This document shows, piece after piece, positions 1 to 64,000 of a DNA stretch of 64,000 bases. This DNA comes from Sphingomicrobium nitratireducens. GTDB taxonomy: Bacteria; Pseudomonadota; Alphaproteobacteria; Sphingomonadales; Sphingomonadaceae. Position 1 is the first letter of the stretch. Each line of letters opens with the position of its first letter. The notes below the pieces were generated by a model, which was not told the origin of the DNA, did not search any database, and saw nothing but the letters and a program-made list of their open reading frames with translations. Location of the stretch: contig NZ_JANJZA010000001.1 of NCBI RefSeq assembly GCF_026157035.1, positions 62,001 through 126,000 of the forward strand, given 5' to 3'. The translations under genes were made by a program, and so were the position numbers.

Positions 1-117
1 GTCCTGCGCCTCGCTGCGCACCTCGATCGGCGTATCGTTGGTGGTGGACGTATCGCCGCAGGCGCAAAGCGCGAAGGGCGCGGCGATCGCCAGCGCCGCT
101 AGTGCAAGTCGCGCCAT
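1..117 (-). CDS. Putative lipoprotein, N-terminus only (runs off the left edge)
   Basis: Only the first 39 codons are in the window. They read as a short basic start, a hydrophobic Ala/Leu stretch and then LCAC followed by Gly-Asp, which is a plausible lipobox with the second Cys as the lipidated residue. The mature part begins with a Thr/Asn-rich linker, typical of small exported lipoproteins. The start codon overlaps the end of the upstream 55-residue gene by 19 bases, so the two are probably translationally coupled behind purT. No family can be assigned from so short a piece. Confidence 0.6.
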   Translation of the reverse strand, partial: MARLALAALAIAAPFALCACGDTSTTNDTPIEVRSEAQD

Positions 118-266
118 CGCTCGATCTTCCCTCGCTTGGACAACTCTTCCTGCTCGACGAATTCGGCGAGACTGGTGAGCGCGTCGCGGATCACCGGGTC
201 GTCCGTATCGGCGGCCATCGCCCGAAGGTCGGCGGGCTTGCAGTGCCTGAATTCTTCGCGGGTCAT
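99..266 (-). CDS. Small conserved-looking hypothetical protein (55 aa)
   Basis: This short, charged, mostly helical protein starts MTREEFRHCKP and has no signal peptide, membrane segment or motif that I recognise. It starts 31 bases after the purT stop on the same strand and overlaps the following lipoprotein gene by 19 bases, so it looks like the middle gene of a purT operon. The ATG at 264-266 is chosen because a longer reading would run back into purT. The function is unknown. The call rests on the operon-like spacing and on the reading frame staying open with protein-like composition. Confidence 0.5.
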   Translation of the reverse strand: MTREEFRHCKPADLRAMAADTDDPVIRDALTSLAEFVEQEELSKRGKIERWRDLH

Positions 267-297
267 CGAGAGAGCAATGCGCCAGCGGCCATTTGGT

Positions 298-1473
298 TCA
301 CTTGCCGGTGACCACGCGCACGCAGGCGGCTGCCTTCTCGGCGAGCGCGCGCGCCTCGTCCGCACTCTGCGCCAGCGCCAGCGCGATCCCCATCCGGCGA
401 CCGGGCCGCGTGTCGGGCTTGGAGAACAGGCGCACGTCGACGGGGGCCCCGGCGCTCCCCAAGGCCAACGCGTCGCCCAGTCCCTCGAACGCGAAGTGGG
501 TGCTTTCCTCGCTTGCCAGGATGACCGCGCTCGCCGATCCGCCTGCCGGCCGCACGATCGCGGGGATGGGCAGGCCGAGGATCGCGCGCACGTGCAGTTC
601 GAACTCGTTGGGCGACTGGCCGATCAGCGTGACCATGCCGGTGTCGTGCGGGCGCGGTGACAGTTCGGAAAAGATGGCGCGGTCGCCCGCGATGAAGAAT
701 TCGACCCCGAAAATGCCGTGCCCGCCGAGCGCGCCGACGACCTTCTCGGCCTGCGCCTGCGCCGACGACAGCGCCGCCGCGCTGATCGCGGAAGGCTGCC
801 AGCTCGAACGATAGTCGCCACCTTCCTGTACGTGGCCGATGGGATCGCAGAACAATACGCCGTCCTTCGTCGCGACGGTCAGCAGCGTGATCTCGCTGTC
901 GAAGCGGATGAATTCCTCGACGATGACGCGTGGACGGTCGCCGCGCATGTTGGCGACCGCATAGGCCCAAGCCTTGCGCAATTCGCCCTCGTCCGTGGCC
1001 GTGCTCTGCCCCTTGCCCGACGAGGACATGACGGGCTTCACCACGCACGGAAAGCCGGTATGCGCGGCGGCCGCGACCGCTTCCTCCTCGCTCTCGGCGA
1101 AGCGGAATTTCGACGTCTCGAGCCCCAGCTCGTCGGCAGCAAGGCTACGGATATTGTCGCGGTTCATGGTCATGCGCGCGGCATTGGCGGTCGGCGCGAC
1201 GCGCCAGCCCTCTTCCTCGAGTGCGACCAAGGTGTCGGTGTCGATCGCCTCGATCTCGGGCACGATCACGTTGGGGCGATGCTTCTCGACCGCGGCGCGC
1301 AGCGCGGCCCCGTCGAGCATCGAGAAGGTCTCGTGGGCGTCGGCGACCTGCATTGCGGGCGCGCCTTCGTAGCGGTCGCAGGCGATCACCTTCGCGCCGA
1401 GGCGCTTGGCGGCAATGGCGAATTCGCGGCCCAGTTCGCCCGACCCGAGCAGCATCAGCGTGGCGATATGCAT
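298..1473 (-). CDS. purT: Formate-dependent phosphoribosylglycinamide formyltransferase (GAR transformylase 2)
   Basis: PurT makes formyl-GAR from GAR, formate and ATP, the third step of purine synthesis, without folate. The 391-residue protein is the usual length. It opens with MLLGSGELGREF (substrate-binding N-domain), has PEIEAIDTD near residue 75, an ATP-grasp loop VVKPVMSSSGKGQS near 155 and the conserved ELSPRPHDTGMVT near 275, all matching the E. coli enzyme. The ATG at 1471-1473 is chosen because the family signature begins six residues later; the longer frame adds a low-complexity stretch. It is transcribed divergently from a cyclophilin gene with 80 bases between them. Confidence 0.96.
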   Translation of the reverse strand: MHIATLMLLGSGELGREFAIAAKRLGAKVIACDRYEGAPAMQVADAHETFSMLDGAALRAAVEKHRPNVIVPEIEAIDTDTLVALEEEGWRVAPTANAARMTMNRDNIRSLAADELGLETSKFRFAESEEEAVAAAAHTGFPCVVKPVMSSSGKGQSTATDEGELRKAWAYAVANMRGDRPRVIVEEFIRFDSEITLLTVATKDGVLFCDPIGHVQEGGDYRSSWQPSAISAAALSSAQAQAEKVVGALGGHGIFGVEFFIAGDRAIFSELSPRPHDTGMVTLIGQSPNEFELHVRAILGLPIPAIVRPAGGSASAVILASEESTHFAFEGLGDALALGSAGAPVDVRLFSKPDTRPGRRMGIALALAQSADEARALAEKAAACVRVVTGK

Positions 1474-1553
1474 GGCCAGTTGCCTAGCCCCCCTTGCGCT
1501 CGGCCCGCAAGCCGCCATGGTGGGCGCCAAGCATCAACAGGGGGTCTTCCGTC

Positions 1554-2441
1554 ATGCCGCTTTCGTTCATCGCTCTTGCCGCTTCGCTTGCCGTCCAGGA
1601 CACGCCGCCGCCGCGCACGCCCGCCGATCCGGTCATGGAAGCCCCCGACAGCGCGTGGCAGGAAATTTCTCCGGAAGACCTCGTCGTGATGGATGTGGAC
1701 GGCAAGCGCGTCGTGATCCAGCTCGCGCCCGCGTTCGCGCCGAGCCACGTCGCCAACGTGCGCACCTTCGCGCGCTCCGGCTACTGGGACGGCGCGACCG
1801 TATACCGCGTGGTCGACAACTGGGTCACCCAGTGGGGCGTCGGCGGCAACCCGGCCTATGAGGAAGAAGACAAGCCGCTGCCCGAAGGCGCGATCGAGGC
1901 CCCGCCCGCCGACTACTCGCGGCCCCTCTCGAAAACCGACATCACCCCGCTCGGCTCGTCGGACAGTTTCTCGGCGATGGCCGGGTTCGAGAACGGCTGG
2001 CCCGTCGCGGTCCATGTCGATGGCAGCGTGTCGCCGACTTATTGCTACGGCTACGTCGGCGTCGCGCGGGGCGCGGATCCCGACACCGGGTCGGGCTCGG
2101 AACTGTTCGCGATCATCGGAACGCCCGCGCGCCGCCTCGACCGCAACTATGCGCTAGTCGGACGCGTGATCGACGGCATGGAAAACCTCTCGGCGCTACC
2201 GCGAGGCACCGACCGGATGGGCGTCTATGCCGAAGGCCAGCGCCAAGTGCCGATCGGCCGCGTCACGGTCATGGCCGACCTGCCCGAGGGCGAGCGCACG
2301 CGCTATCGGATGATGCCCGAAGGCTCGCCGAGCTTTGCGGAATATGTCTACCTCACGCGCCACAACGTCCACTACGGACGCGGCACGTCGGGCGCCGATA
2401 TCTGTTCGGTGAGGGTCCCGGTCGGAAAGATCGAGGACTAG
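1554..2441 (+). CDS. Cyclophilin-type peptidyl-prolyl cis-trans isomerase with C-terminal extension
   Basis: This is a 295-residue protein with a short hydrophobic start consistent with export. The cyclophilin fold is recognisable: VVIQLAPAFAPSHVANVRTF, then VYRVVDNWVTQWG, where the Arg of the YRV motif is the usual catalytic residue, and later FAIIGTPARRLDRNYALVGRVIDGM. Compared with PpiA/PpiB it carries an acidic insert around residues 100-130 and about 60 extra residues at the end. It probably assists folding in the periplasm. The ATG at 1554 is preferred because it starts a signal-like sequence. Its stop overlaps the convergent zinc-ribbon gene by four bases. Confidence 0.85.
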   Translation: MPLSFIALAASLAVQDTPPPRTPADPVMEAPDSAWQEISPEDLVVMDVDGKRVVIQLAPAFAPSHVANVRTFARSGYWDGATVYRVVDNWVTQWGVGGNPAYEEEDKPLPEGAIEAPPADYSRPLSKTDITPLGSSDSFSAMAGFENGWPVAVHVDGSVSPTYCYGYVGVARGADPDTGSGSELFAIIGTPARRLDRNYALVGRVIDGMENLSALPRGTDRMGVYAEGQRQVPIGRVTVMADLPEGERTRYRMMPEGSPSFAEYVYLTRHNVHYGRGTSGADICSVRVPVGKIED

Positions 2442-2698
2442 GCCGCCCAGGCGGATTCGCCCGTTCCGTTCTTGTGCTGGACGACCGCGGGACGCGCGTG
2501 CGTCATCATGCTCGCCTCGGCGAGCGGGAGCGCGGTCGAGCAGAAGGCGCATTCGGCCGAGAACCTGCCGATGATCCACTGAGTACGGCCACAGCCGGGG
2601 CAGTGATTGACTTCATGCTCGCGGTAGACGGCGTGGTAGCCGCGCGCCGCGGGATCATGCCGCATCTGCAGGTCGCCAAGGGTCGGGATGCTCTTCAT
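2438..2698 (-). CDS. Small zinc-ribbon protein, function unknown
   Basis: An 86-residue cytoplasmic protein with two CxxC pairs (CPGC and, 17 residues later, CAFC), the arrangement of a zinc ribbon. The ATG at 2696-2698 is preceded by AAAGGACGAG, a good ribosome site. The rest has no recognisable domain. Proteins of this size and pattern are often annotated only as hypothetical in sphingomonads. Nothing in the neighbourhood gives a role: it is convergent with the cyclophilin gene and follows the ABC permease on the other side. Confidence 0.7.
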   Translation of the reverse strand: MKSIPTLGDLQMRHDPAARGYHAVYREHEVNHCPGCGRTQWIIGRFSAECAFCSTALPLAEASMMTHARPAVVQHKNGTGESAWAA

Positions 2699-2769
2699 AA
2701 CTCGTCCTTTCGACCGTTTTGAACGAATTAACCCCGTTCGGGTTGCATCTGTCCCGAAGCGGGAACGGC

Positions 2770-5247
2770 TCAGACGGTCCGAAGCGCGGCGGCGGGACGG
2801 GCAGAAATGGCGGGCCACGCCGCGACCAGAGCGGCGCCTACCGCGATGATCACGGCCCCCGGTCCGAGCGCCACCAGCAGCGGCCAGTCGGGCGCGAATT
2901 CGATCTCGAAGACCTGCGTGATGACCGCCCAGCTGGCGAGGATGCCGGCTCCCAGGGCGAGCGCCGCCGCGCCGATCGAGAGGGCAAGAAATTCGATCAG
3001 CTGCGTTGCCGAGACCTGTCCGCGGCTAGCTCCGACGAGCCGCAGCAGGACGAGGTCGCGTGCGCGCTCGCGCCGGGTCGCGACCACCGCGCCCGCCAGC
3101 ACCACCACCCCCATCACAATGGCGAGAACGGTCGCGATGCGGACCGCCGCATCGAGCGAGAGGAGGATCGAGCGGACCTCGGCGACGATGTCGTTGACGC
3201 GGATCGCGCTGACCATCGGCAGCTTGCCGACCAGCGCGCGCTCGAACCCGCGCGTGTCGCGCGCCTTGGCGTCGGTCACGGTCGCCATCTGCGTATGCGG
3301 GACCGCCTCGAGCGTGCCCGGTGCGAAGATGATCGCGAAATTGAACCCGAAACTGCGCCAGTCGATCGTCCTCAGCGAGGCAATCCTGGCGGTCACCGGG
3401 CGACCGAGAATGGCGATGGTCAGCGTGTCGCCCACCTCGAGTCCGAGCGCCTCTGCCGCATCGACGTCCAGGCTGATGAGCGGGTCGCCCGCGTAATCCG
3501 AAGGCCACCATTGGCCCGCGACCACTTCGTTTCCGTCGGGTAGGTCGGCAAGGAAGGTCAGCCCGCGATCGCCGCGCAGGATCCACGCTCCCTCGGGAAT
3601 CTCGTCCATCTCGTCGACCGACTGGCCGTTGACCTCGACCACCGGCCCACGCAACGAGGGCACCAGTTCGTAGGTCGCGCCGGGCAGCTCGTCGGCCAGC
3701 GTTTCGCGGAACGTCGAGCCGGCGTCGGAGGGAATGTCGAGCAGGAACACCGCCGGGGCGCGGGCCGGGATCGACTGGTCGATTTCCCGGAGCAGGCTCT
3801 GTCCCGTCCCTGCCAGCGCTACCAGCAGGCTGAGCCCGAGCCCGAGCGCGACGGTCAGCCTGACGGTGGCGTTGCCCGGGCGGTCGAGCGCTGCGATCCC
3901 AAGGCGCGCGACGGGTCCGCCGCGATGACGCAAGCCGCGCGCGGCCAGCCGTAACAGCCAGCCGAACAGCGCGAAAAACAGGCCGAGCGCGCTCAGGGTG
4001 CCGACCGCGGCAAGCGCGAGCATCGGGTCGCTGGCGCCCAGCGCGACCAACGCGACCACGCCCAGGAAGGCGAGGACCGGCACGCCCCAGCCGCGCCAGC
4101 GCGCACGCGGCGTCTCGTCGAGCGTGTCGCGCAGCAGGACTGCGGGCCGCGTGGCAAGCGCCTGCGCCAGCGGACGCCACGAGGCTGCGACCATGGCGAG
4201 GAGGACGACCGCGGCGGCAAGGCCCAGCGCGTCCCAGTGCGGCCCCGGGTCGGGCATGATCGGAAGCTGGTCCTCGAGCGCGCGCCCGACCAGGGTCGGC
4301 GCCGCCGCCCCCAGCAGCAGTCCCGGCACCAGCGCCGCCAGCGCCACCAGCGCAAGCTCGAACCCGAGCATCCGCGCGATCACGGGACGCGCCGCGCCGA
4401 CCAGCTTGAGCCGCGCCACCGTCGGGCGGCGACTAGCGGCAAAGGCGCGCGCCGCGCTGACGATGCCGAGCGCCCCGATCCCGAGGGCGGCGATCGCGAC
4501 GAGCAGCAGCATGTCGCCGGCAATCGCGACGAACCGCTGCACGCCGCCCGCCGCTTCCTCGCGCGACAGGATGCGCCAGCCCGCGTCGGCGAACCGTTCG
4601 ACGAACGCCTCGCGCACCGCGATAGGCGATGTGCCGGCAGGAAGAAGCAGGCGATATTCATGGGTGAGAATGCTGCCGGGCTGGATCAGCCGCGTCGCGT
4701 CCATTGCCTCGGGCGTCACCAGCGCGGGCGGGGCGAGGTTGAATCCGCCGCCTTGCGGCATGTCGGCGATGATCGCGGCGACGGTGAGATCGGCAAAGCC
4801 GAGCCGGACCTTGTCGCCCGGTTCAAGGTCGAGCCGGTCGGCGATCAGCGGGTCGACGGCGATCTCGCCTGCACCGCGCGGTCTCGTCCCGTTGAACGCG
4901 ACGTCGCCCGCGAGCGGCCAGTTGGCGTCGATGCTGCGCATCTCCACCAGCATCGTGCCGCCGTCGGGCTTCACCAGCATCGAGCGCGTCTCGACCATGT
5001 GGCTGACCGTCCCCGCCTCGCGCATCGCGGCGAGTTCGTCTTCGCTCGCCTCGCGGTTGGCGACGGAGAAGAGGAGATCGCCGCCCAGGATCGAGCGCGA
5101 ATTGGCCTCGATCGAACGCTCCATCGAGCTGACCAGGCTGAGCACTGCCGCCAGCCCCGCCACCGACAGCGCGAGACAGGCGAACAGGAGGCCGAGCCCG
5201 CCCAGCCCGCCGCGCAGGTCGCGCATGGCAAGGCGGCGCGCGCTCAC
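2770..5247 (-). CDS. ABC transporter permease, YbbP/FtsX type
   Basis: This is an 825-residue membrane protein with an N-terminal anchor at about residues 15-38, a periplasmic domain, a cluster of membrane segments at about 250-430, a second periplasmic domain and a final set at about 700-815. That is the duplicated FtsX/MacB-like layout of E. coli YbbP. It begins inside the last codon of the ATPase gene (four-base overlap), so the two form one transporter. The divergent neighbour is a TesA-type esterase, the same tesA-ybbA-ybbP partnership seen in enterobacteria. The substrate is unknown; lipid or lipoprotein-related export is a guess. Confidence 0.9.
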   Translation of the reverse strand: MSARRLAMRDLRGGLGGLGLLFACLALSVAGLAAVLSLVSSMERSIEANSRSILGGDLLFSVANREASEDELAAMREAGTVSHMVETRSMLVKPDGGTMLVEMRSIDANWPLAGDVAFNGTRPRGAGEIAVDPLIADRLDLEPGDKVRLGFADLTVAAIIADMPQGGGFNLAPPALVTPEAMDATRLIQPGSILTHEYRLLLPAGTSPIAVREAFVERFADAGWRILSREEAAGGVQRFVAIAGDMLLLVAIAALGIGALGIVSAARAFAASRRPTVARLKLVGAARPVIARMLGFELALVALAALVPGLLLGAAAPTLVGRALEDQLPIMPDPGPHWDALGLAAAVVLLAMVAASWRPLAQALATRPAVLLRDTLDETPRARWRGWGVPVLAFLGVVALVALGASDPMLALAAVGTLSALGLFFALFGWLLRLAARGLRHRGGPVARLGIAALDRPGNATVRLTVALGLGLSLLVALAGTGQSLLREIDQSIPARAPAVFLLDIPSDAGSTFRETLADELPGATYELVPSLRGPVVEVNGQSVDEMDEIPEGAWILRGDRGLTFLADLPDGNEVVAGQWWPSDYAGDPLISLDVDAAEALGLEVGDTLTIAILGRPVTARIASLRTIDWRSFGFNFAIIFAPGTLEAVPHTQMATVTDAKARDTRGFERALVGKLPMVSAIRVNDIVAEVRSILLSLDAAVRIATVLAIVMGVVVLAGAVVATRRERARDLVLLRLVGASRGQVSATQLIEFLALSIGAAALALGAGILASWAVITQVFEIEFAPDWPLLVALGPGAVIIAVGAALVAAWPAISARPAAALRTV

Positions 5248-5909
5248 CCGTCGACCTTCCCGTCGCGCAGTCGCACGATGCGGTCGCAGCGTTCGGCCAG
5301 CGCGGGGTCATGGGTGATCACGACAAGCCCCGAGCCGGCCGCCTCGGCGCGCTCGAACATCAGGTCGATGATCCCGCTGCCGGTCTTGCCGTCGAGATTG
5401 CCGGTCGGCTCGTCGGCAAGCAGCAGGCGCGGGCGCGGCACGGTGGCGCGGGCGATGGCGACGCGCTGTTGCTCGCCGCCCGACAGTTGCGCGGGGTAAT
5501 GGGTGAGCCGGTGGCCCAGCCCGACGCGTTCGAGTTCCTCGGCCGCGCGATCGCGCGCATCGCGTTCGCCGGCAAGCTCCATCGGCACCGCGACATTTTC
5601 GAGCGCGGTCATGGTCGGGAGCAACTGGAAGGACTGGAGGATGATCCCCACCTCGCGCCCGCGCAGCTTGGCGAGCGCGTCCTCGCCAAGCTCGCCAAGG
5701 TCGCGCCCGAGCAGTTCGACCCGGCCGCCCGAAGGCCGTTCGAGCCCGGCCATCACCGCCATCAGCGACGACTTGCCCGAGCCGGACGGACCGAGGATGG
5801 CGAGATGCTCGCCTTCGTCCAGCGTGAGGTCTATCCCCTTGAGGATCTCGGTACGCGCCGCCCCCTTGCCGAGGGTCAGGCGGATGTCGGTCATGGCGAT
5901 CAGGGTCAT
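5244..5909 (-). CDS. ABC transporter ATP-binding protein, YbbA type
   Basis: A 221-residue ATPase of the LolD/MacB family. Walker A is GPSGSGKS at residues 40-47, the Q-loop is ILQSFQLLP, the signature is LSGGEQQR at 142-149, Walker B is LLLADEP at 162-168, and the H-loop lies in VITHDP. Every catalytic element is present. It overlaps the permease gene by four bases (ATGA) and is divergent from tesA, leaving about 50 bases for both promoters. A start six residues later (MTDIRL) is also possible. Confidence 0.93.
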   Translation of the reverse strand: MTLIAMTDIRLTLGKGAARTEILKGIDLTLDEGEHLAILGPSGSGKSSLMAVMAGLERPSGGRVELLGRDLGELGEDALAKLRGREVGIILQSFQLLPTMTALENVAVPMELAGERDARDRAAEELERVGLGHRLTHYPAQLSGGEQQRVAIARATVPRPRLLLADEPTGNLDGKTGSGIIDLMFERAEAAGSGLVVITHDPALAERCDRIVRLRDGKVDG

Positions 5910-5962
5910 GAGGGAGAGCTAGGGTGATTGATGGGAAGGCACAATGGCGGCACAAGGTCCGC

Positions 5963-6592
5963 ATGACCTGTCTCGCGCGCCTCGCCCTCGCCGTCTTCCT
6001 GTTTTCTGCCAGCCCCGCGCTCGCGAGCGACGAACGACCTGTCGTCGTCGCGTTCGGCGACAGCCTGACCGCGGGCTACAACCTCCCCGCCGGGCTCGGC
6101 TTCGCGCCGCAACTCGAGGACGCGCTGCGCCGCCAGGGCGTAGCCGCGACCGTCGTCGACGGCGGCGTCTCGGGCGAGACGACCAGCGGCGGGCGCGCGC
6201 GGCTCGGCTGGTTCCTCGACGGGCTCGAGGAAAAGCCCGACCTCCTCGTTCTCGAACTGGGCGGCAACGACATGCTGCGCGTGGTCGACCCGGCGCTGAC
6301 CGAAGCCAATCTCGACGCGATGCTGGAAGAACTCGCGCGGCGCGACATCCCGGTCCTGTTGGCGGGCATGCGCGCGGCGCCCAATCTCGACCCCGACTAT
6401 GTGGTCGCGTTCGACGCGCTCTACCCCGCGCTGGCGAAGCGCCACGGCGTCGCTCTCTACCCCTTCTTCATGGAAGGGGTGACGGCCGTGCCGGGCATGG
6501 TCCAGGCGGACGGAATCCACCCGACCTTCGCCGGCATCAAGGTAATCGTGACCGGGATCCGCCCGCAGGTGCTCGAAGCCCTCGGGCGCTAG
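5963..6592 (+). CDS. tesA: SGNH/GDSL esterase, TesA-like (arylesterase / thioesterase I)
   Basis: A 209-residue secreted esterase. After a signal peptide (ending near SPALAS) come the GDSL block FGDSLTAGYN with the nucleophile Ser, the GGND block with its oxyanion Asn, and DGIHPTFAG with the catalytic Asp and His. Length and order match E. coli TesA/arylesterases that hydrolyse acyl esters and thioesters in the periplasm. The ATG at 5963 is used because it begins the signal peptide; an upstream ATG adds an unlikely polar leader. Its position beside the YbbA/YbbP transporter supports the assignment. Confidence 0.9.
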   Translation: MTCLARLALAVFLFSASPALASDERPVVVAFGDSLTAGYNLPAGLGFAPQLEDALRRQGVAATVVDGGVSGETTSGGRARLGWFLDGLEEKPDLLVLELGGNDMLRVVDPALTEANLDAMLEELARRDIPVLLAGMRAAPNLDPDYVVAFDALYPALAKRHGVALYPFFMEGVTAVPGMVQADGIHPTFAGIKVIVTGIRPQVLEALGR

Positions 6593-6596
6593 GAGA

Positions 6597-6920
6597 TCAG
6601 GCCGACAGCTGGTCGAGGCTGACGGGCTCGGCGAATTCGCAGCCCATCTTGCCGCCGGCGGTCCACTTGACCACCGCACTTGCGCGTTCGCGACCCGGCA
6701 GGATCAGCCACACGCGCGTGCCCACCTCGAAGTCGCCCGCGACGACTTCGGCCATGAACCCGTGTTCGGAAATGTTGAGGATGCGGGCTTCGCACCCCTC
6801 GTTGCCCATCTCGCGCACGTGCGCGTCCACCTCGATCGATACCCGCTCGGAACGGCGACGGTCGGACACGTTGTCGGCTTCGGCAATGCGCGCCTTGATC
6901 ATCGAAAAATTCATCTCCAT
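6597..6920 (-). CDS. PilZ domain protein
   Basis: A single PilZ domain of about 100 residues. It has the Arg-rich c-di-GMP motif DRRRSERV near residue 22 and the second motif NISEHGFMAE near 48, followed by a strand-rich barrel. Both binding motifs look intact, so binding of cyclic di-GMP is plausible. It starts five bases after the stop of a second PilZ gene on the same strand. ATG codons at 6920 and 6914 are both possible starts. The output pathway cannot be read from the neighbours. Confidence 0.85.
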   Translation of the reverse strand: MEMNFSMIKARIAEADNVSDRRRSERVSIEVDAHVREMGNEGCEARILNISEHGFMAEVVAGDFEVGTRVWLILPGRERASAVVKWTAGGKMGCEFAEPVSLDQLSA

Positions 6921-6925
6921 GCCGC

Positions 6926-7246
6926 TTATTCCGACAGGGGCGCGGCAAAATTCACCCCGATGCGGCCATCCCGCACCCAGCGCACATAGGCGACTTGTTC
7001 GCCATGGTCGAGTAATTGCAGCGTAATCTGTTCGCCAATGTGCGGAACACCCCTGTAGGCGACCATCGCGCCGGAGGGGGAGATGTTGCACAGGCGGACC
7101 ACGTGGGACTTGCCGCGAATGGTCAGCACCGCGGTCTGCGACTGCGTTTCCTCGCGCACCTCGATACGCTGGTCGAACACGCGTTTCACGGTGCGCGGGA
7201 TCATGCCGCCATCGAGCAGGGACTTGTTAGTCACCCCATCCTCCAT
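6926..7246 (-). CDS. PilZ domain protein with degenerate c-di-GMP motif
   Basis: A 106-residue PilZ barrel with the second motif well kept (NISPSGAMV). The first motif, normally RRxxR, is replaced by KRVFDQRIEVRE, so ligand binding may be weak or lost. It is the first gene of a two-gene PilZ operon and is divergent from the L,D-transpeptidase gene. A plausible reading is one ligand-binding and one degenerate partner acting together, but that is inference. Confidence 0.8.
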   Translation of the reverse strand: MEDGVTNKSLLDGGMIPRTVKRVFDQRIEVREETQSQTAVLTIRGKSHVVRLCNISPSGAMVAYRGVPHIGEQITLQLLDHGEQVAYVRWVRDGRIGVNFAAPLSE

Positions 7247-7401
7247 CCTGGTCCTGATGCCTTTATGGCCACACTTGCTTAATTATTGGTTGGCGGGACT
7301 TTTTCACCCTATTCAGCCTGTGTATGGTTTGACCATGCCATGCGGGAGCCATGGTGCCGGTGCGCCGGCGGGTAAATCTTTCGGGATACAAGGTGTCGAC
7401 A

Positions 7402-8784
7402 GTGAAAAAGCGCATTTCCAAGACCCTGCTGGCAACGGCAGGCCTGATTCTCCCTGCAGGCGCGGTTTTCGCGGCCCCGCAAGCGGCGGTCCCTGCCCCG
7501 CAGGCACAGGCCGATGCGCACGTCGCACCCGGCCAGGCTCCCCCTGACGAAAAAGTGAAGCGCGGCGCCGTCGTCGGCGTCGAGGGTTCGCCCGATGCGC
7601 AGGGCAACGAGACCCCCGTCGTCGCGGTCGATCCGGGCCCGCCCATGTGGCAAGTCCACCAGGCCGAGGCGCTGCTCTCCTTCATCGAGGCGATCGGCGC
7701 GGAAGGCCTTGCGCCCGCCGACTACGACCCGGCCGGCCTTCGCGCGACGCTTGCGGCGGGCAATCCGCTGGAACTGGCCAAGGCAGCGACCGACCGCTTT
7801 TACCGCGTCGCGTCCGACATGGCCCTGGGCCATGCGCGCGGCGACGCGCGCCGCGACTGGCACATCGTCGACCACGATCTCGACGTCGCCGCGCAGCGTC
7901 CGCTGCTCGTCCAGGCGCTCGCCGCCAACGACATCGCGGGCACGCTCGCCTCGCTCGCGCCGACGCACCCCCAATATGCCGCGCTCAAGCACGCGCTCGC
8001 CTCGACCGACAAGGCCGATGCCGCGACGCTCGACAAGATCCGCCTCAACCTCGACCGCTGGCGCTGGCTGCCGCGCGATCTCGGCAACCGCTACATCATC
8101 GTCAACGTCCCGGCCTATACCGCGGCGCTGGTCGAGGACGGCGAGACCCGCTCGCGCCACCGTGCGGTCGCGGGCGCGGTCAAGACGCCGACTCCGCAGC
8201 TGATGGCGGAGGCCACCGGCGTCATCTGGAACCCGTACTGGAACGTGCCCAAGTCGATCGAACCCGAAGTGCGCGGCAAGGCCGGTTACGAGGCGGTCAA
8301 GAACGACGACGGCACCGTGCTCTACTGGCGCCAGCCGCCGGGTCCGTCGAACGCTCTCGGGCGGGTCAAGTTCGTGATGACCAACCCGCACCTCATCTAC
8401 CTGCACGACACCAATGCGCGCGGCCTGTTCGATACCAAGGCGCGCGCCTACAGCCACGGCTGCATCCGCACCGAGAACATCCTCAAGCTGGCGACCATGC
8501 TGCTCGAGGAAGACGGGGGCGACTGGACGACCGACAAGACGGTCGAGGTGGTCAATTCGGGCGAGCGCCTGCAGGCCAATTTCGTCAAGCCGCTGCCGGT
8601 CTACATCGTCTACATGAGCGCGGCGGCGAAGCCCGACGGGACGATCGTGGAGTACAAGGACATCTACTCGCGCGACAAGCCGGTGCTGGCCGCGCTCGAC
8701 GACAAGGCCGGGACGATGACCCGCGCCGAGGCGAGCGAGGAGCGCCTGGCCGACATCGCGGAAGCGATCGAGGGCGGCCTCTAG
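7402..8784 (+). CDS. L,D-transpeptidase, YcbB/LdtD type
   Basis: This periplasmic enzyme is expected to form 3-3 cross-links in peptidoglycan. A signal peptide (KKRISKTLLATAGL to AVFA) is followed by a low-complexity Ala/Pro/Gln stretch, a substrate-binding region at about residues 80-225 and the YkuD catalytic domain, with the signature SHGCIR and the nucleophile Cys at about residue 354. The GTG at 7402 is chosen because AAGG sits eight bases upstream and it gives a normal signal peptide; an in-frame ATG at 7351 would add 17 residues. A shared terminator separates it from the convergent gene. Confidence 0.92.
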   Translation: MKKRISKTLLATAGLILPAGAVFAAPQAAVPAPQAQADAHVAPGQAPPDEKVKRGAVVGVEGSPDAQGNETPVVAVDPGPPMWQVHQAEALLSFIEAIGAEGLAPADYDPAGLRATLAAGNPLELAKAATDRFYRVASDMALGHARGDARRDWHIVDHDLDVAAQRPLLVQALAANDIAGTLASLAPTHPQYAALKHALASTDKADAATLDKIRLNLDRWRWLPRDLGNRYIIVNVPAYTAALVEDGETRSRHRAVAGAVKTPTPQLMAEATGVIWNPYWNVPKSIEPEVRGKAGYEAVKNDDGTVLYWRQPPGPSNALGRVKFVMTNPHLIYLHDTNARGLFDTKARAYSHGCIRTENILKLATMLLEEDGGDWTTDKTVEVVNSGERLQANFVKPLPVYIVYMSAAAKPDGTIVEYKDIYSRDKPVLAALDDKAGTMTRAEASEERLADIAEAIEGGL

Positions 8785-8807
8785 GCCCCTCGCGCCCGCC
8801 CACGAAA

Positions 8808-8839
8808 AAAGGGCCGGTCCCTCGCGGGGCCGGCCCTTT
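8808..8839. terminator. Bidirectional rho-independent terminator
   Basis: AAAGGGCCGG and CCGGCCCTTT form a 10-bp stem, extended by TCCC against GGGG, with a TCGC loop. A runs on one side and T runs on the other let it work in both directions. It lies exactly between two convergent cell-wall genes. Confidence 0.9.
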
Positions 8840-8860
8840 TCGATGGGGGCAAGATCGTGA

Positions 8861-9538
8861 TCAGGCGAGCTTGTCGGCGTAGATCAGTCGCCCGTCGCCC
8901 AGCCGGTTCATCAGCAGCCAGTGGTCGCGGCTCCCGAAGGCGAAGCAGCCTTCCGAGCGGCCCAGCTTGCCATGCTTGGCGATCATGTCCTTTTCCGCGT
9001 ACCAGGCCGGGTGCATCACGATGGCCCGCGCGAAGGCGTTGGAATTGGTGAAGTCGAGCCCCTGCAGCTTCATCGAGAGGCCGTACTTGCCGTGATACTG
9101 GCTGGCGGTGACGTAGGCGCCCTGCGAGGTCGCGTTGCTGCCGACGCGGTTCGAGAAATCCTGCAGATAGCCCGTGTGGCCGCGATCCGAGCCGCGCCCG
9201 TGGGTGGTCAGGAAACTCTCGACCTGACCGGTCGTCATGTTGACGAGGTGAAAACGCGGCGTGTCCGAGCGCTTCGAGAAATCGACGATACCGACCGCGT
9301 CGCGGTGGCGCACGCGCGAGGCGTGGCGGTCGAGCGCCGCGCGGGCGCGTTCGACGAGACGGGAGTCGACGCCCGAGGGCGACCGCACGAGCGGCGCGCC
9401 GCCCGGCGCGACCATCGAGCCTTGCGGCGTCTGCCTGAACTGGAACGGATCGGCCTGTGCCATGGCGGGTCCGGCGACCATCACGCCACCCGCGCCAGCG
9501 GCCATTGCACGCACCATCCCCCGACGATCAAATTCCAT
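8861..9538 (-). CDS. Murein L,D-transpeptidase catalytic domain family protein (YkuD_2 type)
   Basis: A 225-residue exported protein with a likely Tat signal (DRRGMVR before an Ala/Gly stretch). The conserved blocks HGRGSDRGHTGY, SNATSQGAYVT and GRSEGCFAF, the last with the probable nucleophile Cys, define the YkuD_2 branch, which is distinct from the YcbB type encoded next door. Members are annotated as peptidoglycan L,D-transpeptidase-like, but few have been tested. The ATG at 9538 is used because it starts the Tat signal. The two families facing each other across one terminator is noteworthy. Confidence 0.85.
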   Translation of the reverse strand: MEFDRRGMVRAMAAGAGGVMVAGPAMAQADPFQFRQTPQGSMVAPGGAPLVRSPSGVDSRLVERARAALDRHASRVRHRDAVGIVDFSKRSDTPRFHLVNMTTGQVESFLTTHGRGSDRGHTGYLQDFSNRVGSNATSQGAYVTASQYHGKYGLSMKLQGLDFTNSNAFARAIVMHPAWYAEKDMIAKHGKLGRSEGCFAFGSRDHWLLMNRLGDGRLIYADKLA

Positions 9539-9807
9539 TAAACCCCTCCCGATGAAGGGTTTTTCTAACACCAAACAGCTTAACGTTGGATGATGACGGA
9601 TGCGATTCGTCGCAGCGCCGGCTCGAACCGTCGTAACCGCGATTCATTTTCGGAACAGGGGCCCAAACCCTTGAACTTGTGTGAGGTCACTGCTAACGGG
9701 GCGCCTCTTCCGGCGAGCCAGAGGGTTCGGCGGCGATTCTTGCATATAGGAACGGGTGTTGCCGATTCGCGCCCATTTCCTCATCCGAAAGGAGTTGAAC
9801 GGCATTT
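9539..9807. other. Intergenic region upstream of rpsU
   Basis: 269 bases between divergent genes. No convincing gene is present; the frames that remain open have no protein-like composition. It must hold the promoters for the YkuD_2 gene and for rpsU. AAGGAG at about 9789 is the probable ribosome site for rpsU, although it lies 13-14 bases from the ATG, which is long. Confidence 0.5.
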
Positions 9808-10014
9808 ATGCAGATCATCGTTCGCGACAATAATGTCGACCAGGCGCTGCGCGCGCTGAAAAAGAAGCTGCAGCGTGAAGGCGTCTATCGCGAAATGAAG
9901 CTGCGTCGTCACTACGAGAAGCCGTCGGAAAAGCGTGCGCGCGAAAAGGCCGCCGCCGTCCGTCGTGCTCGTAAGCTCGAGCGCAAGCGCGTCGAACGCG
10001 AGGGTGGCCGCTAA
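9808..10014 (+). CDS. rpsU: 30S ribosomal protein S21
   Basis: 68 residues, starting [20 protein letters not shown] and ending in an Arg/Lys-rich helix. This is the standard S21 sequence and length for alphaproteobacteria. It binds the 30S subunit near the platform and helps initiation. A terminator hairpin straddles its stop codon, so it is transcribed alone or as the last gene of its unit. Confidence 0.98.
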
Positions 10015-10026
10015 GCCACCCTTTTT
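10002..10026 (+). terminator. Terminator overlapping the rpsU stop codon
   Basis: GGGTGGC and GCCACCC form a 7-bp GC stem with the loop CGCTAA, which contains the TAA stop, followed by TTTTTC. The hairpin is embedded in the last codons of rpsU. Confidence 0.85.
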
Positions 10027-10053
10027 CGTCCCTTCAAGACCAGGGATCAGTTC

Positions 10054-10575
10054 ATGTCGGTCAGCCAGGTACCTCTTCGTCCGATCGCCAAGGGATCGGT
10101 CCTGAAACTGTGGCTGGCCATTGCCGCGCTCGTTCTGGCGGGCGTGGCGATCGCCTGGTGCGCGACCTCGCCCCTCAAGGGCGAGACGACCGCCAGCGGG
10201 CTCAAGATCCGCACCATGGTCGAGGGCACCGGCGATCCGATCCGGATCACCGACGGGGCTTTCGTGTCCTACGAGGGTCGCCTGCTCGACGGCACGACCT
10301 TCGATTCGAGCGGGGGCCGCGCGGTCCCGATGCTGCCGAGCCAGGTGGTGCCGGGCTTTTCCGAAGCGCTCCAGCTGATGCGCGAAGGCGGTAGCTACCG
10401 CGTCATCATCCCGTCCGAGCTGGCCTATGGCGACAGCCCGCCTCCGGGTGCGCCGATCCCGCCGGGCGCGGACCTCGAATTCGACGTCTCGATTGAATCG
10501 ATCGTGCGTGACGCGGCGCTGATGCTCGGCCAGCAGCAGGGCGCTCCCGCGCCGCAGGCGCCTCCCGCCGAATAG
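10054..10575 (+). CDS. FKBP-type peptidyl-prolyl cis-trans isomerase, membrane-anchored
   Basis: 173 residues: a single N-terminal membrane anchor at about 18-37, then an FKBP domain at about 50-155 with VSYEGRLLDGTTFDSS, QVVPGFSEALQLM, and the loop ELAYGDSPPPGAPIPPGADLEF. The Pro/Gln-rich tail is unstructured. It should act on periplasmic proteins while tethered to the inner membrane. The domain lacks the dimerisation region of FkpA. The gene is convergent with the AI-2E-type permease and shares no spacer with it. Confidence 0.92.
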   Translation: MSVSQVPLRPIAKGSVLKLWLAIAALVLAGVAIAWCATSPLKGETTASGLKIRTMVEGTGDPIRITDGAFVSYEGRLLDGTTFDSSGGRAVPMLPSQVVPGFSEALQLMREGGSYRVIIPSELAYGDSPPPGAPIPPGADLEFDVSIESIVRDAALMLGQQQGAPAPQAPPAE

Positions 10576-11649
10576 CTAGCCGCTGCCGCCCTGCGGGGCG
10601 GTTTCGCCTTCCTCGGCCTCGCGCTTTTCCTTCGCATATTCTTCCAGCGCCGCCTTGATCGAGGCGACGATCGGGTCTGCCAGCAGCAGGCCGAGGAAGC
10701 CGAACAGCGCGCCCATGATGAGCTGCATCGCAAGAACCAGCGCGGGCGCGAGGTCGACCGTCTTCTTGGCGATCATCGGGATCACCAGATAGCCGTCGAC
10801 ATTCTGCACGAAGAAATAGACGAAGATCGCCCACAACCCCTCGCCCGTCCCGGCCGAGAATCCGACCGCGACCATCAGGATGCCCGAGATGATCGCGCCG
10901 ATATTGGGGATGAAGGCGAGCAGGCCCGTCAGGAGGCCGAGCAGCGCCGCGAGCGGCACCCCGCCCAGCAGCAGCATGATGTAGGTGAACACGCCTTCGA
11001 ACACCATGCCCACGAGGCGACCCGCGAGCAGGCGGCGCAGCGAATAGCCGACCCGGTCCGAAATTTCGAAGAAGCTCTGGCGGCTGGACCGTGGCAGCAT
11101 CCAGGCGACCCCGCGGTCGTAGAGGCGCGGTTCGGCGGCGATGAAGATGCCGATGACGAGGATCATCAGCCCCGACGCGAACGCGCCGACCGCGGTGCCT
11201 AGCAGGCTGGTCACCTTGCCGAGCGAACCGACCAGCTGCCCCGAGATGTTGGAGAAGCTCGCTTCCGGTACCAGACCGCTCGCGGCGGCCCATTCGAGCA
11301 GGCGGTTGACCTGTTCGATCACGGTATCGCGAAGGTCGGTGAACTGGGTCGCGAGCGCGGTGCCCGCATACCAGAACGTCCAGCCGAGGAAGGCGAAGAA
11401 GCTCAGCACGATGATGGCAAGGCGCCAGCCCCGCGCGATCGGAAGCACGCGACCCAGGAGACGCGTGCCGCCATCGAGCAGCACCGCGAAGACCAGACCT
11501 CCCACGATCAGGAGCAATGGCCCCGCCAGCACGACGACCCCGGCAGCGAGCAGCACCATGCCGATCCAGATGGCGGCCTTGCGGACCTCGAAACGCAGCC
11601 GGGGATCGTCGATCTCGGTCGGGCCCCGGGTCATGCTTTCGTCGGTCAT
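10576..11649 (-). CDS. AI-2E family transporter (TqsA/PerM-like permease)
   Basis: A 357-residue membrane protein with about eight helices: two near 25-55, one near 75-95, then a soluble stretch and a C-terminal bundle with the conserved IPNIGAIISGILM region near residue 250. It belongs to the UPF0118/PerM superfamily. Members export autoinducer-2 or act as ion antiporters, and the substrate cannot be told from sequence. It lies just downstream of lepB on the same strand, so it is probably co-transcribed with the pyrE-pdxJ-acpS-lepB run. Confidence 0.88.
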   Translation of the reverse strand: MTDESMTRGPTEIDDPRLRFEVRKAAIWIGMVLLAAGVVVLAGPLLLIVGGLVFAVLLDGGTRLLGRVLPIARGWRLAIIVLSFFAFLGWTFWYAGTALATQFTDLRDTVIEQVNRLLEWAAASGLVPEASFSNISGQLVGSLGKVTSLLGTAVGAFASGLMILVIGIFIAAEPRLYDRGVAWMLPRSSRQSFFEISDRVGYSLRRLLAGRLVGMVFEGVFTYIMLLLGGVPLAALLGLLTGLLAFIPNIGAIISGILMVAVGFSAGTGEGLWAIFVYFFVQNVDGYLVIPMIAKKTVDLAPALVLAMQLIMGALFGFLGLLLADPIVASIKAALEEYAKEKREAEEGETAPQGGSG

Positions 11650-11676
11650 CGGGGCCCCCTTGTTCCTCGTTCCGCC

Positions 11677-12588
11677 CTACTCTGCAGGCTCGGAGCGCAG
11701 GCTGACGAAGGATCGTCCGTCGCGCAAGCTTTGTCCCCACGTCGCCGGATTGAGCGACGCCGTCCCGTCGAGGGAGAAGGTAATGATTTCGGCGCGCCCG
11801 CCGATATTCGCGACCGGCACCGGCCCGCCCAGCCCGCGCTCCTCGAGGCTGAAGCGGCTGTCGGACGACTTGTCGCGATTGTCGCCCATCAGGAAGACGT
11901 GCCCCTCGGGCACCGTGACGGGCGCGAACTCGTCGCCGGGCGAGCGGCCGAGATCGATCGTGTCGTAGCTGACCCCGTTGGGAAGCGTCTCGCGGATGAT
12001 CGGCAGGCGGCAGTAGAGCGCGCCGTCCTTGCCGCGCACGCGGTGCCCGGGAAATTCGAACAGGCCGCACGGCGCGTTGGCATCGACCGGGATCATCGCT
12101 GCGGGACGCCGCTCGGCATGGACCGCCTCGCCATTGATCACCAGGCGGCCATTGGTGACCGCGATCGTGTCGCCGGGCAGCCCGATCACGCGCTTGATAT
12201 AGTCCTCGCTGCGCCCGGGCGGGGTGACGATGACGATATCGCCGCGCTCCGGCAGCGAGCCGAACAGGCGGCCTTCGCTTTCCGGCAGCGTGATGTTCCA
12301 CGGCTCGGCCGGCCCGCTGCCCACGATGTTGCGCGCGATCGCGGCCGGGTTGGGAATGGTCGGCGAGACGTAGCTGTATCCGTAGGGATACTTGCTCACC
12401 ACCAGCCGGTCGCCCTCGAGCAGCGCCGGCATCATCGATTCCGAGGGAATATAGAACGGCTTGGCGACGAAGCTGTGAAAGACCAGCACGCCCAAGAGCA
12501 CCCACAGCATCGCCTTGGTCTCGGACCAGAGGGCGCTGGCACCGCCGCGCAGCGAGGGCTTTCGGCGCTTGTTCGTCGGGTTTGTCAT
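11677..12588 (-). CDS. lepB: Signal peptidase I
   Basis: LepB removes signal peptides from exported proteins. One membrane anchor at about residues 26-44 is followed by the catalytic Ser51 in IPSESMMPAL and the general base Lys132 in DYIKRVIGLPGD. The later box GDNRDKSSDSR is also present. The length, 303 residues, is normal for alphaproteobacteria. The ATG at 12588 is preferred over an upstream one because it lies next to the usual basic N-terminus. It follows acpS with an 11-base gap. Confidence 0.96.
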   Translation of the reverse strand: MTNPTNKRRKPSLRGGASALWSETKAMLWVLLGVLVFHSFVAKPFYIPSESMMPALLEGDRLVVSKYPYGYSYVSPTIPNPAAIARNIVGSGPAEPWNITLPESEGRLFGSLPERGDIVIVTPPGRSEDYIKRVIGLPGDTIAVTNGRLVINGEAVHAERRPAAMIPVDANAPCGLFEFPGHRVRGKDGALYCRLPIIRETLPNGVSYDTIDLGRSPGDEFAPVTVPEGHVFLMGDNRDKSSDSRFSLEERGLGGPVPVANIGGRAEIITFSLDGTASLNPATWGQSLRDGRSFVSLRSEPAE

Positions 12589-12599
12589 GGCAGGCTGGG

Positions 12600-13001
12600 T
12601 CAAAGCGGTCTTGCGTAAAGGATAACGAAGGCCTGCGCCCATGGATGGTCGTCGGTGAGCGTCAGGTGAATGTCGATGGCGTGGCCGTGCGGGGTAAGTT
12701 CGTCAAGCCGCGCCTTCGCGCCGCCGGTCAGCGCCAGCGTCGGCGCGCCCGACGGCGCGTTCACCACGCCGATATCCTTCATGTAAACGCCGCGCTTGAA
12801 CCCGGTGCCGACCGCCTTGGAAAAGGCCTCCTTGGCGGCGAAGCGCTTGGCGAGCGTGCCGGCCATGGTGAAGGGGCGCTTTTGCGCCTTGGCGCGCTCG
12901 ATCTCGGTGAAGCTTCGCTGGAGGAAGCGGTCGCCAAAGCGGTCGAGCGAGGCCTGGATCCGCTCGATATTGCACAGGTCGCTGCCCAGCCCGACGATCA
13001 T
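12600..13001 (-). CDS. acpS: Holo-[acyl-carrier-protein] synthase
   Basis: AcpS transfers 4'-phosphopantetheine from CoA to acyl carrier protein. The 133-residue protein begins [15 protein letters not shown], with the metal-binding Asp, and has [14 protein letters not shown] with the catalytic Glu/Lys region. The start overlaps the pdxJ stop (ATGA), so the genes are translationally coupled. pdxJ-acpS-lepB is a common alphaproteobacterial order. Confidence 0.96.
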
Positions 13002-13741
13002 CCGCGCGCCTCGTCCATCAGCTCGCGCATCCTACGCACGCTGTTTTCCAGCCCGACGAAAATCGCCTCGCCGACGAGGTAATGGCCGATATTGAGTTCG
13101 GCGATCTGCGGGATGGCCGCGATCGGCTGGACGTTCTCGTAGGTAAGGCCGTGCCCCGCATGCGGCTCGATGCCGTTCTTGGCGGCGAGCGCGGCCATGT
13201 CGGTGATGCGCTTCAACTCCGCCGCCAGCTTCTCGCCGTCGCCGTCGAGGAAGGCGTGGGCATATTCGCCCGTGTGGAATTCGACCACGGGCGCGCCGAG
13301 CCTGAGCGCGGCATCGAGTTGCCGCTCGCTCGCCTCGATGAACAAGCTGGTGCGGATGCCCGCTTCGTTCAGCCGGTCGACGAAGGGCTTCAAATGATTG
13401 TGCTGCCCCGCCGCGTCGAGCCCGCCCTCGGTGGTGCGCTCCTCGCGCTTCTCGGGAACGATGCAGGCCGCGTGAGGCTGGTGGCGCAGCGCGATGGCGA
13501 GCATCTCCTCGGTCGCCGCCATCTCGAGGTTCAATGGCAGGTCGGTCGCGTCCTGGATCCGGCGCAGGTCGGCGTCGCGGATATGGCGGCGGTCCTCGCG
13601 CAAGTGTGCGGTGATGCCGTCGCCGCCCACGGCTGCCACGATCTCGGCCGCGCGGACGGGATCGGGGTGATCCCCGCCGCGCGCATTCCGCACGGTCGCC
13701 ACGTGGTCGATATTGACCCCCAGGCGAAGCCGAGAGGTCAT
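12998..13741 (-). CDS. pdxJ: Pyridoxine 5'-phosphate synthase
   Basis: PdxJ condenses 3-amino-2-oxopropyl phosphate with deoxyxylulose 5-phosphate to give pyridoxine phosphate. The 247-residue TIM barrel shows [16 protein letters not shown] at the start, [11 protein letters not shown] near 46, and the late GHGLTYENV and [14 protein letters not shown] blocks. Length and motifs are complete. It starts inside the pyrE stop (ATGA overlap) and is followed by acpS with the same arrangement. Confidence 0.97.
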
Positions 13742-14322
13742 GCCGAAGCGCGGCTCCCCGGCTTGATCGCTTCGATCGCCTCGAGTTCCGGCGGCAATGC
13801 GTCAGGCGCGTAAGTCGGGACATCGAGCGCGATCAGCGCCGTGAAGGGCACGCCGAGGTCCGCGCTGCCGTTCGAGCGGTCGACCAGCGCGGCTTCGCCG
13901 ATCACCTCGCCGCCCGCCTCGCGCACCGCCTCGATCGCCTCGCGGCTCGACAGGCCGGTCGTGACCACGTCCTCGACCATCAGCACCCTGGCGCCGGGAC
14001 GAAGCGCAAATCCGCGGCGGAAATGGAACACGCCGTCGGGACGCTCGAGGAACATCGCCTCCTTGCCCAGCGCGCGGCCCATTTCATGGCCGATGATGAC
14101 ACCCCCCATCGCGGGCGAGACGACGACGTCGATGGCTTCGCGCAGCGACTCCGGCAATTCGGCCGCCAGCGCCTCGGCCAGCCGTGCGGCGCGCTTGGGG
14201 TCCATCAGGACGCGCGCGCACTGCAGGTAGCGCGGGCTGCGCAGCCCCGAGGAAAGAATGAAATGCCCTTCGAGCAAGGCCTCCGCTTCGCGGAATTCCG
14301 CCAGAATCTCGTCGCGGGTCAT
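13738..14322 (-). CDS. pyrE: Orotate phosphoribosyltransferase
   Basis: PyrE joins orotate to PRPP to form OMP in pyrimidine synthesis. The 194-residue protein has the PRPP-binding loop [18 protein letters not shown] near 110 and the type-I PRTase core. The ATG at 14320-14322 is chosen because AAAGGAG lies just upstream and it matches the family start ([21 protein letters not shown]); the frame stays open far upstream only because it is antisense to coxB. First gene of the pyrE-pdxJ-acpS-lepB run. Confidence 0.96.
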
Positions 14323-14505
14323 GTCGCTCCTTTCATTTCTCGCGCTTCGCATAGGGCGCGCGAGGGCCGTCGTAAAGAAAGCGTCGACAAAGGGCCGAAC
14401 CAGCGCTTGAGCATCTAGGGGCACCTCCCTATAAGGCGCGCCAATCATAGGGCTCACGTGCGTATCGCGCGGCCCTTGCGGTTCAACTACACCACCGGGG
14501 TGACG

Positions 14506-17261
<2,756 letters not shown>

Positions 17262-17285
17262 TCTTCGAAGCACCGAGAACAAGGA

Positions 17286-17314
17286 AAGGCCGTCCCTGTG
17301 GGGCGGCCTTTTTC
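17286..17314 (+). terminator. Terminator after coxBA
   Basis: AAGGCCGTCCC pairs with GGGCGGCCTT (one bulged T), loop TGTG, followed by TTTTTC. It lies 25 bases after the coxA stop. Confidence 0.88.
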
Positions 17315-17438
17315 TTGTTCGAGAAATGCGGATGCCCCCGTGAAACGCCACTTTTCACCACTTGCTCATCTTCCGCTCATGGCTTTCATTTCGGTCTCGC
17401 CCACACCGGCAGCATGAAAAACTGACGGAGCGACACCA

Positions 17439-17978
17439 ATGAACGACCTTTCGAACAAGCACGGGCCCAACGGTCGCAAGCTTTCCATGCTCGCCTATGC
17501 GGGCGCGGCACTACTTCTGCTGGTCCCGCTGGTCGGGATGCAGGTCAGCGACGAGGTCAACTGGACGCTGTCCGATTTCGCTATCGCTGCGGTGCTGCTC
17601 GGCGGGACTGCGCACCTGTTCGACCGGATGCTGCGGGTCGACGACCGCTGGTCCGCGATCATCGGCGCGATCGTCGGGCTGTTCGGCTGGTTCACGCTGC
17701 TGTGGGCCAACCTCGCGGTCGGCGTGGTGGGCGAACCCGACACCCCCGGAAGCCTCGCCTTCTTCGGCCTGCTCGGCGCGGTGCTGGTCGGGGCGGTGGC
17801 GTCGCGTTTTCGCGCCGACCGGATGCGGCTGGTGATGGCGCTGGCCGCGCTCGGAGTGGTCGTTCTCGGCGTGATCTTCGCCGCGCAGGAAGAGTATATG
17901 ATCCGGATCGCCGCGATGTGGACGTTGCTGTTCGCCGCCTCGGCAGCGGCCTACCACCACGCGGCGCGCGACGCCTGA
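17439..17978 (+). CDS. Integral membrane protein, function unknown
   Basis: 179 residues with about five predicted membrane helices (roughly 17-35, 46-62, 72-95, 103-120, 128-147) and a sixth possible near the end. No family motif that I recognise. It sits between the oxidase structural genes and the assembly genes, in its own unit after the coxA terminator and convergent with a cyclophilin gene. A role in respiration is suggested only by position. Confidence 0.7.
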   Translation: MNDLSNKHGPNGRKLSMLAYAGAALLLLVPLVGMQVSDEVNWTLSDFAIAAVLLGGTAHLFDRMLRVDDRWSAIIGAIVGLFGWFTLLWANLAVGVVGEPDTPGSLAFFGLLGAVLVGAVASRFRADRMRLVMALAALGVVVLGVIFAAQEEYMIRIAAMWTLLFAASAAAYHHAARDA

Positions 17979-17992
17979 TCGGCGGCGCGGGG

Positions 17993-18610
17993 CTAGTCCT
18001 CGACCCGCTCGGCGCGCTCGATGGTGACCGGCTCGGCGAGGAGTTGGCCCTTGAGCGCGCCGTCGCCCGCGTCCGGGTCGACCGGCATCGCCGCGATCGC
18101 CTCGACCACGTCCATGCCCTCGACCACATGGCCGAACGCGGCATAGCCGGGCTTGCCTTCGTCGGCGTCGAAGCCGGGGATGTCGGTGGTGAGGATGAAG
18201 AAGTCGTTGCGCGCGGTCCCCGGACCGCCATGGGCCATCGAGACGGTGCCGCGCGTGTGGAGGATGCCCGTCTCGCCGGTCGGTTCGTGGGCGATGGGGG
18301 GCAGCAGCTTGTTGCCGTCGCGCACCCCGCCCTGGACGATCCCGCCCTCGCCGAACGGCATCACGCGGTAGAAATTCTGCCCGTCGAGAAAACCCTTGTC
18401 GATATAAGCGAGGAGGTTGGCGGTGGTGATCGGCGCGCGGCCCCGGTCGAGCGCGAGCACGATGTCGCCCGCGGTGGTCACCAGCCGCACCCTGACCAGC
18501 TCGGTCTCGGCCTCCGCCGTCTCGACCGGCAGCGGCGCGGCCACCTGCGCGAAGGCGGGGGCGTACAGGGCCAGGGCGGCCGCGAAAAGCGTCGTGATTC
18601 GGATCGTCAT
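17993..18610 (-). CDS. Periplasmic cyclophilin-type peptidyl-prolyl isomerase
   Basis: 205 residues with a signal peptide (ending PAFAQ) and a full cyclophilin domain: VRLVTTAGDIVLALDRGRAPITTANLL, NFYRVMPFGEGGIVQGG, RGTVSMAHGGPGTARNDFFILT and AAFGHVVEGMDVVEAI. The catalytic Arg in FYRV and the RNDFFI block (usually SQFFI) are recognisable. It differs clearly from the first cyclophilin of the window, being shorter and more canonical. Divergent from ctaB. Confidence 0.92.
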   Translation of the reverse strand: MTIRITTLFAAALALYAPAFAQVAAPLPVETAEAETELVRVRLVTTAGDIVLALDRGRAPITTANLLAYIDKGFLDGQNFYRVMPFGEGGIVQGGVRDGNKLLPPIAHEPTGETGILHTRGTVSMAHGGPGTARNDFFILTTDIPGFDADEGKPGYAAFGHVVEGMDVVEAIAAMPVDPDAGDGALKGQLLAEPVTIERAERVED

Positions 18611-18690
18611 GGGCCGAGCCTATAGCGGCAAGAGCCTTGCCCCAAGGTGAAGCTTTTCACCGCGCGCCCAACCATTTATAGGCGCCTCCC

Positions 18691-19614
18691 GTGACCCAGG
18701 CCCCCGCCCCCTCGACGACCATCGATTCTGCGCTTCTCCCGGCGTCCCCGCGCGACCTGTTCGCGCTGACCAAGCCGCGCGTGATGAGCCTCGTGGTCTT
18801 CACCGGGCTGTGCGGGCTGCTCGCCGCAAAGATGCCGATGCCCCCCGTGCTCGCCTTCACCGCCGTGCTGTGCATCGCGCTTGGCGCAGGCGCGGCGGGC
18901 GCGCTCAACCAGTGGTACGAAGCCGACCTCGACGCGCAGATGAAGCGCACGCAGGGCCGTCCCCTTCCCGCGGGCCGGATGGACAAGCAGACGGCGCTCC
19001 ATTTCGGCGTGGGGCTGAGCTTCTTCTCGGTGCTGCTGATGGGCTTTGCCACCAACTGGCACGCGGCGTTCTGGCTCGCCGTCTCGATTCTGTTCTACGT
19101 GATCGTCTACACCGTATGGCTCAAGCGCCGCACCGCGCAGAACATCGTCATCGGCGGCGCCGCCGGGGCCTTTCCGCCGATGATCGGCTGGGTTGCGGCG
19201 ACCGGGCATCTCGCGCTCCTGCCAGTGCTGCTGTTCGCGATCATCTTTCTGTGGACGCCGCCCCATTTCTGGGCGCTCTCGCTGTTCATCCGCTCGGACT
19301 ACGACAAGGCGGGCGTGCCGATGCTGCCGGTGGTCGCCGGGCTGAAGCATACGCGCCTCCAGGTGCTGCTCTACACGCTTCCGATGGCCGCCGCGGCCGT
19401 CCTGCCCTGGCCGCTCGGCCTGACCGGCTGGATCTACGGCGCGACCAGCGCGCTCCTCAACGCGATCTTCCTCGTCCTCGCCATCCGCGTCGCGACCAAC
19501 CGCGCCGAGGAACCGTCCGGCATGAAGCCCGAAAAGCAGTTGTTCGGCTTTTCGGTGCTCTATCTCTTCGCGCTGTTCGCGGCGCTCACCATCGACAGGC
19601 TGCTGCTCCCATGA
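18691..19614 (+). CDS. ctaB: Protoheme IX farnesyltransferase (heme O synthase)
   Basis: CtaB adds a farnesyl group to heme b, the first step to heme a for the aa3 oxidase. The 307-residue UbiA-type membrane protein has the prenyl-diphosphate motifs [21 protein letters not shown] and the second Asp motif [10 protein letters not shown], with nine helices. The start is GTG. Its stop overlaps the ATG of the next small gene (ATGA), starting a tightly coupled assembly operon ctaB-small ORF-ctaG. Confidence 0.96.
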
Positions 19615-19742
19615 CCGATCCCACCACCCAGGAAATCCGCAAGCGCCAGAAGCATCGGGCCCGCATCATGGCGCTGCTGCTGGTCGCATTCGCCGTGCTC
19701 GTGTTCGGGATCACCATCGCCAAGCTGGGGCTCGCCACGTGA
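19611..19742 (+). CDS. CoxF-like small single-helix protein of the cox assembly operon
   Basis: A 43-residue protein, easily missed because of its size. A charged, Lys/Arg-rich head is followed by one membrane helix ([18 protein letters not shown]). It starts in the ctaB stop codon (ATGA) and its own stop overlaps the GTG of ctaG (GTGA), so all three are translationally coupled. Size, topology and position match the short CoxF-type proteins seen between ctaB and ctaG in other alphaproteobacteria. Its exact role in oxidase assembly is not established. Confidence 0.8.
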
Positions 19743-20272
19743 CATCGGACGCGCTGGGCAATGCCAATCGCAGGGTCGCGGGGCGCATGGCGCTGTTCGC
19801 GCTCGTCATGCTCGGCGTCGCCTTCGCCTCGGTGCCGCTCTATCGCGTCTTCTGCCAGGTAACGGGATTCGGCGGCACCACGCAGGTCGCCGACGAGGCG
19901 CCCGGCGCGGTCGCGGGCGAGATCGGGGTGCGCTTCGATTCCAACGTCAATGGCGGCCTGCCGTGGCGTTTCGAAGCGCCCGCCCCCGTGCGCATCGCGC
20001 CGGGCGCGCGGACCGAGATCCGTTACAAGGCGACCAACCTCGTCGCGCGCGCCACCAAGGGGACCGCGACGTTCAACGTGTCGCCCGCGCAGGCCGGGCA
20101 ATATTTCTCGAAAATCGAGTGTTTCTGCTTCACCGAGCAGGAATTGAAGGGCGGCGAACAGGTCGAGATGCCGGTCGTCTTCTTCGTCGACCCCGCGATC
20201 GCGACCGACCCCGATACTGCGACGATCGACGAGATCACCCTCTCCTACACGTTTTTCCCGGTGGAAAATTGA
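19739..20272 (+). CDS. ctaG: Cytochrome c oxidase assembly protein CtaG/Cox11
   Basis: CtaG delivers copper to CuB of subunit I. The 177-residue protein has an N-terminal membrane anchor followed by the periplasmic Cox11 domain: VPLYRVFCQVTGFGG, then the copper-binding CFCF in FSKIECFCFTEQ and the conserved MPVVFFVDP. All three functional Cys are present. The GTG start overlaps the previous gene's stop. coxC follows after 48 bases. Confidence 0.96.
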   Translation: MTSDALGNANRRVAGRMALFALVMLGVAFASVPLYRVFCQVTGFGGTTQVADEAPGAVAGEIGVRFDSNVNGGLPWRFEAPAPVRIAPGARTEIRYKATNLVARATKGTATFNVSPAQAGQYFSKIECFCFTEQELKGGEQVEMPVVFFVDPAIATDPDTATIDEITLSYTFFPVEN

Positions 20273-20320
20273 AGGCGTAGCCGCTAGAGCCGCCCCGAAC
20301 GCACAAACAGGAACTGATCG

Positions 20321-21151
20321 ATGGCCGGTACGACCAACCACGACTATCACATCCTCCCGCCCAGCGCCTGGCCCCTGATCGGCAGCATTTCGGCTGTCCT
20401 TCTGACCAGCGGCGGCGTCTTGTGGATGCACGACAACCCCTACGGGAAGTTCGTCTTCCTCGCCGGCCTGCTCGGCGTCGTCTTCACCATGTTCAGCTGG
20501 TGGATGGACGTCGTCAAGGAAGCGCATGCGGGCGACCACACACCGGTGGTGCAGCTGCACCTGCGCTACGGCATGATCCTGTTCATCGCGTCCGAAGTCA
20601 TGTTCTTCGTCGCCTGGTTCTGGGCCTTCTTCGACGCCTCGCTCTTCCCGAGCGCGGTCGACGCGGTCGGCGGCCAGTTCCCGCCCACGGGCCAGGAAGT
20701 GATCGATCCGTTCGGCTACCCGCTCCTCAACACGATGATCCTGCTCTGCTCGGGCACGACCGTCACCTGGGCGCACCACGCGCTGATCCATGGCGACCGC
20801 GAAGGCCTCAAGAAAGGCCTGCTCGCGACCATCGCGCTGGGCCTCGTCTTCACCTCGATCCAGGCCTACGAATATGCGCACGCGCCGTTCGCCTTCAGCC
20901 AGCTCGACGGCGGGACGATCTACGGCTCGACCTTCTACATGGCGACCGGATTCCACGGCTTCCACGTCATCGTCGGCACGATCTTCCTGATCATCTGCTA
21001 CATCCGCGCGACCAAGGGCCACTTCACCCCCAAGCAGCATTTCGGCTTCGAGGCGGCGGCCTGGTACTGGCACTTCGTCGACGTCGTGTGGCTGTTCCTG
21101 TTCGTCGCGGTCTATGTCTGGGGCGGCTGGGGCGCGCCGGTCCACGGCTAA
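20321..21151 (+). CDS. coxC: Cytochrome c oxidase subunit III
   Basis: 276 residues with seven membrane helices. Typical blocks are HDYHILPPSAWPLIGS at the start, WWMDVVKEAHAGDHTPVVQ, ASEVMFFVAWFWAFFD (the Glu that lines the lipid pocket), the middle HHALIHGDREG, and the C-terminal WHFVDVVWLFLFVAVYVWG. A complete aa3-type subunit III. It is separated from coxBA by assembly genes, as is common in alphaproteobacteria. Confidence 0.97.
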   Translation: MAGTTNHDYHILPPSAWPLIGSISAVLLTSGGVLWMHDNPYGKFVFLAGLLGVVFTMFSWWMDVVKEAHAGDHTPVVQLHLRYGMILFIASEVMFFVAWFWAFFDASLFPSAVDAVGGQFPPTGQEVIDPFGYPLLNTMILLCSGTTVTWAHHALIHGDREGLKKGLLATIALGLVFTSIQAYEYAHAPFAFSQLDGGTIYGSTFYMATGFHGFHVIVGTIFLIICYIRATKGHFTPKQHFGFEAAAWYWHFVDVVWLFLFVAVYVWGGWGAPVHG

Positions 21152-21158
21152 GCCGCAG

Positions 21159-21545
21159 GTGACCGACACCAGCGACAATCGCGGCGGCGAGGGCGAACCG
21201 TCCCTCGCCGCCGCTTCGCTTTCGGGCCTGTGCCCGCGCTGCGGCGCGAAGAGCCTGTTCGACGGTGTGGTCAAGCTCGCGCCCCGCTGCCGCGCCTGCG
21301 AGCTCGACTATGACCAGTTCAATGTCGGCGACGGCCCCGCGGCCTTTCTCATCCTCATCATCGGCGCGGTGATTGCCATCGGTGCGATCTGGCTCGAGCT
21401 GAGTTTCAGCCCGCCCTTCTTCGTTCACCTCGTGTGGCTGCCGATCCTGATCGGGCTGACGCTCGGCGGCCTTCGTCTCGGCAAGGCCGCACTGCTGGTC
21501 CAGGAATATCGCACCGGCGCGCGCGAGGGACGGCTCAAGGAATGA
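21159..21545 (+). CDS. DUF983 family protein
   Basis: 128 residues: a zinc-ribbon-like head with two Cys pairs (CPRCGAKSLFDG and CRACELDYDQFNVGDGP) followed by two membrane helices. DUF983 proteins are regularly encoded between coxC and SURF1 in alphaproteobacteria and are thought to help oxidase assembly, but no biochemistry is established that I know of. The GTG at 21159 is chosen because it starts just after the coxC stop; the longer reading is antisense-like and overlaps coxC. Its stop overlaps the SURF1 start (ATGA). Confidence 0.9.
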   Translation: MTDTSDNRGGEGEPSLAAASLSGLCPRCGAKSLFDGVVKLAPRCRACELDYDQFNVGDGPAAFLILIIGAVIAIGAIWLELSFSPPFFVHLVWLPILIGLTLGGLRLGKAALLVQEYRTGAREGRLKE

Positions 21546-22117
21546 GGATTCTTACCCACTTCGTCGTCGCGGGCGCGATCGCGGTGATGATCGGGCTCGG
21601 CATCTGGCAGCTCCAGCGCCTCGAATGGAAGGAGGGGCTGATCGCCTCCTACGCGGATGCCGCCGACCTGCCCCCCGTGCCTTATCCGAAGCTCGCCACC
21701 GTCCCGCCGCTCTACCGCAAGTCGAGCGTCAACTGCCTCGAAGTGATCGACTGGCGGCACCAGGCCGGCCAGAACGCCGATGGCCAGTCGGGCTATTCGC
21801 ACGTCGCCGACTGCCGCACCGGCGCGGAAGGCCCGGGCGCTGCGATCGACATCGGCTGGAGCCGCGAGCCCGAGGCCGGCACCGACTGGACCGGCGGCGC
21901 GGTCGAGGGCGTGATCGGTCCCGACGAGAAGTTCGGCCAGCGCCTCGTTGCGCGCGACGGCCAGGCCGGACTCGAGGCCAGCGCCCCGCCCAGCCCCGAA
22001 GCGATGCCCAACAACCACCTCGCCTACGCGGTCCAGTGGTTCGCCTTCGCGCTGATCGCGGCGGTCATCTACCTGCTTGCGCTTCGCCGCCGCAGCCGCG
22101 AGGAAGCGGCGCCATGA
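21542..22117 (+). CDS. SURF1 family cytochrome oxidase biogenesis protein
   Basis: 191 residues with the SURF1 layout: an N-terminal helix ending GLGIWQLQRLEWKEGLI, a periplasmic domain, then the conserved NNHLAYAVQWFAFALIAAVIYLL and a basic tail. SURF1 helps insert heme a into subunit I. It is on the short side for the family. Two Cys (VNCLEV and ADCRTG) lie in the periplasmic domain. It is coupled to DUF983 upstream and to the methyltransferase downstream by ATGA overlaps. Confidence 0.92.
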   Translation: MRILTHFVVAGAIAVMIGLGIWQLQRLEWKEGLIASYADAADLPPVPYPKLATVPPLYRKSSVNCLEVIDWRHQAGQNADGQSGYSHVADCRTGAEGPGAAIDIGWSREPEAGTDWTGGAVEGVIGPDEKFGQRLVARDGQAGLEASAPPSPEAMPNNHLAYAVQWFAFALIAAVIYLLALRRRSREEAAP

Positions 22118-22986
22118 GCGACCTCCTTACCCTCGTCACCGAGCCCTGGGACGCCTGCACGCTGCTCGACAGCGGCAATGGCCGCAAGCTCGAGCGCTAC
22201 GGCGATGTCACCGTCATCCGCCCCGAGCCGCAGGCGATGTGGGCCCCTTCGCAGGATAATTGGCAGGCCGACGCTGAATTCGTCCCCGCGTCCGACGAGG
22301 AAGGGCGCGGCCGCTGGAACGCCAGCCCCAAGGTACCCGACAGCTGGCCGCTCTCGCGCGGCAACGTTCGCTTCCACGCCAGCCTGACCCCGTTCCGCCA
22401 TCTCGGCTTCTTCCCCGACATGGCCCCGCAATGGGATTTCGCGCGCGACCAGCTCTCGGGGGTGGACGCGCCCGCCTTCCTCAACCTGTTCGGCTATACC
22501 GGCGTGGGCACGCTCCAGCTTGCCGATGTCGGCGCCGAATGCGTCCATGTCGATGCGTCCAAGAAGTCGGTCGAGGGCGCACGCGCCAACGCCGCGCTGT
22601 CGGGCATGGAGGACAAGCCCGTCCGCTGGCTGGTCGAGGATGCCGGCAAGTTCGCCGCGCGCGAGGTCCGGCGTGGCCGCCGCTACGACGGCATCATGCT
22701 GGACCCTCCCAAGTTCGGGCGCGGGCCCAAGGGCGAGCGCTGGCAGCTCGAGGATGACCTTGCGCCGTTGGTGCGCGACTGCGCGCAGCTGCTCGACGAC
22801 AAAAGCCGGTTCATGATCCTCACCGTTTACGCGGTGCGGATGAGCGCGCTGGCGATCGGCGAACTGGTGAAACAGGCGACCGCGCATCTGCCGGGCCGGG
22901 TCGAGATGGGCGAGATGGCGATTCGCGAGGAAGCGCGCGGGCTGCCGCTCCCGACCGCGATCTTCGCGCGTTACGTGCGCAACTAA
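22114..22986 (+). CDS. Class I SAM-dependent methyltransferase, RlmI-like
   Basis: A 290-residue methyltransferase. The SAM-binding motif is LNLFGYTGVGTLQLADVGAECVHVDASKKS near 130, and the catalytic block is IMLDPPKFGRGPKGE near 195, the (D/N)PPxF type of RNA base methyltransferases. It resembles RlmI/RlmK-type 23S rRNA methyltransferases without the PUA domain. It begins in the SURF1 stop (ATGA), so it ends the cox assembly operon, an odd partner whose reason is unknown. Its end overlaps convergent ccmB by four bases. Confidence 0.85.
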   Translation: MSDLLTLVTEPWDACTLLDSGNGRKLERYGDVTVIRPEPQAMWAPSQDNWQADAEFVPASDEEGRGRWNASPKVPDSWPLSRGNVRFHASLTPFRHLGFFPDMAPQWDFARDQLSGVDAPAFLNLFGYTGVGTLQLADVGAECVHVDASKKSVEGARANAALSGMEDKPVRWLVEDAGKFAAREVRRGRRYDGIMLDPPKFGRGPKGERWQLEDDLAPLVRDCAQLLDDKSRFMILTVYAVRMSALAIGELVKQATAHLPGRVEMGEMAIREEARGLPLPTAIFARYVRN

Positions 22987-23621
22987 GTTCGCGCCGCCCG
23001 GATCGCCGCACCGGCGACGAACGGGCTCCCCGCCACCAGCAGCAGCGCCACCGCCGCCTCGAGCTTGAGCGCGCCGACCCCACCGGCGCTGCTGGCGCCG
23101 ACCCCGAAGATCAGCAGCGGCACCGCCAGCGGCAGCACCAGCATCCCGGCCAGCGAGGCCGCGCGCGGCAGGCCTGCGGTGAGCGAGGCCACCGCCACCG
23201 TCAGCGCGGCCAGCGCGGGCGTCCCGACGAGTAGCGCAATCAGGGTCGCGCCCAACTGCTCTCCATCCATCGAAAGCAAGGCCGCCGCCGGGAAGCAGGC
23301 GAGAAGCAGCAGCGGCGCGAAGGCGGCCCAATGCGCGACCATCTTGGCGATTGCCACCATCTCTTCCGAGACGCCGCGCAGCGCGAGCTGGTCGAGCACG
23401 CCCTCGTCAAGGTCGGGACCGATCAGCCGCTCGACGGGAAGCAAGGCGGCCAGCAGCGCGGCGACCCACACGATCCCCGGCCCGATCCGCGACAGGATGC
23501 GCGCGTCGGGCCCAACCGCGAACGGCACCAGCGTGACGACGAGGAGGAAGAAGGCGACCGGGAGCCACGCCCCCGCGACGAGCGCGCGCCCGAGGTCGCG
23601 GCGGATTAGCGTGCCGATCAA
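22983..23621 (-). CDS. ccmB: Heme exporter permease CcmB
   Basis: A 212-residue membrane protein with six helices. It opens LIGTLIRRDLGRAL, and the region VERLIGPDLDEGVLDQL is the typical CcmB cytoplasmic loop. Together with CcmA it works in cytochrome c maturation (release of holo-CcmE). There is no ATG near the family start. A TTG at 23621 that overlaps the ccmA stop (TTGA) is the best start. ccmC-I are not in the window. Confidence 0.9.
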   Translation of the reverse strand: MIGTLIRRDLGRALVAGAWLPVAFFLLVVTLVPFAVGPDARILSRIGPGIVWVAALLAALLPVERLIGPDLDEGVLDQLALRGVSEEMVAIAKMVAHWAAFAPLLLLACFPAAALLSMDGEQLGATLIALLVGTPALAALTVAVASLTAGLPRAASLAGMLVLPLAVPLLIFGVGASSAGGVGALKLEAAVALLLVAGSPFVAGAAIRAART

Positions 23622-24178
23622 GACGCCAGCTCCTGCCGCCGCCACTTGCCGCCGAGCGGCACGTGGCTCGCGGCCAGCACCGCGCCACCCGCCTCGCGGT
23701 GTGTTCCGATCGCCGCATCGAGCAGGCCGACGCTGCGCGCATCGAGCCCGTTGACGGGCTCGTCGAGCAGCCACAGCCGTGCGTCGCTGGCGATCACGCG
23801 GGCAAGCTTTGCGCGCTGCCGCTGCCCGGTCGAGAGCAGCCGCACCGGCACCGCGGCCAGGTCGAGTTCCATCGCCTCGAGCGCGTCGCTCGTTCTCGAC
23901 CTGTCCGGCGCCCAAAAATCGAGCGCCTTGCCGAGCGGCATCTCGCGGTCGAGCGCCAGCCGTTCGTCGGCCAGCGCGCACGCGGCCCGCGCGATCGTCC
24001 CGGCGGCAGGCTCGAGCAGCCCGGCGGCGAGGCGGATCAGGCTCGACTTGCCGCACCCGTTGGGCCCGATGACGTGCACTGCCTCGCCCGGTGCGAGCGC
24101 GAGATCGAGCCCTTCGAACAGCAGCCGCCCACCGCGCAGGCAGGCGACGCCCTCCATCGCCAGCAGCGCCGCGCTCAC
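23618..24178 (-). CDS. ccmA: Heme exporter ATP-binding protein CcmA
   Basis: A short 186-residue ABC ATPase, the usual size for CcmA. Walker A is GPNGCGKSSL and Walker B is LWLLDEPVNGLD. The signature is STGQRQR rather than LSGGQ, a CcmA feature. The H-loop His is in AASHVPLGG. The GTG at 24178 overlaps the stop of the zincin gene (GTGA); an ATG seven codons later is an alternative. It is translationally coupled to ccmB. Confidence 0.92.
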   Translation of the reverse strand: MSAALLAMEGVACLRGGRLLFEGLDLALAPGEAVHVIGPNGCGKSSLIRLAAGLLEPAAGTIARAACALADERLALDREMPLGKALDFWAPDRSRTSDALEAMELDLAAVPVRLLSTGQRQRAKLARVIASDARLWLLDEPVNGLDARSVGLLDAAIGTHREAGGAVLAASHVPLGGKWRRQELAS

Positions 24179-24576
24179 GCCAACTCCTCGAGCGCGTGCA
24201 TGTCCTCGTCGGACAGGCCGAAATGGTGCCCGACCTCGTGGATCAGGACGTGGCGAACGAGATGTTCGAGGCTTTCGTCCCCGCGTTCGGCCCATTCATC
24301 GAGGATCGGGCGGCGGAACAGCCGCACGCGGTCCGGCAGCGTGCCCGACTGGTCGACGCTTTTTTCGTGGAGCGGCAGGCCCTCGTAGATCCCGGTCAGC
24401 TCGAACGCGTCCTCGATCCCCATCGTGTCGAGCGTCGCCTCGTCGGCAAACTCCTCGACCAAGAGGACGACGTCCTTGAGGTGTGCGGCGAACGGCTCGG
24501 GCAGCCCCTCCATCGCGGCGCGCGCGATCGCTTCCATCTCCTCGGCCGAGGGGGCGTTGCCGAAACGGGCGTCCAT
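24175..24576 (-). CDS. Zincin-like metallopeptidase (PF06262 type)
   Basis: 133 residues with the zinc-binding HEVGHHFGLSDEDM near the C-terminus (HExxH plus a downstream Asp/Glu). This is the MtfA-unrelated small zincin family common in alphaproteobacteria and actinobacteria. The substrate is unknown. The ATG at 24576 is used because the longer frame adds a basic stretch unlike the family. It precedes ccmA by overlap, which is a frequent arrangement in sphingomonads as far as I recall. Confidence 0.85.
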   Translation of the reverse strand: MDARFGNAPSAEEMEAIARAAMEGLPEPFAAHLKDVVLLVEEFADEATLDTMGIEDAFELTGIYEGLPLHEKSVDQSGTLPDRVRLFRRPILDEWAERGDESLEHLVRHVLIHEVGHHFGLSDEDMHALEELA

Positions 24577-24663
24577 GGCTCGGGGCTTAGGGGAGCGAAC
24601 GCTTTGGGGGCAAGCGTTGACTGGCCGCACCGCCAATCGCAAGGTCGGCATAGGGAGGCCGCC

Positions 24664-25590
24664 ATGCCGCGCTTGTTGTTGTTGTTCCTTGCCCCGCTCC
24701 TATTGGCCTTCACTGCCGCCGACCCCGAACCGACGCGTGTCGATGGCCTGCACGTGCGCACAATCGGTCTTGAGGGCCGTGCGCCTGGCCAGCCTGTCGT
24801 GATCTTCGAGAACGGGTCGCTTTCCCCGCTCGAAAGCTGGGGTGATCTTCCCGACAAGGTCTCCGATGTAGCCCCCACTATCCAGTATGACCGCTCCCCG
24901 ATCGGCCAATCGCTCTGGGACGGCAAGCCAGGCACGCCCGATCATGTCACCGCCCGCCTTCGCTCGCTACTGAAAGCGCTCGACGTCGCGCCGCCCTATA
25001 TCCTCGTCGGCTGGTCATGGGGCGGCGACCTCGTGCGCTATCACGCCGGCGCGTTTGGCGACGATGTGGTCGGGATCGTCTATGTCGATCCTCCGGGCCA
25101 ATCGCCCGCGGCCAGTGTTCGCGTGCTGGAAGCGATCGGGTTCGACAAGGCCACGCTCGATTGGGAACTCGACCATCTGAAAAGTGCCACGCGCGAACTC
25201 CCCAACGCGGGCGCCGACGTCACCCCGATCGACGACATGATCCGCAGTGGCCTCGAACCCGACTATGGCGAAGTGCCGGCCGTCCCGTCGGTCTTGCTGA
25301 TCTCCGGCAAGCGAACGCCGCCGGGTCCGGAAGAAGCGGAGGATATTGGATTCGAACCTCCCTATGACTTCATGATCCACTGGGACGCCAAGCTGCGCGA
25401 CAAGCTTGCGCGCTTGCCCGAATGGGTGATGGATCATCCCGACAGCCGGATGATCTTCCTTCCGGGCTCGGGCCACGCGATCCAGTACCAGAATCCCGAC
25501 ATCGTCCTCGACGCGGTGCGGCATGTCTATGACAGTGCGATGGACCACGAGCGCATCGCGAGCCTTGAACCGGAAAGCCCTTCCCCCTAA
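24664..25590 (+). CDS. Secreted alpha/beta hydrolase
   Basis: 308 residues. A signal peptide (LLLLFLAPLLLAFTAAD) leads to an alpha/beta-hydrolase fold with the oxyanion region VVIFENGSLSPLESW, the nucleophile elbow GWSWGG (Ser) near residue 121 and a probable catalytic His in PGSGHAIQYQNPD near 270. The substrate is unknown. It lies between the divergent zincin gene and tRNA-Ser, alone in its unit. Confidence 0.85.
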   Translation: MPRLLLLFLAPLLLAFTAADPEPTRVDGLHVRTIGLEGRAPGQPVVIFENGSLSPLESWGDLPDKVSDVAPTIQYDRSPIGQSLWDGKPGTPDHVTARLRSLLKALDVAPPYILVGWSWGGDLVRYHAGAFGDDVVGIVYVDPPGQSPAASVRVLEAIGFDKATLDWELDHLKSATRELPNAGADVTPIDDMIRSGLEPDYGEVPAVPSVLLISGKRTPPGPEEAEDIGFEPPYDFMIHWDAKLRDKLARLPEWVMDHPDSRMIFLPGSGHAIQYQNPDIVLDAVRHVYDSAMDHERIASLEPESPSP

Positions 25591-25605
25591 AGCCCCCCTC
25601 GGCGC

Positions 25606-25696
25606 GGAGCGGTGGCCGAGTGGTCGAAGGCGCACGCCTGGAAAGTGTGTATACGGTAACCCCGTATCGTGGGTTCGAATCCCACCCGCTCCGCCA
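25606..25696 (+). tRNA. tRNA-Ser (anticodon GGA)
   Basis: A 91-nt class II tRNA. The acceptor stem GGAGCGG pairs with CCGCTCC, then the discriminator G and an encoded CCA. The D-arm is GGCCGAGTGGTCGAAGGC, the anticodon loop contains GGA (reads UCC and UCU), the long variable arm GTGTATACGGTAACCCCGTATC is typical of tRNA-Ser, and the T-loop is GGTTCGAATCC. A terminator follows directly. Confidence 0.97.
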
Positions 25697-25698
25697 CG

Positions 25699-25728
25699 AA
25701 AAGGGCCGCCTCCAAGGGCGGCCCTTTT
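25699..25728 (+). terminator. Terminator after tRNA-Ser
   Basis: AAAAGGGCCGCC pairs perfectly with GGCGGCCCTTTT (12 bp), loop TCCAAG, with the T run at the 3' side. It starts two bases after the tRNA CCA end. Confidence 0.92.
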
Positions 25729-25769
25729 GCATTTCTGCGGGCACAACGGCTTCCGACGAGACCGGCCTT

Positions 25770-26080
25770 CACGCCGGCACCTTCGATCTCGATTAGGCTG
25801 AGACCACCACTGCGATCGCCATCCAGTCGGTCGAAGTGTGCGCCGAAATCGACCTGCCGCACGAGCGGCTGACGCGGCATGCGACGTACCGACGACTTGC
25901 CGAGGGATTCGTCGAGCCATGCAGCAAGCTCGATCCGCCCGATCGACCCGTCGCCGTCGCGATCGACCCGGGCGAAGCGCGCCGCGCGTTCCTCTTGTGT
26001 CGTCGCGACCGAAACGCCGGCCACCGCCCCGCCGAACACCAGGGCCCAGATCCACCAGGCGCTGGTATCGACCGCGAACT
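25770..26080 (-). pseudogene. EF-hand protein gene remnant
   Basis: The minus strand encodes a membrane helix (WWIWALVFGGAVAG) followed by two canonical EF-hand loops, DRDGDGSIGRIE and DGDRSGGLSLIE, about 47 residues apart, the layout of small calcium-binding EF-hand proteins. There is no usable start codon before the helix and no stop before the tRNA-Ser gene: the frame runs antisense through the whole tRNA to 25587. The upstream limit falls where the GIY-YIG reading begins on the other strand. So it looks like a gene cut at both ends next to a tRNA, although a functional fusion cannot be excluded. Confidence 0.55.
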
Positions 26081-26453
26081 GGCCCGAGCACAGCTTGAAA
26101 GCGAGAAGCCCGGTTGGATAACTTACGCAATTCACGACCCAACAACGCTTGACCATGTTGGACAATTCAACACGCTGATTGTTTATGTGGGGCAAACCAA
26201 GAATTTCGCATCTCGCGTCAAGCGCAGATTGCGTGAGGCGGGTACGGCAACTCGGCGCCCAACTAGTTACGTCGAAGGCCTCATGTACGATATCATGCGG
26301 CGAGGTGGTGTTCCCAGATTTAGAGTGATTGAGCGCGCAAAGGATGCGATCGACTCATTCGTGTCGGAGACGAACTGGGCGCAGGATTATATCGCGCAAG
26401 GCTACCCTTTGCGAAACAAGTGGAAGAGCAGAGGCATCCCGGCGCGCCGATGA
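25836..26453 (+). CDS. GIY-YIG nuclease family protein (N-terminal half doubtful)
   Basis: The C-terminal half, from about residue 88, is a GIY-YIG-like domain: WITYAIHDP (first strand, GIY position), LIVYVGQTKN (YIG position), the Arg helix ASRVKRRLREAG, and SETNWAQDYIAQGYPLRNKW with the probable catalytic Glu and Asn. The first 85 residues are simply antisense to the EF-hand remnant and do not look like part of the domain, so the gene is either truncated at its 5' end or starts at an unusual codon near 26080. Base composition drops from about 26100 on. The ATG of the next gene overlaps its stop (ATGA). Confidence 0.6.
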   Translation: MCAEIDLPHERLTRHATYRRLAEGFVEPCSKLDPPDRPVAVAIDPGEARRAFLLCRRDRNAGHRPAEHQGPDPPGAGIDRELARAQLESEKPGWITYAIHDPTTLDHVGQFNTLIVYVGQTKNFASRVKRRLREAGTATRRPTSYVEGLMYDIMRRGGVPRFRVIERAKDAIDSFVSETNWAQDYIAQGYPLRNKWKSRGIPARR

Positions 26454-26680
26454 CCCGACAGACCGTCCCTCAAAAATGGCTTTGGCGGCTGGCCGTTGAG
26501 GATGCGATCGAAGCTGGCTTCACGATAGAGGCACTCGATAAGGCTTCTGGCAAGAGTGTCAAAATCGATCTTTCGGCCGAGCGCTCAAAAGAAAAGCTCA
26601 CAACCCGTAGAGGAAATTTGGAAATCCGGATGCGCGAGCTCGGCGCAGTCCCACTAATTCGCCTATGCCCTGGTGAATAG
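26450..26680 (+). CDS. Small hypothetical protein coupled to the GIY-YIG gene
   Basis: 76 residues, starting MTRQTVPQKWLWRLAVEDAIEAGFTIEALD. No recognised domain. The start codon overlaps the stop of the nuclease gene, so they are translated together. A partner or small regulatory subunit of the nuclease is possible, but only the coupling supports that. The composition is AT-richer than the flanking core genome. Confidence 0.6.
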   Translation: MTRQTVPQKWLWRLAVEDAIEAGFTIEALDKASGKSVKIDLSAERSKEKLTTRRGNLEIRMRELGAVPLIRLCPGE

Positions 26681-26682
26681 AC

Positions 26683-26823
26683 ATGTCTGCTGCGACACCA
26701 AGTAAGCGGACGGTCCGCTACCGGCCCAGAATCCGCCGCATCCGCGTGCGCCGATCTAGTGACGAAGCGCACCGCGAAGAGTCACTAGTTGACTGGCTCG
26801 TGAGGCACCTAGATAGCGACTAA
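26683..26823 (+). CDS. Very small basic protein (46 aa), hypothetical
   Basis: Starts MSAATPSKRTVRYRPRIRR: a strongly Arg-rich first half and an acidic second half ending in a short amphipathic helix. It starts three bases after the previous stop and ends 22 bases before the next gene, so it fills the gap exactly in operon fashion. Charge suggests nucleic-acid binding, which is inference only. Confidence 0.4.
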   Translation: MSAATPSKRTVRYRPRIRRIRVRRSSDEAHREESLVDWLVRHLDSD

Positions 26824-26845
26824 ATCTCGTTTGCTGAGGGACGAA

Positions 26846-27037
26846 ATGAAGAAGGTTTTGGATTATCGCAAGCTTGCCAAGATCGCGCGGAATATCGCCG
26901 ACGATATGCACGATCCGGTCGAAAGGGCTCGGCTGACAACACTGGCCGACGACTATGAACGAATGGCGCGGACTCGGGAATCTCAATTGAAACAAGGTAG
27001 TAGCGGCGAGAGCATTCCGAACGCGAGGAAGGGATAG
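26846..27037 (+). CDS. Small hypothetical protein (63 aa)
   Basis: Starts MKKVLDYRKLAKIARNIADDM and contains a helix-rich middle ending in DDYERMARTRE, a pattern frequent in short proteins of alphaproteobacterial mobile regions. The ATG at 26846 has GAGGGAC upstream; a TTG at 26831 is in frame. Convergent with hsp20. Confidence 0.55.
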   Translation: MKKVLDYRKLAKIARNIADDMHDPVERARLTTLADDYERMARTRESQLKQGSSGESIPNARKG

Positions 27038-27038
27038 A

Positions 27039-27069
27039 AAAACCTCCCGTGCTAGGGTTGCACGGGAGG
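27039..27069 (-). terminator. Terminator of hsp20
   Basis: Read on the minus strand, CCTCCCGTGC pairs with GCACGGGAGG (10 bp perfect) with a 7-base loop, followed by TTTTTC. It begins 16 bases after the hsp20 stop. Confidence 0.9.
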
Positions 27070-27084
27070 CCACGGCTTCGACAA

Positions 27085-27558
27085 CTACGCGTCGACCGTG
27101 TTTCGCTGATCTTCGAGTGCGCCTTGATCAGACGATGCACTCTCTCCGATCTCGATCTTTCTCGGCTTCATCGCTTCAGGGATCTCCCGTTTGAGCGAGA
27201 TCGAAAGCAAGCCGTCGTGCATATCGGCGCCGCTGACCTGAACGTGGTCCGCCAGACCGAAGCGGCGTTCGAACGCGCGAGTAGCGATGCCACGATGGAT
27301 GTAAGTTTCGTCCGTGTCGTCGGATTTCCTGCCCGAGACGATCAGCTGGTTCTGCTGGGCGGTGATCTCTAGTTCATCTCGAGAAAAGCCGGCCATCGCG
27401 ATATCGATGCGATATTCATCGTCGCCGCATTTCACCAGATCGAAAGGCGGATATTTCTCGCCCGTTTCAGCCAGGTCATTCGTCTCAAGCATGTCGAAGA
27501 GACGATCGAAGCCCACCGTCGAACGACGGAATGGCGAGAAATCAAAAGCACTGCGCAT
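27085..27558 (-). CDS. Small heat shock protein, Hsp20/IbpA family
   Basis: 157 residues. The N-terminus FDFSPFRRSTVGFDRLFDML and the alpha-crystallin domain from about 38 (YPPFDLVKCGDDEYRIDIAMAGF, then LIVSGRK, IATRAFERRFGLADHV and DGLLSISLKREIPE) are typical of alphaproteobacterial IbpA/HspD. The C-terminal IxI-type anchor is KIEIG. It holds unfolded proteins during heat stress. The gene carries its own RpoH-like promoter and a long leader with an AAGGAGGA ribosome site, both described separately. Confidence 0.93.
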   Translation of the reverse strand: MRSAFDFSPFRRSTVGFDRLFDMLETNDLAETGEKYPPFDLVKCGDDEYRIDIAMAGFSRDELEITAQQNQLIVSGRKSDDTDETYIHRGIATRAFERRFGLADHVQVSGADMHDGLLSISLKREIPEAMKPRKIEIGESASSDQGALEDQRNTVDA

Positions 27559-27637
27559 CTTCTGTCCTCCTTAGTTGAGCAACTATGCGGGAGGTCACCC
27601 AAAAGAGGCGTGTCCAACCCGCGCCGTCTACTTTTGG
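27559..27637 (-). promoter_or_regulatory. Candidate ROSE-like RNA thermometer in the hsp20 leader
   Basis: The ribosome site (complement of 27565-27572, AAGGAGGA) is preceded by TTGCT (27578-27582) with a short intervening loop. ROSE elements, which control alphaproteobacterial small heat-shock genes, use a U(U/C)GCU sequence facing the Shine-Dalgarno in their last hairpin. The expected leader length of about 80 nt fits. I cannot fold it here, so this is a candidate. Confidence 0.45.
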
Positions 27638-27643
27638 CGACAC

Positions 27644-27673
27644 AGATCTAGGAATCTTGAAATCGATTTCAAG
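27644..27673 (-). promoter_or_regulatory. RpoH-type heat-shock promoter of hsp20
   Basis: On the minus strand CTTG (27673-27670), 17 bases, then CCTAGAT (27652-27646), one mismatch from the alphaproteobacterial RpoH pattern CTTG-N17/18-CYTATNT. The -35 lies within an 18-bp perfect palindrome, CTTGAAATCGATTTCAAG, at 27656-27673. Confidence 0.6.
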
Positions 27674-27818
27674 GACGTTGAGCTGACCCGAAAAGGTAGG
27701 CACATCAACGAGATATCGCTTCTTCAGTGCGTTTGGGCGAAAGCATTGAGATCTGCGGAAACCGAGCCGCACCTGCCTCGTTATGCTGCACGGAAAAGGC
27801 ATCAGTAAGGAGTACGCC

Positions 27819-28247
27819 ATGACCTCAGCATTCAAATCCGTCGTTGATAGCACGTACGATTCGATCGAAGGCTACCGCCACGCCATCGAGAAGGCCGATG
27901 ATCCGCAGATCAAAAGCGTTCTTCAGGAAAGACTGGAGCGTCGCGAGGGAACCCTCACTCGCCTCAACGCCGAACTTGTTCGTCAGGGCGAAAACCTGAT
28001 CACCAAGGGCACGGCCACCGGGACCCTTCACCAGCTTTGGTTGGAAGTCGCGTCGTTGATCGAAGGCGGCGACAAAAGCGCCATCGAGCGTGTCAAAGAA
28101 GGCGAAGCCTACCTGGGCGCGAAGTATCGCAAGGCGTTGGAAAGCGACACTCTCGATCCCGACGAGGCGTCGACACTTCGCGACGTTCTTCCCGAGGTCG
28201 AGGAAGGCGAGAGGTTTGCCTCGCTAGCTGAAATTGCCTACGAATAA
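27819..28247 (+). CDS. Ferritin-like four-helix-bundle protein, PA2169/DUF2383 type
   Basis: 142 residues, all helical: FKSVVDSTYDSIEGYRHAIEKADDPQIKSVLQERLERREGTLTRLNAELVRQG is the typical first half of PA2169-family proteins, and the second half closes the bundle. Function is not firmly known; members appear in stress regulons. The ATG at 27819 has AAGGAG seven bases upstream. It is divergent from hsp20, and the palindrome at 27656-27673 lies between them. A strong terminator follows. Confidence 0.85.
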   Translation: MTSAFKSVVDSTYDSIEGYRHAIEKADDPQIKSVLQERLERREGTLTRLNAELVRQGENLITKGTATGTLHQLWLEVASLIEGGDKSAIERVKEGEAYLGAKYRKALESDTLDPDEASTLRDVLPEVEEGERFASLAEIAYE

Positions 28248-28262
28248 TCCCCACGTCGCGTT

Positions 28263-28292
28263 GAGCATGGGTGCTATCGAGCACCCATGCTC
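28263..28292 (+). terminator. Terminator after the four-helix-bundle gene
   Basis: GAGCATGGGTGCT pairs perfectly with AGCACCCATGCTC (13 bp) around a 4-base loop, followed by TTTCCTTTCC. It starts 16 bases after the stop codon. Confidence 0.85.
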
Positions 28293-28523
28293 TTTCCTTT
28301 CCGGCTAATAGTCCTCGACGATCTTTCTGATGGCCCGTTACGTTACGGGTCGTTCAACCGTCTGACCGAAGACATGGCATATTTCGCCGAGTCACCTTTG
28401 GCGAAAATGGATCGGATATTCTCTCATTTCGAGAGCATGCAAATTGCGCTCGCCGTCAGCTACGATTTCTCGCAGGTCCTGCGCGGCTTCCATGTCGATG
28501 GTCGTCTCGAGGATGCACGCTAG
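28287..28523 (+). CDS. Doubtful small ORF (78 aa)
   Basis: The frame is protein-like at its end (AYFAESPLAKMDRIFSHFESMQIALAVSYDF) but its first ATG lies inside the terminator stem and has no ribosome site. An internal ATG at 28374 would leave 49 residues. Nothing is recognised. It is kept because the region is otherwise empty and the composition is not absurd. Confidence 0.25.
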   Translation: MLFPFRLIVLDDLSDGPLRYGSFNRLTEDMAYFAESPLAKMDRIFSHFESMQIALAVSYDFSQVLRGFHVDGRLEDAR

Positions 28524-28771
28524 CTACTTGTCGGTCGCTCTTCGCTAAAGAGATAGCGCCACACGCCCCACGCATTGATGAGTAGCAGCACGCCGTTCAT
28601 CACCGCAATGGGCGCGGCGTCGCTGGTGAGCCCCGAATATATCCACAAGACAGAGACGATACTGAAAAGTACGAACGCGTATCCTGTGGCCCTGCGACCA
28701 AGGTCAAACGCAATTAACGCCGCCGCGAAGATCGCACCGATCGAAGCGATCCACTCCAGAGTTCCTTCCAA
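28520..28771 (-). CDS. Small membrane protein, function unknown
   Basis: 83 residues with three predicted helices (about 6-24, 30-47, 54-72), starting MEGTLEWIASIGAIFAAALIAFDLGRR. The size and topology resemble small membrane proteins often found near stress genes in sphingomonads. No catalytic or binding motif is visible. It stands alone on the minus strand. Confidence 0.65.
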   Translation of the reverse strand: MEGTLEWIASIGAIFAAALIAFDLGRRATGYAFVLFSIVSVLWIYSGLTSDAAPIAVMNGVLLLINAWGVWRYLFSEERPTSS

Positions 28772-28993
28772 TTTATAACTCCACTTTACGCGTTTAACCG
28801 GCGAAATGCTGAAGGCTTCCGACTCACTCAGCCAACAACTTCCCTAGAACGCACCGATGTTGCCGTGGTGCCATGAGCGCTTCGGTTCGTTGGTCGTTGG
28901 CGGGCATTGATGCGTCGCTTTGGTTGAACAGCTCCTTTGATGGATGGTGACGCCAATAGCGGACGGCCCGTTGTCGGCCCAATTGCAGTAACG
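28772..28993. other. Gene-poor stretch left of the truncated gene
   Basis: Together with the following fragment this makes 360 bases with no intact gene. The open frame on the minus strand (28828-29022) has no protein-like composition. The only structure I see is GCCCAATTGCAG at 28977-28988, repeated in the same orientation at 29928-29939 inside the right end of the insertion sequence. Confidence 0.4.
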
Positions 28994-29131
28994 TTAAGCT
29001 TGCTGGTGTTGCAGTCTCTCAAGCAGCCGGGATTTCGAAGCTGTAATCTGTGAGAGATCGAATTCGTCGAGGTGACTGAGGAAGGCCTCGAGGGCGCCGG
29101 CCAGCGCTGGCTTCAGGCCGCACGCAGGTCT
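28994..29131 (-). pseudogene. 3' fragment of a gene truncated by the IS6-family element
   Basis: Between a TAA stop at 28994 and the left inverted repeat of the insertion sequence the minus strand encodes about 45 residues (GLKPALAGALEAFLSHLDEFD and onward to LLERLQHQQA), helical and protein-like. The frame continues only into the antisense of the transposase. This suggests the end of a gene whose front part was lost when the element arrived. The family is not recognised. Confidence 0.4.
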
Positions 29132-29961
29132 TGTCAGACTAACGTGGCAGCGATGCGCACCGGCTGTTAGCAGTGGGTGATGAGCCCTAGTTCGAGAGTG
29201 AATCCGCCAAGCCCGTTTCGTCGTTTCAATTCCTCCCCCGAGATCATCCGCCTCGCGGTGATGATGTACGTGAAGTACCCGTTGAGCCTCAGGAACGTGG
29301 AGGACCTGCTGTTCGAGCGCGGGATCGACATCTGTCATGAGACTGTGCGCTACTGGTGGAACCGGTTCGGACCGATGTTCGCCGGCGACATCCGCCGCCA
29401 GCGGGTGAACCGGATGCGCGGCTTCAAGCAGTGGAAGTGGCATCTCGACGAGATGGTCGTGAAGGTGAACGGCAAGCGTCGCTACTTGTGGCGTGCCGTC
29501 GACCACGAGGGCGAGGTTCTCGAGAGCTATGTCACGGTCGAGCGGGACAAGAAGGCCGCACTGCGGTTCATGAGGAAGACGCTCAAGCGTCACGGCCGGG
29601 CAGAGACGATCGTCACCGACGGGCTTCGCTCCTACAGCGCAGCGATGAGCGAGCTGGGCAATGTCGACCGCCAGGAGGTCGGTCGCCATCTCAACAACCG
29701 GGTGGAGAACAGCCACCTGCCGTTTCGACGACGGGAGAGGGCGATGCAGCGTTTCCGACAGATGAAGTCGCTGCAGATGTTCGCCAGCGTCCACGCCAAC
29801 GTCCACAACCACTTCAACACCGAACGCCACCTCGTCGACCGCACCACCTACAAGCAGCGCCGCTCAGCCGCCCTGGCCGAGTGGCGTCAGCTCATGGGCT
29901 GACCTAACGCGTCAAAGACCGAGGTGCGCCCAATTGCAGGAAAGTGCGAATTAGTCTGACA
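29132..29961 (+). mobile_element. IS6-family insertion sequence
   Basis: An 830-bp element with one transposase gene. Terminal inverted repeats are TGTCAGACTAA at 29132-29142 and its complement at 29951-29961 (11 bp perfect). Size and single-gene layout fit the IS6/IS26 group. The 8-bp flanks (left GCAGGTCT, right GCACCGCG) do not match, so there is no target duplication. That suggests the element took part in a deletion or recombination rather than a simple insertion. Confidence 0.8.
29180..29902 (+). CDS. IS6-family transposase
   Basis: 240 residues. A helix-turn-helix region (IIRLAVMMYVKYPLSLRNVEDLLFERGI, ICHETVRYWWNRFG) is followed by the DDE core: Asp in WHLDEMVVKVNG, Asp in IVTDGLRSY and Glu in NNRVENSHLPFRRRER, with the usual HNHFNTERHL tail. 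All catalytic residues are present and the frame is intact, so it should be active. The ATG at 29180 is used; a GTG three bases upstream is also in frame. Confidence 0.95.
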   Translation: MSPSSRVNPPSPFRRFNSSPEIIRLAVMMYVKYPLSLRNVEDLLFERGIDICHETVRYWWNRFGPMFAGDIRRQRVNRMRGFKQWKWHLDEMVVKVNGKRRYLWRAVDHEGEVLESYVTVERDKKAALRFMRKTLKRHGRAETIVTDGLRSYSAAMSELGNVDRQEVGRHLNNRVENSHLPFRRRERAMQRFRQMKSLQMFASVHANVHNHFNTERHLVDRTTYKQRRSAALAEWRQLMG

Positions 29962-30003
29962 GCACCGCGCCGCCGCATTTCGGTGTCGATTGTGTCAGCG
30001 CCC

Positions 30004-31050
30004 TTAATGCGCGTGGGGGTTCGCCATGTTCTCTTCGCGCTCGAGATAGTAGATGTCCCACAATTCCTTGCGCGTAAAGTGGAGGTGCGGGCGCAGTGCG
30101 AGCAGCGTCGCGCGGCCCAGTTCGCCCTCGATCTCGTGGAGGCGCCGCAGTTCCTCCTCGACGTCGGACGCGGGGGGTTTCATGTCGCCCTTGTGGTGCC
30201 GCTCGAGCAGGTGCTCGGCTGCCAGCACCAGCTTGATGTGCAGTTCGAGATATTCCTCGACATCCTTCTTCGCAAATTCGCCGAAGCGCTCTTCCACCTC
30301 GTCGAGGAAATGACCGAGGCTGCCGTCGACATAGTTGCCGCGCTTGAGGTCGTGGAGCATCCGCTCGTGCGCGGCGAAGTCGAACGCGATCCATTCGTCG
30401 ATCGACTTCTCGTCGCGCTTCAGGAGCACCGAGAGCATCGCGGGCAGCGCCAGCATCATGATCAATGTCGCCATCATCGGGCGATCGCCGAGCAGGTTGT
30501 TGAACAGGCCGTGCGCCAGAATCGCCAGCGCGAGACCCGGGAAGAATTCGCGCAAGCCTGCCTTGTCGGCGCGCACCGACATTCCGTGGCTCATCGTCGC
30601 GAACACCATCGCGGTCGCGCCGTGCATGATCGCGGTGCCGAACCCGCGCACCGTCCACAGCGCGACATTCTCCTGGCCCAGGATGCCGAGATAGAAGAGG
30701 TTCTCGATCACCGCGAAACCGGTGCCCGCGGCGAAACCGATGATCGCCGCGTCGAACGCGAAGCCGACCCGGTCGGTGCGGATATACCAGGCGATCACCG
30801 CGACCTTGAGGATCTCCTCAACCACCGGCCCGCCGAAATGCGAGTAGGTGACATAGTCGATCGCGAATTTTTCCATCAGGAAGGTGTTGACGACATAGGC
30901 CATGAACGAGGCCGCCATGCCCGCCAGCATGACGGTAGCGACGGTCGACACGCGCACCAGCTTGAAGCTGTCGAAGGCGGTCAGCGCGCCAAGGAAGATC
31001 AGCACCGGCGCGCAGCCCAGGAGCGCCTTGATCGCCAGATCGAGGATCAT
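30004..31050 (-). CDS. PrsW family intramembrane metalloprotease
   Basis: 348 residues with about eight membrane helices. The putative active-site motifs are VVEEILK (EExxK, residue ~76), AVIENLFYL (ExxxY-like), HGATAM and HGLFNN, the set that defines PrsW/CPBP-like glutamic/metallo proteases. The last 110 residues form a soluble, charged tail. PrsW in Bacillus cleaves anti-sigma factor RsiW; here no anti-sigma gene is near. GGGAGG precedes the ATG. It starts 27 bases after the large propeller protein, so the two are co-transcribed. Confidence 0.88.
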   Translation of the reverse strand: MILDLAIKALLGCAPVLIFLGALTAFDSFKLVRVSTVATVMLAGMAASFMAYVVNTFLMEKFAIDYVTYSHFGGPVVEEILKVAVIAWYIRTDRVGFAFDAAIIGFAAGTGFAVIENLFYLGILGQENVALWTVRGFGTAIMHGATAMVFATMSHGMSVRADKAGLREFFPGLALAILAHGLFNNLLGDRPMMATLIMMLALPAMLSVLLKRDEKSIDEWIAFDFAAHERMLHDLKRGNYVDGSLGHFLDEVEERFGEFAKKDVEEYLELHIKLVLAAEHLLERHHKGDMKPPASDVEEELRRLHEIEGELGRATLLALRPHLHFTRKELWDIYYLEREENMANPHAH

Positions 31051-31077
31051 GCCGAGCCTCCCGTCAACGAAGCGCCC

Positions 31078-34014
31078 CTACATGATCTTCAGGCTGACGA
31101 GAATCTCGTCGCTGTCGGGGCCGCTCTCGCGAAAGCCGTTTGCGTAGCCCAGCGAGAGCGTCATGTCCAAGCGGTGCGCCAGCGTGAAATGGAGATCGAC
31201 CTGCGCCCCGAGGCTGTAGGCACGAAAATCGTCCTTGGAGCCGGGATCGACCCACAGCGCGCTGGCGAACAGCGATGGCGCGAGATAGCCGAGATAGAGG
31301 CTCGGCATGCCGACCTCGGCGAAACGCACCGGCGGCAGGTTGAACTCGGCGGTGGTCTTGACGAAGCTTTCCGCCGCCAGCTCGTCGATCTCGAAGCCGG
31401 GCAGGGTCGACATCGAGCGGTAGCGCCGCACCTCGCGGTCGTCGACGTAATTGTTCTTGAAGCCGCCGAAATAGAAGCTCGACAGCGGGCTCGCGTCGTC
31501 GCCGATCGCGACGCCCGCGGCGTTGTAGGTCCACAGCGAGCTGTTGGCCCAAGGCAGCGCGACTCCCGCATTGATCCCGCCGAACAACTTGGTCGAGGTG
31601 ATCTTCGAGGCGTGGTCAACGTTGAGCCCGGCGTTCCACTGCCAGCCCTTCTCGTGATCGACCGCGCCGAGCGATTTTTGCGTGTTGGAATAATGGAGCT
31701 CGGCGGCGCCCGAGAGGATCTCGTTGAAGTCGGTGAACACGTTCTGGTTGGACGGCAGCCGGTCTAGCCCGGTGTAGAAGCCCACCTCCGCCTCGAGATC
31801 GAGCGTGCGCGGTTCGTCGAAGATCAGCGCCTTGCGATAGCCGAGCAGGAAGGCGTCGCCCTTGCGCGCACGCTTGGTCGGGCCGAACAGATCGTAGAAG
31901 TCGGCATAGTTGTGCCACCAGCGCGCCCACCAGGCGATGCCCTTGAAGTGGACGTCGGCGTGCAGTTTCTCCGCACCCGTGATGTCGCCGGTGAGCGAAT
32001 AGCCGACCGTGATGTCGAGCTGGTTGAACTGCATCGGGTCGTCGAAATTGAAGTGGTAGCCGGCCGCCACCCCGTCCTTGTAGCCGAGCGTCACCGGATA
32101 GGCCGAGCCGAGCGCGATGCGCTCGCGCGGATGGTATTTCGACTGGCTGATCCCGAGGCTGTCGAGGTCGACCTTGGTCGGCGAGCCGACGCCCCAGGTC
32201 TCGAGCACCGGGTGCTTGCGCACGATCTCGGTGCCGAGGAAGCTGATCGAACTGACCTCCTCGAGGGGGACGGGGTCGATCTTCACCGGGGTGAAGCCCG
32301 CGCCGGTATATTCGAACACGATTAGCGAGCCGTCCGCCAGCGGCAACGGGCGGAAGAAACCGGTCTCGGCGTTCGACACGAATTCCACCTCGCCGGTCGC
32401 CACTTCCAGCCGGAAGATGTTCGAGACGCCGGTGAAATAGGTGTTGCCGTAGACGTAGCGGCCGTCGGGCGAGAAGGCCGCGCCCTCGGGGATGGCGAGG
32501 TTGGGCTTGTAGGTCGCGATCGGCTCGATCGTGCCCTCTTCGAGATCGGCGAGGCGGTAGACGTGCAGTTCCTGGTCGCCGGTCACCTGCCCGACCGTCG
32601 CCGCGAGAAGGGCGCCGTCGGGCGAGATGTCGAGATCGGAAAGGTCGCCGCCATAGGGCCAGGTGTGGACCTGCGTCCAAGCGGTGTAGGGCGGGTCCAT
32701 CCGCACCAGTGTCGGATAGCCGTTGAGATGCCGGATGCCCCACATCGTCTTGTCGGCGGGATTGATCACCAGCTCGCCGATGCGCGAATCCTTGATCAGC
32801 ATCCTCTCCCTGCCGGTGGCAAGGTCGATCTCGCGCACGTCGCGAAAAGCGTAGTTGTCGCTCGTGTAGTAGAGCTTGTCGGCATCGGGATCGAAGGCGA
32901 GCGAGGTCACCTTGTAGAGCATCGGCCCCTTGATGTCCTTGAGCCGCGTCGCCTCGCCTGTGGCCAGCGAGACTTCGCCGACGTGGGCGACGGTGCCGGG
33001 AAAGCGGAACGCGCCGATCAACGTGTCGCGGTCCGCATCGTAGAAGGCGCGGCTGACCGAGCCCATCGCGCGATCGACCAGCGGGCTCGTCGCGGTCAGC
33101 GGATGCTCGCGCACACGCTCCAGATTGGCATTCTGGAAGTCCTTCTCGAACGCGATCCAGTCGCGCCATACGTCGGTCAGCTTCTTGCCGAACACCTGAC
33201 GGAACTGCGCCGAGTAATAGGCCTTGCTTCCTTCGTTGCGCGACAGCCACTCGACCAGCTTCTCGGGGCCGTACGTGTAGGCGAGGAAGTTCATGAAGCG
33301 GGTGCCGTAGAGATAGGCGTTCACCCCGCCCTGGAAGTCGACCTTGGTGCCCTCGGACACCAGCCCCAGCGCCGAATAGAACTTGGCGTCGTCGCGCGTC
33401 ATCGCGCGGAACACCATCTCGTCGTAGGCACCCTGCGCGCGCCCCAGCCCGCCGGCCATCCAGGTCTCGACGAACACCGCCGAGCCCTCGAGATACCAGC
33501 GCGGGACGTTGACGCGCGGGGTGGCGAGGATCGAATAGAGGATCGTCTCGGGATGCTCCTGCTCAGGCATCGGCTTGCCGAAGAAGATCTTTCGCCACTT
33601 GTCGTCGCTCTCGTTCCATACGTCCATCGTGGCGACGTGGACGAGCTCGTGGTTCATAAGCGAGTAGACGCGTTCGGAAGCAGTGAACGTCTCGAAGGTC
33701 CGCGAGAGCGGCGCCACGTCGATCATCAGCGCGTTGTTGGGGGCCGAGCGCGCCGCCGCGTTGCCGTAGTCGCCGAAATCCTTGAGCAGGACGGTGGTCG
33801 AGTCGTCCCACGGCTCCCAGTCGAACAGCTTCTTCTGGAACTGGTAGCTGTTGTAGAAGCTGCGCGTGACGTGCGGCGTCAGGTAGGTCTGCGGCGGATC
33901 GAAATAGAGAAGGTCGAGATCCTCCGAGCTCTGCTCGTCCATCTCGAAGCCCTGCGCTGCGGCCTGGCCTGCGAGCGCGGTGGTAGCCAGGGCCATTGCA
34001 AGCAATCGGCGCAT
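31078..34014 (-). CDS. Large exported protein: HExxH peptidase-like domain, beta-propeller, C-terminal barrel
   Basis: 978 residues. After a signal peptide (ending GQAAAQ) comes a gluzincin-like domain with MNHELVHVATMDVW near residue 120 and YLEGSAVFVE near 175, which would give the HExxH zinc site and its third Glu ligand. From about 310 to 610 are PD40/TolB-type repeats (YVYGNTYFTG, LDISPDGALLAA, AFSPDGRYVYG). From about 640 to the end, alternating aromatic strands resemble an outer-membrane beta-barrel. This suggests a surface-linked protease, but no such protein is characterised to my knowledge. The ATG at 34014 follows GGGGGTG; a GTG two codons earlier is possible. Confidence 0.75.
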   Translation of the reverse strand: MRRLLAMALATTALAGQAAAQGFEMDEQSSEDLDLLYFDPPQTYLTPHVTRSFYNSYQFQKKLFDWEPWDDSTTVLLKDFGDYGNAAARSAPNNALMIDVAPLSRTFETFTASERVYSLMNHELVHVATMDVWNESDDKWRKIFFGKPMPEQEHPETILYSILATPRVNVPRWYLEGSAVFVETWMAGGLGRAQGAYDEMVFRAMTRDDAKFYSALGLVSEGTKVDFQGGVNAYLYGTRFMNFLAYTYGPEKLVEWLSRNEGSKAYYSAQFRQVFGKKLTDVWRDWIAFEKDFQNANLERVREHPLTATSPLVDRAMGSVSRAFYDADRDTLIGAFRFPGTVAHVGEVSLATGEATRLKDIKGPMLYKVTSLAFDPDADKLYYTSDNYAFRDVREIDLATGRERMLIKDSRIGELVINPADKTMWGIRHLNGYPTLVRMDPPYTAWTQVHTWPYGGDLSDLDISPDGALLAATVGQVTGDQELHVYRLADLEEGTIEPIATYKPNLAIPEGAAFSPDGRYVYGNTYFTGVSNIFRLEVATGEVEFVSNAETGFFRPLPLADGSLIVFEYTGAGFTPVKIDPVPLEEVSSISFLGTEIVRKHPVLETWGVGSPTKVDLDSLGISQSKYHPRERIALGSAYPVTLGYKDGVAAGYHFNFDDPMQFNQLDITVGYSLTGDITGAEKLHADVHFKGIAWWARWWHNYADFYDLFGPTKRARKGDAFLLGYRKALIFDEPRTLDLEAEVGFYTGLDRLPSNQNVFTDFNEILSGAAELHYSNTQKSLGAVDHEKGWQWNAGLNVDHASKITSTKLFGGINAGVALPWANSSLWTYNAAGVAIGDDASPLSSFYFGGFKNNYVDDREVRRYRSMSTLPGFEIDELAAESFVKTTAEFNLPPVRFAEVGMPSLYLGYLAPSLFASALWVDPGSKDDFRAYSLGAQVDLHFTLAHRLDMTLSLGYANGFRESGPDSDEILVSLKIM

Positions 34015-34062
34015 ATTCACCCCCCGTTATTAACGCAAAGCTACGCCTAACTGCGGTTAATG

Positions 34063-34092
34063 AAAAGGGGCCGCCCTTTCGGGCGACCCCTT
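34063..34092 (-). terminator. Terminator of the decapeptide-repeat gene
   Basis: On the minus strand AAGGGGTCGCCC pairs with GGGCGGCCCCTT (one G-T pair), loop GAAA, followed by TTC. It starts 25 bases after the repeat gene stop and separates it from the propeller gene. Confidence 0.8.
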
Positions 34093-34116
34093 CTTCCCTC
34101 GGTCGCGTCTGGCGTC

Positions 34117-35259
34117 CTAGCGGGCCATCGCCTCGGCGAGCTGGCCGCTGCGGGCCATCGCGGCGAAGTTCGCGTCGCGGGCCAGTGCGCGGAAGTTGGC
34201 GTCGCGGGCCATCGCGCCGAACGCCTCGGGATGCCGTGCGAGCACCTTGAACGCGTCGGCATTGCGGGCGAGCACGCCGAACGCGTCGGCATTGCGGGCC
34301 ATCGCCTTGAACGCATCGGCGTTACGCGCGAGCGTGCTCATCGCACCGGCGTCGCGGGCCAGCGCACCGAACGCATCGGCGCTGCGGGCGAGACCGGCAA
34401 ACGCATTGGCGTCGCGGGCCAGCACCTTGAACGCGTCGGCATTCATCGCCAGCGCCTTGAAGGCATTGGCATCGAAGGCGCGCATGAACGCATCGGCGCT
34501 GAACGCGTCGGCATTGCGGGCGAGCACCGAGAAGGCGTCCGCGTTGCGGGCCAGGGTGCTCATCGCACTCGCGTCGCGGGCCAGCGCGTCGAACGCGTCG
34601 GCGTTGCGGGCCATGGCGTCGAACGCACGGGCGTTGGCAGCATCGGCGGCGAACGCCATCGGGTTCTTGGCATAGCCTTCGAACGCACGCGGATTGGCAG
34701 CCATCGCGCGGAAGGCGACCGGATGACGTGCGAGCGCGGCGAAGCCTTCGGCGTTGCGGGCGAGACCCGCCATCGCGTCGGCATTGCGGGCCAGCGCCTT
34801 GAACGCGTCGGCGTTCATCGCCAGCGCCTTGAACGCATCCGCGCTCATCGCACGCGCAGCGGCGTCGGCCGGGAACGCGTCGGCGTTGCGGGCCATCGCT
34901 TCGAACGCTTCGGGATGACGCGCAAGGGCGGTGAAGGCCTCGGGGGCCGCAGCCATCGCATCGATCGCACGCGAGTTGGCGGCGAGCGCGGCGAAATTGG
35001 GATCGGCGGCCAGTGCGCGGAACGCGGGGTCCTTGACCATCAGCTCGAACGCGTCGGTCTGCATGACCTGCGCGATCTGCTCGTCGCCCAGCTGGACGTC
35101 TTCGCTGTTGATCTGGTTGGAACGATAGCGATCGGCGCCGCTGATGGTGCCGACGGCTTCCTTCGAGTCGTACGGCATGTTGTCGACGACCGTGTACACG
35201 CCGCCTGCGGCCAGAATGAGCCCGCCGGCGATCGCGAAGGTCTTGAACTGCTTGGTCAT
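34117..35259 (-). CDS. Periplasmic decapeptide-repeat protein, function unknown
   Basis: 380 residues. A signal-anchor helix at about 8-27 (FAIAGGLILAAGGVYTVV) is followed by a polar linker and then, from about residue 65 to the end, about 25 consecutive 10-residue repeats of the type ALARNADAFK. Position 1 is small or hydrophobic, 2 is Leu/Met, 3 Ala, 4 Arg/Ala, 5 Asn/Asp/His, 6 Ala/Pro, 8 Ala, 9 Phe/Met. The first and last units are 9 residues long. The predicted protein is almost all helix and very low in Gly, Ser and Cys. I recognise no family. It is divergent from a membrane winged-helix/TPR regulator and ends in its own terminator. Confidence 0.85.
   Translation of the reverse strand: MTKQFKTFAIAGGLILAAGGVYTVVDNMPYDSKEAVGTISGADRYRSNQINSEDVQLGDEQIAQVMQTDAFELMVKDPAFRALAADPNFAALAANSRAIDAMAAAPEAFTALARHPEAFEAMARNADAFPADAAARAMSADAFKALAMNADAFKALARNADAMAGLARNAEGFAALARHPVAFRAMAANPRAFEGYAKNPMAFAADAANARAFDAMARNADAFDALARDASAMSTLARNADAFSVLARNADAFSADAFMRAFDANAFKALAMNADAFKVLARDANAFAGLARSADAFGALARDAGAMSTLARNADAFKAMARNADAFGVLARNADAFKVLARHPEAFGAMARDANFRALARDANFAAMARSGQLAEAMAR
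34120..35067 (-). repeat. 30-bp coding tandem repeats
   Basis: Each decapeptide unit is encoded by 30 bases; units such as GAACGCGTCGGCATTGCGGG recur on the plus strand with few changes. Two longer blocks, each containing the irregular 14-residue unit ending in DAFK or NAFK followed by ALAMNADAFK, show that the array also grew by larger duplications. The units are contiguous, without spacers. Confidence 0.9.
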
Positions 35260-35391
35260 GTTTGGTCTCCCGTCAAACTTGATGGAAGGGGTTTGCGCCG
35301 TTCGCTCGCCAAAGTCCTTTTGTGATGCTTGTTAATTTCTTATGGATTCCTTAAACCATGATTGCATTGGAAAATTCGGCTTCCAATTAAC

Positions 35392-37353
35392 GTGGATCAG
35401 GTCGAGTCTTCCATCGAGGGACACCGAAATGGGGGAGGTGGACCGATCGAGACCAAGGCTGACACGACCGTCTGCGCCGCCCCGTTCCGGCTGGGCGACG
35501 TCCGCGTCCTGCCCGCGCGCAACCTGCTGGTCGCGGGCGAGGCGAAGGTCGTCGTCGAACCCAAGATGATGGACCTCCTCTGCGTGCTCGCCGCGCATCC
35601 GCGCGAGGTCGAGACGCGCGACGAGCTGATCCACGAAACCTGGCACGTCGATTATGGCGGCGACGAGAGCCTCAGCCGTGCCATCTCGCTCCTGCGCAAG
35701 GCCTTCCGCGATCTCGGTATCGAGGACCAGGTCATCGAGACCATTCCCCGCCGCGGCTATCGGCTGCTGGTCGATCCCGAACCCGAGGCCGATACGCCCG
35801 ACGAGCCTGCGCCCACGCTCCGCCGCGCACCGGCGACCGCGTCCGCACCGCAGCGGCGATGGTGGCCGATCGCCGTCGTCCTCGTCGTCGGTATCGTGGC
35901 CGCCGCGCTCCTCCTGCGCCCGTCACTTGTCGGCGGCATCCCCGTCACGGACGCGAGCGCGGTCGCGGTGCTGCCCTTCTCTCCCGGCAAGGGCGAGGAT
36001 GACGGGTTCGCCGACAGCCTCGCCGAGGGGGTCGTCGCCCGTCTTGCCACGCTCCCCGACCTGCGCGTTCCCGCGATGCTCTCGGGGGAGACGGTGCCCG
36101 CCACGCAGGCCGAGCTCGAACAGCTGGGCAGGCGGCTCGGCGTGTCGCATCTCCTGTCCGGTTCGGTCCGGCGGCAGGACGACCGCATTCGCGTGACCGC
36201 GCAGCTCATCTCGGTCGAGGACGGCGACCGGGTCTGGGCGCAGACCTTCGAAAATGACGACAGCGACCCCTTCGCCGCGCAGGACCGGATGGCCGAACAG
36301 ATCGTCGCCGCGATCGAGGACGTCGTCCAGGGCAGCATTGCCCGCCCGCCGGCCGACGCGGGAACCGAAAGCCGCGCGGCGTGGCGCGCCTATCGCGAGG
36401 GACGCCGGGCGCTCTCGCAGCGCGGCCCCGACCTCGCCCGGGCGATCGAGCGGTTCGAGGAAGCGGTCGCTGCCGACCCGGACTTCGCTCAAGCGCTCGC
36501 CGCGCTTGCCAGCGCGCATGCCTTTTCCGCCGCCGACCTCCACGTCCGTCCCGAGATCGCCGACAGCCGCGCCGGCTCGTTCGCGCGGCGCGCGTTGGCG
36601 ATCGACGACGGGCTGGCCGAACCGCACGCCGCGCTCGGACGGGTCGCCTGCAGCCAGGGGCGGTGGGAGGACGCGATCGCGAGCTTCGATACCGCACTCG
36701 CGCGCGATCCGGACAATGCGCTGGCGCTGACCGGCAAAGCCGAAGCGCTGCTCCACCTCGGCTATGCCCGCAAGGCGCGCGAGACTGCCGAGCGGGCGAT
36801 CCGGGCCGATCCGCGCGACGCGCTCGCCCGGCAGGTCGCCGGCCAAGCCGCGCAGGCCTCGGGCGCGCTGTCCGACGCCGACCGCGAGTTCCGCGCAGCG
36901 CAGTCGATGGGCCACGGACCCGCCGATCTCGGCCGCGCGCTGCTGCTCGCCCAGTCGGGGGAGGCGGACAAGGCGGCCAGCCTGATGGCGACCGCCTTCG
37001 TGCACGACCAGATGATCACCGAAGCGCAAGCCGAAGGCGCGGCGGCGACCTTTGCGCGGATCATGACGCGCAAGGCCGATCCGGAAAGCGCGCTGCGCCC
37101 CTACCCGGTGCTGGCCGACGACCCCGGCATCCGCGCGATGGCCTTCCTTCTCGCGGGACGGCGGCGCGAAGCTCTCGATCTTCTGCGCGAGGACCATGCC
37201 GCGCTGCCGCTCCTGTGGGCGAACCTTGACCCGGCGCTTCTTTCCAGCCCTGAATTCGAGACCTTCGCGAGCGAGACCAAGCTCGCCGATTACTGGCAAC
37301 GGCACGGCTATCCCGACCGGCTCGCGCAGGCGAGGCGCGCCGCGGCGCCTTGA
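35392..37353 (+). CDS. Membrane-bound winged-helix regulator with TPR domain (CadC/ToxR-like)
   Basis: About 650 residues: an OmpR/PhoB-type winged helix at about 25-115 (MMDLLCVLAAHPREVETRDELIHETW, then SRAISLLRKAFRD and IETIPRRGYRLL), one membrane helix at about 150-170, a FlgO-like domain (VAVLPFSPGKGEDDGFADSLAEGVVARL) and C-terminal TPR repeats. It is expected to sense something in the periplasm and bind DNA. The start is uncertain: GTG 35392 is used, TTG 35362 is in frame, and a strong GGGGGAGG stands ideally before an in-frame ATC at 35446. Divergent from the repeat-protein gene, which makes that gene a likely target. Confidence 0.85.
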   Translation: MDQVESSIEGHRNGGGGPIETKADTTVCAAPFRLGDVRVLPARNLLVAGEAKVVVEPKMMDLLCVLAAHPREVETRDELIHETWHVDYGGDESLSRAISLLRKAFRDLGIEDQVIETIPRRGYRLLVDPEPEADTPDEPAPTLRRAPATASAPQRRWWPIAVVLVVGIVAAALLLRPSLVGGIPVTDASAVAVLPFSPGKGEDDGFADSLAEGVVARLATLPDLRVPAMLSGETVPATQAELEQLGRRLGVSHLLSGSVRRQDDRIRVTAQLISVEDGDRVWAQTFENDDSDPFAAQDRMAEQIVAAIEDVVQGSIARPPADAGTESRAAWRAYREGRRALSQRGPDLARAIERFEEAVAADPDFAQALAALASAHAFSAADLHVRPEIADSRAGSFARRALAIDDGLAEPHAALGRVACSQGRWEDAIASFDTALARDPDNALALTGKAEALLHLGYARKARETAERAIRADPRDALARQVAGQAAQASGALSDADREFRAAQSMGHGPADLGRALLLAQSGEADKAASLMATAFVHDQMITEAQAEGAAATFARIMTRKADPESALRPYPVLADDPGIRAMAFLLAGRRREALDLLREDHAALPLLWANLDPALLSSPEFETFASETKLADYWQRHGYPDRLAQARRAAAP

Positions 37354-37400
37354 CGCGGGCACGCGTCGTGCCATTGCTGGGGCGAACGAAGGGGCGCCAC

Positions 37401-37925
37401 ATGATCGACTTTCTCATCGCCGACAGCGGGCTTGCCAGCGATCTCCTCGCGCGTACCGCGAGCACCGCGCGTGTGCAGGGCATCGTCCAGCTGAGCCTCG
37501 CGCCCGTCTTCCTGCTCGCCGCGATCGCCGCAGTCCTCAACGTCATGAACGCGCGGCTCATCTGGATCGTCGAGCGGGTCGAGCGGCTCGAGCGGCGCGA
37601 GGAAGAAGGGCGTCCCAGCCGCGAGGTCGAGGAACTGCCCGCGCTCCACCGCCGCCAGCACTTCGCGCAGGTCGCGATCAACCTTGCGACTGCGGGCGCG
37701 TTGTGCATCTGCGTCGTCGTCGCGCTTCTGTTCGTGTCCGCCTTCATCAAGCCGGCCATCGGAACGTGGGTCGCCATCCTGTGGATCGGAGCGATGACCC
37801 TGGTGTTCGGCTCGCTTTTCTTCTTCCTGCGCGAGACCCAACTCGCCACCAGTTCGATCCGCGAGCGCCGCAAATTGTCGCGCGAGATCCGCGAACGCGA
37901 AGACGAGGTCGCCGCGGAAGACTGA
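37401..37925 (+). CDS. DUF2721 family membrane protein
   Basis: 174 residues with three helices (about 30-50, 100-125 and 130-150) and the DUF2721 pattern TARVQGIVQLSLAPVFLLAAIAAVLNVMNARL near the start. The loop between helices 1 and 2 is rich in Arg/Glu. Function unknown. The ATG at 37401 has AAGGGG upstream. It follows the winged-helix regulator on the same strand after 47 bases. Confidence 0.85.
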   Translation: MIDFLIADSGLASDLLARTASTARVQGIVQLSLAPVFLLAAIAAVLNVMNARLIWIVERVERLERREEEGRPSREVEELPALHRRQHFAQVAINLATAGALCICVVVALLFVSAFIKPAIGTWVAILWIGAMTLVFGSLFFFLRETQLATSSIRERRKLSREIREREDEVAAED

Positions 37926-38019
37926 CCCGCCAGCCGAGGTGCGGTCCCGGGCCCTCCCGGCCTGTGCTATGCTGGAACGTGCCGATCGCCTGTTCCGCGT
38001 TCAGACCGGGAGACCGACC

Positions 38020-38502
38020 ATGGACTTGATCATCTGCGCCCTGCTCTGGTTCGCAGCCATCTCCGCCGGGATCATGGCGGGCGTCTATTTCACCTTTTCG
38101 GTGTTCGTGATGCGCTCGCTCGATGCGCTGGACGGCACGAGAGGCATGGCCGCGATGCAGTCGATCAACCGCGTCATCCTGAAATCCGCCTTCCTGCCGC
38201 TTTTCTTCCTGAGCAGCCTCGCCTGTGCCGCGCTGGTCGTCGTCGCCCTGCTCGATCTTTCCGCGACCGGGGCCACGGAGATGCTGGCGGGCGCCGCGAT
38301 CTATGTGGTGGGTATGTTCATCGTCACGGCAGCGGGGAACGTCCCGCTCAACAACCGGCTGGAGGCGACCGACGCGAGCGGCACCGACGCGCCGGCCATG
38401 TGGTCCCACTACATGAGCAAGTGGACCGCGCTCAATCACATTCGGACGATTGCCTGCACCGCCAGCGCCGCGCTGCTCACCCTGGCACTGATCGCGCGCT
38501 AG
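38020..38502 (+). CDS. DUF1772 family membrane protein (anthrone oxygenase-like)
   Basis: 160 residues with four helices. The conserved features ISAGIMAGVYFTFSVFVMRSL and GNVPLNNRLEA are those of DUF1772, a family that includes fungal anthrone oxygenases but is uncharacterised in most bacteria. The ATG at 38020 starts the first helix. It is convergent with the dehalogenase-like gene and overlaps it by four bases. Confidence 0.85.
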   Translation: MDLIICALLWFAAISAGIMAGVYFTFSVFVMRSLDALDGTRGMAAMQSINRVILKSAFLPLFFLSSLACAALVVVALLDLSATGATEMLAGAAIYVVGMFIVTAAGNVPLNNRLEATDASGTDAPAMWSHYMSKWTALNHIRTIACTASAALLTLALIAR

Positions 38503-39404
38503 ACGCCCGCGAGCTTCCTGAGCGCGTCGACGAACACCTCCGGCACGTCCTCCTGGCAGAAATGCCCGCCGCCCTCGACGATGCGGTGCGGCTGCCCCGC
38601 GGCTCCCGGTACCGCTTTGCGGAAATACGCGTCTCCGCCCCTCGTGATCGGATCCTGGTCGGTGAACAGGGTCAGGAACGGCCTGTCGAACCGCGCCAGC
38701 CCCTTCCACGCTTTGAGATTATCGATCGCGCCGGGGTCGTCCTCGGCGATCGGGACCAGCTGCGGGAAGGCGCGCGCGCCTGCCTTGTGCGCCTCGTCCG
38801 GGAAGGGCGCGTCGTAGGCTGCGACCTCTGCGTCCGACAAATCGCGCACGCTCGCGCGCTGGAGCAACGGGCCGATGCGGAAGTCGGGGCTGGTCCGCGC
38901 GAATTCGCGCCACGCGAGGAACGCGTCGGACGGCTTCTTTCCCTTGCCGATCGGCAGGAAGGTGTTCGACGCCACCACGAAGGCGAACCGTGCAGGATCG
39001 AGCCCCACGAGCCTGAGCCCCAACAACCCGCCCCAGTCCTGGCAGAACAGCCCGATGTCGCGCAGCGCCAGCGCATCGAGAAACTGCCGCAGCCAGTCGG
39101 CGTGGCGCGCATAGCTGTAGAAGGCGATGTCGCCCGGCTTGTCCGACTTGCCGAAGCCGAGAAGGTCGGGCGCGACCACGCGGCATCCCGCCTCGGCAAG
39201 CGGCGGGATCATGTGGCGATAGAGGTAGGACCAGCTCGGCTCGCCATGAAGCAGCAGCACGACAGGCCCGTCCCGCGGTCCCTCGTCGACATAATGCTGG
39301 CGCGCGCTACGCCCCTCGCCGACGTCGATGTCGAGATAGTGCGGCGCGAACGGATAGTCGGGCAGTCCCTCGAATCGCTCCTCGGGGGTACGCAGGATCT
39401 CCAT
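38499..39404 (-). CDS. Haloalkane dehalogenase-like hydrolase (HLD-I type)
   Basis: 301 residues. The oxyanion loop is LLHGEPSWSYLYR. The nucleophile elbow is FCQDWGG with Asp123 and Trp124, which in this family form the nucleophile and one halide-stabilising residue. Probable acid DQDP (about 251) and base His281 in GGGHFCQED. The Asp in place of Ser at the elbow and the neighbouring Trp support a true dehalogenase of the DhlA/DmbC branch rather than an epoxide hydrolase (which has the same Asp but other halide residues). Substrate unknown. Confidence 0.85.
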   Translation of the reverse strand: MEILRTPEERFEGLPDYPFAPHYLDIDVGEGRSARQHYVDEGPRDGPVVLLLHGEPSWSYLYRHMIPPLAEAGCRVVAPDLLGFGKSDKPGDIAFYSYARHADWLRQFLDALALRDIGLFCQDWGGLLGLRLVGLDPARFAFVVASNTFLPIGKGKKPSDAFLAWREFARTSPDFRIGPLLQRASVRDLSDAEVAAYDAPFPDEAHKAGARAFPQLVPIAEDDPGAIDNLKAWKGLARFDRPFLTLFTDQDPITRGGDAYFRKAVPGAAGQPHRIVEGGGHFCQEDVPEVFVDALRKLAGV

Positions 39405-39499
39405 CGTCCACTCCTTCTCGCCGTGCGATGTGCAATCGCCGTTCCCAATCGCCGTACGACTGGTCTAGGCAGGCATAGCAATCAGCGAAGGATAGCAAC

Positions 39500-40798
39500 A
39501 TGGCCCTTGCCCCCGACGTCGCCACCAGCACCGATCCGCAGCCGATCGGGGAAGAAAAGGCGCCGGTCGACGCGCCGGGTCTCAACTATTTCGTCTTCGC
39601 GCTGTTCTTCATCTTCGGCGGCATCACCAGCCTCAACGACGTGCTGATCCCCAAGCTGAAGGAGCTGTTCACGCTCAACTACACGCAGGCCGCCGCGATC
39701 CAGTTCTGCTTTTTCACCGCCTATCTCCTGATCGGCATCCCGGGCGCGAAGCTGGTCAAGAAAATCGGCTACATGCGCGGCGCGGTCGCGGGGCTGCTGA
39801 CCATGATGGTCGGCTGCCTCCTATTCATCCCCGCCTCGCAGACCGCGACCTACGGAATCTTCCTGTTCGCGCTATTCGTGCTGGCGAGCGGGGTGGTCAT
39901 CGTCCAGGTCGTCGCCAACCCGTTGATCAGCCTGCTCGGCCCACCGAGCACCGCGCACAGCCGCCTGACCTTCGCGCAGGCGTTCAACTCGCTCGGCACG
40001 ACCGTCTTCCCGATCGTCGGCTCGATCCTCATTCTCGGCAGTCTCGCCAGCGTCTCGGCAAGCGAATTGCAGGGCGCCGAACTGACCGCCTACCGCCAGG
40101 CCGAAACCGAAGCGATCTGGCAGGGCTATCTCGGCCTCGCGGTCGCCATCGCCTTGGTCGCCGCCGCCGTATTCGCCTTCCGCAACCGCCTGAAAGGCGA
40201 GCAGCACGAGCCGTCGAGCGGCATTGCCGGCTTCGACCTGCTGCGCCGCACTCGCTTCGGCTACGGCGCGCTGTGTATCTTCCTCTACGTCGGCGCGGAG
40301 GTCGCGATCGGCTCCTTCCTCGTCAACTATCTCGGGCAGGAGCGCACGCTCGGCCTCGCCGAACAGGATGCGGGCAAATTGCTCGGCATCTATTGGGGCG
40401 GCGCGATGGTCGGCCGCTTCATCGGTTCGGGCCTCCTGCGCATGTTCAGCCCGGGCAAGATCCTCGCCTTCAACGCGGCAGGCGCGATCCTCCTCATCCT
40501 GGTCAGCGCAAGCACGACCGGTGCGATCGCGGGCTACAGCCTGCTTGCCGTCGGCCTGATGAACTCGATCATGTTCCCGACCATCTTCTCACTCGCCTGC
40601 GAGAAACTGGGCGCGCGCGCGGCGGACGGGTCGGGCATCATTAACATCGCCATCTTCGGCGGCGCGGTCATTCCGGTGCTGTTCGGGATCGTCGCGGACG
40701 TCACCGGCAGCCTCGCCACCGCGCTGATGCTGCCCGCGCTCTGCTACGCGGTGATCGCGGGCTTCGGCGTCTACGCGCGGCGCCCGGCAGTCGCCTGA
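39500..40798 (+). CDS. Sugar MFS transporter, FucP/GluP family
   Basis: 432 residues, 12 helices. Typical signs are LNYFVFALFFIFGGITSLNDVLIPKLKELF, AYLLIGIPGAKLVKKIGY and VANPLISLLGPPSTAHSRLTFAQAFNSLGTT, the block that defines the FucP-type proton symporters (glucose/galactose, fucose). A C-terminal half begins with CIFLYVGAEVAIGSFLVNYL. Specificity cannot be called. It is divergent from the dehalogenase gene and unrelated to the shikimate genes that follow. Confidence 0.92.
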   Translation: MALAPDVATSTDPQPIGEEKAPVDAPGLNYFVFALFFIFGGITSLNDVLIPKLKELFTLNYTQAAAIQFCFFTAYLLIGIPGAKLVKKIGYMRGAVAGLLTMMVGCLLFIPASQTATYGIFLFALFVLASGVVIVQVVANPLISLLGPPSTAHSRLTFAQAFNSLGTTVFPIVGSILILGSLASVSASELQGAELTAYRQAETEAIWQGYLGLAVAIALVAAAVFAFRNRLKGEQHEPSSGIAGFDLLRRTRFGYGALCIFLYVGAEVAIGSFLVNYLGQERTLGLAEQDAGKLLGIYWGGAMVGRFIGSGLLRMFSPGKILAFNAAGAILLILVSASTTGAIAGYSLLAVGLMNSIMFPTIFSLACEKLGARAADGSGIINIAIFGGAVIPVLFGIVADVTGSLATALMLPALCYAVIAGFGVYARRPAVA

Positions 40799-40837
40799 CC
40801 GTCGCCAAGGCCGCGCAAAGGCGCTAGGGCACGCTCG

Positions 40838-42034
40838 ATGAAGACGCTTGCCGCCAACGACGCCGAGACGCGCTGGAGCCCGTCCTCGTGGCGTACGCAC
40901 CGCGCGGACCAGCAGCCGGCCTATACCGATGACGATGCGCTCGCTTCGGTCGAGGCGCGGCTCGCCGCCGCCGCTGCGATCGTCGATCCCGCCGAGTGCG
41001 CGGCGCTTCGCGAGGCCATGGCCGAGGTCGCGCGCGGCGAGGCGTTCCTGCTCCAGGGCGGCGACTGCGCCGAGAATTTCGACGACGCGATCGCCGAGCG
41101 TGTCGCCAGCCTGTCTGCCCTGTTCGACCGGATGGACGCCGCCATCGCACCATCGCTCGACGTCCCGCTGGTCCATGTCGCGCGCATCGGCGGCCAGTTC
41201 GCCAAGCCCCGCTCGGCCCCGATCGAGAAACGCGGCAGCGTCGAGCTGCCCGCCTATCGCGGCGACATCATCAACGGGTTCGGCTTTTCCGCGCACGACC
41301 GCCGACCCGACCCCGAGCGGATGATGCGCGCGCACCTCCAGTCGGTCGGCACCGCCGCCACGCTGGCCGCCGCGCGCGCCGGGCGCGATCCCGTCTTTAC
41401 CAGCCATGAAGGTCTCCTGCTTCCCTACGAGGAAGCGCTCACCCGCCGCGACGAGGCCGGGCGCTGGTGGGCGACCTCGGGCCATATGCTGTGGCTCGGC
41501 TATCGCACCAACGCGCTCGACGGCGCGCATGTCGACTATCTGTCGGGCATCGAGAATGTCGTCGGCATCAAGTGCGGCCCGGGTCTCGAACCCGACCAAC
41601 TCCTCGCGCTCGCCGAGAAGCTCGATCCCGCCAACCGCGCGGGCAAGCTCGTCTTCATCGCCCGCTTCGGCGCCAGCCAGGTCCGCGAGCAACTGCCCGC
41701 CCTGATGCGCGCCACCAAGGCGGCCGGGCTCAAGGGCGCGTGGACGGTCGACCCGATGCACGGCAACACCGAGAAAGCGGGCGAGCGCAAGCTGCGCCGC
41801 TACGCCGCCATCGTGTCGGAAATCGCCAGCTTCATCGCCATCGCGCGCGCCGAGGGCATCCATGCCGGCGGCCTCCACCTTGAAATGAGCGCCGAGGACG
41901 TCACCGAGTGCCTCGGCGGCGGCGGGCCCGAGACGGTCGAGGAAATGGGCCGCGCCTACCGCACCAGCTGCGATCCGCGGTTGAACGCCCGCCAGGCCGT
42001 CGCGCTCGCCGAAACCGTCGCGGCCCTGCTGTGA
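40838..42034 (+). CDS. Class II 3-deoxy-7-phosphoheptulonate synthase (DAHP synthase)
   Basis: First enzyme of the shikimate pathway: PEP plus erythrose 4-phosphate to DAHP. 398 residues. Class II motifs include WSPSSWR, LLQGGDCAENF with the metal Cys, HVARIGGQFAKPRS, FTSHEGLLLPYEEAL and VDPMHGNT, CDPRLN. It is shorter than the roughly 460 residues of plant or mycobacterial class II enzymes, lacking extra N-terminal helices. Its stop overlaps the GTG of aroA, so three pathway enzymes are translated as one unit. Confidence 0.95.
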   Translation: MKTLAANDAETRWSPSSWRTHRADQQPAYTDDDALASVEARLAAAAAIVDPAECAALREAMAEVARGEAFLLQGGDCAENFDDAIAERVASLSALFDRMDAAIAPSLDVPLVHVARIGGQFAKPRSAPIEKRGSVELPAYRGDIINGFGFSAHDRRPDPERMMRAHLQSVGTAATLAAARAGRDPVFTSHEGLLLPYEEALTRRDEAGRWWATSGHMLWLGYRTNALDGAHVDYLSGIENVVGIKCGPGLEPDQLLALAEKLDPANRAGKLVFIARFGASQVREQLPALMRATKAAGLKGAWTVDPMHGNTEKAGERKLRRYAAIVSEIASFIAIARAEGIHAGGLHLEMSAEDVTECLGGGGPETVEEMGRAYRTSCDPRLNARQAVALAETVAALL

Positions 42035-43335
42035 GCCGCCTCGTCGCCTCGCCCTCGCCTGGGTTCGGCGGCACCGCCACGCTGCCCGGCGACAAGTCGG
42101 TCAGCCACCGCGCGCTGATCCTTGCCGCCATGGCCGAAGGCGAAAGCCGCCTCACCGGCCTCGCCGACAATGAAGACGTCGCGCGGACCCGCGCCGCGGT
42201 CGAAGCGTTGGGCGCGAATATCGTCGAGGACGGTGACGCGCTGCAAGTCACGGGCCGTGTCTGGACCTCGCCCGACGCGCCCATCGACTGCGGCAATAGC
42301 GGCACCACCGCGCGCCTCCTGATGGGCGCCTGCGCCGGGGTCGACGGCCTTGCCGCCACGCTGACCGGCGACGCCTCGCTGTCGGCGCGTCCGATGAAGC
42401 GGGTGACCGAGCCCCTGTCGCGCATGGGCGCGCGTTTCGAGGGCGGCGACACGCTCCCGATCACCGTCCACGGCGCGCGGCTTGGCGGGATCGACCATGA
42501 AGGCCGCATTCCGTCCGCGCAGGTCAAGTCGGCGATCCTCCTCGCAGGACTGCGCAGCGGCGGCCCGGTGCGCGTGGTCGAACCTTTTTCGAGCCGCGAT
42601 CATACCGAGGTGATGCTCGCCCAGTTCGGGGTCGAGGGCGCAATCGAGGAAGTAGTCAAAGGCATGGCGGTCTCGCTCGGTGAACGGCGCTCGCTGACCC
42701 CGACCGACATTACCATCCCCGGCGATCCCAGCAGCGCGGCCTTCCTTTGGGCGGCGGCTGCCGTCGTCGAAGGAGGCGAGGTCACCACGCCGGGCATCTG
42801 CGTCAACGCGACCCGCACCGGCTTCCTCGAGGCATTGGACGCGATGGGCGCCGACGTGCGGCTCGACAACGAGCGACTGCAGTCGGGCGAACCGGTTGCC
42901 GACGTGACCGTGCGACACCGCCGCCTGACCCCGATCGAATGGGGCCCCGACCATGTCGCCGCGACCATCGACGAGCTCCCGCTGCTCGCCATCTGCGCCG
43001 CTTTCGCCGAGGGCGAGACCCTGCTCGAAGGCCTCGGCGAACTGCGCGTCAAGGAAAGCGACCGGCTCGGCGCGGTCGCCGCAGGCCTCGCCGCCAACGG
43101 CGTCAGCGTGTTTCCCACCGGCGATGCCTTGCGCATCCTCGGGCGGCATCGCGTGCGCGGCGGCGGCACGGTCGCGACCGCGGGCGACCACCGCATCGCG
43201 ATGGGTTTCCTCGTCCTGGGCCTGGCCGCCGACAACCCCGTCACCATCGACGACGGCAGCGGTATCGCGACCAGCTTTCCGGCCTTCGTCGAGACGATGC
43301 GCGCGCTCGGCGCCACCATCGAGGAGCCCGCATGA
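42031..43335 (+). CDS. aroA: 3-phosphoshikimate 1-carboxyvinyltransferase (EPSP synthase)
   Basis: Makes EPSP from shikimate 3-phosphate and PEP. 434 residues. Substrate-binding blocks are [14 protein letters not shown] at the start, [12 protein letters not shown] near 88, [13 protein letters not shown] near 118 and [27 protein letters not shown] later. The glyphosate-relevant Gly and Thr region is of the GNSGTT type. GTG start inside the previous stop (GTGA); the aroC ATG overlaps its stop (ATGA). Confidence 0.97.
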
Positions 43336-44333
43336 GCGTCAACAGTTTCGGCCACCTGTTCCGCCTGTCGACCTGGGGCGAGAGCCACGGTCCCGCCATC
43401 GGCTGCATGATCGACGGCTGCCCCCCGGGGCTCGCCCTCGACGAGGCGCACGTCCAGCGCTTCCTCGACGCGCGCCGCCCGGGCACCGGCCCCAACGTCT
43501 CGCCGCGCCAGGAGCCCGACACGGTCCGCATCTTCTCCGGGGTCTACGAGGGCCGCACCACCGGCACGCCGATCGCGATGACGATCGACAATGTCGATGC
43601 GCGGCCGAAGGATTATCCGGAAGACGCGCCCTACCGCCCGGGCCATGCCGACCAAGCTTACGATGCCAAATACGGCCACCGCGACCCGCGCGGCGGCGGT
43701 CGTGCCTCGGCGCGCGAGACCGCGATGCGCGTGTCCGGCGGCGCGGTCGCGCGGCTCGTCATCCCCGAGGTCACGATCGAGGCGCGCCTCGTCGAGATGG
43801 GCGGTGAGACCGACGCATCACGCTGGGACACGATGCTCGACGACGCGCGCCGCGAGGGCGACAGCCTGGGCGGCATCGTCGAATGCGCCGCGACCGGCGT
43901 GCCGGCCGGCTGGGGCGCGCCCGTCTATGCTAAGCTCGATGCCGCGCTCGCCGGCGCGATGCTCTCCATCCCCGCGACCAAGGGCGTCGAGATCGGCGCG
44001 GGCTTCGCCGCCGCGCGGATGAAGGGCAGCGACGCGCGCGACGCGATGACCCCGGGCTCGAACGGCATAGAATTTGCCAGCAACCATGCAGGCGGCACGG
44101 CGGGCGGCATCTCGACCGGCCAGCCGCTTATCGTCCGCGTCGCCTTCAAGCCGACCAGTTCGATCCGTTCGCCCGTCGCCTCGGTCACCCCCGATGGCAA
44201 GGCAGCGGAGGCGTCGACGAGTGGCCGGCACGACCCGTGCGTTGCGCTACGCGGTGCGCCAGTGGTCGAGGCGATGATGGCGCTGGTGCTGGCCGACCAG
44301 AAACTGCTTCACCGCGCCCAGACCGGGAGATGA
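43332..44333 (+). CDS. aroC: Chorismate synthase
   Basis: Final step to chorismate, FMN-dependent. 333 residues, slightly shorter than E. coli AroC. The three signatures are present: [39 protein letters not shown] and [18 protein letters not shown]. Coupled to aroA by an ATGA overlap and followed after one base by a small gene. The order class II DAHP synthase-aroA-aroC is compact and informative: this locus takes carbon from primary metabolism to chorismate except for the central steps. Confidence 0.97.
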
Positions 44334-44334
44334 G

Positions 44335-44790
44335 ATGCTGTTGACGTTGATGGCCCTGTTGGCCGCCGAACCCGATGCCGAGGCGCTCGCACTCGGCCGC
44401 GAACTTTCCGAACTGTCCACCCTCGGCACGATGATGCCGATCATGGAAATGGCCGAGACCGAGGCGCTGGTCGCCGAGCATCCAGAGCTTGACGACGCCG
44501 AACGCGCCGAACTGCGCGCAGTCGCGCACGAGACGTATCTCGCCAACCGAGACGCCATGCTCGACGCGGACGCGCGCGCCCATGCCGAGATCCTCTCGAA
44601 GGACGACATGCGCGTTCTCGTCACCTTCGCGAGGACCGGCCCCGCGATGCGGTTGCGTGCGGCCAGCGGCTCGATCGCCGCGCGCACGATGGAGATCGCA
44701 GGCGAGATCGATTTCAAGCAGGCAGTGCGCGCCGAATATTGCGTGCGCAGTGGCAAGCTGTGCGAGGAAGCGCCCGCGCCCGCTCAGTGA
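44335..44790 (+). CDS. Small helical protein, DUF2059-like
   Basis: 151 residues, nearly all helix, with a short hydrophobic start that may be a weak signal. The pattern (repeated Ala/Glu-rich helices, RAEYCVRSGKLCEEA at the end) resembles DUF2059 proteins but the match is loose. It begins one base after the aroC stop, so it belongs to the shikimate operon by position only. Convergent with paaD, overlapping it by seven bases. Confidence 0.55.
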   Translation: MLLTLMALLAAEPDAEALALGRELSELSTLGTMMPIMEMAETEALVAEHPELDDAERAELRAVAHETYLANRDAMLDADARAHAEILSKDDMRVLVTFARTGPAMRLRAASGSIAARTMEIAGEIDFKQAVRAEYCVRSGKLCEEAPAPAQ

Positions 44791-45220
44791 CACTTGAAGC
44801 GGTCGAACGGTTCGAGGCAGGCATTGCACTGCCACTGCGCCTTGCACGGCGTTGAACCGAAACGGCTAATTTCCTTTGTATCCAAAGAACCACATCGTGG
44901 GCACTCGACATCCCTGGCCGGGTCGGGCGGAGCGATGCCGTAGGCCTTGAGCTTGGCCTTGCCTTCCTCGCTGATCATGTCGGTCGACCAGGGCGGGAAC
45001 AGCCGCGTGTCGATGACGACATCGCGATAGCCCGCCGCATCGAGCGCGGCGCGGATCGACTGCTCGATCGCCACCGTCGCGGGGCAGCCGGAATAGGTCG
45101 GCGTGATTACCACCACGCCTTCTTCGATCCCGCGCACGATACCCAGGTCGAGCACCGAGACCACCGGGATCTCGGGGTCCGGCACCTCGGCCAGCACCTT
45201 GAGGATGCCGGCCTCGTCCA

Positions 45221-45221
<1 letters not shown>
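44784..45221 (-). CDS. paaD: 1,2-phenylacetyl-CoA epoxidase maturation protein PaaD
   Basis: 145 residues. The N-terminal MIP18/DUF59 domain (LAEVPDPEIPVVSVLDLGIVRGI, TPTYSGCPAT) and a C-terminal zinc-ribbon (CPRCGSLDTKEISRFGST, CKAQWQCNACLEPFDRFKC) are the standard PaaD arrangement. PaaD is thought to help insert the iron cofactor of the PaaABCE epoxidase. It overlaps the thiolase stop by one base (TGATG). The other paa genes are not in the window, which is odd for PaaD. Confidence 0.92.
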
Positions 45222-46423
<1,202 letters not shown>

Positions 46424-46515
46424 CATCGCTCCTTGGCGGGAAAAGGTCTCGCGCGCCTGTTGCGCTGAATGACGGGCCTTTTCAACCCGGCGGCAGGCGC
46501 GATAGGCTCCATTCC

Positions 46516-46764
46516 ATGAATAAGCCCGCCCACTGGACCGAGGAAGACGGCGCCCTCACGCGCAGCTTCACCTTCGCCGATTTCTCGGAGGCCTTCGCCT
46601 TCCTCACCCGCGTCGCGATGGTCGCGGAAAAGATGGACCACCACCCCGAATTCACCAGCGTGTGGAACCGGGTAGACTTCCGCCTCACCAGCCACGATGC
46701 GGGCGGCATCACCGAGCGCGACATCAGGCTCGCGCACGAGATCGACGCGCTCGCCAAAGCGTAG
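46516..46764 (+). CDS. phhB: Pterin-4a-carbinolamine dehydratase
   Basis: 82 residues, with [32 protein letters not shown], the family signature (two His and the Asp/Gly-rich loop). It dehydrates 4a-hydroxytetrahydrobiopterin and so regenerates the cofactor used by phenylalanine hydroxylase, encoded just downstream. The genes are separated by the leader described below, so phhB is probably made from its own transcript. Confidence 0.95.
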
Positions 46765-46782
46765 GCCAGCCGACATTCAGGC

Positions 46783-46810
46783 TTGCGTCATCCGCGTTTT
46801 CGCATATTGT
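46783..46810 (+). promoter_or_regulatory. Putative promoter for the phhA leader
   Basis: TTGCGT (46783-46788), 16 bases, TATTGT (46805-46810). The next ATG is nine bases downstream, so the leader ORF would have a very short 5' end. A housekeeping-type promoter by similarity only. Confidence 0.45.
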
Positions 46811-46818
46811 GCAGTGCA

Positions 46819-46920
46819 ATGAACGTTTCGACCGCTCTTCTCCGTACCGCCATCTCGGCCGCCTACGCCGCGCCGATGTATCGCCGTACGTGGAAAATCC
46901 GGGCGGTGGAGACGCGTTAG
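46819..46920 (+). CDS. Putative 33-residue leader peptide of phhA
   Basis: MNVSTALLRTAISAAYAAPM then YRRTWKIRAVETR, stop. There is no domain and no signal peptide. It has Tyr codons at 46864 and 46879 and one Trp codon at 46891. Its last codons include GGGCGGTGGA (46901-46910), one arm of an antiterminator. The stop is 25 bases before the complementary arm. This is the layout of an attenuator leader, not of an ordinary protein gene. Confidence 0.5.
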   Translation: MNVSTALLRTAISAAYAAPMYRRTWKIRAVETR

Positions 46921-46983
46921 ACTAGCAAGCTAGAACCAACCCATTCCACCGCCCGCCCGGCCCTCCGCCTGGCGGGTTTTTTT
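46901..46983 (+). promoter_or_regulatory. Putative antiterminator/terminator switch before phhA
   Basis: GGGCGGTGGA (46901-46910) pairs perfectly with TCCACCGCCC (46945-46954). The second arm overlaps CCCGCC (46952-46957), which otherwise pairs with GGCGGG (46971-46976) to form a terminator followed by seven T. The two structures exclude each other. The first arm lies inside the leader ORF, so a ribosome there would decide which one forms. Confidence 0.55.
46952..46983 (+). terminator. Intrinsic terminator within the phhA leader
   Basis: CCCGCC and GGCGGG form the outer stem with a GC-rich interior, directly followed by TTTTTTT (46977-46983). It stands 25 bases upstream of the phhA start, where a terminator is unexpected unless it is regulatory. 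Confidence 0.7.
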
Positions 46984-47007
46984 GTTGTGCCAAGAAGGAG
47001 AAGCGTG

Positions 47008-47781
47008 ATGTTCCAGTCCAAGGTCGCCGCAGCACCCGCCCAGAGCGGATGGCAGCGCCATGTCGTGCCCGAGGGCTGGGGCCGCTACACTATGCGCGAC
47101 CACGACACCTGGAACCGCCTCTACGATCGCCAGGTCGCCTTGCTCGAGGATCGCATCGTCTCGCCCTTCTTCACCGGCTTGAAGCGCCTCGACATGCAGG
47201 CGCCGATGATCCCGAAGCTCAAGATGCTGTCGGGGCGGCTCGACCTGATCAGCGGCTGGCGGCTGGTGCCGGTGGCGGGGATCGTCCCCGATGCCGACTT
47301 CTTCGCGATGCTGTCCGAACGGGTCTTCCCGGTCGGAAACTTCATCCGCGACGGGGACCAGCTCGACTATCTCGAGGAACCCGACTGCTTCCACGACATC
47401 TTCGGCCACGTGCCGCTGCTCGCCTACCAGCCGGTCGCGCGGCTGATGGAAGCGCTCGGGCGGCTCGGCGTCGCGGCCTGCGCCAGCGGACACGGCGAGA
47501 CCATCGCCCGCCTTTACTGGCACACGGTCGAGTTCGGGCTGGCCGAGGAGCGCGGCAAGACCCGCATCCTCGGCGCCGGCCTCGCCTCGAGCTTCGGCGA
47601 AGCGGTGCATGCGCTCGAAGCCGACGTGCCGCGGCCGCGCTTCGAAGTCGAGGCGGCGGCGGCGACCGCCTACCGCTCGGACTGCTTCCAGCCGCTCTAC
47701 TTCGTGTCGGGTTCGCTCGAGGAAGCGACCGCCGCGCTCGAGGGGCTGACCCTCGCGAAACTGCAGGCGCTTGGAAGCTGA
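47008..47781 (+). CDS. phhA: Phenylalanine 4-monooxygenase (phenylalanine hydroxylase)
   Basis: Converts phenylalanine to tyrosine using tetrahydropterin and iron. 257 residues, the usual bacterial length without the regulatory domain. The iron ligands are His129 and His134 in CFHDIFGHVPLL and Glu175 in YWHTVEFGL. AAGGAG lies seven bases before the ATG at 47008. It is preceded by the probable attenuator, and the pterin-recycling gene phhB lies 240 bases upstream. Confidence 0.97.
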   Translation: MFQSKVAAAPAQSGWQRHVVPEGWGRYTMRDHDTWNRLYDRQVALLEDRIVSPFFTGLKRLDMQAPMIPKLKMLSGRLDLISGWRLVPVAGIVPDADFFAMLSERVFPVGNFIRDGDQLDYLEEPDCFHDIFGHVPLLAYQPVARLMEALGRLGVAACASGHGETIARLYWHTVEFGLAEERGKTRILGAGLASSFGEAVHALEADVPRPRFEVEAAAATAYRSDCFQPLYFVSGSLEEATAALEGLTLAKLQALGS

Positions 47782-47807
47782 CGGGATGGCCGCTATGGCG
47801 CTAGCGC

Positions 47808-48314
47808 ATGGCGGCCAAACCCGAATATCGCACCGGCTCCGATCCGCGCACCCTGCGCGATGCGCTCGGCTGTTTCGCGACCGGCGTGACGGTGGTCACC
47901 TGCATCGACGGTGACGGCCAGCCGGTCGGGCTCACCGCCAACAGCTTCACCAGCGTCTCGCTCGACCCGCCGCTGCTGCTCGTGTGTGTTGCCAAGGCGG
48001 CGGCCAGCGCATCGCCGCTGTCGAGCGCCGAGCATTTCGCGGTCAATGTGCTCCAGACCGAGCAGCGTCCCGCCTCGATCACCTTCTCGACCCGCGTCGA
48101 GGACCGCTTCGGCCAGACCGACTGGGAGGAAGGCGAGTTCGGCGCGCCGGTGCTGATGGATTCGCTATCCGTGTTCGAATGTGCCCGCCACGCGATGCAC
48201 GACGCGGGCGACCATTTCATCCTCGTCGGTAAAGTGAAGAAGGCGACCTTCGAGGCCGGGCTCGACCCGCTCCTCTATTTCCGCGGCCGCTATCGCCGCC
48301 TCCATTTCGACTAG
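47808..48314 (+). CDS. Flavin reductase family protein (FMN-binding split barrel)
   Basis: 168 residues with the family blocks LGCFATGVTVVTCIDGDGQPVGLTANSFTSVSLDPPLLLVCV and SSAEHFAVNVL near 80. These enzymes reduce flavin for a two-component monooxygenase or bind FMN in other roles. The partner is not evident in the window. The gene follows phhA after 26 bases on the same strand, so co-transcription is likely. It overlaps crcB convergently by four bases. Confidence 0.88.
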   Translation: MAAKPEYRTGSDPRTLRDALGCFATGVTVVTCIDGDGQPVGLTANSFTSVSLDPPLLLVCVAKAAASASPLSSAEHFAVNVLQTEQRPASITFSTRVEDRFGQTDWEEGEFGAPVLMDSLSVFECARHAMHDAGDHFILVGKVKKATFEAGLDPLLYFRGRYRRLHFD

Positions 48315-48673
48315 GGCCGCGAGAGCCAGAACCCTGCGAAACAGGCGCCGAGCGAGAGCAGCAGCGTCGCCGCGACATAGGCGAAGGCGGTCCCCGCCTG
48401 CCCGCGCTGCCACAGGGTCAGCGCATCGAGGCTGAAGGCCGAAAAGGTCGTGAACCCGCCCAGGAGCCCGGTCACGAAAAACAGCTTGGCAGGCTGCCCG
48501 ACGCCTTCGAGCGCGCCGATCGCCAGCCCGATGACGAGGCTGCCGACGACGTTGACCGCGAGCGTGCCGATCGGAAAGCCCAGCCCGAACCAGGCAAGCG
48601 TCCACTTGCCGACCAGCCAGCGCAGCACCGCGCCCAGCCCGCCGCCGAAAAAGACGATCAGCGCATGGGTCAC
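48311..48673 (-). CDS. crcB: Fluoride channel CrcB/Fluc
   Basis: 120 residues with four helices: GGGLGAVLRWLVGKW, NVVGSLVIGLAIGAL and TGLLGGFTTFSAFSLDALTL are the conserved fluoride-pathway segments, including the Asn and the Phe-box. It functions as a dual-topology dimer that releases fluoride. The start is a GTG that overlaps the DUF808 stop (GTGA). No fluoride riboswitch is seen. Confidence 0.95.
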   Translation of the reverse strand: MTHALIVFFGGGLGAVLRWLVGKWTLAWFGLGFPIGTLAVNVVGSLVIGLAIGALEGVGQPAKLFFVTGLLGGFTTFSAFSLDALTLWQRGQAGTAFAYVAATLLLSLGACFAGFWLSRP

Positions 48674-49614
48674 TCCCCGCCGCCCGGCGCGTGGTAGGGG
48701 CCCATGATGCGGTGGTGGATTCGCACCGCGACGAAGCCGACGATCGCGCCCACGGCCGAGGCGCCCAGCGCGTTGATCAGCCATTCGAGCCAGCCCTGTC
48801 CGCCCGACCATGCGTGCGCGACATGATGAAGCCGCTCGGGGATGACGGTCAGGAAGTGGAGATCCTCGAGGCCATGGACGAGGATGCCGCCCCCGACCCA
48901 CAGCATCGCGGCAGTGCCGATGACGCTGAGCGACTTGAGAAGCTTGGGCACGAAACGGACCAGTCCTTCGCCGAAGCGCGCGATCAATCCGTCATGCTCG
49001 CGCGCGAGGTGAAGCCCGATATCGTCGAGCTTCACGATAATCGCGACAGTCCCGTAGACACCGACCGTCACCGCCACCGCGACCAGCGCCAGCGCGAGGC
49101 CCTGCTGCCACCACACGTAATCGGGGATCTGGCTCAAGGCGATCGCCATGATCTCGGCCGACAGGATGAAATCGGTACGGATCGCGCCCTTGACCTGCCG
49201 CGCCTCGAGTTCCTCGGGCGTGTCGGCCTCCATCAACGTCTCTTCGGCATGCGGATCGTGGCTGATCGCCTCGAGGATCTTCTCGACCGCCTCGAAGGCG
49301 AGATAGGTGCCGCCCATCATCAGGATCGGCGTGATCGCCCACGGCGCGAAGCGACTGAGCAACAGCGCGATGGGGAGCAGGAAGACGAGCTTGTTGCGCA
49401 GCGAGCCCAGCGTGATCTTGCCGATGATCGGCAGTTCGCGCGCCGGGCTCAGGCCCATCATGTACTTGGGCGTCACCGCGGCATCGTCGATGACGACGCC
49501 TGCAGTCTTCGTGCCTGCGCGTCCTGCGGCGGCAGCGACGTCGTCGACCGAAGCTGATGCAAGCCGCGCGATCGCGGCGACATCGTCGAGAAGGGCAGTC
49601 AATCCTGAAGGCAA
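48670..49614 (-). CDS. DUF808 family membrane protein (YedI-like)
   Basis: 314 residues. The N-terminal LPSGLTALLDDVAAIARLASASVDDVAAAAGRAGTKTAGVVIDDAAVTPKYM is the family hallmark, followed by about six helices. Function unknown. No ATG stands before the family start; a TTG at 49614, six bases after GGGGAA, is the best start and agrees with where family members begin. It is coupled to crcB by overlap. Confidence 0.88.
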   Translation of the reverse strand: MPSGLTALLDDVAAIARLASASVDDVAAAAGRAGTKTAGVVIDDAAVTPKYMMGLSPARELPIIGKITLGSLRNKLVFLLPIALLLSRFAPWAITPILMMGGTYLAFEAVEKILEAISHDPHAEETLMEADTPEELEARQVKGAIRTDFILSAEIMAIALSQIPDYVWWQQGLALALVAVAVTVGVYGTVAIIVKLDDIGLHLAREHDGLIARFGEGLVRFVPKLLKSLSVIGTAAMLWVGGGILVHGLEDLHFLTVIPERLHHVAHAWSGGQGWLEWLINALGASAVGAIVGFVAVRIHHRIMGPYHAPGGGE

Positions 49615-49680
49615 GCGAATTCCCCTGTTGTTGCGCGGGCTAGGCCTAGGACAAGACGCGTCGCGTGCCAAATCGTGCCG

Positions 49681-50511
49681 TCAGCGTCGCTCCACCTTCA
49701 CCCGCGCCCCGCTGCCGAGGATGCCGTAGAGCGAGGCCGCCTGGACATCCTTCTTGAGCGTGGCGGCGAGAAACAGGTCGGCCCAGGTCTTCACGGTCGG
49801 TGCCGCCTCGCCAGTCATGCGGACGAGGTCGTGCGCCCCGCCCTCGACGACCAGCAACGTCTTGTCTCCGGCGGGCGATCCGTCGAAGGCCATGCGGTGA
49901 TCGCGCCAGTCGGCAACGAAACCCGGCACCACGTCCTGCGTCCCCGTCACCAGCAACAGCGGCCCGTCGAGCCCGGCATAGGCGTCGGCGTCGAGCAGCG
50001 GCGGCAAGCGCCCCGCAGTGGAGAAAGCGAGCACGCCCGCGACCGGCGGCCCGTCGAGCGCGGGCATCGCCTTGGTCTTCCCTCCGCCGCCGAGCAGCGA
50101 CAGGAAACTCCCGAAACTATGCCCCGCCAGCACCACCGGCACGCCCGGGTGCCGCTCGGCAATCATCGCGCGCGCGGCCTGGAGGTCGGTGACCCGCGCG
50201 ATGAAACCGGTCTGCATGGTGAACGCGTCGCGCTGCGGGTGGACCCGGCTGTCGACATTGACGGGCGCGTAGACGGTGTAGCCCTGCCCCGCCCAGTGTT
50301 CGAGCAGCGCCTCATAGCGCGCCGGATCCGCCCCGTGCCCATGGCCGAACAGGATGATTCCGGCAGGCGTTTCCCCCTGGGCATCCCATACGAGAAGGTC
50401 GAGCGCACGGTCCTCGACCGCCACCGTGTCGGTGCGATCGGGCGCCGCCAGTGCGGGCTGCGAAACGAAGAGAGAAGCGAACGCGAGGATCAGCAAACGC
50501 AGGGCAGGCAC
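49681..50511 (-). CDS. Secreted alpha/beta hydrolase (dienelactone hydrolase/PHB-depolymerase-like)
   Basis: 276 residues. A signal peptide from the GTG at 50511 (LRLLILAFASLFVSQPALA) leads to ILFGHGHGAD, the nucleophile elbow AGHSFGSFL (Ser) and a late catalytic pair (Asp in VTGTQDVVPG, His in EGGAHDLVRM). The substrate is unknown. The GTG is preferred because CGGAG lies at good distance and it begins the signal peptide; an ATG 24 codons upstream is in frame. Confidence 0.8.
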   Translation of the reverse strand: MPALRLLILAFASLFVSQPALAAPDRTDTVAVEDRALDLLVWDAQGETPAGIILFGHGHGADPARYEALLEHWAGQGYTVYAPVNVDSRVHPQRDAFTMQTGFIARVTDLQAARAMIAERHPGVPVVLAGHSFGSFLSLLGGGGKTKAMPALDGPPVAGVLAFSTAGRLPPLLDADAYAGLDGPLLLVTGTQDVVPGFVADWRDHRMAFDGSPAGDKTLLVVEGGAHDLVRMTGEAAPTVKTWADLFLAATLKKDVQAASLYGILGSGARVKVERR

Positions 50512-50559
50512 GAAACGAGGCTCCGGACAATTTGGGGTGCAGCTTCCAATAGCCGCTAC

Positions 50560-50640
50560 TGCTCCCTTGCCAACCCCCGCCATTATGCGCGAGGGAGCGG
50601 CGCATGCCGTCCATGGATTTCATCAATCCATCACCGCCGA
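50560..50640 (+). repeat. Partial copy of the serS 5' end
   Basis: GGGAGCGGCGCATGC followed by a diverged 5-base stretch and ATGGATTTCATCAA (about 50594-50626) repeats the bases at and before the serS start (51656-51688). Upstream the two copies share CTTG and a GC-rich stretch. The copy breaks off after the ninth codon. Confidence 0.7.
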
Positions 50641-50698
50641 TGCGACAAGCGCAACTAATGAGAAGATCGCGACTTCGACCGCGGTCGACGGCTCGCGT

Positions 50699-51151
50699 TT
50701 AGGGCAGCGTGTCGTACACCATGTTCGTCAGTTCGATCGGCGCAGCCCCTGAAACACGTTCGTAGCTTTCGGAAAAACCGCCGACATTGAAAGCGATCCG
50801 GCTACCGTTTGGTGCCCGGCCTTCGCCACCCATGGAGCAGATGTACCCCGCTGCCTCCGAATTTTGATAGTCGCTACGATTGTCGACTTTGATCGTCAGG
50901 GTTCCTTCGAAATTTCCATTGGTAATCGGCTGATCGACATATGCCCGACCGATCAAGTGCGAGAGGGACGTGTATGGCGGTCCATACGGTGTCATCTGAC
51001 TGGACACGTAGCACTCGACACGGATCCGGTTGAGCCAGGTCATGTTTTCGATACGGACGGGCACGTCAAAAATGAAATCCGCGGCCTGCGCGGGCATCGG
51101 GACGGCAATGAAGGCAGCGACAACAATCGAAACGAAGCGAATGATGGTCAT
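50699..51151 (-). CDS. Secreted hypothetical protein (150 aa)
   Basis: A signal peptide (FVSIVVAAFIAVPMPAQA) precedes a strand-rich domain of about 125 residues with two Cys (VECYV and GYICSM) that could form a disulphide. No family is recognised. It starts three bases after the preceding secreted-protein gene, so they form a pair. Both lie between a hydrolase gene and serS, in a segment flanked by a duplicated serS start. Confidence 0.7.
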   Translation of the reverse strand: MTIIRFVSIVVAAFIAVPMPAQAADFIFDVPVRIENMTWLNRIRVECYVSSQMTPYGPPYTSLSHLIGRAYVDQPITNGNFEGTLTIKVDNRSDYQNSEAAGYICSMGGEGRAPNGSRIAFNVGGFSESYERVSGAAPIELTNMVYDTLP

Positions 51152-51154
51152 GGG

Positions 51155-51559
51155 CTAACCTCCTGTCTTTGCACCGATGGCGATGATGGTCGGCGTCGTC
51201 TTGCGGATCGGCTTGGAACTCGACCCATCGCGTTCGGCCTGCCCACGCGCGACAAGTGGAGCAGTCGTGACGCGAATGCCTCCGGCACCGTGGCTGGGAG
51301 ACGCGTCAGGCTGCCCGATCGCCACGACTTCGGGAGTTCTTATGCGAATGGAAGGCGGCGTTTGATCGGGCGCTTGCCTGGGGAGTGCCTTGATCAGGTC
51401 TTGCACATGTTCGGGACGAACAGGCGATGGCAACTTCACCTTGGGAGTGGGCTGAGGGGCCGTGGCGACTGGCGGCGCGTGTTGCGCCAGACCTTCCTGC
51501 GGGACAGCTAGACCGACGGCGAACGTGATCGTTGCGGACATGACGGTAAAACGCACCAT
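51155..51559 (-). CDS. Secreted Pro-rich hypothetical protein (134 aa)
   Basis: A signal peptide (MVRFTVMSATITFAVGLAV to GLAQ) precedes a low-complexity, Pro/Ala/Thr-rich and basic sequence without Cys or clear domains. ATG 51559 follows TAGGGAGAAG. The gene is directly ahead of the second secreted protein. Function unknown; such sequences are often linkers or cell-envelope associated. Confidence 0.6.
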   Translation of the reverse strand: MVRFTVMSATITFAVGLAVPQEGLAQHAPPVATAPQPTPKVKLPSPVRPEHVQDLIKALPRQAPDQTPPSIRIRTPEVVAIGQPDASPSHGAGGIRVTTAPLVARGQAERDGSSSKPIRKTTPTIIAIGAKTGG

Positions 51560-51665
51560 CTTCTCCCTACTCACTGACGAAAAGGTGAGCTTTTGAGCGC
51601 GAAGAGTCAAATTGCGCTCGCGCAAGCCCTTGAAAGCGGGCGCCCAATCCCGCAGGGAGCGGCGC

Positions 51666-52925
51666 ATGCTATCGATGGATTTCATCAAGGCCAACCGGCC
51701 CGCCGTCCGCAACGCCCTCGACGCCAAGGGGGTCGAGCTCGATCTCGACGCATTGCTCGCGCTCGATGCCGAACTGCGCGGCGCCAAGACCGAGGTCGAC
51801 CAGCTGCGCGCCGAGCGCAACCGCATCTCGGGCATGTTCAAGGACGCCGCTCCCGAGGAGAAGGCCGAGCTGGGCAGGAAGGCCAAGGAAGCGGGCAAGA
51901 AGGCGGGCGAACTCGAAGCGGCGATGGCCGACAAGCAGGCCGCGCTCCAGGCGATGATGCTCCAGCTGCCCAACATCCCCTACGCGGGCGCGCCGGTCGG
52001 TCCCGACGAGAATTCGAACGTCGTCATCCGTACCGAAGGCACCGTCCCGCAATTCGACTTCAAGCCGCGCGACCATGTCGAGCTGATCGAGATGAATGGC
52101 TGGGCCGACCTGTCGCGTATCACCCAGGTCTCGGGCAGCCGCACCTACTGCCTCAAGGGCCGCCTCGCGCTGCTCGAACAGAAATTGATGGCGTGGGCGC
52201 TCGAGGAGATCATGGGCAACGGCTTCGATCCGATCACCGTCCCCGCGATCGCGCGCGAGGACGCCTTCATCCGCCAGGGCCAGTTCCCGGGACACCGCGA
52301 GGAAACCTACGAACTCGAGAAGGACGACCTGTTCCTTGCCGGGACCGCCGAGGTCGCATTGACCGGGCTCCACTCGGGCGAGATCCTCGAGGCCGACCAG
52401 CTGCCGATCCTTTACGCGGGCTATTCGCCCTGCTTCCGCCGCGAGGCGGGCAGCGCGGGGCGCGACGTGCGCGGCCTCCTGCGCGTCCACCAGTTCGTCA
52501 AGGTCGAGCAATATGTCATCTGCGAGGCGGACGAAGCAGTGAGCGCCGATTGGCACGCCAAATTGCTTGCGGCGGCCGAGAACCTGCTCACCAAGATGGA
52601 AATCCCCTACCAGGTCATCGAGACGTCGACCGGCGACATGGGGCTGGGCAAGTATCGCATGAACGATATCGAGAGCTGGGTGCCCAGCCTCGACAAGTAT
52701 CGCGAGACGCACAGCTGTTCGACGCTGCACGACTGGCAGGCGCGCCGCGCCAACCTTCGATACCGCAATAGCGAGGGCAAGGTCGTGTTCGCGCATACGC
52801 TCAACAACACCGCGCTCGCCTCCCCGCGCATCCTCGTGCCGTTCCTCGAAAACCACCAGCAGGAAGACGGAAGCGTCAAACTGCCGCCTGCGATCGCGCA
52901 GCTGATGGGCGGCGACACGCTCTAG
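51666..52925 (+). CDS. serS: Seryl-tRNA synthetase
   Basis: 419 residues. The N-terminal coiled-coil arm (about 25-110, Ala/Glu/Lys-rich) that holds the long variable arm of tRNA-Ser is followed by the class II core: motif 2 SPCFRREAGSAGRDVRGLLRVHQFVKVEQ and motif 3 NNTALASPRILVPFLENHQ. The ATG at 51666 (MLSMDFIK) is used; GGGAG lies upstream, and an ATG three codons later is possible. The 5' end is duplicated about 1 kb upstream. Confidence 0.97.
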   Translation: MLSMDFIKANRPAVRNALDAKGVELDLDALLALDAELRGAKTEVDQLRAERNRISGMFKDAAPEEKAELGRKAKEAGKKAGELEAAMADKQAALQAMMLQLPNIPYAGAPVGPDENSNVVIRTEGTVPQFDFKPRDHVELIEMNGWADLSRITQVSGSRTYCLKGRLALLEQKLMAWALEEIMGNGFDPITVPAIAREDAFIRQGQFPGHREETYELEKDDLFLAGTAEVALTGLHSGEILEADQLPILYAGYSPCFRREAGSAGRDVRGLLRVHQFVKVEQYVICEADEAVSADWHAKLLAAAENLLTKMEIPYQVIETSTGDMGLGKYRMNDIESWVPSLDKYRETHSCSTLHDWQARRANLRYRNSEGKVVFAHTLNNTALASPRILVPFLENHQQEDGSVKLPPAIAQLMGGDTL

Positions 52926-53054
52926 CCGGCCCCGCGACCCGCCGCGCGGCTCCGGAAAATCCGGAACTTTCTCAATCACAAGGCGTCGCCCCGGTGATGG
53001 AAATCGCCACGCCCCCGCCTTGTCGCCGCCGCAATCCATACCCATATCGGGAAT

Positions 53055-53846
53055 ATGTTCTGGGTGCGTAACGTCGAACGATCCGCGCCGGTCGGTCCCG
53101 ACCGGGGGATCCAGCTCGACCTCGATCACGTCGCTCCCTCCAGCTGGCACCGCGCGCGCCTCTTCGCCTGGCAGCTGCCGCGCATGCTCGCCCGGCTCGG
53201 CCATCTCGAGCCGCGCGGCCCCGAAGGCGGCCCGCCCATCCTGGTCATCCCCGGATTTCTCGCCAACGACCGCTCGACCATGGAATTGCGCCGCGCGTTC
53301 GCCCGCTCGGGCTGGCGCGCCCATCCGTGGGGGCTCGGCACCAACATGGGCGCGCGCGCCGACACGCTCGACCTGCTCGATGCGCGCCTCCACGAGGTCG
53401 CGGGAGACGGCAAGGCGCTGGTCCTCGGGTGGAGCCTCGGCGGCCTCTACGCCCGCGCGCTCGCGCATCACCGCCCCGACAAGGTGCGCGCGGTGGTGAC
53501 GCTCGCCTCGCCTTTTTCGGGCGACCTCAAGACCAACAACAACGTCTCCGCGCTGTACGAGCGGGTCGCGGGCCACGACGTCAACGAACCGCCGTTCCCG
53601 CCCGGCGAAGGCAAGCCGCCGGTGCCGTGCCTGTCCTTCTGGTGCCGCTCGGACGGGATCGTCGCGCCGCACGCCGCCCGCGGCGACGAGCACGAGGTCG
53701 ATCGCGCGATCGAGCTCGACACCCATCACATCGGCGTCGTCCTGTGGCGCCCCGCGCTCAGCCAGGTGACGCAGCACGTGCGCAGCTTCGTCGAGGAGCA
53801 TGAAGGCGCCTGCCCGATCCACGGCACCCGCCCCAAAAAGCACTGA
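53055..53846 (+). CDS. Alpha/beta hydrolase (lipase-like)
   Basis: 263 residues without a signal peptide. ILVIPGFLANDRSTMELRRAFARSGWRAHPWGLG is typical of this lipase-like group, and the nucleophile elbow is LGWSLGGLYARALAHHRPD (Ser). The later CRSDGIVAP and a His in HHIGVVLWRP complete a likely triad. The substrate is not known; it may act on membrane lipids. Confidence 0.82.
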   Translation: MFWVRNVERSAPVGPDRGIQLDLDHVAPSSWHRARLFAWQLPRMLARLGHLEPRGPEGGPPILVIPGFLANDRSTMELRRAFARSGWRAHPWGLGTNMGARADTLDLLDARLHEVAGDGKALVLGWSLGGLYARALAHHRPDKVRAVVTLASPFSGDLKTNNNVSALYERVAGHDVNEPPFPPGEGKPPVPCLSFWCRSDGIVAPHAARGDEHEVDRAIELDTHHIGVVLWRPALSQVTQHVRSFVEEHEGACPIHGTRPKKH

Positions 53847-53922
53847 TTTCCTGACCTTCTCGTGAAATGCGCAGGCCTGCGCGAGTCGCCCGCTTGACTC
53901 GAATCGGGCAGTCGAGCGACAA

Positions 53923-53937
53923 GAACAAAACTAGAAC
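53923..53937 (+). promoter_or_regulatory. LexA (SOS) box
   Basis: GAAC-AAAACTA-GAAC, an exact GAAC-N7-GAAC, which is the alphaproteobacterial LexA operator GTTC-N7-GTTC read on the other strand. It lies 18 bases before the imuA start, as expected for the SOS-induced mutagenesis cassette. Confidence 0.85.
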
Positions 53938-53955
53938 AAGAACGATGCGAGTCGT

Positions 53956-54753
53956 GTGGCGACAAGGACGATCCTTGCGGCCGACGACCGCGCCGTGGGC
54001 GATGCACGACGCATCGGCGCGGGCGGTCGGTCATGGCCTTCCCTCCTTCCGGGCGGCGCTTCGGGAACGCGTGTCCCTGCGTCCGCAGCCCGCCCGGGAG
54101 AATGTCCGCAAGGACAACCGGCCGGGGCGGCCCTTGACCTTCCCGCCCCGGCCGGTCCGACCCTCAGCGAGTGGTTTTCGGTCCATCCGCGCGATGCCGG
54201 CTGGACCGGCCTCCTCGCCGCGCTTGCCCCGTCCGGCCCGCTGCTGTGGGTGCAGGAGCGCATGGCGATCCTCGAGGCGGGCCGCCTCCATCCGCCGGGC
54301 CTTCGCTGCGAGCTCGTCCATGTCGAGGCGCGCGATGCCCGCGCCGCGCTGTGGGCGATGGAGGAGGGGCTGAGATGCAATGCGCTTGCCGCCGTCGTCG
54401 GGGAATTGTGGGGCGCCCCGCAGGCGCTCGACTTCACCGCCACGCGCCGCCTCGCCTTCGCGGCGGAGACGCACGGCGTGCCCTGCTTCCTCGTCCGGCT
54501 GGGCGCGGGCGCGGCCGACCTGTCGGGCGCGCGCTTGCGCTGGCGCATGGAAAGCGCTCCCAGCCTCGCCAACCCGTTCAATCCCAGGGCCCCGGGCGCA
54601 CCTGCCTGGGCGGCCGAACTCTTCCGCGCGCGTGGAATCCCGCCCGGGCGCTGGGTGGTGAGCGATGAGCGTGACGCGGATCGTCTCGATCTGGCTGCCG
54701 CGCCTGTCGATCGAACGCTGGGCGAAGATCGAGCGCGCGCGCAGGCAGGATGA
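53956..54753 (+). CDS. imuA: ImuA family protein (SulA/RecA-like, SOS mutagenesis)
   Basis: About 265 residues. The recognisable part starts near residue 70 (TLSEWFSVHPRDAGWTGLLAALAPSGPLLWVQERM) and has the RecA-like core HVEARDARAALWAMEEGLRCNALAAVVGELWG. No Walker A lysine loop is visible, as usual in ImuA. The first 65 residues are low-complexity, so the true start may be later; GTG 53956 is the nearest start after the LexA box. ImuA, ImuB and DnaE2 together make the error-prone translesion system. Overlaps imuB by 89 bases. Confidence 0.85.
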   Translation: MATRTILAADDRAVGDARRIGAGGRSWPSLLPGGASGTRVPASAARPGECPQGQPAGAALDLPAPAGPTLSEWFSVHPRDAGWTGLLAALAPSGPLLWVQERMAILEAGRLHPPGLRCELVHVEARDARAALWAMEEGLRCNALAAVVGELWGAPQALDFTATRRLAFAAETHGVPCFLVRLGAGAADLSGARLRWRMESAPSLANPFNPRAPGAPAWAAELFRARGIPPGRWVVSDERDADRLDLAAAPVDRTLGEDRARAQAG

Positions 54754-56269
54754 GGACTTTATCGACCCCGAAGGCCGCCGCCTCGCCCTCACCCGCGAGG
54801 GCGCGCACGGCCTCCTCGTCCACGCGGTCACCGACGCCGCGGCCGCCGCGGGCGCGCGCCCCGGCCAGCGCCTCACCGACGCGCGCGCGCTCGATCCCGC
54901 GCTGGAAGCGGTGCCGTGCGACCATGGCGGCGACACCGTGCTCCTCGAACGGCTGGCGCGCTGGGCGACCCGCTGGAGTCCGCATGTCGAGATCGACGGC
55001 GCCGACGCGCTGCGCCTCGATGCGAGCGGGGTCGCGCACCTGTTCGGGGGCGAGCGGCCGCTGCTGGACGATATCGAGACGCGCTTCGCGACGCTCGGCC
55101 TCACCGCACGCGTCGCCATCGCGCCGACGCCCGGCGCCGCGTGGGCGTTGGCAAGATACGGATCCCCCGCTGGGGATGCGGGGCGGGGAATTTTGGACTT
55201 GGCACCCCCGCCCCGCAACAAGCTCGAACGCCGCAGCGAGCAGGGCCGCCTCGCCGCCCTGCTCGCCCCGCTCCCGGTCGCCGCGCTGCGCCTTCCATCC
55301 GAGGTCACCCGCACGCTCGAACGGCTGGGCCTCAAGACGATCGGAGCGCTCGCGGGCGTGCCGCGCCGCAGCCTCGCGCGCCGCTTTCGCGAAAAGGACA
55401 ACCCCCTCGACGCGCTCGATCGCGCGCTCGGCCGCCGCGCCGAACCGCTCGCGCCTGCGCGGATCGAGACCCCGCCGCGCGCGCTCCAACGCTTCGCCGA
55501 GCCGGTCACCGACCCCGCCGCCGGCCCACAGGCGCTCGACCTCCTCGTCCCCGACCTTGCGCGCCAGCTCGAACGGCACCGCCTCGGCGCGCGCCGGCTG
55601 GTACTGACCGCCTACCGCGTCGACGGCAGCCTCCACCGGCTCGAGGCCGCGACCGCCTTCCCGACGCGCGATCCCGCCCACCTTCACCGCCTGCTCGCCG
55701 AGAAGGCCGGCGCGCTCGACCCGGGCTTCGGGATCGACGCGGTCGCGCTTGCGGCCGAGTGGGCCGAGCCGCTCGATCCCGCGCAGGACGCATTGGACGG
55801 CGGCCCGCCCCCCGCGGTCGCGATCGGCCGCCTGACCGACCGCCTCGCGGCCAGGCTCGGCGCGCACGCCGTCACCCGCCCGCAAGGGCACGCCAGCCAC
55901 AAGCCCGAGCGCGCCAGCGGCTGGCGCCAGGCGCTGGCCGACGAAAGCGAGACCGAGCCCGCCCCGCCCCGGGCGCTGCGCCCCGAACGGCTGCTCGACA
56001 CGCCCGAGGCGATCGCGGTAATCTACGCCACGCCCGAGGGCCTGCCGCGCCGCTTCGTGTGGCGCCGTGCGGTTCACGACATCGCCCGCGTCGAGGGGCC
56101 CGAGCGGATCGCCCCCGAATGGTGGCGCGAACGTTCCACCGCACGCCTGCGCGACTATTACCGCGTCGAGGACAGGCAGGGCCGCCGCTACTGGATCTAC
56201 CGCGACGGCCTCTACGGCGACGGGCGCGGGGGCGATCCGACCTGGTACCTCCACGGCCTGTTCGGCTGA
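54665..56269 (+). CDS. imuB: ImuB, Y-family-like polymerase accessory protein
   Basis: 534 residues with the Y-family fold but without the acidic active site: the start reads VTRIVSIWLPRLSIERWAK, where true Y polymerases have FxDxDCFFA. Other Y-family blocks are kept (SPHVEIDGADALRLDASGVAHLFGG, RVAIAPTPGAAWALARYG, KTIGALAGVPRRSLARRF). ImuB recruits DnaE2 to the clamp. It overlaps imuA by 89 bases and ends four bases before dnaE2, so the cassette is one transcript. Confidence 0.95.
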   Translation: MSVTRIVSIWLPRLSIERWAKIERARRQDEDFIDPEGRRLALTREGAHGLLVHAVTDAAAAAGARPGQRLTDARALDPALEAVPCDHGGDTVLLERLARWATRWSPHVEIDGADALRLDASGVAHLFGGERPLLDDIETRFATLGLTARVAIAPTPGAAWALARYGSPAGDAGRGILDLAPPPRNKLERRSEQGRLAALLAPLPVAALRLPSEVTRTLERLGLKTIGALAGVPRRSLARRFREKDNPLDALDRALGRRAEPLAPARIETPPRALQRFAEPVTDPAAGPQALDLLVPDLARQLERHRLGARRLVLTAYRVDGSLHRLEAATAFPTRDPAHLHRLLAEKAGALDPGFGIDAVALAAEWAEPLDPAQDALDGGPPPAVAIGRLTDRLAARLGAHAVTRPQGHASHKPERASGWRQALADESETEPAPPRALRPERLLDTPEAIAVIYATPEGLPRRFVWRRAVHDIARVEGPERIAPEWWRERSTARLRDYYRVEDRQGRRYWIYRDGLYGDGRGGDPTWYLHGLFG

Positions 56270-56273
56270 GCCC

Positions 56274-59200
56274 ATGCCCGACACGTCGCACAGCTTCTCC
56301 AAGCGCCGCCTGCTGCTGGACGACGGCACCCCGCCGCCGACGCTGGCGCGCGCGTCCTTCGTCGAACTCGGCGTCACCACCCCATTCTCCTTCCTCGAAG
56401 GCGCCTCGGACGCGATCGAGCTGGTGCTCGGCGCGCTCGAGAAGGGCATGGACGCGATCGGGGTTGCCGACCGCAACAGCCTTGCGGGCGTGGTGCGTAT
56501 CCACAGTGCCGCCAAGGCTGCGGGCATGCGCCCGCTGATCGGCTGCCGCCTCGATCCCGTCGACGCGCCCGAACTGCTCGCCTACCCGCTGACCCGTTCG
56601 GGCTACGGCAACCTCTCGCGCATGCTGAGCGAGGCCAAGATGCGCTGCGACAAGGGCGAGTGCGATATCCGCCTCGCCGAGATCGCCGCACGCCGCGACG
56701 ACATCGCCTTCATCGCCTGGCCCGGCCCCGACCTCGCCGCGTTCGAAACCGAACTGCCCGCGCTCGCCAACGCGCTCGGGGACAGTCTCGGCCACCTCGC
56801 CGCCACCCACCTCTATCGCGGCGACGATCTCGCGCGGATCGAGCGTCTCGACCGCATGGCACGCGCCCACGGCCTGACGCTGCTCGCCACCAACGACGTC
56901 CACTATCACGCCCCCGAACGCCGCCCGCTGCAGGACGTGATGACCTGCATCCGCCACAAGGTGACGCTCGAGACTGCGGGCTGGCGGCTTCACGCCAATG
57001 CCGAGCGCCACCTGAAATCGCCCGACGAGATGGCGCGCCTGTTCGAGCGCTGGCCCCACGCCATCGCCGCCACCCGCAGCTTCGCCGACGCGATTCGCTT
57101 CAGCCTCGACGAATTGAAATACGAATATCCGCAGGAGACCTGCCCGGACGGCCGTACCCCGCAGCAGCATCTCGACCATCTCACCTGGAAGGGCGCCAGC
57201 CGCCGCTGGCCCCAAGGCACCCCCGCGACCATTGTCCGGCAGCTGCGCCACGAGCTTGCCCTCATCGAGAAACTCGACTTCGCGCGCTACTTCCTCACCG
57301 TCCACGACATCGTCGCCTTCGCCCGCTCGCTCGACCCGCCGATCCTGTGCCAGGGGCGCGGCAGCGCCGCCAACAGCGCGGTCTGCTACTGCCTCGGCAT
57401 CACCAGCGTCGACCCGTCGACCACCGACCTCTTGTTCGAGCGCTTCATCTCCGAGGAGCGCAAGGAGCCCCCCGACATCGACGTCGATTTCGAGCACGAG
57501 CGGCGCGAGGAGGTGATCCAGCACATCTATCAGAAATACGGCCGCACCCGCGCCGGGATCGCGGCCACCGTCGTCCATTATCGCCCGCGCATGGCGGTGC
57601 GCGAGGTCGGCAAGGTGATGGGCCTCAGCGAAGACGTCACCGCCGCCATCGCCTCCAACTTCTGGGGCTCGATGGAGGCCGAGGTGAAGGAGGAGCGGGT
57701 TACCGAGGCGGGGCTCGACTTCAACGACCCGCATCTTCGCCGCGTCATCCGTCTCGCCGAGCAGCTGATCGGCATGCCGCGCCACCTGTCGCAGCATGTC
57801 GGCGGCTTCATCCTCACCGAAAAGCCGCTGATCGAGACCGTGCCCGTGGGCAATGGCGCCATGGCCGACCGCAGCTTCATCGAATGGGACAAGGACGACA
57901 TCGAGGAACTGGGCATCCTCAAGATCGACGTGCTCGCCTTGGGCATGCTGACCTGTTGCCGCAAGGCGTTCGACCTCATCGAGGCGCACCATGGCGAGCG
58001 CTGGAGCCTCGCCACCGTCCCGCGCGAGGAGCCCGGCGTCTACGACATGCTGTGCGAAGGCGACAGTCTCGGCGTCTTCCAGGTCGAGAGCCGCGCGCAG
58101 ATGAACATGCTCCCGCGCCTTCGCCCGCGCGAATTCTACGACCTCGTCATCGAGGTCGCGATCGTGCGCCCGGGCCCGATCCAGGGCGACATGGTCCATC
58201 CCTACCTGAAGCGTCGCAGCGGCAAGGAGCCGGTGCTCTATCCCTGCCCCGGGCCCGAGCACGGCCCGCCCGACGAGCTCGAACGCATCTTGAAGCGCAC
58301 GCTCGGCGTCCCCGTCTTCCAGGAACAGGCGATGAAGATCGCGCTCGATGCGGCCAAGTTCTCCAGCGCCGAGGCCAACCAGTTGAGGAAGGCGATGGCG
58401 ACCTTCCGCTCGCGCGGCACGATCGACCTCCTCCAGGACAAGATGGTCGGGCGGATGGTGGAGCGTGGCTACGACCAGGACTTTGCCGAGCGCTGCTTCC
58501 ACCAGATCCGCGGCTTTGGCGAATATGGATTTCCCGAAAGCCACGCGGCGAGCTTCGCGCACCTCGTCTACATCTCCAGCTGGCTCAAGTGGCGCTACCC
58601 CGCCGCCTTCGCCGCCGCGCTATTGAACTCCCAGCCGATGGGCTTTTACGCCCCCGCGCAGATCGTGCGCGACGCCAAGGAACACGGGGTCGAGGTCCGC
58701 CCCATCGACGTCAACCATTCGCACTGGGACTGTACGCTCGAGCCGACCGACGCGCCGCCGGTCGCGCAGCGGCGCAGCTGGGGCTCGACCGCGCTTCCCG
58801 CGCAGGCATGGGCCCCCGACAGCCTGCCCCCGCCCAGCCCGCGCATGGCGCTGCGGCTCGGCCTGCGCATGGTCGACGGCCTGCGCCTCGATGCCGCCAC
58901 GCGCATCGTCGCGGCGCGCGGGCAGCTGCCCTATCGCGACATCGAGGAAGTGCGCGCGCGCTCGGGCGCCGGGGTCGCGGCGATCGAGCGGCTGGCCGAG
59001 GCCGACGCCTTCCGCTCGATGAAGAAGGATCGCCGCGCCGCCTTGTGGGACGCGCGCGCGTTGAAGGGTGCGCCCGACCTGCCCTTGTTCGCCGCCGCCG
59101 ACGCGCGCGACGAGGGCTGGGAGCTCGAACAGGTGCGCCTGCCCGCGATGCGCCTGTCCGAGCAGGTGGTGAACGACTACCAGACCACGCGCCTCTCCTT

Positions 59201-59666
59201 GAAGGCGCACCCGATGTATTTCCTACGCGATCATTATGCCGCGATGGGCTGCGTGCGCGCCGACGAGCTGCGCGGCCTGCGCTACGGCCGCCGCGTGAGC
59301 CTTGCCGGCCTCGTCCTCATCCGCCAGCGCCCGGGCAGCGCCAAGGGGGTTTGCTTCATCACCCTCGAGGACGAAAGCGGGGTCGCCAACCTCGTCGTGT
59401 GGCCCGACGTCTTCGAGGCCCAGCGCAAGATTGTCATGGGGTCGCGGCTGATGCGCGTCACCGGCATCGTCCAGCATGACGAGGCGGTCGTCCACCTGAT
59501 CGCGGCACGGCTCGAGGACGACACCCACCTCTTGCGCCACCTGTCCGACGACATGATCCCCGTCACGCAGGGGCGCGGCGACGGCGGCGGGTCGTGGCGG
59601 CCGCAGGTCTCGGGCATCCACCCGCGCAACGTCCATTGCCTGCCCAAGAGCCGCGACTTCCACTGA
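56274..59666 (+). CDS. dnaE2: Error-prone DNA polymerase DnaE2
   Basis: 1130 residues. The N-terminal PHP domain starts VELGVTTPFSFLEGASDAIELV. The polymerase core contains GRGSAANSAVCYCLGIT, the metal-binding PPDIDVDFEHERREEVIQHIY, and later GVPVFQEQAMKIALDAAKFS. A C-terminal OB domain (GVCFITLEDESGVANLVVWP) follows. The final stretch HPRNVHCLPKSRDFH is characteristic of DnaE2. It replaces the replicative polymerase at lesions during the SOS response. Confidence 0.97.
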   Translation: MPDTSHSFSKRRLLLDDGTPPPTLARASFVELGVTTPFSFLEGASDAIELVLGALEKGMDAIGVADRNSLAGVVRIHSAAKAAGMRPLIGCRLDPVDAPELLAYPLTRSGYGNLSRMLSEAKMRCDKGECDIRLAEIAARRDDIAFIAWPGPDLAAFETELPALANALGDSLGHLAATHLYRGDDLARIERLDRMARAHGLTLLATNDVHYHAPERRPLQDVMTCIRHKVTLETAGWRLHANAERHLKSPDEMARLFERWPHAIAATRSFADAIRFSLDELKYEYPQETCPDGRTPQQHLDHLTWKGASRRWPQGTPATIVRQLRHELALIEKLDFARYFLTVHDIVAFARSLDPPILCQGRGSAANSAVCYCLGITSVDPSTTDLLFERFISEERKEPPDIDVDFEHERREEVIQHIYQKYGRTRAGIAATVVHYRPRMAVREVGKVMGLSEDVTAAIASNFWGSMEAEVKEERVTEAGLDFNDPHLRRVIRLAEQLIGMPRHLSQHVGGFILTEKPLIETVPVGNGAMADRSFIEWDKDDIEELGILKIDVLALGMLTCCRKAFDLIEAHHGERWSLATVPREEPGVYDMLCEGDSLGVFQVESRAQMNMLPRLRPREFYDLVIEVAIVRPGPIQGDMVHPYLKRRSGKEPVLYPCPGPEHGPPDELERILKRTLGVPVFQEQAMKIALDAAKFSSAEANQLRKAMATFRSRGTIDLLQDKMVGRMVERGYDQDFAERCFHQIRGFGEYGFPESHAASFAHLVYISSWLKWRYPAAFAAALLNSQPMGFYAPAQIVRDAKEHGVEVRPIDVNHSHWDCTLEPTDAPPVAQRRSWGSTALPAQAWAPDSLPPPSPRMALRLGLRMVDGLRLDAATRIVAARGQLPYRDIEEVRARSGAGVAAIERLAEADAFRSMKKDRRAALWDARALKGAPDLPLFAAADARDEGWELEQVRLPAMRLSEQVVNDYQTTRLSLKAHPMYFLRDHYAAMGCVRADELRGLRYGRRVSLAGLVLIRQRPGSAKGVCFITLEDESGVANLVVWPDVFEAQRKIVMGSRLMRVTGIVQHDEAVVHLIAARLEDDTHLLRHLSDDMIPVTQGRGDGGGSWRPQVSGIHPRNVHCLPKSRDFH

Positions 59667-59726
59667 CCGGTTTTCGCCACAATATGTTCACGTCAGCGCC
59701 ATCAGCGCAGTGTTAACGCTACACGA

Positions 59727-60131
59727 ATGAAGTTGCGTCTCGCCTTGCTGGCTACTCTCGTGGCCCTGACCCCGTCGCTCGCCGCCGCGACCCCCGATCC
59801 GCTCGAGGGGCGCTGGCGCAAGAAGTCGATGGAAATCGAGATTCGCCCGTGCGGCGAAGCGCTGTGCGGCGTCGTCACCGATGCGAGCGAGAGCCAGCAA
59901 TCCAAGGCCTGGAAGGGCAGCCGCACCAAGCTGATGGGCGCACGCATCCTCACCAACATCCGCCCCGGCGACGCACCGGGCACCTATAGGGGCCGCCTGT
60001 TCGCCCCCGATCGCGATATCCGCGTCAGCGGCGAGATCACGATGGTCAGCCCCGACCGCCTGTCGGTCAGGGGGTGCGCCCTGCTCGGAATCGTCTGCCG
60101 CGAGCGCGAATGGATCCGCACGTCGCGCTGA
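59727..60131 (+). CDS. DUF2147 family secreted protein
   Basis: 134 residues: a signal peptide (LALLATLVALTPSLAAA), then DPLEGRWRKKSMEIEIRPCGEALCGVVTDASE, the DUF2147 pattern, with Cys in the loop and at the end (RGCALLGIVCRERE). Function unknown; often found in alphaproteobacterial periplasm. Follows dnaE2 after 60 bases. Confidence 0.82.
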   Translation: MKLRLALLATLVALTPSLAAATPDPLEGRWRKKSMEIEIRPCGEALCGVVTDASESQQSKAWKGSRTKLMGARILTNIRPGDAPGTYRGRLFAPDRDIRVSGEITMVSPDRLSVRGCALLGIVCREREWIRTSR

Positions 60132-60151
60132 CCTGTCCCTTTCCCCACAAA

Positions 60152-60258
60152 ACTGCTATTTCCGCGCGGCTGTCCCCCGCCGGAGTCGCATAATCGACGG
60201 AGCAGTCGCCCGGCCGAACGACCGGGCGTCCTGGCCCACGGGCCTAGCAGGGGAATGA
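60152..60258 (+). promoter_or_regulatory. Structured leader candidate upstream of the secreted ABM-like gene
   Basis: ACTGCT (60152-60157) pairs with AGCAGT (60201-60206) and encloses two small hairpins; CGCCCGG (60207-60213) pairs with CCGGGCG (60222-60228); GGCC/GGCC forms a third. About 100 bases of potential RNA structure directly before the start codon. No known riboswitch class is recognised. Confidence 0.3.
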
Positions 60259-60259
60259 C

Positions 60260-60664
60260 ATGAAACCGATCACCGTTCTCGCGGCGGCCGCCGCGTTCGC
60301 TTTCGCCACGCCCGCGATTGCCGCCGATCCGCCTGAATCCATCGTCTCGATCTACCACGTCGCGCCGGGCCACCAGGAAGCCTTCCTGCAATGGCTGGCC
60401 CGCCAGGAAGCCATCTCGGCGTCAGCCGGCGTGCCGGCGAGCCAACTCTACGTCCACACCGACGGCGACAGCTGGGACTATGTGGTGGTCGCCCCAGTCC
60501 TGACCGAGGCACAGGACGAGGCCGTCGCCAAGGCCACGACGGCGGCGGGCGTCAACGGCATGCGCGGCGGGCTCGAACTTCGCCAGCACATCACGGGCCA
60601 CACCGATACCTTCACGATCGGCCCTGTGACCGCGCAGGCCTATCTGGAGATGGTCAAGAAGTAG
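60260..60664 (+). CDS. Secreted hypothetical protein, possibly ABM-type dimeric barrel
   Basis: 134 residues: a signal peptide (VLAAAAAFAFATPAIA), then SIVSIYHVAPGHQEAFLQWLARQEAISASAGVPASQLYVH and later SWDYVVVAPVLTEAQDEAV, the strand-helix-strand pattern of ferredoxin-like barrels of the antibiotic-biosynthesis-monooxygenase group. No catalytic residue can be named. It is convergent with hutH. Confidence 0.7.
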   Translation: MKPITVLAAAAAFAFATPAIAADPPESIVSIYHVAPGHQEAFLQWLARQEAISASAGVPASQLYVHTDGDSWDYVVVAPVLTEAQDEAVAKATTAAGVNGMRGGLELRQHITGHTDTFTIGPVTAQAYLEMVKK

Positions 60665-60683
60665 GCGCGGAGCGGGGGACCGC

Positions 60684-62174
60684 TCAGGCGATGTCCCCCG
60701 CCAGCACCGCCTGCTGCAGCGCTTCCATCTCGTCGGCCCAGTAGCGGTCGCTGATCAGATAGGGCGAGAGTGCGCGCACCTTGGCGTGGAGCGCCTGCAG
60801 TTTCGGCGAGGTCTTGAGCGGCGCGTGATAGTCGACACCCTGCGCCGCCGCGATCAGCTCGACCGCGACAATACCGGCAGCGTTCTTCGCGATCATCGCC
60901 GCCTTGCGCGCCGCGATCGGGGCCATCGAGACATGGTCCTCCTGCCCCGCCGAGGTCGGGATCGAATCGACGCTGGCAGGGTGGGCGAGCGTCTTGTTCT
61001 CGCTGGTCAGCGCGGCGGCCGTCACCTGCGGGATCATCAGCCCCGAATTGACGCCGCCGTCCTCGATCAGGAAGGCCGGCAGCCCGCTCATCTTGGGGTC
61101 GACCAGCACGCTGGTGCGGCGCTCCGAAAGACTGCCCACCTCGCACAGCGCCATCGCGATCATGTCGGCGGCAAAGGCGACCGGCTGGGCGTGGAAGTTG
61201 CCGCCGGAAATGGCGACGTCGCCATCCTCGTCTGAAAACAGGACGGGATTGTCGGTCACCGCCCCCGCCTCGATCTCGAGCGTGTTGGCGGCGTGGGTGA
61301 GGAGGTCGAGGCTCGCCCCCATGACCTGCGGCTGGCAGCGGAAACTGTAGGGGTCCTGCACCTTGCCGCAGCGGTGATGGCTCTCGATGATCTCGCTGCC
61401 CTCGAGCCAGTCGCGCAGCAATTTGGCGACTGCGATCTGGCCCGGTTGGCCGCGCACATCGGACACGCGGGGGTCGAACGGCTTGGCGCTCCCCTTGAGA
61501 GCATCGACCGACAGCGCGCCTGCGGCCACGGCGGCGGCGAACACGCGTTCGGCCTTGAACAGGGCGTCGAGCGCGATCGCGGTCGAGGCCTGCGTGCCGT
61601 TGATCATCGCCAGCCCCTCCTTGGGGCCGAGTTCGATGGGGTCGAGGCCGATTTTCGCCAGTGCCTCGCGCGCGGGCATCTTCTCGCCCGCGAGCACGAC
61701 CCAGCCCTCGCCGAGCAGCGCGGCGGTCATGTGCGCAAGCGGGGCGAGATCGCCCGATGCCCCGACGCTCCCCTGGCTCGGAACGACCGGCATCGCGTCA
61801 TGGTCGAGCAGCGCCTGCAGCGCCTCGATCACCAGCGGCCGAACCCCCGAATGGCCGCGCCCGAGGCCGAGCAGCTTGAGGACGATCATCAACCGCGTGA
61901 CGCGCGCGTCGAGCGGCTCGCCCAGCCCGCAGCTATGCGAGAGAATGAGGTTGCGCTGCAATTCGGCCAGCCGGTCGGGCGCGATCCGTTCCTGCGCGAG
62001 AAGGCCGAAGCCGGTGTTGACGCCGTAGACCGTCTCGCCGCTCTCGACGATGCGCGACACCGTCTCGGCCGCCGCCGCGATCCGCTCCATCGAGGCTTCG
62101 TCGAGGCTGCAGGGCGCGCCGTCCCACACGGCGCGAAGGGTTTCGAGGGTGATGGCCGTCGGGTCGAGCTTCAT
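60684..62174 (-). CDS. hutH: Histidine ammonia-lyase
   Basis: Removes ammonia from histidine to give urocanate. 496 residues. The MIO cofactor forms from Ala-Ser-Gly at 139-141 in GSVGASGDLAPLAH. YGVNTGFG near 50 and the later SGGNFHAQPVAFAADMIA and QEDHVSM blocks are present. The ATG at 62174 is three bases from the hutU stop; the longer frame is unlike the family. Last gene of the hutI-hutU-hutH operon. Confidence 0.97.
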   Translation of the reverse strand: MKLDPTAITLETLRAVWDGAPCSLDEASMERIAAAAETVSRIVESGETVYGVNTGFGLLAQERIAPDRLAELQRNLILSHSCGLGEPLDARVTRLMIVLKLLGLGRGHSGVRPLVIEALQALLDHDAMPVVPSQGSVGASGDLAPLAHMTAALLGEGWVVLAGEKMPAREALAKIGLDPIELGPKEGLAMINGTQASTAIALDALFKAERVFAAAVAAGALSVDALKGSAKPFDPRVSDVRGQPGQIAVAKLLRDWLEGSEIIESHHRCGKVQDPYSFRCQPQVMGASLDLLTHAANTLEIEAGAVTDNPVLFSDEDGDVAISGGNFHAQPVAFAADMIAMALCEVGSLSERRTSVLVDPKMSGLPAFLIEDGGVNSGLMIPQVTAAALTSENKTLAHPASVDSIPTSAGQEDHVSMAPIAARKAAMIAKNAAGIVAVELIAAAQGVDYHAPLKTSPKLQALHAKVRALSPYLISDRYWADEMEALQQAVLAGDIA

Positions 62175-62176
62175 TG

Positions 62177-63841
<1,665 letters not shown>

Positions 63842-63864
63842 CTCGTTCTTCCGTTTCGTCGATT

Positions 63865-64000
63865 TCAAACGTCCCGTCCGGCAGCGATCCGCCGGTCGGG
63901 GCCGGGCAGGCCGATCCAGTAGCCGAGCTCGGACAGGGTTTCGATCCCCCATGCGCACAGGTCCGCCGCTCGGCCCGGCGCGAGGCTGCCCACCGTGTTG
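63865..64000 (-). CDS. hutI: Imidazolonepropionase, C-terminal end (partial, runs off the right edge)
   Basis: The last 44 residues read [43 protein letters not shown], the typical amidohydrolase end of HutI (GTLxPGKxADLxxWD.. followed by the IG..P block). HutI opens the imidazolone ring to formiminoglutamate. It is the first of the three hut genes visible on the minus strand. Confidence 0.85.

What the first reader, a model, noticed from the sequence alone, without database searches (positions are those of the whole stretch)
34117..35259. Protein built of about 25 decapeptide repeats (ALARNADAFK type)
After a signal anchor the whole protein is a regular array of 10-residue units with Leu/Met, Ala, Arg, Asn and Phe at fixed positions, encoded by 30-bp DNA units. 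Duplicated larger blocks show growth at more than one scale. The array ends in shortened 9-residue units. It matches no repeat family I know (not TPR, pentapeptide, HEAT or Sel1). A regular helical solenoid or filament in the periplasm is a reasonable hypothesis.
Basis: seen in the sequence. Interest (0 to 1): 0.75.

Follow-up and report, generated by a model that had tools for sequence, protein, structure and literature searches.

The report
Swappable repeat spacer in protease operon
The protein made of ten-letter repeats is the first gene of a rare, conserved three-gene bacterial operon whose other two genes look like an outer-membrane protein with a protease motif and a membrane-embedded protease, and related bacteria fill the repeat slot with quite different simple repeats, as if only its bulk or length mattered.

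Summary
The array is real. Window 34117-35259 (minus strand) encodes 380 aa: an N-terminal membrane anchor, a conserved juxtamembrane segment (GTI..A.RY...DV.LGD...MQTDAF) and 31 units (25 of ten, four of nine, two of fourteen residues). Lag-10 identity is 0.45 against 0.17 shuffled (z 14.6). The coordinates capture a third of the finding. The gene opens a three-gene operon: repeat protein; a ~980-aa protein with HExxH...E, a weakly TolB-like propeller and a possible C-terminal barrel; and a PrsW-family protease. Of 41 loci examined, all 38 with room have a repeat protein upstream, and 39 of 40 testable have PrsW directly downstream. In relatives the same anchor carries unrelated arrays: AASQ or AASN tetrads, AAKAAADS octads; two cut loci show EALGH or EGLAAQGRAA. 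Protease motifs stay invariant. Best reading: a membrane-anchored periplasmic spacer, comparable to TolA/TonB domain II, coupling an outer-membrane protease to intramembrane proteolysis (0.45). Resemblance to a phage tail fibre (7qlr) does not prove homology.

The parts
34117..35259 (-). Repeat-protein gene, 380 aa (P0001)
   Evidence: ORF; GGGAGA at 35266-35271 upstream
35185..35238 (-). Probable N-terminal transmembrane anchor (residues 8-25), rich in Ala/Gly; no signal-peptidase site evident by eye
   Evidence: Read from sequence; aligned in 12 homologues; no topology program was run
35047..35154 (-). Conserved juxtamembrane segment, residues 36-71; kept where the array is another repeat
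   Evidence: GT[IVL] and MQ[TS]D present in 35 of 35 complete homologues; profile of it found in 4 of 250 class genomes, all operon carriers
34120..35064 (-). Decad array, residues 66-380: 31 units (25x10, 4x9, 2x14)
34846..34887 (-). First 14-residue unit (residues 125-138)
34474..34515 (-). Second 14-residue unit (residues 249-262)
34063..34094 (-). Terminator-like hairpin whose stem runs into a short U tract, between the repeat gene and the next gene
   Evidence: -28.1 kcal/mol, z -4.97. The generic terminator scan did not list it
31078..34020 (-). P0002, 980 aa from the GTG: signal-peptide-like start, HELVH (33637-33651) with distal EGSA glutamate, weak TolB-like propeller, possible C-terminal barrel
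30004..31050 (-). P0003, 348 aa PrsW-family intramembrane protease
   Evidence: PF13367 E 2.9e-18, 66.6 bits against a cut-off of 23.5; 7 of 7 aligned homologues
35362..37353 (+). Context only: divergent CadC-like winged-helix/TPR regulator; no tblastn match in the other fetched loci
29177..29902 (+). Context only: IS6-type transposase (DDE_Tnp_IS240) 102 bp from the operon's 3' end

Best explanation
The repeat protein is an inner-membrane-anchored spacer that projects into the periplasm and works with the two proteins encoded after it. Its N-terminal helix sits in the inner membrane, the conserved juxtamembrane segment is the recognition or processing site, and the array is a rod whose sequence can be exchanged as long as it stays Ala-rich, regular and roughly 310-550 residues long. 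P0002 would sit at the outer membrane by a C-terminal barrel with its protease and TolB-like propeller in the periplasm, and would meet or cut the spacer; PrsW would then cut the anchor within the inner membrane. Shown: the gene order, the conserved anchor segment, the invariant protease motifs, the different arrays in one slot, the hairpin between genes 1 and 2 in many loci. Inferred: topology, the barrel, the helical unit, that the spacer reaches P0002, and that either protease cuts the repeat protein. The hairpin suggests, but does not show, that the repeat protein is made in excess over the other two.
For: Operon: repeat protein upstream of P0002 in 38 of 38 loci with room (35 complete, 3 cut by the contig end); 3 more loci have at most 334 nt upstream. 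In one search the upstream ORF was picked by the MQTD motif or by Ala content above 22%; afterwards 35 of 35 complete ones were found to carry the anchor motifs. PrsW match directly downstream in 39 of 40 testable loci, own included. In the family sample the 4 of 199 genomes with the repeat protein (own included) are exactly the 4 with full-length P0002. Different arrays behind one anchor: AASQ (L032, L083), AASN (L084), AAKAAADS octads (L085, L087, L088), 14-mers inside decads (L081); L079 (EALGH) and L082 (EGLAAQGRAA) show other repeats before a usual decad end, but their anchors lie beyond the contig end. P0002 stays 52-68% identical to the window's across 9 aligned loci. HExxH and distal Glu 41 of 41; PrsW HxxxN 35 of 35. 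TolB is the best PDB match of the P0002 profile, E 0.0016-0.0055 for eleven largely redundant TolB chains. Clean terminator-like hairpin in 17 of 37 loci scanned (stability controls for five of them). Precedent for a periplasm-spanning domain that varies between helix, polyproline and disorder: TolA/TonB domain II (PMC12204202, abstract and passages).
Against: Complete arrays of 312-550 residues exceed the TolA (192) and TonB (113) domain II lengths quoted in PMC12204202; as one straight helix they would far overshoot a periplasm, so folding back or a compact solenoid is needed. No TolA/TonB C-terminal domain is found in P0001, and the tetrad and octad proteins show no C-terminal domain at all. 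In decad proteins a block of specialised units is kept in register (Y/F unit to D..AM unit 33 residues apart in 27 of 31 pairs), which a mere spacer would not need. Marinicaulis has the pair without an adjacent PrsW (a 707-aa PrsW fusion lies elsewhere). The clean hairpin is absent from 18 of the 21 other same-genus loci scanned and from L033 and L036. Propeller and barrel are weak calls: no Pfam cut-off is passed by P0002, and the beta pattern is not confined to the C-terminal third.
Confidence: 0.45

Rival explanations
1. Regulated proteolysis: the repeat protein is mainly a sensor and substrate. Envelope damage changes how the array is held; P0002 makes the first cut, PrsW the second, and the released fragment is the signal or is cleared.
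For: Both protease motifs invariant while the array sequence is free; the anchor is rich in Ala and Gly, as intramembrane-protease substrates often are (general knowledge); PrsW makes the site-1 cut of RsiW in Bacillus (stated in PMC3482391, passage).
Against: By eye only about 7-16 residues precede the anchor, so there is no cytoplasmic effector domain; sigma or anti-sigma genes were not searched for; cutting is wholly inferred.
Confidence: 0.25
2. Periplasmic holdase: the decad array is a string of STI1-like N/D-P capped short helices that bind hydrophobic segments and hand them to the P0002 protease.
For: Some forward decad proteins draw matches to XPC-binding, STI1-HOP_DP and UBQLN1 models, while a reversed and a unit-scrambled L002 array draw none.
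Against: No single stretch passes on its own; unrelated models (YlbE, DUF2153, Cons_hypoth95, Herpes_HEPA, DUF447_N and others) match at similar strength, two of them above their cut-offs (YlbE in L089, Herpes_HEPA in L033); P0001 has no hit at 0.01; the tetrad and octad arrays in the same slot contain only 1-5% F, L, M, I, V, Y, W, so hydrophobic binding is unlikely to be the conserved function.
Confidence: 0.1
3. Cargo: the repeat protein is the product that P0002 releases or exports as a surface fibre, so that its sequence drifts like a surface antigen.
For: First gene followed by a strong hairpin in many loci, as for major subunits (general knowledge); similarity to a phage tail-fibre repeat; patchy spread and apparent horizontal transfer.
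Against: The anchor lacks a signal-peptidase site by eye; no surface-repeat family passes a cut-off for P0001. Export signals were not otherwise tested.
Confidence: 0.12
4. Nothing special: a low-complexity protein drifting by replication slippage without function.
For: Ala-rich, length-variable arrays; the L079 array with EALGH pentads looks recently expanded (synonymous agreement 0.76 against 0.60 expected).
Against: In the other 15 of 16 arrays tested, synonymous agreement between neighbouring units is within about 0.08 of expectation or below it while amino acids stay regular; most clearly L084 (0.81 amino-acid identity at lag 4, synonymous 0.22 against 0.36). The gene is kept in 38 of 38 testable operon loci.
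Confidence: 0.05

Closest known systems
TolA / TonB domain II with TolB (trans-envelope force transducers)
   Same: N-terminal inner-membrane helix, long low-complexity middle whose sequence and secondary structure vary between species, partner with a TolB-like propeller
   Different: No SHLS motif and no TolA/TonB C-terminal domain seen, no motor gene in the operon, partner carries a protease motif and a possible barrel, arrays longer and strictly periodic
PrsW intramembrane protease / RsiW (regulated intramembrane proteolysis)
   Same: PrsW-family enzyme encoded with a protein that has one predicted membrane helix
   Different: No anti-sigma domain seen; the candidate target is a long repeat protein and has not been shown to be cut
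phiCDHS1 tail fibre, PDB 7qlr (and tail-fibre family phrog_7809)
   Same: Ten-residue units of similar spacing; the one PDB sequence match of P0001 at E below 0.1
   Different: Phage fibre; homology not shown: reversed P0001 still matched phrog_7809 (8.6e-11) almost as well as P0001 (5.1e-12), although it did not match 7qlr
STI1 / XPC-binding / ubiquilin STI1 domains
   Same: Short amphipathic helices with N/D-P starts (recalled); forward-only model matches in some homologues
   Different: No stretch significant on its own, not seen in P0001, and unrelated models match as well

Membership tests
TolA/TonB | C-terminal TolA-III / TonB_C domain | tested here: not met
   No such Pfam match for P0001 or for L084, L087, L083, L078, L002
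TolA/TonB | SHLS motif (S.H.L.S) in the membrane helix | tested here: not met
   Pattern in the first 80 residues: 0 of 38 sequences, 35 of which have their N-terminus
TolA/TonB | Motor genes (tolQR/exbBD) beside the gene | tested here: inconclusive
   None of the window's three operon genes is one; genes elsewhere were not searched
TolA/TonB | Periplasm-spanning low-complexity domain II | tested here: inconclusive
   Anchor plus Ala-rich array present; span and topology not tested
TolB | TolB beta-propeller in P0002 | tested here: inconclusive
   TolB chains are the best PDB profile matches, E 0.0016-0.0055; PD40 in 5 of 9 members at E 0.01 or better, best 2.7e-5; P0002 below all cut-offs
PrsW family | PF13367 above gathering score | tested here: met
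   P0003 66.6 bits against 23.5; the other six aligned homologues match at E 0.01 or better, bits not shown
PrsW family | Catalytic EExxK, EN, H, HxxxN motifs | tested here: met
   35 of 35 aligned ORFs; the first three helped select the ORFs, HxxxN did not; 7 operon or fragment loci gave no ORF under that selection
Gluzincin metallopeptidase | HExxH plus distal Glu | tested here: met
   41 of 41 aligned; the ORFs were picked by NHE..H, so the distal Glu is the independent part. No peptidase model reaches E 0.01
Outer-membrane barrel (Omp85-like) | C-terminal transmembrane beta-barrel | tested here: inconclusive
   Omp85_2 E 0.0034 below cut-off in 1 of 9; amphipathic strand pattern in much of 601-960, weak at 841-920, and also high at 201-240 (no shuffled control)
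phrog_7809 phage tail fibre | Homology to the fibre repeat | tested here: inconclusive
   Forward 5.1e-12, reversed control 8.6e-11
STI1-type domain | Pfam match above gathering score | tested here: not met
   P0001 none; above cut-off only L002 UBQLN1 36.9 bits and L033 XPC-binding 27.5 bits, neither with a stretch significant on its own
Pentapeptide, TPR, HEAT, Sel1 repeats | Family model match | tested here: not met
   None for P0001 in Pfam or NCBIfam at E up to 1

The most novel reading that the evidence does not exclude
A new trans-envelope sensor in which two conserved proteases read a physical property, length or tension, of an inner-membrane-anchored rod: evolution keeps the anchor and both active sites but has exchanged the rod's sequence wholesale, decads in some lineages, tetrads, octads or pentads in others, because only its mechanics matter.
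Probability: 0.2. Interest if true: 0.85.

Novelty: new variant of a known kind. Interest (0 to 1): 0.6.

Why it matters
It is a natural experiment in which one slot of one operon is filled with several unrelated periodic sequences while the partners stay nearly fixed. That makes a general question directly testable: what must a periplasmic spacer provide beyond length and regularity. It also puts a PrsW-family protease in a near-fixed three-gene unit with a candidate substrate and a candidate outer-membrane partner. I saw no description of this operon in the paper searches made (open-access library only, narrow term combinations; three of the four returned nothing and the three papers listed were not about it by title and abstract start).

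Tried and rejected
Chance or slippage: rejected by shuffles and by codon analysis of 16 of the 38 arrays. Known repeat families: none above cut-off for P0001. Phage origin: tblastn of P0001 and of the L002 protein against 50,697 phage records gave nothing, but that search filters low-complexity sequence, so the negative is weak; the viral-contig scan used patterns from the anchor only and found no confirmed relative; the PHROG match failed its reversed control. So I claim no homology to the tail fibre. Defence system: no PADLOC match at 0.01. Regulator P0004 as part of the operon: no tblastn match in the other fetched loci, whose upstream flanks are short in several cases. A strict regular expression for HExxH gave 27 of 41; it demanded NHEL and AT, and the alignment replaced it. 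mis-parsed the window's own ORF; corrected. One search missed the L105 repeat ORF, which lies further upstream; found, added. L088 (partial P0002) and L110 (fragment from another class, no repeat ORF) were left out of the tree; L110 is not counted among the operon loci; a same-genus hit, G1060, was not fetched. The generic terminator scan missed the window hairpin, probably because its stem runs into the U tract. Array lengths include L089 whole (its array is 453); the ranges are unaffected.

Full report
Observation. The ORF at 34117-35259 on the minus strand encodes 380 aa. Residue identity at lag 10 is 0.45 and at lag 20 is 0.39 against a shuffled mean of 0.17 (z 14.6 and 13.1). The array from residue 66 parses into 31 units: 25 of ten, four of nine (two near each end) and two of fourteen residues. 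DNA periods of 27, 30 and 60 bp and a diverged 138-nt block are found.

Unit anatomy. In 663 units taken by pattern from 30 decad proteins (the pattern constrained positions 4, 5, 8 and 9), position 1 is N, D or H in about 79%, position 2 is mostly A or P, and 223 of 251 prolines lie at position 2. N/D/H followed by P is a helix N-cap (general knowledge), so each unit is most simply a two-turn helix plus a turn. This is inference: no model could be made. In decad proteins the units are not freely interchangeable: a Y/F-starting unit is followed 33 residues later by a D..AM unit in 27 of 31 pairs within 60 residues.

Operon. The gene is followed by P0002 (980 aa) and P0003 (348 aa, PrsW family). 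In a family sample, 4 of 199 genomes (own included) have the repeat protein and the same 4 have full-length P0002 (six further P0002 matches there are weak and partial). In a class sample P0002 was found in 5 of 385 genomes and the decad profile in 4 of 385; the fifth, G202, carries an AASQ array instead. Wider sampling with the P0002 profile at E 1e-20: phylum 2 of 398 (own and a fragment in G659), order of G336 1 of 3, order of G202 12 of 96, own genus 24 of 61, order of G416 2 of 4; some genomes recur between samples, and samples within class or phylum are draws from larger groups. I examined 40 fetched operon loci plus the window. One same-genus hit, G1060 (a partial match), was not fetched. 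Of these 41, three have at most 334 nt upstream; the other 38 all have a repeat protein there, 35 complete and 3 cut by the contig end. The ORF was picked by the MQTD motif or Ala content; all 35 complete ones carry the anchor motifs. In L105 an extra stretch separates it from P0002. A PrsW match lies directly downstream in 39 of 40 testable loci; the exception is Marinicaulis L002, whose genome has a 707-aa PrsW fusion elsewhere.

Array exchange. Thirty of the 38 arrays are decads. In the order of G202 the same anchor carries AASQ tetrads (L032, L083), AASN/AAQN tetrads (L084) and AAKAAADS octads (L085, L087, L088); L081 has 14-mers inside decads; L079 (EALGH pentads) and L082 (EGLAAQGRAA decads) are cut by the contig end, so their anchors are not seen, but both keep the usual decad C-terminus. 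The tetrad and octad proteins do not. Complete arrays are 316-550 residues (29 decad proteins), 369-405 (3 tetrad) and 312-321 (3 octad). Net charge and, between types, hydrophobic content are not conserved. On the P0002 tree the two AASQ rows are together, the two octad rows are together, and these with L084 and the cut L086 form one group (each 100/100, 40 rows, root by midpoint only, so the direction of change is not known). Synonymous sites of neighbouring units match about as expected in most of the 16 arrays tested and worse in L084 (0.22 against 0.36), so regularity is held at protein level; L079 is the exception, 0.76 against 0.60.

What is conserved instead. The juxtamembrane segment is shared by decad, tetrad and octad proteins, and a profile of it found 4 of 250 class genomes, all operon carriers. 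HExxH and the distal glutamate of P0002 are invariant in 41 of 41; the ORFs had been picked by NHE..H, so the glutamate is the independent part. PrsW catalytic positions are invariant in 35 of 35 aligned ORFs; three of the motifs were used in picking them, so HxxxN is the independent part. The P0002 profile's best PDB matches are TolB chains, E 0.0016-0.0055, largely one protein many times over. Its C-terminal third has much of the alternating pattern of membrane strands, though 841-920 is weak and 201-240 scores high too. These two domain calls are inference.

Expression. A stable hairpin stands between gene 1 and gene 2 in the window (-28.1 kcal/mol, z -4.97) and in four relatives folded with the same control (L002, L032, L034, L083; z -6.5 to -8.3). 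A scan of 37 loci, without a shuffled control, gave 20 at -12 kcal/mol or better; I count 17 as clean: all ten of the G202 order that were scanned, L002, L034, L035, the window, and three same-genus loci. Eighteen of the 21 other same-genus loci, L033 and L036 lack a clean one. The likely meaning is excess of repeat protein over its partners.

History. On the P0002 tree the window groups with Marinicaulis (100/100) and not with its own genus. The operon lies 102 bp from an IS6-type transposase, with lower-GC DNA (0.555 in 26-29 kb against 0.66-0.72 in the 20-24 kb and 35-48 kb stretches) running back to a tRNA-Ser at 25606-25696. Horizontal acquisition is likely.

Known kinds. 7qlr, a phage tail fibre, is the one PDB match of P0001 at E below 0.1; L034 also matches it (2e-8), with weaker matches to designed proteins. 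Reversed P0001 did not match 7qlr but did match the tail-fibre PHROG (8.6e-11 against 5.1e-12 forward), so periodic composition explains much of the resemblance. STI1-like models match some homologues, but so do unrelated models. The best functional comparison is TolA/TonB domain II, which PMC12204202 (abstract and passages seen) reports to vary between helix, polyproline and disorder, with lengths of 192 and 113 residues (the passage is cut before it says mean or median). Membership fails on the C-terminal domain and the SHLS motif. PMC3482391 (passages) describes PrsW as the site-1 protease of RsiW and as fused to toxins; no toxin model matches here. PMC10478639 (passages) uses 7qlr as a phasing example.

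Conclusion. An inner-membrane-anchored, sequence-tolerant periplasmic spacer working with an outer-membrane protease-like protein and PrsW is the best reading, 0.45. The operon and the array exchange are well supported; topology, contact, cutting and fold are inferred.

Noticed in passing
window 25606-30000: tRNA-Ser(GGA) followed by about 4 kb of lower-GC DNA with an Hsp20 gene, a DUF2383 gene and an IS6-type transposase: looks like an island border next to the operon.
   Followed up: partly
window 34060-35325, plus strand: A 421-aa open frame lies antisense to the repeat gene; probably a by-product of the periodic codons.
   Followed up: no
L079 1-290: About nineteen EALGH pentads at a contig end with high synonymous agreement; probably a young expansion.
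   Followed up: partly
L112 1489-3612: A 707-aa protein in Marinicaulis with a PrsW-like N-terminal part and a long C-terminal extension.
   Followed up: no
L032, L083, L085, L087, L088: The tetrad and octad proteins of these five loci, and no other of the 38, end in histidine.
   Followed up: no
L087 2210-3409, residues 24-89: The anchor region draws a weak, below-cut-off match to the Wzz chain-length determinant model (E 0.00021, 22.0 against 25.5 bits).
   Followed up: no
L084 repeat protein, residues 97-163: The AASN array matches phrog_8332, a phage family of unknown function (E 6.4e-12, no single stretch passing); no reversed control was run.
   Followed up: no
L110 (G659): The one homologue found outside the class at E 1e-20 in the sample: about the first third of P0002 in a 615-aa frame, near an ORF that looks glycosyltransferase-like (label recalled), without a repeat protein.
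   Followed up: no
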